From the NCBI GenBank assembly GCA_015665415.1, contig JADFAE010000037.1, positions 1 to 39,028 on the forward strand: 39,028 bases of DNA, read 5' to 3'. The stretch is from Roseobacter sp. GTDB lineage: Bacteria; Pseudomonadota; Alphaproteobacteria; Rhodobacterales; Rhodobacteraceae. This document shows positions 1 to 39,028 of this stretch, piece by piece. The notes below the pieces were generated by a model that was not told where the DNA came from, did not search any database, and saw only the letters and a program-made list of their open reading frames with translations. A program made the position numbers and the translations under genes. Within the stretch, counting starts at the first letter, position 1; each line of letters opens with the position of its first letter.

Positions 1-96
1 TCAACCGGTTAGCGAAAGGTTAACGCCAGAACAGGGCGCTGAGAAGAGACAGAACGACGAGAAGGCTGAAGAGACTTACTGCACTGCAGCAAGACT

Positions 97-696
97 TCAG
101 ACAGCACTGCGCCTCGGGGTCAAGGGAAACCGTGTTGCCAGCAGCCCCAGGATGACCGCCAGATAGATCAGAGGCTCGATCTGAAAGCCCTTCACCAGCA
201 TGACGTAATGCAGCCCGCCCAGAATGGCGGCGGGATAGGTCAGAAGATGCAGACGTTTCCATCTGGCCCCCAGGCGTTTGACCGACAGAGTATTGGAGGT
301 AAGTGCCAGCGGCAGCAACAGCACAAAACCCGCCATGCCGATGGTGACATAGGGGCGCTTGGCGATATCCACCAGAATCTGGCTGAGGATCTGAACATCC
401 AGCACCAACCAGACCAGAAGATGGAGCGCCACATAGGCAAAGGTCAAAACCCCGATGGCACGTCTGAACCGGATCAGGTTGAGTCCGGAAAAACGGCGCA
501 GCGGCGTCACTGCCAACCCCAGGATCAGCAGCTGCAGAGCGCGCGTGCCCAGCACATGCTCCAAAGCCTTGACCGGATCCGCGCCAAGGCTGCCCGTCAT
601 GCCCAGATACAAAAGCCAAACAGGATAGAGCCCGCCCAATAGATAGAGGCTCCAGGTCGGGATCCTGCGCAGGGCTGAATTCAGAGAGTCGATCAT
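97..696 (-). CDS. msrQ: MsrQ, haem-binding membrane subunit of the MsrPQ methionine sulfoxide reductase
   Basis: The 199-residue protein is almost entirely hydrophobic, with about six membrane segments, and matches the MsrQ/YedZ ferric-reductase-like family in length and in its conserved stretches. Histidines lie inside helices (for example the segments reading VALHLLVWLV and LHLLTYPAAILGGLHYVM) and are the likely haem ligands. In the family this inner-membrane cytochrome passes electrons from the quinone pool or flavin to periplasmic MsrP, which repairs oxidised methionine in envelope proteins. The partner msrP lies upstream on the same strand, but 343 bases away and beyond a hairpin terminator, so msrQ may have its own promoter or depend on readthrough. 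The ATG at 694-696 gives the family length. Only a weak AAGGA lies upstream of it. Confidence 0.93.
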   Translation of the reverse strand: MIDSLNSALRRIPTWSLYLLGGLYPVWLLYLGMTGSLGADPVKALEHVLGTRALQLLILGLAVTPLRRFSGLNLIRFRRAIGVLTFAYVALHLLVWLVLDVQILSQILVDIAKRPYVTIGMAGFVLLLPLALTSNTLSVKRLGARWKRLHLLTYPAAILGGLHYVMLVKGFQIEPLIYLAVILGLLATRFPLTPRRSAV

Positions 697-1039
697 CAGT
701 GGGGCCGTCCTTTCCTGGCGCGCCGCAGCCCCCCCTTTGCGCCTCAGCCCGGTGTTTCAGCCCGGTGTTTCAGCTGGGTCGCGGCGGAGGCGATTGCGGC
801 TCTGCCTTATAGATAGGGTATCGCCCTCCAGGCCCAAAGCGGATTACGGCGCGCTCACTCAGAGTTCAGCTAGGTTACAGTGCAGAGGACTAAAACATGG
901 ACAGGACAGGGAATGAGCAAACCAACAAAGGCGCAAAGGAGATATAAAAAGGGGCACCCAAAGGGATGCCCCAAAGCCGTTCCAAATCCGATAGGGCCAG
1001 TACGGCGATCTCAGGCTGCGCCTGGCTGAACCTGCATCC
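697..1039. other. msrQ-msrP intergenic region with a 13-base tandem duplication
   Basis: This 343-base stretch holds no credible gene. Reading along + it contains two exact adjacent copies of CAGCCCGGTGTTT (745-757 and 758-770) followed by a decayed third start. At 946-972 there is a terminator for msrP on the minus strand. The remainder may hold the msrQ promoter, but I cannot name a convincing -35/-10 pair. Confidence 0.6.
946..972 (-). terminator. Rho-independent terminator downstream of msrP
   Basis: Read on the minus strand, the arm GGGGCA-T-CCC (complement of 963-972) pairs with GGGTGCCCC (complement of 951-959) around a TTT loop and is followed by TTTTT (complement of 946-950). It lies about 70 bases after the msrP stop and before msrQ. 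Confidence 0.75.
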
Positions 1040-1963
1040 CTAAAAGAACTTCGCCAGATCCATCCCCTCATATAGAGAGGCCACCTCTGCATCGTAACCA
1101 TTGAACATCAGAGTATCCTGGCGGCTGGCAAAAAGCCCCCCACCCAATCGGCGCTCACTGGCCTGACTCCAGCGCGGATGTGACACATTGGGGTTCACAT
1201 TGCTGTAAAACCCATATTCGCGCCCGTTGGCCATGTTCCAACTGGTCGGCGGCTCTTTGTCGGTCAGCGTGATCCGGACCACCGATTTGATTGATTTGAA
1301 GCCGTATTTCCACGGCACCACCAAACGCAGCGGCGCGCCATTCTGATTGGGAAGGTCCTGACCAAAGATCCCGGTTGCCATAAGTGTCAGCGGATGCATC
1401 GCCTCATCCAGCCGCAAGCCTTCGCGGTAGGGCCAATCCAGCACCTGGTAGGCGGTGCCGGGCATTTCCGACGGGCGATACAGAGTTTCAAAGGCGACGT
1501 ATTTGGCGCCCGACTGAACCCCGGCCAAGTTCAGCAGATCCGCCAGCTCAAACCCGTTCCAGGGCACCACCATCGACCAGGCCTCGACACAGCGGAAGCG
1601 ATAGATGCGCTCCTCGATGGTCATCTCCCCCAGGATCTGCTGGAAATCATAATCGCCGGGGCGATCCACCAGGCCATCGATCTTGACGCTCCAGGGCGAG
1701 GTGGTCAGGGAACCCGCATATTTTGCCGGATCGCCCTTGCCGGTGCCAAACTCATAATAGTTGCAATAGGTGGTTACATCCTCCCAGGAGTTCACCTCCA
1801 GCGCGCTCCCCTGGTCTTGGGCCTGTGCCTGCCCCGGCATGCCCCCCAGCCCGGCCAGACCGGCCATGCCGCCAAGGCCCGCCATGATCTGACGGCGGTT
1901 CATGAAGGCGGCTTTGGGCGTGACATCAGCCGGGGTAAGGGTATTGGTCCAACGACGGGCCAT
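1040..1963 (-). CDS. msrP: MsrP, periplasmic molybdopterin catalytic subunit of methionine sulfoxide reductase
   Basis: This 307-residue protein carries a twin-arginine export signal: an Arg-Arg pair at residues 23-24, then a Gly/Ala-rich hydrophobic stretch to an AQAQ sequence near residue 49. It is therefore expected to fold with its cofactor in the cytoplasm and act in the periplasm. The body is the sulfite-oxidase-like molybdopterin fold. Cys125, in the context [16 protein letters not shown], is the expected molybdenum ligand. MsrP reduces methionine sulfoxide in envelope proteins using electrons from MsrQ. AGGAGA just before the ATG at 1961-1963 supports the start. A glutamate-synthase-domain gene lies 70 bases upstream on the same strand and may be co-transcribed. 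A terminator follows the stop. Confidence 0.95.
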
Positions 1964-2033
1964 GGAAATCTCCTGCGGAAAACGATTGTGTCCGGCCTAA
2001 CCCGGCAGCGGGCCAAGGCCAAAACATATCCTC

Positions 2034-3524
2034 TCACTTCTGCGCGACGGCACTGTAACTTGGCATGATCTCATGCATGGGCCGCGAGCGCCCGCTGTCC
2101 TGCATGATGCGCACATGGCGACGACGCAGCTTGCGCGGCTCGGTGACACCAACGGAATGGGCAATGGTCTCGACCTCATGGATAATCTCTGTCGCGTAAC
2201 GCGCCACGCGCTTGTACTTATCCTCGACCACCAAGCCTTTTTGAAACCGCGGATCATGGGTGGTGATGCCGGTGGGGCAGGTGTTCTTGTTGCATTTCAG
2301 CGCCTGGATACAGCCCAGCGAGAACATAAAGCCCCGGGCCGAGGTGACAAAATCGGCCCCCGCAGCCAGCGCCCAGGCGACATCGCCGGGGTTCACCAGC
2401 TTGCCGCTGGCAATCAGGCGGATACGATCCTGCATCCCGTATTCATCGCGCAAATTGCAGACCAGCGGCAGGGCCTCACGCACCGACATGCCAACCAGAT
2501 CAATCAGCGGCATGGGGGCCGCGCCGGTGCCGCCTTCGCCGCCGTCGATGGTGATGAAATCCGGTGCCTCATCAGGGCGCGAGGCTATGGTCATGAACAA
2601 CTCTCGCATCACGGCCTCAGACCCCACAACTGTCTTGATACCCACCGGCTTGCCGGTCACCTCTCGCAGATGACCGATCATGTCGAGAAGATCCTCAAAA
2701 CTGGCGATTTCCGGGTGACGATTGGGAGAGATACTGGCCTCGCCTTCTGGAATGCCACGGATGGCGGCGATTTCGGCGCTGACTTTTTCAGCCGGCAGAA
2801 TGCCACCCTTGCCCGGTTTGGCTCCCTGCGCCAGCTTCAGCTCGAACATCTTCACCAAAGGGTTCTGCGCCACTTCGCGCAGCTTGGCATCACTCAACCC
2901 GCCTTCTGGATTGCGCACCCCGTATTTGGCGGTCCCGATCTGAAACACCACATCGCAGCCCCCCTCCAGGTGAAAGGGGCTGAGACCGCCCTCTCCGGTG
3001 TTGAGCCAGACGCCGGCTTCGCGCGCGCCCCGGCTGAGGGCCCGCACCGCCGGTTGCGACAGCGCCCCATAGCTCATGCCTGAGATATTAAAGAAGGAAG
3101 GGGCCCGATACGGCACCCGCGCGCCAGCTCCAATCACCAGAGGTTCGCAACTGGCGTGCTGATCGTCCAGCGGCGGAAAGGGCGCGTTGACAAAGATCGG
3201 TGTGCCCGGCACGGCGGTGTTGCGGGTGGAGCCAAAGGCGACAGTGTTGCTCTGACCTTCGGCGGCGCGGCCGACCCATTCGCGTTGGGCCCGGTTAAAA
3301 GGCAGCTCCTCGCGGTCCATGGCAAAGAAATACTGGCGGAAAAACTCACCCAGACTGCTGAAAAGATGGCGGAACCGGCCCAGCACCGGATAGTTGCGCC
3401 GGATCGCGTCATGGGTCTGCAACCGGTCCACTACAAACAGGATCAGGAGCACCAGCGCCAGAGCCCCCAGCAGAAAAACAAAGCCGATGGCGAGAAATTC
3501 TATGGCTTTTGCCGCGAAACCCAT
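2034..3524 (-). CDS. Membrane-anchored FMN-binding glutamate synthase domain protein
   Basis: The 496-residue protein starts with one hydrophobic helix (about residues 9-32), followed by a complete glutamate synthase central/FMN domain (GltB2-type). DGGEGGTGAAP is the FMN-phosphate and substrate loop. The cysteines at 405, 411 and 416 have the C-x5-C-x4-C spacing of the 3Fe-4S cluster of GltB. The N-terminal glutaminase domain and the C-terminal beta-helix of true GltB are missing, so ammonia from glutamine cannot be supplied in the usual way. The physiological reaction of this stand-alone family is not known to me. The helix suggests anchoring to the inner membrane, where it could exchange electrons with a redox partner. 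TAGGAG lies eight bases before the ATG. It is 70 bases upstream of msrP on the same strand and divergent from the DUF302 gene. Confidence 0.88.
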   Translation of the reverse strand: MGFAAKAIEFLAIGFVFLLGALALVLLILFVVDRLQTHDAIRRNYPVLGRFRHLFSSLGEFFRQYFFAMDREELPFNRAQREWVGRAAEGQSNTVAFGSTRNTAVPGTPIFVNAPFPPLDDQHASCEPLVIGAGARVPYRAPSFFNISGMSYGALSQPAVRALSRGAREAGVWLNTGEGGLSPFHLEGGCDVVFQIGTAKYGVRNPEGGLSDAKLREVAQNPLVKMFELKLAQGAKPGKGGILPAEKVSAEIAAIRGIPEGEASISPNRHPEIASFEDLLDMIGHLREVTGKPVGIKTVVGSEAVMRELFMTIASRPDEAPDFITIDGGEGGTGAAPMPLIDLVGMSVREALPLVCNLRDEYGMQDRIRLIASGKLVNPGDVAWALAAGADFVTSARGFMFSLGCIQALKCNKNTCPTGITTHDPRFQKGLVVEDKYKRVARYATEIIHEVETIAHSVGVTEPRKLRRRHVRIMQDSGRSRPMHEIMPSYSAVAQK

Positions 3525-3641
3525 GCAAAAACTCCTATATGTAAATCTGACAGGTGGCCCAGCGCTGCCCGTCCTTGCCTCCAGATTGAGGGGGATGCCT
3601 GGTCAGGGCAAGGCACAGCCGATCACATTGGGAGAAGACAG

Positions 3642-4094
3642 ATGAAACATTTTGCCGCCATTGCCGCCCTCAGCGCAGGCAGCCTGCTGCTGAGCCTCGC
3701 ACCGGTACAAGCACAGGACATGGTTCGCTTTGAAACGCCCCTAGCCTATGAGGATGTGATCTTTGGCCTGGAAAACGCCATTACCGATCGGGGGTTGGTG
3801 GTCGATCACATCAGCCATGTAGGAGAGATGCTGGAGCGCACCCGCGCCGATGTGGGATCAGACGTGGTGCTGTTTCAACAGGCGGATGTCTATTCCTTCT
3901 GCTCTGCCAAACTGTCGCGGCAGGTGATGGAGGCTAATCCGATGAACATCACCTTTTGCCCCTATGACATCTTTGTCGCCCAGCGCCCGGATGACAGCAA
4001 GGTCACCATCGGCTTTCGCGCCTTCCCCGAAGGTGAGATGCAGCTGATCCAGGAACTTCTGACCGGTATCGCGCAAGAGGCCATTGAAGAATAG
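3642..4094 (+). CDS. Secreted DUF302 family protein
   Basis: This is a 150-residue protein with a clear Sec signal peptide (about residues 1-24, ending VQAQ) followed by a DUF302 domain. The domain is recognisable from the region reading AYEDVIFGLENAITDRGLVV and the later FCPYDIFVA. DUF302 proteins are small, mostly single-domain envelope or cytoplasmic proteins of unproven function. The start was set at the ATG at 3642 because GGGAGAAG stands just before it and the signal peptide begins there. The frame is open further upstream (to 3156) but that part is antisense to the divergent glutamate-synthase gene. Two cysteines in the mature part could form a disulfide. The function is unknown. Confidence 0.85.
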   Translation: MKHFAAIAALSAGSLLLSLAPVQAQDMVRFETPLAYEDVIFGLENAITDRGLVVDHISHVGEMLERTRADVGSDVVLFQQADVYSFCSAKLSRQVMEANPMNITFCPYDIFVAQRPDDSKVTIGFRAFPEGEMQLIQELLTGIAQEAIEE

Positions 4095-4210
4095 TTGCGG
4101 TAAAACGGAGCGCCCCGCAGAACATGTTTCGTCGCCCCGACCGCAGACACCTGCATGCAAATATCAGCGCCACGGACGCTCTGTCCTGATCCTCAAAAAC
4201 AGCAGACAAC

Positions 4211-4238
4211 AAAAAAGGCCCGCCAATAGCGGGCCTTT
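4211..4238 (-). terminator. Terminator downstream of clpB, possibly bidirectional
   Basis: GGCCCGC (4217-4223) and GCGGGCC (4229-4235) pair around CAATA. Read on minus, the stem is followed by six Ts (complement of 4211-4216). On plus it is followed by TTT only, so it may also end the DUF302 transcript. Confidence 0.8.
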
Positions 4239-4250
4239 CAGTGTTCACCC

Positions 4251-4281
4251 CAAACAGGTGCTGCAGCCGCAAACCTGTTTG
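4251..4281 (-). repeat. Stem-loop immediately after the clpB stop codon
   Basis: CAAACAGGT (4251-4259) and ACCTGTTTG (4273-4281) form a perfect nine-base inverted repeat with a 13-base loop, ending one base from the clpB stop (4283-4285). It stands before the T-tailed terminator and may protect the 3' end of the clpB mRNA. Confidence 0.6.
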
Positions 4282-4282
4282 G

Positions 4283-6901
4283 TCAATGCACCACAGCATC
4301 ATCCGGTTTGGGTCGATCAGAGGTGCCGACTCGGTCGCCGATGATCAGGCCCTCACTGCCCGCCGAGACCGGCACCGTATCGCCATCCTTGACTTCGCCC
4401 CCAAGCAAAAGCTCTGCCAGCGGGTTTTGCAGCGCGCGCTGGATCACCCGTTTCAAGGGGCGCGCCCCAAAGACTGGGTCATAGCCTTCATCCGCAAGCC
4501 AAGTCTTGGCGCCTTCGTCCAGGGCCAGGGTGATCTTGCGCGTGGCCAGACGCTTCATCAGGCGGCCAAGCTGGATCTCGACAATGCCATCCATATCCTT
4601 ACGCGCAAGACGATCAAAGATAATGGTCTCATCCAGACGGTTGAGGAACTCTGGCCGGAAATGCGCCTTGACCGCATCCATCACGTCGCGCTTGGCATCA
4701 GAAGCATCCGCCCCCTCTGGCAGCTGACTGAGGGCCTGAGCGCCGAGGTTGGAGGTCAGGATGATCAACGTCTGTTTGAAATCAACGGTGCGGCCCTGGC
4801 CATCGGTCAGCATGCCGTCATCCAGCACCTGCAACAGCACGTTGAAGACATCCGGATGCGCCTTTTCCACCTCATCAAACAGCACCACCTGATAGGGGCG
4901 ACGCCGCACGGCTTCGGTCAGGGCACCGCCCTCGTCATATCCGACATAGCCCGGAGGCGCGCCGATCAGACGCGCGACACTGTGTTTTTCCATGTATTCC
5001 GACATGTCGATCCGCACCATGGCAGCATCATCGTCGAACAGGAAATTCGCAACCGCCTTGGTCAGTTCCGTCTTACCGACCCCGGTTGGCCCTAGGAACA
5101 GGAAGGAGCCCAGCGGGCGGTTTTCGTCATTCAGACCCGCCCGCGCCCGGCGCACCGCATTGGCAACAGCCGTCACCGGCGCGTTCTGGCCAATGACGCG
5201 GGAATGCAGCACGTCTTCCATCCGCAGCAGTTTGTCGCGCTCCCCCTCCAGCATCTTGGAGGTGGAAATACCGGTCCAGCGTTCGACCACCCCGGCGATC
5301 TGCTCAGGGCGTACGGCTTCTTCGACCATCACGCCCTGCTCTTCGCGTGCTTCGGCCTCACCCAGCTGCTTTTCCAGATCCGGGATGACACCATAAGACA
5401 GCTCACCCGCACGGGCGAGATTGGCCTCACGCTTGGCAATTTCCAGATCGGCGCGGGCGCGGTCCAGCTTTTCCTTGAGATCCCGTGCCCCGGCCAGTTT
5501 ATCCCGTTCCGCCTGCCACTGCGCGGTCATCTCTGCGCTCTGCTCCTGCAGATCTGAGAGTTCTTTTTGCAAGACTTCGAGACGATCCTTGGAGGCGGTA
5601 TCATCCTCCAGCTTCAGCGCCTCTTCCTCGATCTGCATCTGCAGGATCTGGCGGTCCAATGCGTCGAGCGCCTCAGGCTTGCTATCCACCTGCATGCGCA
5701 AGCGGCTTGCGGCCTCATCCACCAGGTCGATGGCCTTGTCGGGCAAAAAGCGGTCAGTGATATAGCGGTTCGACAGGGTCGCTGCAGAGACCAAGGCGGC
5801 ATCGGCAATGCGCACCCCGTGGTGCAATTCATATTTTTCCTTGATGCCGCGCAGGATCGAGACCGTGTCTTCGACCGTTGGCTCCTGCACCAGAACCGGC
5901 TGGAAGCGACGGGCAAGGGCCGCGTCTTTCTCCACATATTTGCGATATTCATCCAGTGTGGTGGCACCGATACAATGCAGCTCACCGCGCGCCAGCGCCG
6001 GCTTGATCAGATTGGCCGCATCCATGGCCCCATCCGATTTACCCGCCCCGACCAGCGTGTGCATCTCATCAATAAAGAGGATCACCTCACCTGCGGCCTC
6101 GGTGACCTCCGTCAGTACCGCTTTCAGACGTTCCTCGAACTCGCCGCGATATTTAGCACCGGCGATCAGCGCGCCCATGTCCAGCGACAACAGTTGCTTG
6201 TCGCGCAGAGATTCCGGCACATCCCCGTTGACGATACGCAGCGCCATGCCTTCGGCGATGGCGGTTTTACCCACCCCCGGCTCCCCGATCAGAACCGGGT
6301 TGTTCTTGGTGCGCCGTGACAGCACCTGCATCGCGCGGCGGATTTCCTCGTCGCGGCCGATGATGGGATCAATCTTGCCCTCGGCTGCAGCCTCGGTCAG
6401 GTCGCGGGCATATTTCTTCAGCGCGTCATAGCCCTCTTCGGCGGTGGCGCTGTCGGCTGTGCGCCCCTTGCGAATGTCATTGATCGCTTCGTTCAGTTTC
6501 TGCGCCGAAACATCGCCAGCGCTCAACGCGTCCTTGGCCCTGGATTTGACCATGCAAAGCGCCATCAACAGGCGTTCCACCGGCACAAAGCTATCGCCCG
6601 CCTTTTCGGCAATCTTGGCGGCCTCATCCAGCACCTTGGCGGTCTGGCCGTCCATATAGATCTGCCCGGCATCACCACTGACCTTGGGCAATTTACCAAC
6701 GGAAGCTTCAACCGCCTCGAGCACCCGTGCGGGTTTGCCGCCCGCCTTGCCAATCAGATTGCTGGCCAGCCCCTGATCATCATCCATCAATGCCTTGAGA
6801 AGGTGTTCCGGCACCATGCGCTGGTGCCCCTCACGCAGAGCAATGGTCTGCGCCGCTTGCACGAAACCCCGTGCCCGCTCAGTGAACTTGTTCAAGTCCA
6901 T
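4283..6901 (-). CDS. clpB: ClpB, ATP-dependent protein disaggregase
   Basis: The 872-residue protein is a full-length Hsp100 (E. coli ClpB has 857). It has the Clp N domain (1-145), the first AAA+ module with Walker A GEPGVGKT (206-213) and Walker B ILFIDE (274-279), the ClpB coiled-coil middle domain (about 405-525), and the second AAA+ module with Walker A GPTGVGKT (604-611) and sensor/Walker [12 protein letters not shown]. It threads aggregated protein through its hexameric pore together with DnaK. The ATG at 6899-6901 follows AAGGAG with good spacing. An in-frame GTG at 6955 has no ribosome site and was not used. A candidate sigma-32 promoter lies 80-107 bases upstream of the start codon. 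The gene stands alone, divergent from pyrF. Confidence 0.97.
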
Positions 6902-6980
6902 CTTTCTCTCCTTATACAAGCGCCCGGTCAGGTGGATGCGCCCGCTATGCGGCACGCCCCGGTTCGGGCCTTACAGATCA

Positions 6981-7008
6981 ATTTGGGAGGTCTTGCCGCC
7001 TCTTCAAG
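6981..7008 (-). promoter_or_regulatory. Candidate heat-shock (RpoH) promoter of clpB
   Basis: On the minus strand CTTGAA (complement of 7003-7008) is followed, 17 bases after CTTG, by CCCAAAT (complement of 6981-6987). This resembles alphaproteobacterial RpoH promoters (CTTG, 17-18 bases, C-rich then AT-rich -10). The position, about 80 bases before the clpB ATG, fits a typical leader. Confidence 0.6.
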
Positions 7009-7160
7009 ATCATACTACCTGAAATTGTTGAAAAATCCCTGACATGCGTCAAACCCGGCTGCGGCACCCCTTATTTTTGGGCTTCCCCCCTTGGTGGCGG
7101 CACAGTAGGAAAGCGCCAATCCTTCAGCCAGACCCACAGCCCAGACACCGGAGAGCCCCC

Positions 7161-7892
7161 ATGTCCCAGACCACAGCCGACGACCGCCTGATTGTTGCCA
7201 TGGATGTGCCAGACGCCCTTGCCGGGTTGAAACTGGCCGAACAGCTGGGCGATGCGGTCTCCTTCTACAAGATCGGGCTGGGCATGCTGACCGGTGGCGG
7301 GCTGGCGCTGGCCAATGAGATGAAACAAGAGCTAGGCAAACGCATCTTCCTGGATATGAAGCTGTTTGACATTGGCGCCACTGTCGAAAGCGCCGTGCGT
7401 GGGCTGGCGCAGTTCGATCTCGATTTTCTGACCGTGCATGGCGACCCCTATGTGGTCAAAGCCGCCAAAGAGGGGGCCGCAGGCAAGGAAATGAAAATCC
7501 TGGCCGTCACCATTCTGACCTCACTGGATCGCGCAGATCTGGACGGGGCGCTGATCAAACCCGGCGCGATCCGGGATCTGGTACAGGAACGCGCGGGCAA
7601 TGCCTTTGCCGCTGGGGCAGATGGGGTGATTGCCAGCCCACAAGAGGCGGCGCTGATCCGCGCGCTGCCCGAGGCCACCGGCAAGCTGATCGTCACCCCC
7701 GGCGTGCGTCCCGCCGGGGCCGACCTTGGCGATCAAAAGCGCGTCGCCACCCCGGCCAGCGCCATTGCCGATGGGGCCGACCACATCGTTGTGGGCCGCC
7801 CGATCTGGAAATCTGAAAACCCACGCGCCGCTGCCCAGGCCATCCTGCAAGAGCTTTCCAGCCCGCAAGCACAGCAGCCAAACCGATCCTGA
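7161..7892 (+). CDS. pyrF: Orotidine 5'-phosphate decarboxylase
   Basis: This 243-residue enzyme catalyses the last step of de novo UMP synthesis, OMP to UMP plus CO2. The catalytic D-x-K-x-x-D array is at Asp65, Lys67 and Asp70 (in FLDMKLFDIGAT), with the upstream Lys37 in FYKIGLG. The phosphate-binding end is VTPGVRP and VVGRPI. The length is normal for the short bacterial class I enzyme. The start was placed at the ATG at 7161, which follows GGAGAG and matches the family N-terminus. The frame continues upstream to 7044 without family similarity. It is divergent from clpB and is followed by a long structured gene-free stretch. Confidence 0.96.
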   Translation: MSQTTADDRLIVAMDVPDALAGLKLAEQLGDAVSFYKIGLGMLTGGGLALANEMKQELGKRIFLDMKLFDIGATVESAVRGLAQFDLDFLTVHGDPYVVKAAKEGAAGKEMKILAVTILTSLDRADLDGALIKPGAIRDLVQERAGNAFAAGADGVIASPQEAALIRALPEATGKLIVTPGVRPAGADLGDQKRVATPASAIADGADHIVVGRPIWKSENPRAAAQAILQELSSPQAQQPNRS

Positions 7893-8068
7893 GAGCCGTT
7901 TCACACCGTTTTGCGACTGTCAGAGGGGGCGGCGGCTCCATTTCGCCCAAAAAAGCAGCAGAAAAATAACTTTTGCAATTCCCTGCCCAAAAGTTGGGCT
8001 GCACCTTGCCACCCCAGGGTGACCTAGGGTCAACGCGATAATATCAAACAAAAAAACATCTTTGCGAT

Positions 8069-8115
8069 GCGCATCTGTGCCAAATTGTCCCGTGACGGGA
8101 ATGTCACAGATGCGC
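8069..8115. repeat. Compound stem-loop with perfect 11-base outer arms
   Basis: GCGCATCTGTG (8069-8079) and CACAGATGCGC (8105-8115) are perfect complements. They enclose a second inverted repeat, TCCCG-TGA-CGGGA (8088-8100). It could be an RNA fold or a dyad protein site. Neither strand has a T-run after it. Confidence 0.6.
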
Positions 8116-8178
8116 GTATCCCGACCCAAGGCCAGAGCAAGGAAATTTGCGTAAGCCTCCAGGATAGGTGAATCTGAG

Positions 8179-8254
8179 GGGGAGACACTCCCCTGACGAA
8201 CTCCTCTTCCTGAGGTTCGTCTCCTGCCCCCGCTGAAGAGCGGGGGAATTTTTT
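8179..8254 (+). ncRNA. Candidate small RNA or 3' UTR-derived RNA with two hairpins and a terminator
   Basis: Three consecutive hairpins read on +. The first is GGGGA/TCCCC (8179-8193, loop GACAC). The second is GACGAAC/GTTCGTC (8195-8221), with an inner CTC/GAG. The third is the terminator CCCCCGCT/AGCGGGGG (8227-8246, loop GAAG) followed by a T-run (8249-8254). The apical part of the second hairpin and the linker before the terminator are pyrimidine-rich (CTCCTCTTCCT, TCTCCTG), resembling the anti-Shine-Dalgarno loops of alphaproteobacterial small RNAs. The 5' end is not defined; I see no convincing promoter. It could equally be the processed end of the pyrF transcript. Confidence 0.4.
8227..8254 (+). 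terminator. Strong rho-independent terminator
   Basis: A perfect eight-base GC stem (CCCCCGCT, 8227-8234; AGCGGGGG, 8239-8246) with a GAAG tetraloop is followed by AA and six Ts. It acts on + only; the minus strand has no T-run. Confidence 0.88.
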
Positions 8255-8301
8255 ACCTCCCCATCTGCCCCTTCCCGCCAAACTGGCGGCGGAACAGGCC
8301 T

Positions 8302-8721
8302 TCAGGCGCATCCCCGCAGCTGATCAAGATAGAGTTGCAATTGCTCGGCAAAATGCGGCACCGCCAGATCATGCGCACAGTAGTCGCCCGGGGCCATCAA
8401 TTGCCAACATTGCCCCTCGGATCCCAGTTCAACCTGCCCCACCAGATTGGCGGGCTGATGGCTGGCAAAAAACCAAACGGTGCCACGGGCCCGCTGATAG
8501 CTTTTCTGCCAACAAATATCCTTAGGTGAAATCTTCAGCCCCACCTCCTCCAGAGTTTCACGCAGGGCGCAGTCCACAGGGCTTTCCGCCCCTTCGCGCC
8601 CACCTCCGGGCAGGTCCCAATATCCTGGATAGGGGATATCAGGTTTGTCGTCCCGCTTGATGACCAGCAGATCATCCCCCAGGAACAGAGCCAGTTTTGC
8701 GCCGGAGAAAGGCAGGTTCAT
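8302..8721 (-). CDS. Nudix hydrolase
   Basis: This 139-residue single-domain Nudix protein has a textbook Nudix box G-x5-E-x7-RE-x-x-EE-x-G at residues 40-62 (GGREGAE, then RETLEEVGL), which binds the catalytic magnesium ions. Such enzymes cleave nucleoside diphosphates linked to another moiety. The N-terminal half (DDLLVIKRDDKPDIPYPGYWDLPGGG) resembles housecleaning or MutT-like members, but the substrate cannot be read from sequence. The start was put at the ATG at 8719-8721, where similarity to the family begins. The frame remains open to 8955, but that part overlaps dinB in antisense. The ribosome site is weak. It is divergent from dinB with 93 bases between start codons. Confidence 0.88.
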   Translation of the reverse strand: MNLPFSGAKLALFLGDDLLVIKRDDKPDIPYPGYWDLPGGGREGAESPVDCALRETLEEVGLKISPKDICWQKSYQRARGTVWFFASHQPANLVGQVELGSEGQCWQLMAPGDYCAHDLAVPHFAEQLQLYLDQLRGCA

Positions 8722-8814
8722 CACTTGAAATCCGCAAGGGCTAGAGACAATTCCGGGCCGGGCCTGTAAAATGCAGCACAGCCTTTTGCCAACAGTTATA
8801 GTCGTCCCCCCGTC

Positions 8815-10092
8815 ATGCAACCCCCTGTCTCCTCTCCTGAGCAAGCCCTGTGCCGCGACTGCCTCAGCCAGATCGCGCCCGCACGCCGCTGTCCGCACTG
8901 TGGCAGCCCGCGCATAAAACGCCACGCAGAGCTGTTCTCGCTGCACATCGCCCATATGGATTGTGACGCCTTTTATGCCAGTGTGGAAAAACGCGACAAT
9001 CCTGAATTGGCAAGCAAGCCGGTCATCATCGGCGGCGGCAAACGTGGCGTTGTCTCGACCGCCTGCTATGTGGCGCGTATTCGCGGCGTCCGCTCAGCCA
9101 TGCCAATGTTTCAGGCGCTGAAACTCTGCCCGGATGCGGTGGTGATCAAGCCGCGCATGTCCGCCTATGTCGAGGTCAGCCGGGCGGTGCGGGCAATGAT
9201 GGATGAGCTCACCCCCGACGTGGAGCCCCTGTCGCTGGATGAGGCCTTCATGGATCTGTCGGGCACCGAAAACCTGCATGGCCAGCCGCCGGCAGTCATG
9301 TTGGCGCGATTGGTGAAGCGCATGAAGGATGAGCTGGGCATCACCGGCTCCATTGGCCTCAGCCATAACAAATTCCTGGCCAAGGTGGCCTCGGATCTGG
9401 ATAAACCGCGCGGTTTTTCAGTGATTGGCAAGGCAGAAACCGATGATTTTCTGCGGGACAAACCGGTGCGCCTGATCTGGGGCATTGGCCCGGCGGCGCA
9501 GGCCTCGTTGGAAAAGGCCGGCATTCGCACCTTTGCCGATCTGTTGCGCTGGGACCGGCAGGATCTCCACCAAAGATTCGGAGGCACCGGCGACCGGTTG
9601 TGGCATCTGGCCCGGGGTGAAGATCGCCGCAAGGTTTCCACCAATGCGCCGGTCAAGTCGATCTCGAAGGAGACGACTTTCATGGAGGACACCGCAAAGC
9701 TTGAGGTGCTGGATGGGCATTTGTGGCGGCTGGCCGAACAGGTTGCGGATCGCGCCAAGGCCAAAGCCCTGGCCGGGCGGGTGGTCACCCTGAAACTCAA
9801 GCGCGCCAATCATTCGGCGCTGACCCGTCGAATTTCGCTCTATAGTCCAACCCAACTGGCCGACACCATCTACCGCCAGTCGCGCGCTTTGCTGGATCAG
9901 GTGGGCGACCAAGGCCCCTATCGGCTGCTGGGCTGCGGCATTTCCGATCTGGTACCAGAAGAACAGGCCGACACCAGTGGCGACCTGCTAGACCCCCAGG
10001 CTGGCAAGCGGGCGCAGGCGGAACGCGCCACCGACGCCATACGCAAAAAATTCGGCAACAGCGCCATACTCAAGGGTCGCGCGCTGCGGTAG
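8815..10092 (+). CDS. dinB: DNA polymerase IV (Y family) with N-terminal cysteine-pair segment
   Basis: This 425-residue translesion polymerase has palm catalytic residues Asp49 (in HMDCDAFYASVE) and Asp142-Glu143 (in LSLDEAFMD). Tyr54 is at the steric-gate position where E. coli has Phe13. Thumb helix-hairpin-helix (IWGIGPAAQASLEKAGI) and little-finger regions follow. Before the polymerase there are about 45 extra residues with Cys13-x2-Cys16 and Cys26-x2-Cys29, a likely zinc ribbon that I associate with alphaproteobacterial DinB. The start ATG at 8815 keeps this segment but has no clear Shine-Dalgarno, so a leaderless or weakly translated mRNA is possible. I looked for the alphaproteobacterial LexA box GTTC-N7-GTTC in the 93-base divergent region and did not see one. 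Confidence 0.94.
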   Translation: MQPPVSSPEQALCRDCLSQIAPARRCPHCGSPRIKRHAELFSLHIAHMDCDAFYASVEKRDNPELASKPVIIGGGKRGVVSTACYVARIRGVRSAMPMFQALKLCPDAVVIKPRMSAYVEVSRAVRAMMDELTPDVEPLSLDEAFMDLSGTENLHGQPPAVMLARLVKRMKDELGITGSIGLSHNKFLAKVASDLDKPRGFSVIGKAETDDFLRDKPVRLIWGIGPAAQASLEKAGIRTFADLLRWDRQDLHQRFGGTGDRLWHLARGEDRRKVSTNAPVKSISKETTFMEDTAKLEVLDGHLWRLAEQVADRAKAKALAGRVVTLKLKRANHSALTRRISLYSPTQLADTIYRQSRALLDQVGDQGPYRLLGCGISDLVPEEQADTSGDLLDPQAGKRAQAERATDAIRKKFGNSAILKGRALR

Positions 10093-10141
10093 CCCCCGTC
10101 TGGGTTTGCTCTTCACTCGCGGTTCAACGGCCCGCGACCCG

Positions 10142-11002
10142 TCATTCAGCCGCCAAAGGCAGATCCTCGGCGCCAATCTTGGCAATTTCGCCAATCACCT
10201 CACTCAGCAGCGCCTTGAACGCCTGGAAATCGCTGTTTGGTCGGATCGCGGCCTCATCCATGTAGAGCGAACGATCCAGTTCCACCTGCACGGCATGCTG
10301 CCCGCGCGACGGGCGGCCATAGGTCTGGGTGATATAGGCCCCCGCAAACGGCGCGTTGCGCACCACCCTCAGCCCCGCATCGACAAAGGCCGCCTCGACC
10401 CGGTCCATCACCACAGCACTTGCCGCAGAGCCGAATCGATCCCCCAGAACCACTTCGGGCAGCGCACCAGGTCGCGCGGGCATCGATGCCACTGCCTCAT
10501 GCGGCATGGAATGACAATCGATCAAAACCGATTGGCCAAACCGCTGTTGCGCCTGCCTCAGCAAGCCCCCAAGCGCCGCGTGGTAAGGATGCCAAAAGGT
10601 ATCAATCCGCCGCTGCGCCTCTTGCATCGACAGTTTGCCACGATAGATCGCCTGCCCATTCGCAACCACCCGGGGAATGACCCCCAGCCCGGAGGCGATT
10701 CTCGGGTTCAGCCCTCTTGGCCTGGCCTCTTCGATCAGGGCCGGGTCCAGTTCCTCAACCGCGCGATTGAGATCCAGAAAGGCACGGGGCTTCAGGGCGT
10801 AAAGCAGCGGCGCGCCGAATCTCGGGGCCTCGGCAAACAGGTTATCAACAAAGGCATCTTCGGAGCTGCGAATCTGTAGCCCATCCAGAATCGAGGCCTG
10901 CAGAAAATCAGAATCATAGTCAGATCCACTGTGCGGCGAGGCAAAAACCACCGGGGACGTTGTCTCCTGGGGCGAAATAACCGAAAATGCGCGCTGTGTC
11001 AT
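10142..11002 (-). CDS. N-formylglutamate amidohydrolase family protein
   Basis: This 286-residue protein of the N-formylglutamate amidohydrolase (HutG-like) family has the typical N-terminal metal-site segment VFASPHSGSDY, with Asp and His in HSGSD, followed by EDAFVDNLF. The later LIDCHSMPH and the Gly-rich end of the fold are also present. HutG hydrolyses N-formyl-L-glutamate to glutamate and formate in histidine degradation. No other hut gene lies in the window, so this may be a paralogue acting on another N-acyl amino acid. The ATG at 11000-11002 was chosen. The frame also offers a TTG at 11059 without a ribosome site. Confidence 0.85.
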   Translation of the reverse strand: MTQRAFSVISPQETTSPVVFASPHSGSDYDSDFLQASILDGLQIRSSEDAFVDNLFAEAPRFGAPLLYALKPRAFLDLNRAVEELDPALIEEARPRGLNPRIASGLGVIPRVVANGQAIYRGKLSMQEAQRRIDTFWHPYHAALGGLLRQAQQRFGQSVLIDCHSMPHEAVASMPARPGALPEVVLGDRFGSAASAVVMDRVEAAFVDAGLRVVRNAPFAGAYITQTYGRPSRGQHAVQVELDRSLYMDEAAIRPNSDFQAFKALLSEVIGEIAKIGAEDLPLAAE

Positions 11003-11065
11003 AGGTGCTGGTGCCCTTGGTTTCCTGAAATCACCATAGAGCGAAAATTCTCTGGTCAAAAGCTC

Positions 11066-11094
11066 TTGCGCCCCTGCGCGACTCTGATTATAGA
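11066..11094 (+). promoter_or_regulatory. Sigma-70 type promoter of the tRNA-Val-rpmJ unit
   Basis: TTGCGC (11066-11071) and TATAGA (11089-11094) are separated by exactly 17 bases. A start near 11101 would leave a leader of about 60 bases before the tRNA at 11160. Confidence 0.6.
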
Positions 11095-11159
11095 CCCCTT
11101 CACCGGCGCGGCACTCAGCGTTCCAACCAGTTTGGAGCAGAGCATCGCAAGGGTTTCAT

Positions 11160-11234
11160 GGGCGCTTAGCTCAGCGGTAGAGCACTTCGTTGACATCGAA
11201 GGGGTCACAAGTTCGAACCTTGTAGTGCCCACCA
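11160..11234 (+). tRNA. tRNA-Val (anticodon GAC)
   Basis: All four arms can be drawn. The acceptor is GGGCGCT (11160-11166) with AGTGCCC (11224-11230). The D arm is GCTC...GAGC (11169-11183). The anticodon stem is CTTCG/CGAAG (11185-11189, 11197-11201) with loop TTGACAT, giving anticodon GAC at 11192-11194. The T arm is ACAAG-TTCGAAC-CTTGT (11207-11223). The discriminator A and a genome-encoded CCA end at 11234. It reads valine codons GUC and GUU. rpmJ follows 82 bases later on the same strand with no terminator between. Confidence 0.97.
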
Positions 11235-11316
11235 TGAATTCACTGTTTTGGCCCAATCGGGTCGGAACGCCCGCAAACCCAGGCGCTGGTTCGCGCCGCA
11301 GAACAGGAGAATGGCT

Positions 11317-11442
11317 ATGAAAGTCAAGAACTCGCTCCGCTCGCTCAAGAACCGGCACCGTGATTGCCGCATTGTGCGTCGCAAGGGTCGCGTCTATGTG
11401 ATCAACAAGACACAGCCGCGCTTCAAAGCACGCCAGGGCTGA
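11317..11442 (+). CDS. rpmJ: 50S ribosomal protein L36 (single-cysteine form)
   Basis: This 41-residue basic protein matches L36, with the core [16 protein letters not shown] followed by [15 protein letters not shown]. The zinc-binding C-x2-C...C...H set of ordinary L36 is reduced to one cysteine, as in the zinc-independent form usual in alphaproteobacteria. ATG at 11317 was chosen because AGGAG (11305-11309) is seven bases away. The ATG at 11311 is too close to it. A strong terminator follows. It is probably transcribed from the tRNA-Val promoter or a closer one not identified. Confidence 0.94.
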
Positions 11443-11467
11443 GACTAAGATCTCGCCTAATCGGAAG

Positions 11468-11494
11468 AACCGCATCCCCGGATGCGGTTTTTTT
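11468..11494 (+). terminator. Terminator after rpmJ
   Basis: AACCGCATC (11468-11476) pairs with GATGCGGTT (11481-11489) around CCCG, and a seven-T run (11488-11494) overlaps the end of the stem. Confidence 0.92.
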
Positions 11495-11585
11495 GCGTTT
11501 ACACCCCATGTTTCAGCCAGTCTTCCACCCTCTGCAGCGCGCTGATGCAATGGCAATCATAGCGATGTGATTTCCTGCGACAACT

Positions 11586-11653
11586 TTTCTGATTATTTTT
11601 GTCAGTTTCTATTTCCTTTGCTCTGCCATTTCTATAACTGACTAAATCAGTCA
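11586..11653 (+). promoter_or_regulatory. Operator region of the ferric-iron binding protein gene
   Basis: Two related dyads lie here. The proximal one is ACTGACTAAATCAGT (11637-11651), overlapping a possible -10 TATAAC (11633-11638). The distal one is CTGATTATTTTTGTCAG (11589-11605). Both are built from CTGA(T/C) and (A/G)TCAG half-sites. A near-identical element stands before the iron permease gene at 16651-16665, which suggests one iron-responsive regulator for both. Which family (IscR/Rrf2-like, Fur-like) binds cannot be decided from sequence alone. Confidence 0.5.
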
Positions 11654-11685
11654 GAAAGACCCGAAACCAAAAGTTGGGACAGATC

Positions 11686-12702
11686 ATGTTGAAAGCCACC
11701 ACCATTCTCGCCGGCGCCCTTGCCGCCACAGTTGCGACCTCCGCCGCTGCCGAAGGTGAATTGAACCTCTATTCGTCGCGTCACTACGACACCGACGAAC
11801 GCCTCTATTCTGATTTTGAAGAGGCCACCGGAATCACCATCAACCGCATCGAAGGCAAGGCCGATGAGCTGATCGCCCGCCTGCAGGCCGAAGGTGCCAA
11901 TTCGCCCGCCGATGTCCTGCTGACCGTGGACACCTCGCGTCTGGCCCGCGCCAAGGAAGCCGGTATTCTGCAGCCCGTCGACAGCGCCCTGCTGGAGGCC
12001 AAAGTTCCCGGCTATATCCAGGACAGCGACAACCAGTGGTTTGGCTTTTCGCAGCGTGCCCGTATCATTTTCTTTGACAAGAACGATGTCGCCAACCCAC
12101 CGCGCACCTATCTCGACCTCGCAGATCCCGCCTATAAAGGTCAGGTTTGCATCCGCTCTTCGACCAATACCTACAACCAGACGCTGCTGGCCTCGATCGT
12201 GACCCATCACGGCTCTGAGGTCGCTGCCGACTGGGCCAAGGGTGTTGTCGCCAACATGGCCCGTGCCCCCCAGGGTGGTGACACCGATCAGATGCGCGGC
12301 ATCGTCTCTGGCGAATGTGAAATCGCCGTCGGCAACAGCTACTACTTCGCCCGCTCCATCCGCAAAAACGTCAAGGGCCTGTCCGACAGCCGCGATATGA
12401 TCGGCTGGATCTTCCCCTCGCAGGATAGCGAAGGCGCCCATATGAACCTCTCCGGTGCCGGTGTGGCCGCCCATGCACCAAACCGCGACAATGCGGTGAA
12501 GTTCCTGGAATACCTCGCTTCCGATCAGGCCCAGCAGTATTTCTCGGCCGGCAATGACGAATACCCAGGCGTTCCCGGTGTCGCCCTGGCACCCAGCATC
12601 GCAGCTCTGGGTCACTTCAAGCCCGACGACGTGAGCCTGTCGGAAGTCGCCAAGAACATCCCCGAAGCCCAGAAGATCTTTAACGAGGCTGGCTGGGAAT
12701 AA
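11686..12702 (+). CDS. fbpA: Ferric iron ABC transporter substrate-binding protein
   Basis: This 338-residue periplasmic binding protein has a Sec signal peptide (1-22, cleavage after SAAA) and the FbpA/FutA family core beginning ELNLYSSRHYDTDERLY. The adjacent Tyr219-Tyr220 pair (GNSYYFAR) and Tyr34 fit the tyrosine ligands that bind ferric iron in this family. The protein delivers ferric iron to an inner-membrane permease, probably the one encoded on the opposite strand at 14883-16562. It does not lie next to its permease or ATPase genes. ATG at 11686 was chosen because the signal peptide starts there; an upstream TTG at 11674 was rejected. The ribosome site is weak. Regulation is likely through the palindromes upstream, and a strong terminator follows. 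Confidence 0.93.
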   Translation: MLKATTILAGALAATVATSAAAEGELNLYSSRHYDTDERLYSDFEEATGITINRIEGKADELIARLQAEGANSPADVLLTVDTSRLARAKEAGILQPVDSALLEAKVPGYIQDSDNQWFGFSQRARIIFFDKNDVANPPRTYLDLADPAYKGQVCIRSSTNTYNQTLLASIVTHHGSEVAADWAKGVVANMARAPQGGDTDQMRGIVSGECEIAVGNSYYFARSIRKNVKGLSDSRDMIGWIFPSQDSEGAHMNLSGAGVAAHAPNRDNAVKFLEYLASDQAQQYFSAGNDEYPGVPGVALAPSIAALGHFKPDDVSLSEVAKNIPEAQKIFNEAGWE

Positions 12703-12743
12703 GAGCCCCAAGACCGCGCAGTCACTGACTGCCCAATTATCAG

Positions 12744-12782
12744 GCACCCGGCGCAGAATTCCCTGCGTCGGGTGTCTTTTTT
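12744..12782 (+). terminator. Strong terminator after fbpA
   Basis: GCACCCGGCGCAG (12744-12756) pairs with CTGCGTCGGGTGT (12763-12775) with only one G-T pair in the centre and a wobble at the base. The loop is AATTCC and the tail CTTTTTT. Confidence 0.92.
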
Positions 12783-12792
12783 CTTGCCCGAA

Positions 12793-12818
12793 TCTCATAT
12801 TTGGGAACTATTCTCATA
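12793..12818 (+). promoter_or_regulatory. Direct repeat upstream of the XRE-cupin regulator
   Basis: TCTCATA occurs at 12793-12799 and again at 12812-12818, 19 bases apart (about two helical turns), just before the ribosome site of the regulator gene. It is a candidate site for autoregulation. Confidence 0.35.
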
Positions 12819-12838
12819 AATAGAAGGGAGAAAACGAG

Positions 12839-13387
12839 ATGGAAGACCTCAACACCCGTCTGGCCAAACGCCTGGCGACGCTCAGACAGCAAAATGGCTG
12901 GTCGCTGGATCAGTTGGCCCAGGCCAGTGGCATCAGCCGGGCAACGCTGTCGCGTATGGAAAAGGCAGAAGTCAGCCCCACAGCCGAGAGCCTTGGCCAG
13001 CTATGTGCAGCCTATGCGCTGCCGATGTCCCGCCTGATGGTACAGGTGGAGGACACACATGCGCCCCTGATCACCGCCGACCAGCAACAGATTTGGCAGG
13101 ACCCAGCCACGGGATTCGAGCGCCGTCAGGTCTCGCCGCCAGCCCCAACCCTGAGTGGCGAGGTGATCGAGGGAAGCCTGCCGCCGGGGCAAGTCATCAC
13201 CTATGAGGCCGTGTCCCGCCCGGGGCTTGAACATCATCTGCTTTTGCAGGAAGGCGCGCTGTGCCTGAACCAGTCGGGCCAAATCTTCGATCTGCGGCCT
13301 GGCGATTGCCTGCGCTACCACTTGAACGGTGCCACGCAGTTCACCGCAGGTGCCGAGGGCGCGCGCTACATCCTGGTCTTGATATGA
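12839..13387 (+). CDS. XRE-family transcriptional regulator with C-terminal cupin domain
   Basis: The 182-residue protein has an N-terminal helix-turn-helix of the XRE/HTH_3 type (about residues 9-62, with SLDQLAQASGISRATLSRME as the DNA-recognition part) and a C-terminal cupin beta-barrel (about 105-180). This combination is typical of regulators that sense a small ligand, often controlling amino-acid, polyamine or acetyltransferase genes. AGAAGGGAG stands before the ATG at 12839. Its stop overlaps the start of the GNAT gene (ATGA), so the two are translationally coupled and the acetyltransferase is probably its functional partner. The ligand is unknown. Confidence 0.9.
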   Translation: MEDLNTRLAKRLATLRQQNGWSLDQLAQASGISRATLSRMEKAEVSPTAESLGQLCAAYALPMSRLMVQVEDTHAPLITADQQQIWQDPATGFERRQVSPPAPTLSGEVIEGSLPPGQVITYEAVSRPGLEHHLLLQEGALCLNQSGQIFDLRPGDCLRYHLNGATQFTAGAEGARYILVLI

Positions 13388-13911
13388 CGCTTGATATTCG
13401 CAAACTGAACGCTCCCGATCTGAAGACCGTCCATAGCCCGCTGGCCGAGATCCTTTGGGCCTGCGTCCAGGATGGGGCCAGCATCGGTTTCACCTTGCCT
13501 TTCACCCGACAAGAGGCTGCACATTTCTGGCGTGACAGGGTCTTTCCCGCAGTCCAACACAAGGAGGCACATCTGTTTGGGGCCTTTTTGCAGGGGGATT
13601 TGGTCGGAACCGTGCAGCTGCATATCGGCCTTCCCGCCAACCAGCAGCATCGCGCGGATGTCGCCAAGCTGTTGGTGCATCCCAAAGCGCGTCGTGCGGG
13701 TGCAGCGCGGGCATTGATGCAATCCCTCGAAAGCGAGGCACGCGGCCTCGGGCGGCAGCTCTTGGTGCTCGACACCCGCTCTGGCGATCCTTCGCAACAC
13801 CTCTACGAGAGCCTGGGCTATCAGGTTGCGGGCTCCATCCCCGGATTCTGCCGCCATCCGGCAAAAGACAGCTATGAGGCGACAACCTATCTGTACAAGG
13901 CGCTGGTCTGA
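13384..13911 (+). CDS. GNAT family N-acetyltransferase
   Basis: This 175-residue protein has the GNAT acetyl-CoA pyrophosphate loop in VAKLLVHPKARRAGAARALM and the following strand with LLVLDTRSGDPSQHLYESLGY, typical of small-molecule N-acetyltransferases. The ATG at 13384 overlaps the TGA of the XRE-cupin gene, giving an ATGA junction and direct coupling. The open frame begins earlier (13261) but that part lies inside the regulator gene. The acceptor substrate cannot be predicted. Such regulator-acetyltransferase pairs often modify an amino acid or a toxic amine. Confidence 0.9.
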   Translation: MTLDIRKLNAPDLKTVHSPLAEILWACVQDGASIGFTLPFTRQEAAHFWRDRVFPAVQHKEAHLFGAFLQGDLVGTVQLHIGLPANQQHRADVAKLLVHPKARRAGAARALMQSLESEARGLGRQLLVLDTRSGDPSQHLYESLGYQVAGSIPGFCRHPAKDSYEATTYLYKALV

Positions 13912-13971
13912 CTGGACCCGCCTCGCCGCGGGTCCTATAGGGGCAAACGGCACAGCACAGGAGGACAGGCC

Positions 13972-14007
13972 ATGATTCACACTGTTGGCAACGAGGCCGC
14001 GACATGA
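13972..14007 (+). CDS. Possible 11-residue leader peptide ORF before the CobW-family gene
   Basis: A perfect AGGAGG (13959-13964) is followed seven bases later by ATG and 11 codons (MIHTVGNEAAT), ending in TGA at 14005-14007. This overlaps the ATG of the next gene (14004). The better ribosome site thus belongs to the short frame, which would couple translation to the GTPase gene. It may simply be the landing site for ribosomes, with no function for the peptide. Confidence 0.35.
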   Translation: MIHTVGNEAAT

Positions 14008-14864
14008 TGCGCCTGCCAGTCACCGTACTCAGCGGCTATCTGGGGGCTGGCAAGACCACCCTGATCAACCGCCTTCTGGCAGAGGATCACGGGCTGAACC
14101 TGATGGTGGTGGTCAATGATTTTGGCGCTGTGAACATTGATGATGCCCTGATCGACAGCCAGGAGGGCGGCACGCTGGCGCTCACCAATGGCTGTGTGTG
14201 TTGCAGCATGGATCAGGACCTGCAGATGGCCCTGCGCAAACTGGTGATCCAGCCAAACCGCCCGGATCATGTAATGATCGAGGCCAGCGGCATCTCTGAC
14301 CCGGCCGCCATTGCCGAGACCGTGCAAAGCATCCCCGAGCTGAGCTATGGCGGCATCGTCTCGCTGGTCGACGCCGATAACGCCAGGGATCTGCTCAATG
14401 ACGCCAATGTAGGGGATCTGGTGCGCCAGCAGATCAAATCCGCCGATCTGGTGCTGGTGACCAAGACCGCGACCCTCGCCGATCCCTTGCGGTCGGATCT
14501 GTCCGGGATTGGGGCCCGTGGGCTGCGCTTGCTGGATGATACACCGCTGGCAGATCTGCTGTTTGACGTGGTGCCCCTGCCCAAGGGGCGCGCTGTTGCG
14601 GCCCATCCCGCCTTTACCACCTGGCAGTTTCAAAGCACGGATCCGGTGGACCGGCGGGCGCTGGGAGACAAGCTGGCAGCACGTCCCAAGGGGCTATACC
14701 GGATGAAAGGTTTTGTGCTGACCTCTGGCGGGGCCTATGCGCTGCATGTGGTGGGCCAGCACGTCGAGGCCAAGCGCTGTGATGCACAGGAGACCCAGCT
14801 GGTGGCCCTGGGCCCCAAGGATCAGATCAGCCACGACGAGATCGAAACCTGGTGGCGGGGCTAG
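14004..14864 (+). CDS. CobW/COG0523 family P-loop GTPase (metal chaperone type)
   Basis: This 286-residue protein has Walker A GYLGAGKTT (11-19), the family's metal-binding C-x-C-C motif at Cys64, Cys66 and Cys67 (NGCVCCS), and the switch region EASGISDP (93-100). COG0523 proteins deliver zinc, cobalt, iron or other metals to client enzymes. The guanine-specificity motif that should read N/T-K-x-D appears as Thr153-Lys-Thr-Ala156, so the specificity aspartate is missing. The C-terminal CobW_C part is present. Two ATGs (14004, 14007) are possible; GAGG at 13993-13996 could serve either. The location between two iron-transport genes hints at metal homeostasis, but the metal is not readable from sequence. 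Confidence 0.9.
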   Translation: MMRLPVTVLSGYLGAGKTTLINRLLAEDHGLNLMVVVNDFGAVNIDDALIDSQEGGTLALTNGCVCCSMDQDLQMALRKLVIQPNRPDHVMIEASGISDPAAIAETVQSIPELSYGGIVSLVDADNARDLLNDANVGDLVRQQIKSADLVLVTKTATLADPLRSDLSGIGARGLRLLDDTPLADLLFDVVPLPKGRAVAAHPAFTTWQFQSTDPVDRRALGDKLAARPKGLYRMKGFVLTSGGAYALHVVGQHVEAKRCDAQETQLVALGPKDQISHDEIETWWRG

Positions 14865-14874
14865 AGGCCCCGCC
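14854..14874. terminator. Convergent hairpin containing the cobW-family stop codon
   Basis: GGCGGGGC (14854-14861) and GCCCCGCC (14867-14874) form a perfect stem with loop TAGAG that includes the TAG stop (14862-14864). It stands between convergent genes and has no T-run, so it may be a weak bidirectional terminator or an RNA-stability element. Confidence 0.5.
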
Positions 14875-14882
14875 CATCAACA

Positions 14883-16562
14883 TCAGCGCCTGCGCCCCAC
14901 CTGACGGCAGATCAGGATCACCGGTAGCAGCCCCACCGCCATGATCACCAGCGAGGGCACGGCAGCACCCTCGAGGCGCTCATCCGAGGCCAGACGATAG
15001 GCCTGGACTGCCAGGGTGTCATAGTTGAAGGGGCGCATGATCAAGGTCGCAGGCAGCTCCTTCATCACATCGACAAAAACGATCAGCAGCGCCGTCAGCA
15101 GGCTGGGCGTCAGCATCGGCAGATGCACCCGGCGCAGCATGCCCAATGGCCCCTGCCCCAGGGACCGTGCGGCGGCATCCATATTGGCATGCACCGTCGA
15201 CTGGCCGCTCTCGTAGGCCCCCAGCGCCGCGGCCAGAAAACGCACCATATAGGCGGCAACCAGCAACCAGATCGAGCCGGTGATCAACAGCCCGGTGCGG
15301 ATGTCGAAATTGGCCCGCATCCAGGCATCAAAGGCATTGTCCAGTGCCGCAAAGGGCACCATCAGCCCCACCGCAATCACCCCACCTGGCACCGCATATC
15401 CCAGCCGCGACATATAGGCGGCCGTCCCGGAGGCCCGTCCCGGTCGCATGCGCTGATAAAAGCCCAGACAGATCGCGGCCATGACCGTAATCACCGCAGC
15501 AGAAGTCGCCAGGGTCAGTGAGTTCTGCAGGAAGCCGATATAACGACGGCTGAACAGATCCTGCTCCGACTCCAGCCCCATGTTGAACAGGACAAAGACC
15601 GGCAGCAAAAACCCAAAGCACACCGGCAGCGCACAGAGCACCCAGGCCCCAATCGCATGGACCCCCTTCAGCTCTGCAGGTGGCATCGCCGCATGTTGCT
15701 TGCCCGCCTGATGATAGCGCGCCTTGCCGCGGGTAGAGCGTTCCAGCACCGCCAGCATCAGCGCAAAACTCAGCAGACAAAGCGCCAGTTGCGCCGCCCC
15801 GGCCCGATCCGCCAGCGAGAACCAACTGGTATAGATGCCGGTGGCAAAGGTCTGCACCCCGAAATAGGACACGGTGCCAAAATCGGCGATGGTTTCCATC
15901 ACCGCCAGCAAAACCCCCGAGGCAATGGCCGGTCGCGCCATCGGCAGGCTGACCAGCCAGAAGGCCTCAAAGGCATTTTTGCCAAGGGCCCGCGCCGCCA
16001 GAAAAGCCCCGCCGCTTTGCTGCAGAAAAGCCGCCCGCGCCAGCAAATAGACATAAGGGTACAGCACCAAAACCAGCATCACGGCCGCCCCGCCGACTGA
16101 ACGGATCTCGGGGAACCAATAGTCGCGCGGTCCCAAACCGGTCACGTCCCGCAGGGTGCTTTGCACGATGCCGGGATGATCCAGAATATAGGTATAGGCA
16201 TAGGCCAGAACATAGGCCGGAAAGGCCAGCGGCAAAATCAAGGCGATCTCAAAGAGCCGCACCCCGGGGAAGCGGGCCATGGTCACCAGCCAGGCCGCCC
16301 CAACCCCGATTGCCAAAGTGCCAACAGAGACCAGCACCACCAGCGCAAGGGTGGTCAGCGCATAGCGCGGCAACACGGTTTCCATCAGATGTTGAATGGT
16401 CTCGGTGCCCCCGGTCACGGCGGCAATCGCAACGGCCAGCATTGGCAGGATGCAGGCAAGCGCGACGCACCAGGCTAGGGCGGAAAACACCCCGGTTCCG
16501 GATTTGCGCCCACGGCGGGAGCCCTTGGGGGCGTCAGCTTTGATCTCACTTGCGGCTGTCAT
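14883..16562 (-). CDS. fbpB: Ferric iron ABC transporter permease (fused two-domain FbpB type)
   Basis: The 559-residue membrane protein has a basic cytoplasmic start, about twelve membrane helices and two binding-protein-dependent transport modules. Each has an EAA-like loop (for example RALGKNAFEAFWLVSLPMARPAIASG, and later AARSLGQGPLGMLRRVHLPML). This duplicated layout is that of FbpB/SfuB permeases for ferric iron. The matching binding protein is encoded 2.2 kb away on the other strand (11686-12702), and no cognate ATPase gene is in the window. ATG at 16560-16562 fits the cytoplasmic N-terminus; the frame is open further upstream without family features. A TTGACA overlapping the shared palindrome lies about 100 bases upstream. 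Confidence 0.92.
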   Translation of the reverse strand: MTAASEIKADAPKGSRRGRKSGTGVFSALAWCVALACILPMLAVAIAAVTGGTETIQHLMETVLPRYALTTLALVVLVSVGTLAIGVGAAWLVTMARFPGVRLFEIALILPLAFPAYVLAYAYTYILDHPGIVQSTLRDVTGLGPRDYWFPEIRSVGGAAVMLVLVLYPYVYLLARAAFLQQSGGAFLAARALGKNAFEAFWLVSLPMARPAIASGVLLAVMETIADFGTVSYFGVQTFATGIYTSWFSLADRAGAAQLALCLLSFALMLAVLERSTRGKARYHQAGKQHAAMPPAELKGVHAIGAWVLCALPVCFGFLLPVFVLFNMGLESEQDLFSRRYIGFLQNSLTLATSAAVITVMAAICLGFYQRMRPGRASGTAAYMSRLGYAVPGGVIAVGLMVPFAALDNAFDAWMRANFDIRTGLLITGSIWLLVAAYMVRFLAAALGAYESGQSTVHANMDAAARSLGQGPLGMLRRVHLPMLTPSLLTALLIVFVDVMKELPATLIMRPFNYDTLAVQAYRLASDERLEGAAVPSLVIMAVGLLPVILICRQVGRRR

Positions 16563-16650
16563 CTTGTTGGCTCTTGGTTTGTCGCCCCTTATTCGATCAT
16601 TTTGGTCAGAAACTCCAGCGCGAAACCTGTCACCACCCGACAGGGCTTGC

Positions 16651-16665
16651 ACTGATTTATGTCAA
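16651..16665 (-). promoter_or_regulatory. Palindromic element and -35 box before the iron permease gene
   Basis: ACTGATTTATGTCAA on + (TTGACATAAATCAGT on -) matches the dyad upstream of fbpA (ACTGATTTAGTCAGT in the same reading) except for one inserted base and the outermost positions. On minus it includes a perfect -35 TTGACA (complement of 16660-16665), but no good -10 follows at 17 bases. It also resembles an FnrL half-palindrome (TTGAC-N4-ATCAG), so an oxygen-responsive role is an alternative. Confidence 0.5.
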
Positions 16666-16667
16666 TC

Positions 16668-16709
16668 AACAAAAGAAACCCCCGAGCGCCACAAGGGCGA
16701 CCCGGGGGG
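16668..16709 (-). terminator. Terminator after the PaaK-like gene (end of the liv operon)
   Basis: On the minus strand CCCCCG plus an inner GCC pair with GGC and CGGGGG (16679-16690 with 16696-16708), and the stem is followed by TTTCTTTTG. It ends the long minus-strand liv transcript and insulates the iron permease gene. Confidence 0.75.
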
Positions 16710-16772
16710 AGACAACACCGGCAAGCGGTGCGGGGATTAAGGATCTCACCCCACAAAGTGAGACCGGATGAT

Positions 16773-17990
16773 TTAGTCGTAGCTGCGCTGGTCCTCGATC
16801 ACCAGGCCATCCTTAGGCAAGGCACCGGGGGAGACAACTTCGATCTTGCCCTTCAGTTTCAGCACTTCGATCACCGATTTGCCAAAGCTGATCTCGTCAC
16901 CAGAAGCGGCTTCGATCTGAACGGTCATGGTATCCATTTCACCATCGCGCGCGGCGATAACCCGTGCCTTGACGATCTCATCATGTTTGTCGACCAGAGC
17001 GGCGACCTGTTCGGGACGGACAAACATGCCCTTGATCTTGGTTGTCTGATCGGCGCGCCCCATCCAGCCCTTGATCCGTACATTGGTCCGGCCACAGGGC
17101 GAAACCCCCGGCAGCATGGCCGAAAGATCACCGGTGGCAAAACGGATCAGCGGATAGTCGGGGTTGAGCGTGGTCACCACCACTTCGCCCACCTCTCCTG
17201 GCGCAACCGGTGTGCCGGTGCCCGGCGTGACGATCTCGACGATGACCTTCTCATCGACAATCATGCCCTCCATCGCCGGACTCTCATAGGCAATATTGCC
17301 CAGATCCGCAGTGGCATAGCTTTGCAGGCAGGTGATGCCGCGATCCGCATATTCCTGGCGCAGGGACGGGAACAAGGCACCGCCACCAACAGCGGCCTTG
17401 GTAAACCCGAGCTTGACGCCCATGCTGTCGGCCTTGTCCAGGATCACCTTCAGGTAATCCGGCGTGCCTGCATAGGCCGTGGCACCCACATCGCGGGCCG
17501 CCGTCACCTGCAGCTCTGTCTGGCCGGTTCCGGCAGGCAGAACCGCAGCGCCCACGGCGCGAGCGCCACTTTCAAAGATCATGCCCGCTGGCGTCAGATG
17601 ATAGCCAAAGCAATTCTGCACCACATCGCCCTGACCAATGCCGACCGCATGCAGGAAACGCCCCATGCGCCACCAGTCATGATCAACACCACCTGGTTCA
17701 TAGATCGGACCAGGCGACTGAAAGATATGCGCAAAACCAGAGGCAGGTTTCACCGTAAAGCCGCCAAAGGGCGCATTCGCCCCCTGGGCCTTGCTCAGGT
17801 CGGATTTGCGCAGCACCGGCAGGCCGCGCAGATCCGCAGCCGAGGTAATAGACGCGGCCTCAACCCCCTGCAGCGATCCGGCATAGCCCGATGCGTTCTG
17901 TGCATGGGCGATCTGCTGCGGCAAGGCCTTGGCAAGATCGCTGGCGCGTTGATCTTCAGAACGGGTTTCGAGTGTATCAAAATATGTCAT
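16773..17990 (-). CDS. PaaK-like AMP-forming ligase homologue with degenerate nucleotide loop
   Basis: This 405-residue protein has the phenylacetate-CoA ligase fold, and family motifs survive in the C-terminal half (FATGDLS at 285-290, GRADQTTKIKGMFVRPEQV at 311-329). The Ser/Thr/Gly-rich ATP loop expected around residues 88-99 reads IFQSPGPIYEPG instead of SSGTTG-P. The Y-x-x-x-E segment reads YATADLGN (225-232), and the C-terminal region where the adenylation lysine should lie reads LPKDGLVIEDQ. It may be a specialised or non-catalytic family member, for example a regulatory or acyl-binding subunit. It is the last gene of the liv operon, 16 bases after livF. NCBI-style annotation would call it phenylacetate-CoA ligase; I infer that activity is doubtful. 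Confidence 0.85.
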   Translation of the reverse strand: MTYFDTLETRSEDQRASDLAKALPQQIAHAQNASGYAGSLQGVEAASITSAADLRGLPVLRKSDLSKAQGANAPFGGFTVKPASGFAHIFQSPGPIYEPGGVDHDWWRMGRFLHAVGIGQGDVVQNCFGYHLTPAGMIFESGARAVGAAVLPAGTGQTELQVTAARDVGATAYAGTPDYLKVILDKADSMGVKLGFTKAAVGGGALFPSLRQEYADRGITCLQSYATADLGNIAYESPAMEGMIVDEKVIVEIVTPGTGTPVAPGEVGEVVVTTLNPDYPLIRFATGDLSAMLPGVSPCGRTNVRIKGWMGRADQTTKIKGMFVRPEQVAALVDKHDEIVKARVIAARDGEMDTMTVQIEAASGDEISFGKSVIEVLKLKGKIEVVSPGALPKDGLVIEDQRSYD

Positions 17991-18006
17991 ATGTTCACCG
18001 CTTCCC

Positions 18007-18843
18007 TTAGCTCAACCACCGCTTGCGACGGCGATAAGAGCGCACATCACGGAAGCTCTTGCGCCCCTCATCCGACATGCCAAGGTAGAATTCTTTTACA
18101 TCAGGGTTTTCACGCAGCTCGGCGGCAGGGCCATCCATCACCACGCGGCCGGATTCCAGAATATACCCGTAGTGGGCATAGCGCAGAGCCACATTGGTGT
18201 TCTGTTCAGCCAGCAGGAAAGTCACACCTTCATTTTCGTTGATCGACTTCACGATCTCAAAGATCTGCTCCACCAGCTGTGGTGCCAGACCCATCGAAGG
18301 CTCATCCAGCAGGATGGTTTCCGGGCGGCTCATCAGCGCACGGCCCATGGCCACCATCTGCTGTTCTCCACCAGAGGTATAGCCTGCCTGACTTTTACGG
18401 CGCTCCTTCAGGCGGGGGAAATAGGTGTAAACCATTTCAAGATCTTGCTGGATATTGGCACCGCCATCAGAACGGGTATAGGCGCCGGTCAGCAGGTTTT
18501 CCTCGACGGTCAGGTGTTCAAAACAATGACGCCCTTCCATCACCTGGATCACGCCATTGCGGACCAGATCGGCGGGGTCGGCATCATGCACATCTTTGCC
18601 GCGATATTTGACCGATCCCTTGGTCACCTCGCCGCGCTCGGAGCGCAGCAGGTTGGAAATCGCCTTGAGCGTGGTCGTCTTGCCGGCTCCATTGCCACCC
18701 AAAAGCGCGGTGATGCCGCCCTTTGGGACATTGAGACTGACGCCTTTCAGCACAAGGATCACGTGATTGTAGATCACCTCGATATTGTTGACCTCTAGCA
18801 GGGTCTCGGCCTGCACATCAGCGGTGTTGGCTGCATCCAGCAT
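18007..18843 (-). CDS. livF: Branched-chain amino acid-type ABC transporter ATPase LivF
   Basis: This 278-residue ABC ATPase has Walker A GGNGAGKT (49-56), signature TSGGEQ (156-161), Walker B ILLDEPSMGLAP (177-188) and a switch histidine region. LivF pairs with LivG on the cytoplasmic face of the LivHM permease and powers import. The N-terminal 17 residues before the ABC core and the C-terminal basic tail (SYRRRKRWLS) are longer than in E. coli LivF (237 residues), as is usual in the versions encoded next to acyl-CoA ligases. ATG at 18841-18843 follows GAGGA; the TTG just before it was not used. Hairpins separate it from the binding-protein gene upstream. Confidence 0.93.
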   Translation of the reverse strand: MLDAANTADVQAETLLEVNNIEVIYNHVILVLKGVSLNVPKGGITALLGGNGAGKTTTLKAISNLLRSERGEVTKGSVKYRGKDVHDADPADLVRNGVIQVMEGRHCFEHLTVEENLLTGAYTRSDGGANIQQDLEMVYTYFPRLKERRKSQAGYTSGGEQQMVAMGRALMSRPETILLDEPSMGLAPQLVEQIFEIVKSINENEGVTFLLAEQNTNVALRYAHYGYILESGRVVMDGPAAELRENPDVKEFYLGMSDEGRKSFRDVRSYRRRKRWLS

Positions 18844-18903
18844 CAAAGCTTGTCCTCATGCGGTCCGGAGCGCAGTTGCAACGCATCCGGGTCTGTTCGG
18901 GGT

Positions 18904-18960
18904 GGCGCGGCGTTGTATCGCCGCGCCGGATTAAGATCCGGCCCCGCAGCTGGCGGGGCC
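18904..18960 (-). repeat. Paired hairpins between the binding-protein gene and livF
   Basis: GGCGCGGCG/CGCCGCGCC (18904-18912, 18919-18927) and GGCCCCGC/GCGGGGCC (18940-18947, 18953-18960) are perfect stems without T-runs, starting ten bases after the binding-protein stop. In ABC operons such structures commonly protect the upstream binding-protein mRNA and lower expression of the genes after it. Confidence 0.65.
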
Positions 18961-18969
18961 GACATGGGC

Positions 18970-20253
18970 TTACTTACAGCCAGGCTCGATGCCATTTTCC
19001 GACGCATAGGCGCTGGAATCTGCATCAATCAGGCTCCCGATCACTTCGCCATCGGTCTCGGCAAAGTCGGAGATCAGCGACCAGGTCTTGCTTTCCGCAT
19101 CCCACTGGGTCACGCCAACGAGGCCGGGGCCACCGTGGTTTTCACAGGAGACGTTGAAGGCCGGACCAAAGTTTGGCATGCCAAGGGCTGCCATTTTGGC
19201 TTCGTCGATGACCAGGGCTTCCATACCGTCGCGCATCATCGCCGGGGTGATATCCGCAGTACCGTGGATGCCCTGGGCGGTCTTTGCCGCTTCGGCTGCG
19301 AGCATCGCCGCATACATGCCACGGTTATAGAGAACATTGCCGATCTGATCGCCAGCGCCTGCCGCCTTGCCGGTGTCGACAACATATTTCTGGATGTCGT
19401 CAAAGACAGGAAAGTCACGACCCACATTGTGGAAGGTCACGGCTTTGTAGCCATCGGCCTTGGCACCTGCAGACAGCACGTCATGCTCAGCACCAGACCA
19501 CCAGACGCCGATGAAGTTTTCCATCGGGAAGCGGATATTGGCAGCTTCCTGAATGGCAACCTGGTTCATCACGCCCCAGCCCCACATCACGACAAAGTCG
19601 GGACGCTCACGGCGGATCTGCAGCCACTGCGACTTCTGCTCCTGACCGGGGTGGTCAACAGGCAGAGTGGTCAGGTTAAAGCCGTGCTTGGTGGCCAGTT
19701 CTTCCAGCGTCCGAATTGGCTCTTTGCCGTAGGCGGAGTTGTGGAAGACCAATGCGATGGTCTTGCCCTTCAAGTCGCCACCATTGCTTTCCAGCAGGTA
19801 GTTAACAACACCCGAGGCACCATTCCAGTAGTTGGCGGGGTAGTTGAAGACATTGCTGAAGACTTCGCCGTTGGCAGCCGAGGTCCGGCCATAGCCCATG
19901 GTGTGCATCGGGATGTTATCCGCGGTCACTTTGGGGATCAGCTGATAGGTGATGCCGGTGGAGAGCGGTTGATAGACCAGAGCACCCTGGCCTTTGGTCG
20001 ACTCGTAGCATTCCACACCTTTTTCGGTGTTATAGCCGGTCTCGCATTCGACCAATTTGGTCATCTCGCCGCCGATACCGCCGTCACGCTCGTTCAGCAG
20101 GGTAAAGTAGTCGGCATAGCCATCCGCAAACGGAATGCCGCCTGCCGCATAGGGGCCAGTACGGTAGCTTAGCGATGGGAACACCAGGTCCGCCATTACG
20201 GGGCCTGCGGCCATCATGGCGCCCAGCGCCAGAGTGGTCAGTTTCATTTTCAT
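18970..20253 (-). CDS. Liv-type ABC transporter periplasmic substrate-binding protein
   Basis: This 427-residue periplasmic protein has a Sec signal peptide (about 1-21, ending PVMA) and a type I periplasmic-binding fold (Peripla_BP_6). Recognisable parts are FPSLSYRTGPYAAGGIPFADGYADYF at the start and HNSAYGKEPIRTLEELATKHGF at the hinge. It is longer than LivJ/LivK (about 367) and belongs to the branch encoded beside acyl-CoA ligase genes, so leucine may not be its ligand. Cysteines at both ends of the mature protein could form disulfides. The start codon 20251-20253 is preceded at some distance by AGGGAGG. Stem-loops follow the stop, consistent with its need for the highest expression in the operon. 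Confidence 0.9.
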   Translation of the reverse strand: MKMKLTTLALGAMMAAGPVMADLVFPSLSYRTGPYAAGGIPFADGYADYFTLLNERDGGIGGEMTKLVECETGYNTEKGVECYESTKGQGALVYQPLSTGITYQLIPKVTADNIPMHTMGYGRTSAANGEVFSNVFNYPANYWNGASGVVNYLLESNGGDLKGKTIALVFHNSAYGKEPIRTLEELATKHGFNLTTLPVDHPGQEQKSQWLQIRRERPDFVVMWGWGVMNQVAIQEAANIRFPMENFIGVWWSGAEHDVLSAGAKADGYKAVTFHNVGRDFPVFDDIQKYVVDTGKAAGAGDQIGNVLYNRGMYAAMLAAEAAKTAQGIHGTADITPAMMRDGMEALVIDEAKMAALGMPNFGPAFNVSCENHGGPGLVGVTQWDAESKTWSLISDFAETDGEVIGSLIDADSSAYASENGIEPGCK

Positions 20254-20346
20254 CGGCTTTCATCCTCCCTTGGTCTCATCCGATAGTCGTCGTTCAGCGG
20301 GGTTGGGTATTGTTGTTTTCCCCACCGTCGTTCTGGTGCCTGCCCG

Positions 20347-21423
20347 CTAGTGCGGGAAGGGCCACAGTCTCAGTTTCTCTTTGGCGACGCGCCACAGCTG
20401 CGCCAGCCCATGGGGCTCCACGATCAGGAAGAACACGATCAGCGCGCCCACGATGACAAGTTGGAAATGCGCCACGATATCTGTTGGCCAGCCCAGCACA
20501 TCGACGCCAACCACCTTCAGGACCACCGGCAGCAGCACCAGGAAGGCCGCCCCGGCAAAGGAGCCAAAGATGGATCCCAAGCCGCCAATGATCACCATGA
20601 ACAGGACCAGGAAGGACTTGGTGATACCAAAGGCCTCACCCACCTCAACAGCGCCCAGATAGATGGCAAAGAACAAGGCCCCCGACACACCGATAAAGAA
20701 GCCTGAGACAGCAAAGGCGGTCAGCTTGGCGCGCAGCGGGTTCACCCCGATGATCTCAGCCGCGATATCCATGTCGCGGATCGCCATCCAGCTGCGCCCC
20801 TGGGTGCCACGGGTCAGATTGCGCGCCACGATTGCACAAAGCGTCAGAAAGATCAGGCAGAACAAATAGGTCGCCCAGGAGGGGGCATTGGGGCCGGTGA
20901 TGATGATGCCAAAGACATCGCGTTCTGGTGCGTTGATCTGACCCGAAGCCGAGTAGTTATAGAACCAGGGCACCCGGTTGAACAGCCAGACCAGAAAGAA
21001 CTGCGCCGCCAGGGTGGCAACCGCCAGATAAAAGCCTTTGATGCGCAGGGACGGCAGGCCAAAGAGCACACAAACCAGACCGGTGATCCCACCCGCCAAG
21101 ATCACATGAATGAACATGCTCACTTCCGGAAAGGTCGTCATCAGCTTGTAGCAGGCATAGGCCCCCACCGCCATGAACCCACCGGTGCCAAGGCTCACCT
21201 GACCGGCATAGCCCACCAGAATATTGAGCCCGATCGCAGCGATCGAATAGATCAGAAAGGGCAGCAGGATGGCATTGGCCCAGTAATCATTGATCAGGAA
21301 CGGGATCAGACCAAAGGCCACGGCGAGTACAACATAGTACCGCACCCGATCGAACTTGATCGGAAAGGTCTGGCTGTCCTCTTGGTATGAGACTTTGAAG
21401 TCTCCGGCTTCGCGATAGAACAT
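20347..21423 (-). CDS. livM: Liv-type ABC transporter permease LivM
   Basis: This 358-residue inner-membrane permease has about nine to ten helices, the family start AIGLNILVGYAGQVSLGTGGFMAVGAY, and the EAA-like cytoplasmic loop RSWMAIRDMDIAAEIIGVNPLRAKLTAFAVSG that docks on the ATPases. It forms the translocation path with LivH. A hydrophilic stretch of about 25 residues precedes the first helix. The start (21421-21423) is three bases after the stop of the small membrane protein gene, so the two are tightly coupled. The TAG stop lies in a small hairpin (CCCGC-TAGT-GCGGG, 20343-20356). Confidence 0.93.
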   Translation of the reverse strand: MFYREAGDFKVSYQEDSQTFPIKFDRVRYYVVLAVAFGLIPFLINDYWANAILLPFLIYSIAAIGLNILVGYAGQVSLGTGGFMAVGAYACYKLMTTFPEVSMFIHVILAGGITGLVCVLFGLPSLRIKGFYLAVATLAAQFFLVWLFNRVPWFYNYSASGQINAPERDVFGIIITGPNAPSWATYLFCLIFLTLCAIVARNLTRGTQGRSWMAIRDMDIAAEIIGVNPLRAKLTAFAVSGFFIGVSGALFFAIYLGAVEVGEAFGITKSFLVLFMVIIGGLGSIFGSFAGAAFLVLLPVVLKVVGVDVLGWPTDIVAHFQLVIVGALIVFFLIVEPHGLAQLWRVAKEKLRLWPFPH

Positions 21424-21426
21424 GCG

Positions 21427-21684
21427 TTAGATGCTCCCCTGTTGCTGCGCGCGGTTACGCTCCGCTGCGCTCAATTGATTGGATTTCTGCGCATATCCGC
21501 TGATCTCGGCCGATTGGGCCAGACGCAGATAGGCAATGAGGCCGGTGAAAAGCCCCGCAGCGGCCAGAAGTGCAGCGGTCACAACCTGTTGCTCGGTGTA
21601 TCCGGTCGCGCTAAGCGCCAGAAATCCAAACGCCCAGAAGCCGGACCAGGCAATCACATTGACGATGGCGATGAGCTTCATCAT
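21427..21684 (-). CDS. Small two-helix membrane protein in the liv operon
   Basis: This 85-residue protein has two hydrophobic helices (about 3-27 and 35-55) and a polar, glutamine-rich C-terminal tail (AEISGYAQKSNQLSAAERNRAQQQ). I do not recognise a named family. It lies between livH and livM and its stop is three bases before the livM start, so it is certainly translated with the permease genes. AGGGAA precedes ATG 21684. Position and size suggest an accessory or assembly factor for the LivHM permease, or a modulator of transport. This is inference from context only. Confidence 0.75.
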   Translation of the reverse strand: MMKLIAIVNVIAWSGFWAFGFLALSATGYTEQQVVTAALLAAAGLFTGLIAYLRLAQSAEISGYAQKSNQLSAAERNRAQQQGSI

Positions 21685-21737
21685 GTCGGTTCCCTTTTTG
21701 CTCTGTGCAGGGGGTCTCAGCCTGCGGGGGTTTCAGG

Positions 21738-21763
21738 CCTTCCCGAACCAAAGTGCGGGAAGG
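21738..21763 (-). repeat. Stem-loop after livH
   Basis: CCTTCCCG (21738-21745) and CGGGAAGG (21756-21763) form a perfect stem with a ten-base loop, 17 bases after the livH stop and without a T-run. It is probably an mRNA processing or stability element inside the operon. Confidence 0.5.
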
Positions 21764-21780
21764 GGCTAATCTTGCAAGGG

Positions 21781-22776
21781 CTAGACCCTTTCGATGATCT
21801 TTTCGCCAAACAGACCCTGAGGTCGGAAGACCAGGAACAGCAGCGCCAGCACATAGGCAAACCAGTTCTCGGTGGCACCGCCCACCATCGGGCCGATGGC
21901 AAATTCAAAGAGTTTTTCGCCAACACCGATGATCAAACCGCCCACGATGGCGCCAGGGATCGAGGTAAAGCCACCCAGCATCAGCACCGGCAGGGCCTTC
22001 AGCGCGATCAGCGACAGCGAGAACTGCACGCCGGACTTGGTGCCCCACATGATGCCCGCAACCAGCGCCACAAAACCGGCAACCGACCAGACCAGGATCC
22101 AGATGAAGTTCAGCGAGATCCCGACAGACAATGCAGCCTGGTGATCATCCGCCACCGCCCGCATGGCGCGGCCCTGTTTGGTGTATTGCGAAAACAGCAC
22201 CAGTCCAGCCACCAGCAGCACGGCCACGACAGTCGCCACGATATCCAGCTGATCAATGAAGAAGCCGTAGAAGTTGTCGCTGCCCAGGCCCGCAGTCATG
22301 TCTTCGATCCAGAAGGACCCACCCTGCGGCAGCCCCACATCCAGCGTCTTGATCTCGGATCCCCACATCAGGTCGGAAAACCCTTCGAGGAAATAGGCCA
22401 GACCAATGGTGGCCATGAACAGGATGATCGGCTCTTGGCCCACCAGATGACGCATGACGATGCGCTGCACCAGCCAAGCAAAGATGACCATCACGCCAAC
22501 GGTTAGCAGGATCGCCATGAGAGCGGGCACATGCCAGCCGAAATGGTGCACCTCGGTGCCAAAGATCGCGTTGATGATGTGACTAAAAGGCACCTGCCCC
22601 TGCATGATGCCCACCAGGGTCATCGCCGCAAACAGGGCCATCACGCCCTGGGCGTAGTTGAAAATACCGGAGGCCTTGTAGATCAGAACAAAGCCCAACG
22701 CCACAAGCGCATAAAGCACCCCGGCCATCAGCCCGTTGATGAAGACTTCGGTTGCAAAAAGAAACTGGTCAGACAT
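21781..22776 (-). CDS. livH: Liv-type ABC transporter permease LivH
   Basis: This 331-residue permease has about eight helices and the family opening FINGLMAGVLYALVALGFVLIYKASGIFNYAQG. The conserved cytoplasmic loop TKQGRAMRAVADDHQAALSVGISLNFI is the ATPase docking segment. A periplasmic insertion (about residues 60-75, HIINAIFGTEVHHF) and another around 120-150 make it somewhat longer than E. coli LivH (308). GAGGAGAG stands before ATG 22774-22776. livG ends 29 bases upstream on the same strand. Confidence 0.93.
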   Translation of the reverse strand: MSDQFLFATEVFINGLMAGVLYALVALGFVLIYKASGIFNYAQGVMALFAAMTLVGIMQGQVPFSHIINAIFGTEVHHFGWHVPALMAILLTVGVMVIFAWLVQRIVMRHLVGQEPIILFMATIGLAYFLEGFSDLMWGSEIKTLDVGLPQGGSFWIEDMTAGLGSDNFYGFFIDQLDIVATVVAVLLVAGLVLFSQYTKQGRAMRAVADDHQAALSVGISLNFIWILVWSVAGFVALVAGIMWGTKSGVQFSLSLIALKALPVLMLGGFTSIPGAIVGGLIIGVGEKLFEFAIGPMVGGATENWFAYVLALLFLVFRPQGLFGEKIIERV

Positions 22777-22805
22777 CAGTCGCTCTCCTCATATCTGTCA
22801 GAACT

Positions 22806-23624
22806 TTAGTCATGTGCCACACCCAGATAGGCGTCGATCACCGCCTGGTTGTTACGCACCTCATCCGGTGTGCCATCACCGATCTTCTTGCCGTAATCCA
22901 TCACCACCACACGGTCGCTGAGGTCCATCACCACGCCCATGTCGTGCTCGATGAGAGCAATGGTAGTGCCAAATTCGTCATTCACATCCAGGATAAAGCG
23001 GGACATGTCCTCTTTTTCCTCGACGTTCATGCCCGCCATCGGTTCATCCAGCAGCAGCAGTTTGGGCTCAGCCGCCAGGGCACGCGCCAGTTCCACCCGC
23101 TTTTTCAAGCCATAAGGCAGGCGTCCGACAGGTGTTTTACGGATATGCTGGATTTCGAGAAAATCGATAACCTTTTCCACCAATTCGCGGTTCTCGGTCT
23201 CTTCCTTCTCGGCCTTGCCTTTCCACAGCGCCTGCTGAAACAGGCCCGCTTTCATGTGGTTCAGCCGACCGGTCATCACGTTGTCGAGCACGCTCATGCC
23301 TTCGAACAAGGCAATGTTCTGGAAGGTGCGCGCGATGCCCTGCTGTGCCACCTCATAGGGGCGCATCTGCGGGCGCGGCTTGCCACGAAAGAAGACCTCG
23401 CCTTCCTGCGGCACGTAAAAACCGGAGATCACATTGAGCATCGAGGATTTACCAGCACCGTTGGGGCCGATAATGGCGCGAATTTCGCCTTCGCGGATGT
23501 CAAACGAGATATCCTTGATCGCCACCACACCGCCAAAGCGCAGGGTGATGTTCTTCATTTCCATCACCACGCCGCCAATGGTGCGACCATCTTCAGTGAC
23601 GTAGCTATCGGATTGGTCAAGCAT
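22806..23624 (-). CDS. livG: Branched-chain amino acid-type ABC transporter ATPase LivG
   Basis: This 272-residue ABC ATPase has Walker A GPNGAGKS (53-60), the LivG-type degenerate signature LPYGLKKRVELARAL, Walker B LLLLDEPMAGMN and the switch histidine in ALIEHDMGVVM. It pairs with LivF. ATG 23622-23624 was chosen because GGAG stands nine bases upstream. An in-frame ATG at 23639 adds five residues (METSL) and cannot be excluded, and the frame stays open to 23822 without homology. An 11-base inverted repeat (23654-23687) lies just upstream and probably controls this first gene of the livG-to-PaaK operon. Confidence 0.92.
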   Translation of the reverse strand: MLDQSDSYVTEDGRTIGGVVMEMKNITLRFGGVVAIKDISFDIREGEIRAIIGPNGAGKSSMLNVISGFYVPQEGEVFFRGKPRPQMRPYEVAQQGIARTFQNIALFEGMSVLDNVMTGRLNHMKAGLFQQALWKGKAEKEETENRELVEKVIDFLEIQHIRKTPVGRLPYGLKKRVELARALAAEPKLLLLDEPMAGMNVEEKEDMSRFILDVNDEFGTTIALIEHDMGVVMDLSDRVVVMDYGKKIGDGTPDEVRNNQAVIDAYLGVAHD

Positions 23625-23653
23625 GAGCGACGTCTCCATTATTCCGCCACAAA

Positions 23654-23687
23654 AAAGTGTTAACGATTTTAGGAGTGTTAACACTTT
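23654..23687. promoter_or_regulatory. Perfect inverted-repeat operator between livG and a divergent small gene
   Basis: AAAGTGTTAAC (23654-23664) and GTTAACACTTT (23677-23687) are exact inverse copies separated by 12 bases. The right half also sits inside the perfect 12-base palindrome AGTGTTAACACT (23674-23685). The geometry is that of a binding site for a dimeric regulator of the TetR, GntR or MarR type. The regulator is not obvious in the window. Confidence 0.65.
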
Positions 23688-23730
23688 CCTGCGACACTTG
23701 AGAAAGATGAGCAGCAAGGAGACCCCTGCT

Positions 23731-23916
23731 ATGTTTAGCGAATTCGAGCACAGCTGCCTTTTGTCCATGGCCCTGGAGTGCCGCCGCAAAGGCCTCTCGC
23801 CATCCGAAAGCCGCGCCTCCATCAGAAAGCGCCTTGGCGGATTCAGCGCACCGTTGATGATCCGCCAGGTGGTGCATACCGCCTTTCACCCCGATCATTG
23901 CCCGGATCTGGTTTAG
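23731..23916 (+). CDS. Small hypothetical protein divergent from livG
   Basis: This 61-codon frame starts at ATG 23731, eight bases after AAGGAGA (23716-23722). It has codon use like its neighbours (third positions mainly G or C) and encodes a basic, soluble peptide with the segment ECRRKGLSPSESRASIRKRLGG. No family is recognised. It lies alone on + between two minus-strand genes and would share the inverted-repeat operator with livG. An upstream ATG at 23707 would add eight residues. It does not overlap another gene in antisense, which favours a real gene. Confidence 0.5.
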   Translation: MFSEFEHSCLLSMALECRRKGLSPSESRASIRKRLGGFSAPLMIRQVVHTAFHPDHCPDLV

Positions 23917-23972
23917 CACCAGACCCGGCAGCATCAGCCAGGCAGGGCGGCGCAAGTTTGCGTATCGGTCAG

Positions 23973-25946
23973 TCATTCCGCAGCCACCCTGTGCTGCGCA
24001 CTGCTGACTAGGTCTGCGTCCTTGATCGTGAGCGTCGCGCTGATCGCGCCTTTGCGACCATCCTCATAGGTGACTTCGGTCGTGGTCGAGATCTCACCGG
24101 ATCCGTCATACAGAGCGGCGATGATATCGGCGAATTTGTCTTCCACGATACGGCGGCGCACCTTGCGGGTCCGGGTCATCTCACCGTCATCCGCGTCCAG
24201 TTCCTTGTGCAGAACCACAAAGCGATGCACCTGGCAGCCCGACAGCATCGGATCTGCCGCCACCGATTTGTTCACCTCCGAAACATGCTCCTGGATCGAG
24301 GCCAGCACCTTGGGGTGGCCCGCCAGTTCCTGATAGGAGGCATAGGCGATATTGTTGCGTTCGGCCCAATTGCCAACCGCCGAAAGGTCGATGTTGATAA
24401 AGGCAACGCAGCGGTCTTTTTCATTGCCAAACAGCACAGCCTCGAGGATGTCGGGGTAGAACTTCAGTTTGTTCTCGACAAATTTGGGCGCGAACATGCT
24501 GCCGTCGGCCATTTTGCCAACGTCCTTGGCCCGGTCGATGATGCGCAGATGACCCGTGTTCTCCTCAAAGAAGCCCGCGTCCCCGGTGGCAACCCAGCCT
24601 TCAGGGTCTTTGGTGTCGGCGGTGCTTTCGGGGTTTTTGTAATATTCCACAAAAGTGCCCGGCGAGCGGTAGAAGATCTCACCATTGTCGGCGATGCGGA
24701 TTTCCACATCCGGAGCCGGCACACCCACGGTATCAGCCCGGACTTCTCCATCCGGCTGCACGGTGATGAAAACGGTGGCTTCGGTCTGCCCGTACAGCTG
24801 TTTGAGGTTGATCCCCAGCGAGCGATAGAACTCAAAGATTTCCGGACCGATGGCTTCGCCTGCGGTATAGCCAACGCGCACATTGCCAAAGCCCAGCGTG
24901 TCTTTCAGCGGACCATAGACCAGCACGTTGCCCAGCGCGTATTTCAACCGATCCATCATGCCGACGGGTTTGCCGTCCAGAATGCTGGGGCCGACCTTTT
25001 TGGCATGGGCCATGAAGTGGTGGAACATCTTGCGTTTGAGATTGCCCGCGTCTTCCATGCGGATCATCACATTGGTCAGCTGGGTTTCAAACACCCGTGG
25101 CGGCGCAAAATAATAGCTTGGGCCGATCTCACGCAGATCGGTCATCATGGTCTCAGGGCTTTCTGGGCAGTTCACGCAGAACCCGGCCCAATAGGCCTGA
25201 CCAATCGAAAAGATGAAATCGCCAACCCAGGCCATTGGCAGATAGGCAAGGATCTCATCGGTCTGTTTCAGATTGTCGAATTCGCAGGCATTCTTGGCGC
25301 TCTCGACGATGTTGCGGTTGGAGAGCACAACCCCTTTGGGTTTGCCCGTGGTTCCCGAGGTGTAAAGCATCACGCAGGTGCTGTCATAGGTCAGCTTGGC
25401 GCGGCGTGCTTTCAGTTCAGGGATCCATTCGTCATAGGCAGCACGACCCTGATTTTGCACATGGGCGTATTCATGCAGGGTGCGGTGGTCATATTTGCGC
25501 AGCCCGCGCGGATCGAGATAGATCAGATGTTCGAACTGATGCAGCTGGTCCTGAACCTCGATCACCTTGTCGACCTGCTCCTGGTCGGCCGCGATGACAA
25601 ACCGAGCGCCGCAGTGATCCAGCACATAGGCCATCTCTTCGGCATTGGCATCCTGGTACAATGGCACCGGGATCGCACCCACGGATTGCGCCGCAACCAT
25701 CGCCCAGTAGAGATAAGGGCGGTTGCCCCCGATGATGGCGATAAAGTCACCCTCATTCACGCCAAGATTGATCAGACCAAGCGCCAGGGCCTCGATCTCC
25801 TTGGCGGTTTCCGCCCAGGTCCAGCACTGCCAAATGCCAAATTCTTTTTCCCGGTAGGCCGGCCGATCACCGAATTCCGAAACGTTGCGTTCAAGCAGCG
25901 CCGGCAGGGACAGTTTCCCTGCAGCGCCTGACTGCATCTGCGCCAA
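23973..25946 (-). CDS. AMP-forming acyl-CoA ligase (long-chain fatty acid-CoA ligase-like)
   Basis: This 657-residue ANL-family ligase has all core motifs: P-loop YTSGTTGKPKG (195-205), the YGQTEA motif, TGD in WVATGDAGFF, and the hinge DRAKDV. A C-terminal tail of about 35 residues follows the adenylation core. It makes an acyl-CoA from a carboxylate, ATP and CoA; the chain is often called long in annotations, but the neighbouring Liv transporter suggests a more polar substrate. The start chosen is TTG at 25944-25946, because a strong GGGGAGGAG stands seven bases before it. The in-frame ATG at 25973 lies upstream of that ribosome site, and ATG 25937 is too far from it. It is the head gene preceding the liv operon on -, and is divergent from the sensor kinase. 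Confidence 0.9.
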   Translation of the reverse strand: MAQMQSGAAGKLSLPALLERNVSEFGDRPAYREKEFGIWQCWTWAETAKEIEALALGLINLGVNEGDFIAIIGGNRPYLYWAMVAAQSVGAIPVPLYQDANAEEMAYVLDHCGARFVIAADQEQVDKVIEVQDQLHQFEHLIYLDPRGLRKYDHRTLHEYAHVQNQGRAAYDEWIPELKARRAKLTYDSTCVMLYTSGTTGKPKGVVLSNRNIVESAKNACEFDNLKQTDEILAYLPMAWVGDFIFSIGQAYWAGFCVNCPESPETMMTDLREIGPSYYFAPPRVFETQLTNVMIRMEDAGNLKRKMFHHFMAHAKKVGPSILDGKPVGMMDRLKYALGNVLVYGPLKDTLGFGNVRVGYTAGEAIGPEIFEFYRSLGINLKQLYGQTEATVFITVQPDGEVRADTVGVPAPDVEIRIADNGEIFYRSPGTFVEYYKNPESTADTKDPEGWVATGDAGFFEENTGHLRIIDRAKDVGKMADGSMFAPKFVENKLKFYPDILEAVLFGNEKDRCVAFINIDLSAVGNWAERNNIAYASYQELAGHPKVLASIQEHVSEVNKSVAADPMLSGCQVHRFVVLHKELDADDGEMTRTRKVRRRIVEDKFADIIAALYDGSGEISTTTEVTYEDGRKGAISATLTIKDADLVSSAQHRVAAE

Positions 25947-26012
25947 TGTCTTTCTCCTCCCCTTTCCGGCCATCCCGGCCGGCAGATCGCTGTCACGCGA
26001 TTCTGGTCCCGA

Positions 26013-26041
26013 TTAGGAACGCGCTCATGCTAGCCGGTCAA
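26013..26041 (-). promoter_or_regulatory. Possible sigma-70 promoter of the FadD-like gene
   Basis: On minus TTGACC (complement of 26036-26041) and TCCTAA (complement of 26013-26018) are 17 bases apart, about 70 bases before the TTG start. The -10 is a weak match. Confidence 0.35.
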
Positions 26042-26196
26042 CTTTTTCGTGAAGTTTTCTCAAATCTTACGAATTGTAACAGCGTGATTTTTCATCGACC
26101 TAACAGGGTCGCTTTTTGGCACAGGACGGGTCTCCCCCCTTTGCCAATGTCACCTGCGGTGGTAGCCATGGGCGTGAAATGGGCGCCGGGGGGGCC

Positions 26197-28098
26197 ATGA
26201 ACAGATCCGACAAGACTCGCAATGCAATGACCACCGCCGGGCTCAACCTGATTGCCCAGGCGATCTCGATCTATGACAGTGAGCTGCGTCTTGCCGTCTG
26301 CAACAGCCGTTTTCAGGAAATGTTCAACCTGCCCGATGCGCTGGTCACCCCCGGCGCGCGCTTTGACGACACCATCCGCCATATTGCCACCAGCGGGGAA
26401 TACGGGCCGGTGGATGACATCGAGGGGTTTGTCGCCGCCCGTGTTGCCCAGGCGCTGGATTTTGAACCGCATTATCTGGAGCGGACCCGCGCCAATGGTC
26501 AGATGATCTCGATCGAAGGCGCGCCGCTGCCCCAGGGCGGCTGGGTTGCAGTCTATACCGACATCAGCCGCACCAAACGCGTCGAGCAACTGCTCAGGGC
26601 CAGATCCGAGGAATTGTCGGACCGGGTGATTTCCCACACCGAGGAGCTCTCGGCCACCAACCGCAAGCTGGCTGCCACCATCACCGCGCTGGAAGAGGCC
26701 AAACGGCAATTGACCGAAATCGAGGGTCGCACCCGTCTCACCACCGAAATGATGCCGGCCCATATCGCCCATGTCGATGGCGATGGTCACTATACCTATA
26801 CCAACAGACGGCTGAGCTCTGTCTTTCCCAGCCGCCCCTCTGATATCCTGGGCATGCATATCTCAGAAGCGCTTGGCGATCAGGCCTTTACCCGGATCGA
26901 GCCACATCTGATGGCGGCCTACAAGGGCGGCAGCCCGGTATTCGAGTTCACCGAGGCCCATGACAGCCGCCGCATCCGGGTGGCCTTTACCCCGGATCAC
27001 AGCGGCGGTGTCTATATTCTGTCCATGGATGTCACCGAGGAAACCCAGACACGTGTTGCCCTGCAACAGGCGCGCCGCCGCGAAATGGCTGCGCAGATGA
27101 CTTCGGGGCTGGCACATGACTTTTCCAATCTTCTTACCATTATCCTTGGAATGCAGGGCAAGCTTGGAAAGATGGAACTGCCATCGCAGGCACAGGACAT
27201 GGTGCGTGGCACCCTCTCTGCCGCGCGACGTGGAGGCCGTCTGCTCAACCGGATTGCCGAAATGACCGGCCAGCGCACCCTGCGTCCCCAGGCCACGAAT
27301 ATGCATGCACTCTTGTCGGAATTGAAAATCCTCGCCTCCCCGTCGCTGCCACAGGGAGTAGGGCTGAGCGTCCTGGACAACACCCCGGATATTCTGTTGC
27401 TGCTCGACGCGGGTAAATTGCAGGACGCGCTGCTGAACCTGATCTTCAATGCCCGCGATGCCTGTGGCGTCAACGGGCAGATCACCGTCAGCGCCCATGT
27501 TGTTGGCAGGGTCTGGCTCGAGATCAGCGTCACGGATACCGGCCCCGGCTTTTCTGCCGAGGCGCTCAAGAACGCCCTGAATCCCTTTTTCACCACCAAA
27601 GGCAGCGAAGGTTCAGGGCTGGGCCTGCCGATGGTTTACGATATGGCCAAATCCACGGGCGGTGACATGCGGATTGGCAATACCGTCTCTGGTGCTGCCA
27701 TCACCCTGCGCCTGCCCTATCGGGCGGCACCGGACGCGCGCGGGGGTATTGCGCTTCTGGTCGAAGACAGCGAAGAGCTGCGCGCCACCTTTCGCGACAC
27801 ATTGATTGACCTGGGCTATTCGGTGATCGAGGCCACCAGCGTCGACGAAGCTTCGGCCCTGGCAGCGGATATTCCCGATATCGCCCTGGTGCTGTCGGAC
27901 GTGCGGTTGGAAGGCGAGGCCACCGGCATTGATCTGGCGCAACGCCTCAAGGAGTCAAACCTGCCTATCATCCTGATGACCTCGCTGCCGCCCAGCGACC
28001 CCCAATTCCGCCTCGCGCTCAAAGCCGGGCCGGTGCTGCAAAAACCCTTTACCACCCAACAATTGTCGGCCCTCATCAACCCGGAGACACCCGCATGA
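26197..28098 (+). CDS. PAS-domain hybrid sensor histidine kinase
   Basis: This 633-residue protein has no membrane segment. The order is PAS (about 15-125), coiled coil (128-178), a second PAS (180-285), a histidine phosphoacceptor domain with His307 in GLAHDFSNLLTII, an ATPase domain with N-box Asn418, G1 DTGPGF (447-452) and G2 GSGLGLPM (472-479), then a receiver domain with phospho-Asp568 and Lys616. It should sense a cytosolic cue. The first PAS is of the PAS-7 type found in kinases near acyl-CoA and alcohol metabolism genes. Its stop overlaps the start of the response regulator (ATGA). ATG 26197 was chosen over an upstream TTG at 26116 because the PAS region begins soon after; the ribosome site is weak. 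Divergence from the acyl-CoA ligase suggests it controls the transporter-ligase module. Confidence 0.92.
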   Translation: MNRSDKTRNAMTTAGLNLIAQAISIYDSELRLAVCNSRFQEMFNLPDALVTPGARFDDTIRHIATSGEYGPVDDIEGFVAARVAQALDFEPHYLERTRANGQMISIEGAPLPQGGWVAVYTDISRTKRVEQLLRARSEELSDRVISHTEELSATNRKLAATITALEEAKRQLTEIEGRTRLTTEMMPAHIAHVDGDGHYTYTNRRLSSVFPSRPSDILGMHISEALGDQAFTRIEPHLMAAYKGGSPVFEFTEAHDSRRIRVAFTPDHSGGVYILSMDVTEETQTRVALQQARRREMAAQMTSGLAHDFSNLLTIILGMQGKLGKMELPSQAQDMVRGTLSAARRGGRLLNRIAEMTGQRTLRPQATNMHALLSELKILASPSLPQGVGLSVLDNTPDILLLLDAGKLQDALLNLIFNARDACGVNGQITVSAHVVGRVWLEISVTDTGPGFSAEALKNALNPFFTTKGSEGSGLGLPMVYDMAKSTGGDMRIGNTVSGAAITLRLPYRAAPDARGGIALLVEDSEELRATFRDTLIDLGYSVIEATSVDEASALAADIPDIALVLSDVRLEGEATGIDLAQRLKESNLPIILMTSLPPSDPQFRLALKAGPVLQKPFTTQQLSALINPETPA

Positions 28099-28799
28099 CC
28101 GCGCCTCTTGTCACAATTCTGGACGATGAACCGGAAATTCGCCAAATCCTCACCGAAACCCTGGAGGAGGCCGGGTTCCGCACCCAGAGTTTTGCCCGGG
28201 CCCGTGAATTCGAAGCCTCGCTCAAACGGGTGACGCCGGATGTCTGCCTGGTGGATCTTTCGCTGCCGGATGTGGATGGGCTGACCCTGGTGCATCGGCT
28301 GGCCCTGGAGCAGGGGGCGGCGGTGATCATCATCTCCGGCCGCGCTCAGGTGCAGGATCGAGTAACGGGCCTTGAGCTGGGGGCGGATGACTATATCACC
28401 AAACCCTTTGACCCCGCGGAGGTGGTGGCCCGCATTCGGGCGCGTTTGCGATCAGGCCCGCGCAGCCAGCCAGTCAGCGGCAACTCCGCCAGTTTCTCGG
28501 GCTGGACGGCCCATTTCGACCGCTATCTTCTCGAAGATGAAAAGGGGGAGGAAGTCCCGTTCTCCCATGCCGAAGGTGAGGTCCTGCGGCTGTTTCTCGA
28601 CAGTCCCAAGCGCCTAATTTCGCGGGCGCAGATGCAAGAGGCCTTGGGGGGAGGAGCCAGCGACAGTTTTGATCGCGCCATGGATGTACGGGTGTCACGG
28701 CTGCGCACCAAACTACGCGAAGATCCCAAAAACCCGCGTCTGATCAAGACCATATACGGGGCCGGCTATATCTTTCTGGGTGATGTCACCTGGAGCTGA
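28095..28799 (+). CDS. OmpR/PhoB-type response regulator
   Basis: This 234-residue protein has a receiver domain (1-118) with the acidic pair at 10-11, phospho-Asp54, Ser81 and Lys103. A winged-helix DNA-binding domain (about 135-230) ends RLRTKLREDPKNPRLIKTIYGAGYIF. It overlaps the hybrid kinase by four bases and is certainly its partner. Because the kinase also carries its own receiver, a phosphorelay or a competing sink is possible. Likely targets are the adjacent ligase and liv genes, but no direct-repeat OmpR-like site was found that I could defend. Confidence 0.93.
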   Translation: MTAPLVTILDDEPEIRQILTETLEEAGFRTQSFARAREFEASLKRVTPDVCLVDLSLPDVDGLTLVHRLALEQGAAVIIISGRAQVQDRVTGLELGADDYITKPFDPAEVVARIRARLRSGPRSQPVSGNSASFSGWTAHFDRYLLEDEKGEEVPFSHAEGEVLRLFLDSPKRLISRAQMQEALGGGASDSFDRAMDVRVSRLRTKLREDPKNPRLIKTIYGAGYIFLGDVTWS

Positions 28800-28845
28800 C
28801 ACCTCGCTCTTGCCGAGGCGAATCGCTCTGGTATAGACTCGGCGC

Positions 28846-29073
28846 ATGGCCACCTGTCTGCTCTATCGCCAAGCCCAAAGCCGCCGCTCCCGATTTTACC
28901 GGATCGAGCTGGCCTTGAACCTGTTTTCAGAGATTTCGGTTCTCCGGGAGTGGGGGGTTGCCGGTAGCAATGGCCAAAGCGCGATCAGCATCTATGACAA
29001 TCTGCGCGATGCCTCCCTGGCAGCGGACAAGCACCGCAACCGGATGATGAAACGCGGCTACGCCCGCGGCTGA
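28846..29073 (+). CDS. WGR domain protein
   Basis: This 75-residue protein consists almost entirely of a WGR domain: FYRIELALNLFSEISVLREWGVAG, with the name-giving region changed to Trp-Gly-Val, then the conserved end ASLAADKHRNRMMKRGYA. WGR domains occur in PARPs, where they bind DNA ends, and as stand-alone proteins in alphaproteobacteria with no settled role. The start ATG at 28846 is the first that keeps the whole domain. It follows the response regulator by 46 bases on the same strand, with a small hairpin (CCTCG/CGAGG, 28802-28818) between, so it may or may not be co-transcribed. Confidence 0.82.
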   Translation: MATCLLYRQAQSRRSRFYRIELALNLFSEISVLREWGVAGSNGQSAISIYDNLRDASLAADKHRNRMMKRGYARG

Positions 29074-29124
29074 GATCCGTAGCGGGCCGGGGCTGTTGCC
29101 CTCCGCCAAACACAATCGAGTTGG

Positions 29125-30318
29125 TTACAGAGACAGTGCCGCCCGGTTCAGAACCTCCAACCCCTTGATCAGATCCTCTTCCTTGGTGTCTTCGTCAAAA
29201 GCATGACTGATGCCACCGATCGAGGGCACAAACAGCATCGCTGTTGGCATCACCCGCGCCACATTGGCGGCGTCATGCAGGGCCCCTGACGGCAGATCCC
29301 GCCACTTGCTCGGCGCCAAGTCATGGGCCGCCTGTTGTAGCGCTGCTTTCAGACGGTCGTCCATGGCTGCAGGATCGATGCCGCCAACCGGGCCAACTTC
29401 GACCTCCACGCCCCGCTCTTGGGCAATGTCTTTTGCGACGTCTTCAACGATGCTCTCCATCGCGGCCAGACGCGCCAAATCACCGTCGCGCCACTGCAGG
29501 GTAAACCGCGCCTGCCCCGGCACCACGGATGAAGCATTGGGGCTCAGCTCGGCATGACCCAGGGTCCAGACAGTGGCCTTTGTTGCCACTGCGCCAAACC
29601 GCGCATTGATCCGCTGATTGAAGTCGCTGAGCGCCTGAAAGGCGTCCTGGCGCAGCGCCATAGGGGTGGTACCCGCATGGTTCTGCCGCCCGCAGATCCT
29701 GATCCGAGTCTCGCGAATACCAACGATATCCGAAACCACCCCGATCTGATCACCGGAGACATCCATCCCCGGTCCCTGTTCGATATGCATCTCGATAAAG
29801 CCCGAGAACATGTCATGCGGCAGGAACTCCCGCGCGCGCCCTGACATGCGGGCCCGCGCCGCCCCCAGGGTCAGACCATCGGTATCGGTAAGCGCATCAG
29901 CCTCGGCCAAAGAGATCTGCCCGGTCCAGACGTCCGATCCGGTGAGAATACCAAAGCGGCCTTCTTCATCCTGAAAGTTCACCACCGAGATGGCGGGTCC
30001 ACCGTCCTCTTTTGACGCTCGGGCAATTTCCAGCCCGGCAATCACCCCCAGGGCCCCGTCCAGCCAACCGCCCTCGGGTTGGCTGTCGCTATGCGAGCCG
30101 ATCAGCAGAGATTTGGGGCCATTGAGGCCAAAAAGATTGCCGACCGGATCAAAATGGACCTCCAGGCCTGCCTCCTGCATACGCGAGGCCAGCCATTGGC
30201 GAGAGGCGATATCCACCGCTGTAAAGGCAGGCCGCACAACCCCCTTGCCAACGCCAGATGCGCCAAAGGACCGCAGTCGGTGTAGATCCTGAAGAAATCG
30301 AGCAGGGTTCAAAGCCAT
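29125..30318 (-). CDS. M20-family Zn-dependent amidohydrolase (N-carbamoyl-amino acid hydrolase/allantoate amidohydrolase type)
   Basis: This 397-residue enzyme of the M20/beta-ureidopropionase family has metal ligands in order at His76 ([11 protein letters not shown]), Asp87 (GWLDGALGV), the Glu118-Glu119 pair (FQDEEGRFG), His178 (EMHIEQG) and His372 (GISHAFDE). The lid or dimerisation domain has NHAGTTPM. Family members cleave N-carbamoyl amino acids, allantoate or ureidoglycine-type compounds. His76 in [11 protein letters not shown], rather than GSHLDT, fits the carbamoylase and allantoate branch, but the substrate cannot be fixed. It is divergent from the histidine phosphatase across a 290-base region with TTGC/GCAA palindromes. 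No pyrimidine- or purine-degradation gene accompanies it. Confidence 0.88.
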
Positions 30319-30440
30319 TGGATTACCTGTAGTTTTGTGCGGCAGATCTGCAGCGGCAGAAAGGAAATATGCCCGTTAACCAATTTAGTTTCATGCTTGT
30401 CACTTTAGTGCAAGCCCCAAGGGTATTCGCCGTGAATTTA

Positions 30441-30464
30441 GCGCAATCCCCTCAAAAATTGCGC
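30441..30464. promoter_or_regulatory. Inverted repeat in the amidohydrolase-phosphatase divergent region
   Basis: GCGCAAT (30441-30447) and ATTGCGC (30458-30464) are exact inverse copies ten bases apart, and a further small palindrome GCAAATTGC lies at 30505-30513. It is a candidate site for an Lrp/AsnC- or GntR-type regulator of the amidohydrolase. The divergent region (30319-30608) holds no gene. Confidence 0.4.
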
Positions 30465-30608
30465 AAATCGAACATCATCACGCCGATCAATTCGACCTAG
30501 GGCTGCAAATTGCGACCACAATGAAATCTTGCCTTGGACTGCAACCTTCCCTTCCATGTCTCTTCCCGCTCACCTATGAAAATCAAGCAAGGAAATGGGA
30601 CAAGCCGC

Positions 30609-31259
30609 ATGACACATATCACCCTGGTCCGCCATGGGCAGGCCAATACCGAAGCCCGCGACGAGGCCAGCTATGACCAGCTCAGCGCCTTGGGGCACCA
30701 ACAGGCCCGTTGGCTGGGGGAATATCTGACCAATAGCGGCGCCCACCATCCGCGCGTCTACAGCGGAACCCTGACCCGGCATCAGGAAACCGCCTCCGCC
30801 ATGGGCCTAGGCGAAGTGGTTCAGGATCCGCGTCTCAACGAGATGGAATATTTCACCTTGGCCCAGGCAATGGAGGCCCAGCACGGGCTACCCATCCCCG
30901 AAGAGCGCGAGGGCTTTGTCGACCATCTGCCCAAGGTATTCCGGGCCTGGGCCGACAATAAAATAGACAACCCGCCCGAAAGCTGGCGCGATTTTGAACG
31001 TCGCACCCAATCGGTTCTGGCCGATATAGCCGCAGGTGAAGGCCCGGCTCTGGTGGTGACTTCCGGGGGATTTATCTCGATGGCGATACGGCAGGCCATG
31101 GGCTTGGATACCGATGCAATGGCGCGCGCCGCCCTGTCGATCATGAATACATCAATGCACCGGCTGTTTCCCATCGGCGGCCATCTCAGCCCGGTACTGT
31201 TCAACGCTGTGCCCCATCTTGACAGCAGCGACCGGCACTATGCTCAAACTCACCTGTAG
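30609..31259 (+). CDS. Histidine phosphatase family protein with altered second catalytic position
   Basis: This 216-residue protein of the phosphoglycerate mutase-like branch has the phospho-accepting motif LVRHGQ with His9, Arg58 in TLTRHQETA, and the acid Glu in LNEMEYF (about 78-80). The second histidine, normally in VSHGG, is replaced: the segment reads VVTSGGFIS with Ser152. A Ser-Gly-Gly version exists in some branches of the family, so phosphatase activity may be kept or weak. The substrate is unknown. ATG 30609 was chosen because LVRHG should begin a few residues in. An upstream ATG (30576) would add 11 residues. It is monocistronic or loosely linked to the saccharopine operon 110 bases downstream. 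Confidence 0.85.
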   Translation: MTHITLVRHGQANTEARDEASYDQLSALGHQQARWLGEYLTNSGAHHPRVYSGTLTRHQETASAMGLGEVVQDPRLNEMEYFTLAQAMEAQHGLPIPEEREGFVDHLPKVFRAWADNKIDNPPESWRDFERRTQSVLADIAAGEGPALVVTSGGFISMAIRQAMGLDTDAMARAALSIMNTSMHRLFPIGGHLSPVLFNAVPHLDSSDRHYAQTHL

Positions 31260-31287
31260 TCGGGCCAACCTGTAAACAGCCCCACCT

Positions 31288-31319
31288 TTGATCCGGCCCA
31301 TTTTTGATCGGACCCATTT
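31288..31319 (+). repeat. Two tandem 16-base copies in the promoter region of the GST-saccharopine operon
   Basis: TTGATCCGGCCCATTT (31288-31303) is followed directly by TTGATCGGACCCATTT (31304-31319), with two differences. It lies 50-80 bases before the GST start and could be a duplicated regulator site. Confidence 0.5.
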
Positions 31320-31370
31320 CTAACTTGGCTGCTTCCGTGACCGCAGGCCCTATTCGCTAGGAGATCAGAC

Positions 31371-31985
31371 ATGCAATTATACTACGCCCCCAACACCATT
31401 TCTGTCGCCGTGGCCATCGCCCTGGAAGAGGCCGGGCGCGATTATGAGGCGATCAAGATCGACTTTGCCGCCAAGGAACAGACCGGCGCGGCCTATGCAC
31501 AGATCAATCCCAAGGGTCGCGTGCCAGCCTTGGCGGTGGATGGCGGCATTCTGACGGAAACCGGTGCCCTGCTGGAATATATCGCCGATCTGGCCCCCGA
31601 ATCCGGCCTGCGCCCCGCAGAGCCGCTGATGCGCGCCCGCCTGCGCGAGGTCATGTTCTATCTGGCCTCGACCATGCATGTGAACCACGCCCACAAGATG
31701 CGCGGCAGCCGCTGGGCCAGCAAGACCTCCAGCTACAAGGATATGCAGGCAAAGGTGCCTGCAACCATGGCAGACTCCTGTGCGCATCTCAGCCAATTCG
31801 GCCTGCGCGCGCCTTTTGTGCTGGGGGATGAAATCAGTATCGCCGACTGCTATCTCTACCCGATCTGCACCTGGCTGGAAGGTGACGGGGTAAAATTGGC
31901 AGAATTCCCCAAAATCCAAACATTCATGACGGCAATGGAACAGCGCGCCTCTGTGCGCAGCGTCTATGCCAAGGGAATGCTCTGA
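31371..31985 (+). CDS. Glutathione S-transferase family protein
   Basis: This 204-residue protein has an N-terminal thioredoxin-like domain (1-77, with the glutathione-binding GRVPAL and ETGALLEYIAD) and an all-helical C-terminal domain with VLGDEISIADCYLYP. The beta-class catalytic cysteine position (residue 10) is Ile; Ser11 could be the active residue. AGGAG precedes ATG 31371. It is the first gene of a tight + operon with saccharopine dehydrogenase, a PQ-loop transporter and a second saccharopine enzyme. A role may be detoxifying the reactive semialdehyde made by the pathway or binding one of its intermediates, which is inference from position only. Confidence 0.9.
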   Translation: MQLYYAPNTISVAVAIALEEAGRDYEAIKIDFAAKEQTGAAYAQINPKGRVPALAVDGGILTETGALLEYIADLAPESGLRPAEPLMRARLREVMFYLASTMHVNHAHKMRGSRWASKTSSYKDMQAKVPATMADSCAHLSQFGLRAPFVLGDEISIADCYLYPICTWLEGDGVKLAEFPKIQTFMTAMEQRASVRSVYAKGML

Positions 31986-31997
31986 AGGAACACGACT

Positions 31998-33050
31998 ATG
32001 ACACATCTCTGGGTACGGGCCGAACAGCGCCCCAATGAAGACCGCGTCGGCCTGACGCCGGAAGGGGCCAAGGCGCTGCTGTCAGGCGGCATCAAGGTCA
32101 CGGTAGAGGAGAGCGCGGTGCGCGCAATCCCGCTGCAGGGTTACATCGATGCAGGCTGCGAGATCGCGCCGGAAAATTCCTGGCCCACAGCCCCGGCAGA
32201 TGCGATCATTTTTGGCCTCAAGGAGCTGCCAGAAGATGGAACCCCGCTGCCGCATCGCCACATCATGTTTGGCCATGCCTTCAAGGGCCAGCATTCCGGC
32301 AAGGCCTTGCTGGATCGCTTCAAGGCAGGCGGTGGCAGCCTCTATGATCTCGAGTATCTGGTTGATGAGGCCGGCCGCCGGGTTGCGGCCTTTGGCTATT
32401 GGGCCGGCTATGCGGGGGCCGCTGTCACCCTCAAGAGCTGGTGCGCACAGAGGCGCAACGAGATCTGCGGCCCCGTCGGTGTCTATTCCAACAAGGACGC
32501 CCTGCTGGCGGAACTGGGCGCTGAGCTGGATGCGCTCAAGCAGGACCGGCCAAGCGCCATCGTTATTGGTGCCCTGGGGCGTGTTGGCACCGGCGCGGCG
32601 GATCTATGTGAAGCCATGGGCGTGCGCGTGACCAAATGGGACATGGCTGAAACCGCCAGCGGCGGCCCCTTCCCCGAGATCCTGGAGCATGATCTGTTCC
32701 TGAACTGCATCTTTGCCCGCCCCGGCACCCCGATCTTTGTGCCACAGGAGGCGCTGAGCACGACCCGCAAGCTGACGGCTATCGGCGACGTCGCCTGCGA
32801 TCCCGACAGCGACTACAACCCGGTGCCCGTCTACAATCAGGCCACCACCTGGGAGGCCCCGGCCCTGCGGGTCGCACAGGATCCGGTGATGGATGTGATG
32901 GCAATCGACAATCTGCCCTCGATGCTGCCTCTGGAAAGCTCGCAGGACTACGCCGAGCAATTGCTGCCTTCGCTGCTGACGTTGAGCGATCTGACGACTG
33001 GCGTCTGGGGTCGAGCTGAGGCCACTTTCCGCGAATTCGTGCCCGCCTGA
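31998..33050 (+). CDS. Saccharopine dehydrogenase, Lys1 type (lysine-side half-reaction)
   Basis: This 350-residue protein of the alanine dehydrogenase/Lys1 fold opens with LWVRAEQRPNEDRVGLTPEGAKALL. The catalytic pair of yeast Lys1 corresponds to Lys75 (FGLKELPE) and His93 (FGHAFKGQ). The nucleotide-binding centre is AIVIGALGRVGTGAADL. The enzyme interconverts lysine plus 2-oxoglutarate with saccharopine. With the Lys9-type gene two cistrons downstream it makes a complete two-enzyme saccharopine route, which in a heterotroph without the fungal aminoadipate pathway is most likely lysine degradation. It begins 12 bases after the GST stop and ends overlapping the transporter start (TGATG). Confidence 0.92.
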   Translation: MTHLWVRAEQRPNEDRVGLTPEGAKALLSGGIKVTVEESAVRAIPLQGYIDAGCEIAPENSWPTAPADAIIFGLKELPEDGTPLPHRHIMFGHAFKGQHSGKALLDRFKAGGGSLYDLEYLVDEAGRRVAAFGYWAGYAGAAVTLKSWCAQRRNEICGPVGVYSNKDALLAELGAELDALKQDRPSAIVIGALGRVGTGAADLCEAMGVRVTKWDMAETASGGPFPEILEHDLFLNCIFARPGTPIFVPQEALSTTRKLTAIGDVACDPDSDYNPVPVYNQATTWEAPALRVAQDPVMDVMAIDNLPSMLPLESSQDYAEQLLPSLLTLSDLTTGVWGRAEATFREFVPA

Positions 33051-33298
33051 TGGAGCTTTATGTCGGATATATCGCTGCTTTCATGGGCACCGTCTGCTGG
33101 ATGCCACAGGCCTGGAAGGCATGGGCAAGCCGTGACACCTCCGGCCTGTCGCTCTCTGCGAATCTGATGTTTCTGTTCACCGTCAGCCTGTGGTTTTGCT
33201 ACGGGCTGATGGTGGGTGACTGGCCAATCATTGTTGCCAATATCTGCGCCATTCTCATTGTGGTCAGCATCGTTGCGGCCAAACTGCGCTACAAATAA
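33050..33298 (+). CDS. SemiSWEET/PQ-loop small transporter
   Basis: This 82-residue protein has three membrane helices and the family's Pro-Gln motif at residues 19-20 (CWMPQAWKAW), then SANLMFLFTVSLWFCYG. SemiSWEETs dimerise to form a transport path and are mostly known for sugars, but the wider PQ-loop family also contains lysine/arginine and cystine exporters. The ATG overlaps the stop of the Lys1-type gene (TGATG), and the Lys9-type gene starts 12 bases after its stop. It is therefore locked into the lysine-saccharopine operon, suggesting lysine, saccharopine or a derived amino acid as cargo. No sugar gene is near. Confidence 0.9.
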   Translation: MELYVGYIAAFMGTVCWMPQAWKAWASRDTSGLSLSANLMFLFTVSLWFCYGLMVGDWPIIVANICAILIVVSIVAAKLRYK

Positions 33299-33310
33299 GG
33301 GAGAACTCTC

Positions 33311-34453
33311 ATGACTATTCACTGGTGCGGCACCGGCCTCTCGGCCATCCCCGGCCTGCGTCGCCTGCTGGAAGCGGGCCATGACGTTGCGGTCTGGAAC
33401 CGCACGGCCGACAAGGCCCGCGAGGCGGTCGGCGACCTCACCTCCAATATCCATGCCTTTGACATCAAAAACCTGGGCGAGCTGCTGAGCCCCGCCGACG
33501 TGGTGGTCTCGATGCTGCCCGGTGACTGGCACGTTCCCCTGGCCGAGCTGGCGATCTCCAAGGGGGCGCATTTTGTCTCGTCGTCTTACATTGCTCCGGA
33601 AATGCGTGCCCTGGATGCCAAGGCCAAAGCGGCCGGTGTGGCACTGGTCAACGAAGTGGGGCTGGACCCAGGCATCGACCATTTGATGGCCCATGCGCTG
33701 GTGGATGAGTACAAGGCCTCAGAGAGTTTTGATACCGCCAACGATGTGAGCTTTCTGTCCTATTGCGGTGGTATCCCCAAGACCCCCAATCCGTTCCGCT
33801 ACAAATTCAGCTGGTCGCCTTTGGGCGTGCTGAAAGCGCTGCGTTCGCCCTCCAAATCCATACGTGATTTCAAAGAGTTTGACGTGGCCCGCCCCTGGGA
33901 TGCGATCTCCTCGTTTGATGCGCCACTGCCCAGCCCCGAGAGCTTTGAAGTCTACCCGAACCGCGATTCCCTGCCGTTCATGGGCCAATATGAGTTTGGG
34001 TCTGACTGGAATGTGAAGGAATTCGTGCGTGGCACCCTGCGGCTGAACGGCTGGGCGCAGGCCTGGGACGGAGTGTTCAAAGAGGTCGAAACACTGGAAG
34101 GCGCTGCAGGGGACGCGCGTCTGAAAGAAATGTCGGACCAGTTCTGGGACGAGAATTCCTACGATGAAGGTGAGCCCGACCGGGTTGTGCTCTGCGTTGA
34201 TCTCAAGGCCGAGAAAGACGGTGCAGTGGTCTGGCACAAGACCTATGTGATGGATGCCTGGGGAGACGCGCGTGGCACCGCCATGGCGCGCCTGGTCTCT
34301 TTCCCGGTTTCCTTTGCCATCGAGGCGGTAATGAACGGCAAGATCGCCGCTGGTGTCCATGCCGCCCCCAGCGATGCCACCTTGGTTGCAGATTGGATGG
34401 GCAAGATTGGCCAGCTGGCCCAGCATCTGGAAGTCACCAACCGCCTCGCCTGA
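33311..34453 (+). CDS. Saccharopine dehydrogenase, Lys9 type (glutamate-forming half-reaction)
   Basis: This 380-residue protein of the saccharopine reductase family has an N-terminal Rossmann domain (IHWCGTGLSAIPGLRRLLEAGHDVAVWNR), the family segment VSSSYIAPEMRALDAKAKAAGVALVNEVGLDPGIDH, and the substrate domain with CGGIPKTPNPFRYKFSWSP. It splits saccharopine into glutamate and 2-aminoadipate 6-semialdehyde. The two half-enzymes are separate here, unlike the fused LKR-SDH of plants and animals. GGGAG precedes ATG 33311. The dehydrogenase that would oxidise the semialdehyde is not in the window. The operon appears to end with the hairpin shared with the convergent cyclase gene. Confidence 0.92.
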   Translation: MTIHWCGTGLSAIPGLRRLLEAGHDVAVWNRTADKAREAVGDLTSNIHAFDIKNLGELLSPADVVVSMLPGDWHVPLAELAISKGAHFVSSSYIAPEMRALDAKAKAAGVALVNEVGLDPGIDHLMAHALVDEYKASESFDTANDVSFLSYCGGIPKTPNPFRYKFSWSPLGVLKALRSPSKSIRDFKEFDVARPWDAISSFDAPLPSPESFEVYPNRDSLPFMGQYEFGSDWNVKEFVRGTLRLNGWAQAWDGVFKEVETLEGAAGDARLKEMSDQFWDENSYDEGEPDRVVLCVDLKAEKDGAVVWHKTYVMDAWGDARGTAMARLVSFPVSFAIEAVMNGKIAAGVHAAPSDATLVADWMGKIGQLAQHLEVTNRLA

Positions 34454-34463
34454 GGTCTGAACC

Positions 34464-34503
34464 AAAACAAAGCCGAAGGGGCGCAAGTGCCGTGCCTTCG
34501 GCT
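34464..34503 (-). terminator. Terminator at the end of the PAS-cyclase gene
   Basis: AGCCGAAGG (34471-34479) and CCTTCGGCT (34495-34503) form a perfect stem. Read on minus it begins inside the TAG stop of the cyclase and is followed by TTTGTTTT. The stem may also slow transcription arriving from the saccharopine operon. Confidence 0.75.
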
Positions 34504-35614
34504 ATCTCTCATCCCGCGACTGAATCCATATTTCGACAGCATGGCTACGCCCGCGAATGTCGATTTCACCAAATCTCCGCAGTCTTCCCAGATCCCTCGC
34601 TCCGGGTTCAGACTGGATCGCCGCAACCAAGGGCTCACCTACAACCAGATCACAGTTGAGCCTGCGGGTCTCCTTTTGCAGGCGACTGGCGATATTGACC
34701 GTATCCCCAATCACTGTGAACTCCACAAAATCAGCTGTGCCCACATCGCCCAGAACCACCGGCCCATAGTGCAGCCCCACCCCGATGTGTACCGCAGGCT
34801 CGCCACTCAGCCCGCGCTGCAGATTCCACGCCTTCGCAGAGCGCAACAACTCCTGGGCGCAGGCCAAAGCATTGCTGGCGCTGTGGGCTTCTCTTTCGGG
34901 AAAGCCAAAAATCGCCAGGACCTCATCCCCGATATAGCCCTCGATCGAGCCATTCCACTTGAAAATCACCCGCTGCATCCAGGCATGAATGTCGCGCAGC
35001 AGGTGGATGACACGGGCGGGCTCCAAACCTTCGGACAGCTTTGTGAACCCTACGATATCGGCAAAAAGCACCGCCAGATCCTGCTGTGCAACCGTACCAA
35101 GCGGCTGATCCTTGGCCGCAAGCGCTTCGACCAGGTTTGGTGGAAAATAGCGTGCCAAATTGGCGCGCGCCCGCTCCGCTGCCTGTGCCGCTTGCTGCGT
35201 GCGCTGCAACCGGGCTTCCATCTCGACACGCGCGGTGACATCACGCTGAACCGCCAGATACTGATAGATTGAGCCGCCTGCGTCTCTTAGCCCGGTGATT
35301 GACCACTCCATCCAAAAGCTGCTGCCATCTTTGCGATAGTTGAGCGCGAGCCCCTCCCATGTCCCGCCAGTTTGCAGGGTTCGACGCATAGACCTGAAGA
35401 CACCCATGTCGGTCTTCTCTCCCTGCAAAATCCGGGGCGAGTGCCCGACAATCTCTTCACAGCTCCAGCCTGTCATTTTTTCAAAGGCGGGATTGGCATA
35501 GAGAATTTTCGGGCCAGGTAATTCAAGGCTGGCCGTGGTGATTAGGATGCTCTCCGCAGCTGCCTGCAAAACAGCGGCAGGGTCAATACCGGCCTTGATG
35601 CCATGGTCCGGCAT
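34502..35614 (-). CDS. PAS domain-containing class III adenylate/guanylate cyclase
   Basis: The 370-residue soluble protein has a PAS domain (about 10-130, with NPAFEKMTGWSCEEIVGHSPRILQG), a short helical linker (ARANLARYFPPNLVEAL) and a class III cyclase domain. Metal aspartates are Asp186 (LFADIVGFT) and Asp230 (YIGDEV); the transition-state pair is Asn307 and Arg311 (GDTVNIASRL). The lysine that usually sits three residues before the GD pair and fixes adenine is Gly225, so the substrate preference is uncertain. The PAS segment resembles LOV domains but lacks the photoactive cysteine. AAGGAAAAGGG precedes ATG 35612-35614. Upstream in-frame starts lack ribosome sites. Confidence 0.9.
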   Translation of the reverse strand: MPDHGIKAGIDPAAVLQAAAESILITTASLELPGPKILYANPAFEKMTGWSCEEIVGHSPRILQGEKTDMGVFRSMRRTLQTGGTWEGLALNYRKDGSSFWMEWSITGLRDAGGSIYQYLAVQRDVTARVEMEARLQRTQQAAQAAERARANLARYFPPNLVEALAAKDQPLGTVAQQDLAVLFADIVGFTKLSEGLEPARVIHLLRDIHAWMQRVIFKWNGSIEGYIGDEVLAIFGFPEREAHSASNALACAQELLRSAKAWNLQRGLSGEPAVHIGVGLHYGPVVLGDVGTADFVEFTVIGDTVNIASRLQKETRRLNCDLVVGEPLVAAIQSEPGARDLGRLRRFGEIDIRGRSHAVEIWIQSRDER

Positions 35615-35830
35615 CCCTTTTCCTTTCCCCTTGGCAAGACCCGCGCCCATTTTGGGGGTATCTTGCCACCACGCACTGGAACCAAATCTCACAAATAGTG
35701 CGTTCTCCCAAGCGAGCAAATTCGCGCCCGGATACGGGCTGCCTCCCCTCACCTTGCGCTAAGTCATTTTCTTGGCGCCCTTGGTGCCCTATACGGACGC
35801 TTTCCAAGTGCTCCAGACGAGACCCAGACA

Positions 35831-37483
35831 ATGACACGTTCCGAACTCCTGATGCCAGCCGGCAATCTGCGCAAACTCAAGCTTGCCATCCTGTATGGGG
35901 CGGATGCGGTCTATCTCGGCACGCCCGATATGTCGCTGCGCACCAAATCGGAATTCTCCCTGGAAGAGGTCATCGAGGGTGTGGAGTTCTGCCATGCTCA
36001 CGGGCGGCGCGCCTATCTGACGCTAAACCTGTTTTCTCATAACAAGGACATCGACAAGCTGGATGAATATATCCAGACGGTCCGCAAAGTGCGCCCCGAC
36101 GGCTTGATCATTGCCGACCCCGGCGTGTTTCAATACGTCAAGGAGCGCGCGCCGGAACTGCCGCTGCATATCTCCACCCAAAGCAATATCTGCTCCTGGC
36201 TCTCGGTGAAATTCTGGCAGGACCAGGGTGCTGATCTCTGTGTGCTGGCCCGCGAAGTCTCCTTTGCTGAACTAAAAGAGATCCGCGAAAAATGTCCGGA
36301 TATCAAGCTCGAGGCCTTTGTGCATGGTGCCATGTGCATGACCTATTCCGGGCGCTGCCTGTTGTCCAATTTCATGGCCGAACGCGGTGCCAACCAGGGC
36401 AATTGCGCCAATTCCTGCCGCTGGAACTATACCTTCCGCATGCGGCTCAAGGACGGCACGGTGCAGGATCTGCAGATCACCGATGACAACGCCGACATGT
36501 TCGAGTTCCTGCTCGAGGAAGGCTGCCGCCCCGGAGAGCTGATGCCGATCGAGGAAGACGCGCGCGGCTCTTACATCCTCAATTCCAAAGATCTCTGTAT
36601 CATGCCCAAGCTGAACGAATATCTTGAGATCGGTGTCGACAGTCTCAAGGTCGAGGGGCGCGGTAAGTCAGAATATTATTGCGCCATCGTCGCGCGCGCC
36701 TATCGCATGGCGATTGATGACTATTATGCCGATCCGGAAAACTGGGACCCCAAGCCCTATATGCGTGAGCTGGAAGCCGTCGGAAACCGCGGCTACACGC
36801 TGGCCTTTCATGAGGGTCGCCTGACCAACTATGCCCATAACTACGAGCACACGGCCTCCTTGGCGCAATGGGAATACGCCGGAGTTGTCGCAGATGTCAC
36901 CGAAGACGCCTTTCTGGTCGAGGTGAAGAACAAGCTGGTCGCCGGAGAGGTGCTGGAATTTGTCTCGCCCATCGCCCGCGACACCGTGCTTTTGCGGGTC
37001 TATGATTTTGAGAACGCCGCCAATGGCACGCGCACGGAGGTGGTCCAGGGCAGCACAAAAACGCGGATCCGCCTGCCCTTCACCCTGTTTGATCACGAAG
37101 ACATTGATGATCTCAAGGCCCGCTTCCCGCAGTATTCCGTGATGCGCAAGGAACGCGCCCTGACAGAGGAGCAGTGGAACCGGGTGCGGTTCGACAAGCT
37201 CACTCAGGGGCTGGAGATGACCGGCAAGGAGAACCCCAAAGCCTATGAAAAGAGGCGGGACGCCCTCGCCAAAAGCATCGAGGAAGACGGCAACACGCGC
37301 CGCTTCAAGACCAACCGGGTTGGTGTCGAAGGCTGCTGCGGCAAAGGCTGCAACGGGTGCATGATTTTCTGGCAGGACGATCAATACGCGCGTGCGCGCG
37401 ACGTGCTGCTCAAGCGCAAGCAGGGTCAACAGCTGAGCCGGGCCGAAGCAAGTGAATTGAAACAGGCGCCGCCGCTGCTGTGA
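35831..37483 (+). CDS. trhP: U32-family tRNA hydroxylation protein, TrhP/YegQ type, with C-terminal cysteine extension
   Basis: This 550-residue protein aligns along its first 430 residues with E. coli YegQ/TrhP (453 residues): GADAVYLGTPDMSLR, the U32 signature FVHGAMCMTYSGRCLLSNF, NQGNCANSCRW and SLKVEGRGKSEYYCA. Cys169, Cys176, Cys192 and Cys196 are likely iron-sulfur ligands. TrhP makes 5-hydroxyuridine at position 34 of tRNAs in a prephenate-dependent way. After a beta-rich domain the protein continues for about 110 residues that YegQ lacks, with a second cluster Cys502-Cys503-x3-Cys507-x2-Cys510 (GCCGKGCNGC) that could hold another metal site. It is monocistronic between two cyclase genes. 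The ribosome site is weak. Confidence 0.85.
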   Translation: MTRSELLMPAGNLRKLKLAILYGADAVYLGTPDMSLRTKSEFSLEEVIEGVEFCHAHGRRAYLTLNLFSHNKDIDKLDEYIQTVRKVRPDGLIIADPGVFQYVKERAPELPLHISTQSNICSWLSVKFWQDQGADLCVLAREVSFAELKEIREKCPDIKLEAFVHGAMCMTYSGRCLLSNFMAERGANQGNCANSCRWNYTFRMRLKDGTVQDLQITDDNADMFEFLLEEGCRPGELMPIEEDARGSYILNSKDLCIMPKLNEYLEIGVDSLKVEGRGKSEYYCAIVARAYRMAIDDYYADPENWDPKPYMRELEAVGNRGYTLAFHEGRLTNYAHNYEHTASLAQWEYAGVVADVTEDAFLVEVKNKLVAGEVLEFVSPIARDTVLLRVYDFENAANGTRTEVVQGSTKTRIRLPFTLFDHEDIDDLKARFPQYSVMRKERALTEEQWNRVRFDKLTQGLEMTGKENPKAYEKRRDALAKSIEEDGNTRRFKTNRVGVEGCCGKGCNGCMIFWQDDQYARARDVLLKRKQGQQLSRAEASELKQAPPLL

Positions 37484-37522
37484 CAGGACCTGGCGTGCTG
37501 CGTCCCGCATCCGCCCTGCGTT

Positions 37523-37542
37523 GATCGGCCTAGCGGCCGATC
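37523..37542. terminator. Hairpin between trhP and the DUF3775 gene
   Basis: GATCGGCC (37523-37530) and GGCCGATC (37535-37542) form a perfect eight-base stem with loop TAGC; the minus-strand TAG stop of the DUF3775 gene lies in it. There is no T-run, so its role as a terminator is uncertain. Confidence 0.45.
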
Positions 37543-37853
37543 ACATCTTCTTCTACGTCCTGAACATCGACACCCAGCGCATCCAGACCCGCTTCGATAT
37601 TATCGGCCAGATGCGGGGTGCCGATCAGATAATCCGCGGTTGGGGTGGTGGCTTCTTGCTTTGCGGTCTCGATGGCCTCGCTCAGCTCTTCAGCTTCAAA
37701 GCTGCCCCGCCCGATCCACATGATTGCTGTCAGCTCGGCCTGTTCATCCATGCCCAACCGGTCGACAAAGGCCCGCAGTTCGCCCTCAGCGCGGTCCAGT
37801 TCCCGTGCCATCAGGGCGACCTGCGCCACTTTGCGCGTCGAGATCTCAAGCAT
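37530..37853 (-). CDS. DUF3775 family protein
   Basis: This 107-residue acidic soluble protein has the DUF3775 hallmark: an alpha-helical start with ELRAFVDRLGMDEQAELTAIMWIGRGSF, and YLIGTPHLADNIEAGLDALG near the end. Its function is not known. AAGGAGA eight bases before ATG 37851-37853 gives a sure start. It lies 86 bases downstream of the membrane cyclase on the same strand, so the two could be co-transcribed. It is convergent with trhP, with which it shares a hairpin. Confidence 0.85.
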   Translation of the reverse strand: MLEISTRKVAQVALMARELDRAEGELRAFVDRLGMDEQAELTAIMWIGRGSFEAEELSEAIETAKQEATTPTADYLIGTPHLADNIEAGLDALGVDVQDVEEDVIGR

Positions 37854-37939
37854 TGTCTGTCTCCTTCTGTTCGCCGCTTGGCATCATCTGACAGAAACGC
37901 AGGCTCGAGGTCTTTGATCTGAGGCAAGAAAACCGGCGC

Positions 37940-39028
37940 TCAGGCCGATGGCTGTGGCACCAGCTCCCGCCCAAAGATCTCGAGCCCATTGCTGCGCCCG
38001 CGCAGATACACCGCTGGCAGGGCAGTCCACCCCTCGCGCGCGGGCTCTGCGGCCAATACCGCAGCCGAGGCAATCACCCCGGCACCGGCTGTCTTGGTCA
38101 ACTCCTCCAGTCGCGCTGCCGTATTCACAGTATCGCCAAACACCGAATACTCCAAACGCTCGACATCGCCGACCACGCCGGAAAAGACTTCGCCAAGATG
38201 CAGCCCAATGCCCACACGCACCGGATTGCGACCAATGGCCTGACGCGCAACACCCCAGTCTTTCACCTCAGCAAGCAGGGCATCGACGCAGGACAGCGCC
38301 CGCGCGGCAGCTTTCTCTCCGTCAAACAGGATCATTGCTGCGTCCCCGATGAACTTGTCGATCATACCGTCATTTTGGCCAACGGCCCGTTGCACCCGGT
38401 GGCGGAATTCACTGATATAGGCCCCCACCTCTTCCGGCGCGCGCCCCTCGGACCAATGGGTAAAGCCGCGAATGTCGACAAACATCACCACCATTTTCTG
38501 CTGCCGTCCTTGGCGCAGCTCACTCAGCTCACCATCGGCCAAGCGGTCCGCCATCTGGGCTGGCAGATAGCGGGTCAGGTTGGCCCGTGCCTGGGCATCT
38601 ATGATCGAACTGTGCAGCAGCTGGCGGGTGCGATAGGCGGCCACTACCAGCACGACCCCCCCCAGAGCAATCATCACCACCCGCATCATATTGGGTTCAA
38701 CCGAAACCATATCTCTGACCCGCTCGACAATAAAGGGGGTGATCTCTTGTGGTTGCCACAGGGTCAGATGGGCCAGCCCGCCGACCACCAGGGCCACGCA
38801 ATAGGCCTGCAGATATGGGTTAAAGCGCAGCACGGCAAAGCCCAGAATTACTGGCACCAGCCAGGTTGGCGGCAACAGAAAGGTCAATTCCCCGGGCAGG
38901 CCGGTATTGCGCAGCCCGGCCCAGGTGTTCACCAGCATGAACACACAGTCTAGTGTCACCGCAGGCCAAACCATCCAGCGGCGAAACCTCCCGGATGTGG
39001 CCAACCAATAGGACAGGCCGCCCAACAG
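37940..39028 (-). CDS. Membrane-bound class III adenylate/guanylate cyclase, 5' end outside the window
   Basis: The frame is open to the last base, so the N-terminus is missing. The visible 362 residues contain about four to five membrane helices (fragment residues 18-135), the same linker motif as the PAS-cyclase (ARANLTRYLPAQMADRL), and a class III cyclase domain. Metal residues are Asp184 (MFVDIRGFT) and Asp228 (DKFIGDAAM). The adenine-selecting Lys224 is present, as is the GDTVNTAARLE segment. It is thus a better candidate for a true cAMP producer than the PAS-cyclase 2.3 kb away. The membrane part probably positions or regulates the enzyme. Start and full length cannot be given. Confidence 0.88.
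   Translation of the reverse strand: MLGGLSYWLATSGRFRRWMVWPAVTLDCVFMLVNTWAGLRNTGLPGELTFLLPPTWLVPVILGFAVLRFNPYLQAYCVALVVGGLAHLTLWQPQEITPFIVERVRDMVSVEPNMMRVVMIALGGVVLVVAAYRTRQLLHSSIIDAQARANLTRYLPAQMADRLADGELSELRQGRQQKMVVMFVDIRGFTHWSEGRAPEEVGAYISEFRHRVQRAVGQNDGMIDKFIGDAAMILFDGEKAAARALSCVDALLAEVKDWGVARQAIGRNPVRVGIGLHLGEVFSGVVGDVERLEYSVFGDTVNTAARLEELTKTAGAGVIASAAVLAAEPAREGWTALPAVYLRGRSNGLEIFGRELVPQPSA

Follow-up and report, generated by a model that had tools for sequence, protein, structure and literature searches.

A described counterpart of the locus reported here, from a search of open-license papers, is that of Leisingera sp. ANG1, in which Jia et al. (2018, PMC5972207) describe a SemiSWEET (A0A0B4DPF1) between two saccharopine dehydrogenase genes. 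A role for this protein in saccharopine metabolism was already proposed there, so the idea of a SemiSWEET tied to that pathway is not new. By the account of the same article, the roles of SemiSWEETs for the cell were not known as of 2018. Sugars are described as being held by W48 and N64 in known SemiSWEETs, and published work assigns position 13 to the pocket and positions 17, 37 and 38 to the inner gate. Thr13 is listed as a pocket residue and Phe17 as highly conserved (PMC5972207); in LbSemiSWEET, Thr13 is reported to coordinate sugar hydroxyls and Phe17 to lie in the inner gate. For cystinosin, W138, K280 and D305 are given as substrate residues and a charged pocket as needed (PMC9385667).

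The window analyzed here, a stretch of 39,028 nucleotides, contains an operon of four genes encoding GST, LKR, SemiSWEET and SDH (Table 1). All four lie on the same strand. As stated in the original prediction, there are at most 12 bases between neighbors (12, −1 and 12 in gene order), and the SemiSWEET start overlaps the LKR stop (TGATG), its ATG using the A of the TGA. Co-expression is suggested by this layout. An argument from promoters and terminators was dropped: scans returned 0 sigma-70-type promoter sites (mean of shuffles 1.7) and 1 terminator-like site (mean of shuffles 3.5). The two enzymes, previously termed half-enzymes, are indeed encoded by separate open reading frames, and are two monofunctional enzymes rather than halves. 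LKR contains an AlaDh_PNT_N domain, its top solved structure is yeast Lys1 (E 1.3e-80), and it scores only ~60 bits against the LKR part of human AASS. SDH matches saccharopine reductase (PDB 1e5l, E 1.3e-42), and the top solved-structure relative of the GST is 4gf0 (E 3.7e-73). The histidine phosphatase gene ends 111 bases before the GST gene, a distance that does not by itself indicate co-transcription. We take the ATG at 30609 as its likely start; the Pfam query began 15 bases further on and so lacked the first five residues.

Table 1. Genes of the lysine locus and their identification.
Feature	Coordinates	Strand	Basis of identification
Histidine phosphatase (branch 1)	30609..31259	+	Pfam His_Phos_1 E 2.2e-23 on 30624-31259
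Glutathione S-transferase-like protein (GST), optional operon member	31371..31985	+	Pfam GST_N/GST_C
LKR, saccharopine dehydrogenase of yeast Lys1 type	31998..33050	+	PDB 2q99/2qrj/3ugk E ~1e-80
SemiSWEET carrier, 82 aa, G13 C16 W17 N38 T44	33050..33298	+	NCBIfam SemiSWEET_2, PDB 4qnc
SDH, glutamate-forming saccharopine dehydrogenase (Lys9 / AASS C-terminal type)	33311..34453	+	Pfam Sacchrp_dh_C E 7.4e-42

A carrier gene between LKR and SDH is found in many marine roseobacters. In a locus scan, 73 of 80 SemiSWEETs of relatives lie directly after LKR and 72 have SDH in view downstream (L090 and L091, which are one contig, both count here and in the GST, phosphatase and gap tallies; L091 was left out of trees and residue counts). 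The Leisingera sp. ANG1 record (L085) shows the same LKR-SemiSWEET-SDH layout. Across 394 family genomes surveyed by profile, 14 of 18 clade members stood between LKR and SDH versus 0 of 5 other matches (Fisher p 0.004, on rows that are not independent and with a membership rule, G/S at 13, W17 and N/Q/H at 38, drawn after the rows were seen). With the strict five-position signature, 13 of 15 were embedded against 1 of 8 of the remainder. The embedded SemiSWEETs found here all belong to one clade and share one orientation, with median gaps of ~12 and ~14 bases on their two sides; the first gap spans roughly -1 to 41 bases and the second roughly 11 to 225. Repeated linkage of this SemiSWEET clade to Lys1/Lys9-type genes, which the original prediction had set as its test, was thus borne out. 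The further expectation of linkage without sugar genes was checked in the window: with an E cut-off of 1e-6, none of 10 further open reading frames hit a named sugar family, three matched nothing, and the ten include one ABC permease with no substrate assigned. Relatives' neighborhoods were searched for the window's own genes only.

Unlinked clade members also occur: 4 of 18 in the profile survey and 7 of the 80 scanned loci, 5 of these seven with the signature (signature counts from the locus scan are partly fixed by its own patterns). L113, L117, L128 and G552 carry the signature with no LKR found, L117 and L128 being 2.1 Mb MAGs. Neighbors of the unlinked members (U32 peptidases, glyoxalase, alpha/beta hydrolase, an EngA-type GTPase with a PadR regulator, histidinol dehydrogenase, transketolase-like and GATase proteins) gave no common hint of a substrate. 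LKR was present in 120 of 198 family genomes, and a carrier lay beside it in 5.

On the LKR tree the carrier was gained or lost at least 17 times, with 8 changes forced by starred branches. The tree holds 114 of 122 loci, after removal of L051 and L103 (LKR pieces of <= 250 aa), L019, L022 and L027 (repeats of L001, L011 and L012) and L063, L106 and L108 (cut or repeat loci). Tree discordance gave p 0.0064 in an AU test of 59 rows picked after the trees had been seen, 5 of them without LKR in view and with embedded rows such as L070, L073, L075, L079, L109 and L111 excluded. This discordance points to more than a single entry of the SemiSWEET gene into the slot, perhaps two. Among 30 fetched LKR loci, 27 had no SemiSWEET match at E <= 1e-5; SDH lies within ~150 bases in 26 of these, the other (L038) having no SDH in view. 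Even the longer LKR-SDH gaps (L020, L025, L034, L041 and L048) are too short to hold a carrier, and replacement of the carrier by another gene was rejected for these carrier-free loci. Patchy presence, together with the unlinked members, would be expected if the LKR-SDH gap were a mere favored place of insertion and the SemiSWEET and lysine functions were unrelated. This is quite improbable given a single clade in a single orientation with short gaps, and low dN/dS.

The steadier upstream partner is the histidine phosphatase, whose gene precedes LKR in 63 of 67 testable embedded loci as well as, by our count, at 20 of 27 fetched carrier-free LKR loci. The GST is optional (42/67 embedded loci versus 7/34 LKR loci without the carrier), and the suggestion that it acts on aminoadipate semialdehyde found no support here. 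Both proteins would be accessory enzymes of the lysine locus.

The predicted three-helix PQ-loop protein was confirmed as a SemiSWEET. It scores 83.5 bits with NCBIfam SemiSWEET_2 (NF037968; cut-off 80), matches the PQ-loop and MtN3_slv families and PDB 4qnc (E 1.1e-14), and is the single match in the genome at E <= 0.1. The AlphaFold monomer is confident (mean pLDDT 94.4) and SemiSWEET-like, with helices at 2-27 (kinked), 35-55 and 58-81. The PQ motif, W48 and N64 are kept in 77/77 embedded rows. dN/dS was 0.05-0.10 against 6 relatives, comparable with LKR (0.08-0.10) and SDH (0.04-0.09). Because dN/dS is low and the fold confident, the small open reading frame is a genuine gene, under purifying selection as strong as that on LKR and SDH.

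The alignment sets this roseobacter-centered clade apart from other SemiSWEETs in the pocket and at the inner gate, with G13, C16, W17, N38 and T44 as its own residues. Position 13 is glycine in 75 and serine in 2 of the 77 embedded rows, and position 17 is tryptophan in all 77, which include the identical or same-genome pairs L011/L073, L013/L097 and L014/L108 (the six near unlinked rows include one such pair, L015/L125). Because W48, N64 and Y51 are invariant in all 77 rows, a sugar could still be the substrate. The protein would then be a conventional low-affinity facilitator for sugars or polyols whose operon is shared with lysine genes for regulatory reasons, in line with SemiSWEETs of demonstrated activity, reported to move glucose or sucrose (PMC5972207, PMC4309421). 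We regard this as doubtful: both Thr13 and Phe17, the residues looked for in a sugar SemiSWEET, are replaced in every embedded row, linkage to lysine genes is repeated, and in one study, as told in PMC5972207, only 1 of 8 bacterial SemiSWEETs moved sucrose in human cells.

Transport of lysine or saccharopine, with PQLC2, LAAT-1 and the Ypq proteins as analogs, would fit the linkage to LKR and SDH. Each of the 30 sequences in the clade alignment hits PF04193 (PQ-loop) as well as PF03083 (MtN3_slv) at E <= 0.01, so the profiles give no preference for the sugar branch. This reading is nevertheless unlikely. A search for cystinosin/PQLC2-type features found three helices in 82 aa instead of seven, and no charged residue in the clade at positions 13, 16 and 41, matched to cystinosin W138, K280 and D305 (PMC9385667) by counting from the PQ proline rather than by structure. 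Foldseek gave 12 matches at E <= 0.001, each of them a bacterial SemiSWEET. Since W48 and N64 are kept and the cystinosin-equivalent positions are uncharged, the pocket would be less fit for cationic lysine or three-carboxylate saccharopine; it appears better suited to a small polar or zwitterionic metabolite. The earlier proposal, in which the carried compound was lysine, saccharopine or something related, is thereby narrowed: its first two candidates are disfavored, and smaller zwitterions are possible. That the pocket was rebuilt for a zwitterionic lysine metabolite (Thr at 44 instead of 13, with F17W and Y38N as inner-gate changes) is a tentative suggestion, with the odds somewhat against it.

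LKR and SDH are the enzymes with which lysine breakdown begins; LKR would interconvert lysine plus 2-oxoglutarate and saccharopine. The enzyme of the following step, piperideine-6-carboxylate (P6C) dehydrogenase, is likewise encoded in this genome (NF050084, 803 bits versus a cut-off of 730). Judged by its genes for LKR, SDH and aminoadipate semialdehyde/P6C dehydrogenase, the saccharopine route to aminoadipate is present. Our main reading, with a probability of roughly 0.4, casts the SemiSWEET as an optional valve, for relief or exchange, through which a small metabolite of this route, polar or zwitterionic, would pass. As judged from relatives, three-helix chains would pair into one pore through which solute moves down its own gradient; pipecolate, piperideine-6-carboxylate/aminoadipate semialdehyde and aminoadipate are candidate substrates. 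Since passive transport cannot accumulate lysine that is scarce in seawater, efflux or equilibration of a metabolite would be more likely than lysine scavenging. The same preference draws on one review, in which toxicity toward eukaryotic cells is ascribed to aminoadipate semialdehyde (PMC7253579). For such a valve count the linkage, purifying selection, repeated gain or loss, clade residues, P6C dehydrogenase and the labeling of pipecolate and aminoadipate from lysine reported in the related Phaeobacter inhibens (PMC5653290). Invariant W48, N64 and Y51, the signature in the absence of LKR, and the carrier-free state of most LKR genomes count against it.

Ruegeria pomeroyi DSS-3 is likewise described as a roseobacter with a saccharopine route for lysine; a lysine dehydrogenase route is also reported for it (PMC4334477), whereas here SDH is the sole PF16653 match in the genome. 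The glucose facilitator of Leptospira biflexa (4qnc) shares the fold (Foldseek TM ~0.9 with the monomer model), PQ motif, W48, Y51 and N64, and differs in having T13, S16, F17, Y38 and G44. If the pocket of the present clade is indeed rebuilt for a zwitterionic lysine metabolite, the clade would represent a three-helix amino-acid-type carrier within a family known for sugars, and would serve the saccharopine pathway as a plug-in valve. The lysosomal and vacuolar amino-acid carriers cystinosin, PQLC2 and Ypq belong to the same PQ-loop superfamily; they have seven helices, and the charged pocket residues described for cystinosin have no counterpart here by counting. Were the substrate an amino acid, bacterial sugar SemiSWEETs would be joined to these lysosomal carriers. 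The clade constitutes a natural, repeated genetic link of a SemiSWEET to one pathway, and offers a short list of residue differences plus close relatives of which some have the gene and others lack it. Ruegeria pomeroyi SZCCDBG043 (L087) and the genome of L029 form such a pair, their LKRs being sisters on the LKR tree. Relative to the Leisingera ANG1 case, described for one genome with the carrier in the same slot (PMC5972207), the present analysis adds the linkage survey, the clade signature and the record of gain and loss.

The original observation of four genes separated by 12 bases or fewer was borne out by ORF reading in the window. Nearly the whole of LKR matched yeast Lys1 (E 1.3e-80), whereas its match to the animal LKR part was weak; SDH matched the saccharopine reductase 1e5l (E 1.3e-42). 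The intervening gene, at 33050-33298, is a SemiSWEET as judged by NCBIfam, sequence comparison with 4qnc and predicted fold. It was the sole match in its genome at E ≤ 0.1, with a dN/dS of 0.05–0.10 against six relatives. Pfam DUF6552 was weakly matched by 7 of 30 clade-alignment members (best E 0.00064), hinting at a possible relationship of this family to the PQ-loop.

PF16653 had a single match genome-wide, SDH itself, and thus no lysine dehydrogenase of that family is encoded in this genome. Aldehyde dehydrogenase matches numbered 22, including L210, a gene on a different contig from the operon. L210 exceeded the NCBIfam L-piperidine-6-carboxylate dehydrogenase cut-off (803.4 vs 730 bits), was matched by solved aminoadipate semialdehyde dehydrogenases, and contains ELGGNN, a motif used to mark ALDH7. 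As LKR, SDH and L210 are all encoded, lysine breakdown to aminoadipate looks complete, with inferred enzyme activities.

The expected repeated linkage of the SemiSWEET to LKR and SDH was found in relatives. In a contig scan, which favours linked relatives because its two peptide patterns came from an alignment with 12 of 13 rows linked, the SemiSWEET lay directly after LKR in 73 of the best 80 of 100 relatives. SDH followed downstream in 72 of these 73 (L106 ends too early), and seven of the 80 loci were unlinked; two of the 80, L090 and L091, are one contig. A second survey of 394 family genomes, using a profile of the same alignment and no pattern, gave 23 matches in 22 genomes. Eighteen belonged to the clade (G or S at position 13, W17, and N, Q or H at 38), 14 of them between LKR and SDH; none of the five matches outside the clade was so placed. 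Strict application of the five signature positions (G13, C16, W17, N38, T44) gave 13/15 embedded vs 1/8. LKR was elsewhere in the genome for three of the four unlinked survey clade members and was not found in one (G552). For the seven unlinked scan loci, it was elsewhere in two (both Paracoccus) and not found in five. One survey genome (G034) is apparently that of one of these Paracoccus loci, having the same LKR coordinates.

SemiSWEET was present in 12/12 genomes of the window's genus. All ten loci fetched had LKR before and SDH after it (LKR is cut in L003), and the remaining two matches (G004, G007) coincided in coordinates with L055 and L057, with the same layout. Among 198 family genomes, nearly one per genus, SemiSWEET was matched in nine and LKR in 120; by coordinates, five of the nine adjoin LKR. 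Across 289 genomes of the class, matches were found in 56 and nine, respectively, and adjacency only in the window's own genome. One other genome with both (G341) has them some 38 kb apart. Jia et al. (2018, PMC5972207) had earlier listed a SemiSWEET of Leisingera sp. ANG1 that is flanked by two saccharopine dehydrogenase genes, and proposed its involvement. The linkage survey, clade signature and repeated gain or loss are new as far as searches of open-licence papers show.

Of the 67 embedded loci in which over 1500 bases precede LKR, 63 have the histidine phosphatase and 42 have the GST. At 27 fetched LKR loci lacking the carrier, SDH adjoined LKR in 26, and the phosphatase was present in 20. 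By these counts, the core is LKR–SDH, usually with the phosphatase, and the carrier and GST are optional. The M20-family hydrolase also lies upstream of the phosphatase in many scanned loci and is perhaps part of the same neighbourhood. Convergence on U32 peptidase-type genes in two unlinked Hyphomicrobiales MAGs is a second repeated neighbourhood of the clade SemiSWEET.

Neighbouring features and their coordinates
Feature	Location	Strand	Remarks
M20-family hydrolase	window 29125-30318	-	divergent; upstream of histidine phosphatase
PAS-domain adenylate/guanylate cyclase	window 34502-35752	-	Pfam; converges on operon
ORF resembling another cyclase	window 37940-39025	-	by eye
U32 peptidase-type genes, two	L117 6251-8165	-	convergent with clade SemiSWEET
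U32 peptidase-type gene	L128 2960-3862	-	convergent with clade SemiSWEET

The roseobacter operon also appeared under the record titles Nocardioides marinus (L072) and Flavobacteriia (L090, one contig with L091); these titles or the assemblies are probably wrong. L072 and a genome of the same family (L171) have identical LKRs. In L053 (4950-5998), L007 and L066 (4944-5988), LKR was recovered as two overlapping tblastn pieces, which may reflect a frameshift or assembly error.

A tree was built by a quick method from 114 LKR proteins, 80 of them from embedded loci and 34 from others, in a sample that favours embedded loci; several of its branches are long. On it, carrier state required at least 17 changes, eight forced by starred branches; shuffles averaged 29.5. 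This tree cannot separate gains from losses. On the SemiSWEET tree, which rests on 82 columns and leaves half of its forks unresolved, the embedded/unlinked label needed three changes, embedded rows forming one group with a few unlinked rows inside or beside it. Ten Ruegeria loci shared 80–84% LKR identity with the window and just 49–53% in the SemiSWEET. Grouping their SemiSWEETs with the 24 from loci in the same LKR group was rejected (AU p 0.0064; 34 vs 25 rows), and an LKR tree of the test rows having LKR needed one change. As these rows were picked after the trees had been seen, the result is suggestive, pointing to a second entry of the carrier or to its replacement in situ.

Residues of 77 embedded rows were compared with 33 other alphaproteobacterial SemiSWEETs (29 class-survey loci and four others). 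Differences were seen at positions 13 (G75 S2 vs T30 S3), 16 (C77 vs A20 S10 C3), 17 (W77 vs F25 Y7 W1), 37 (A46 S28 T3 vs M23 T6 S2 W2), 38 (N73 Q4 vs Y17 F9 L6 W1) and 44 (T75 S2 vs G31 C1 A1); P19, Q20, W48 and N64 were invariant in both sets. A bias toward the signature exists in that 49 of the 73 embedded scan loci match a pattern fixing 13, 14, 16 and 17; the other 24, free of it, still read [GS]TCW. The signature was also seen in six close but unlinked relatives, five of them distinct, and it frays at its edge in the 394-genome survey (A16 in L179 and L181, H38 in L182, C44 in L181).

The carrier had been proposed to move lysine, saccharopine or a related compound. Cystinosin depends on W138, K280 and D305 (PMC9385667), which fall at positions 13, 16 and 41 when counted from PQ prolines P144 and P283 rather than by structural alignment; the clade residues at these positions are G/S, C and F/I. 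Since none of them is charged, cationic lysine and tri-acidic saccharopine would probably not bind strongly, and a small zwitterion or sugar-like compound would fit better; pipecolate, P6C or aminoadipate would be candidates from the pathway. In known SemiSWEETs, Thr13 coordinates sugar and Phe17 aids inner path opening (PMC5972207), and the E. coli inner gate is formed by equivalents of 17, 37, 38 and 41 (PMC4309421), equating Trp50/Asn66 with Trp48/Asn64. Because clade residues depart at sugar-contact position 13 and inner-gate positions 17, 37 and 38, both pocket and gate differ from those of known SemiSWEETs, whereas the Trp/Asn pair is the same.
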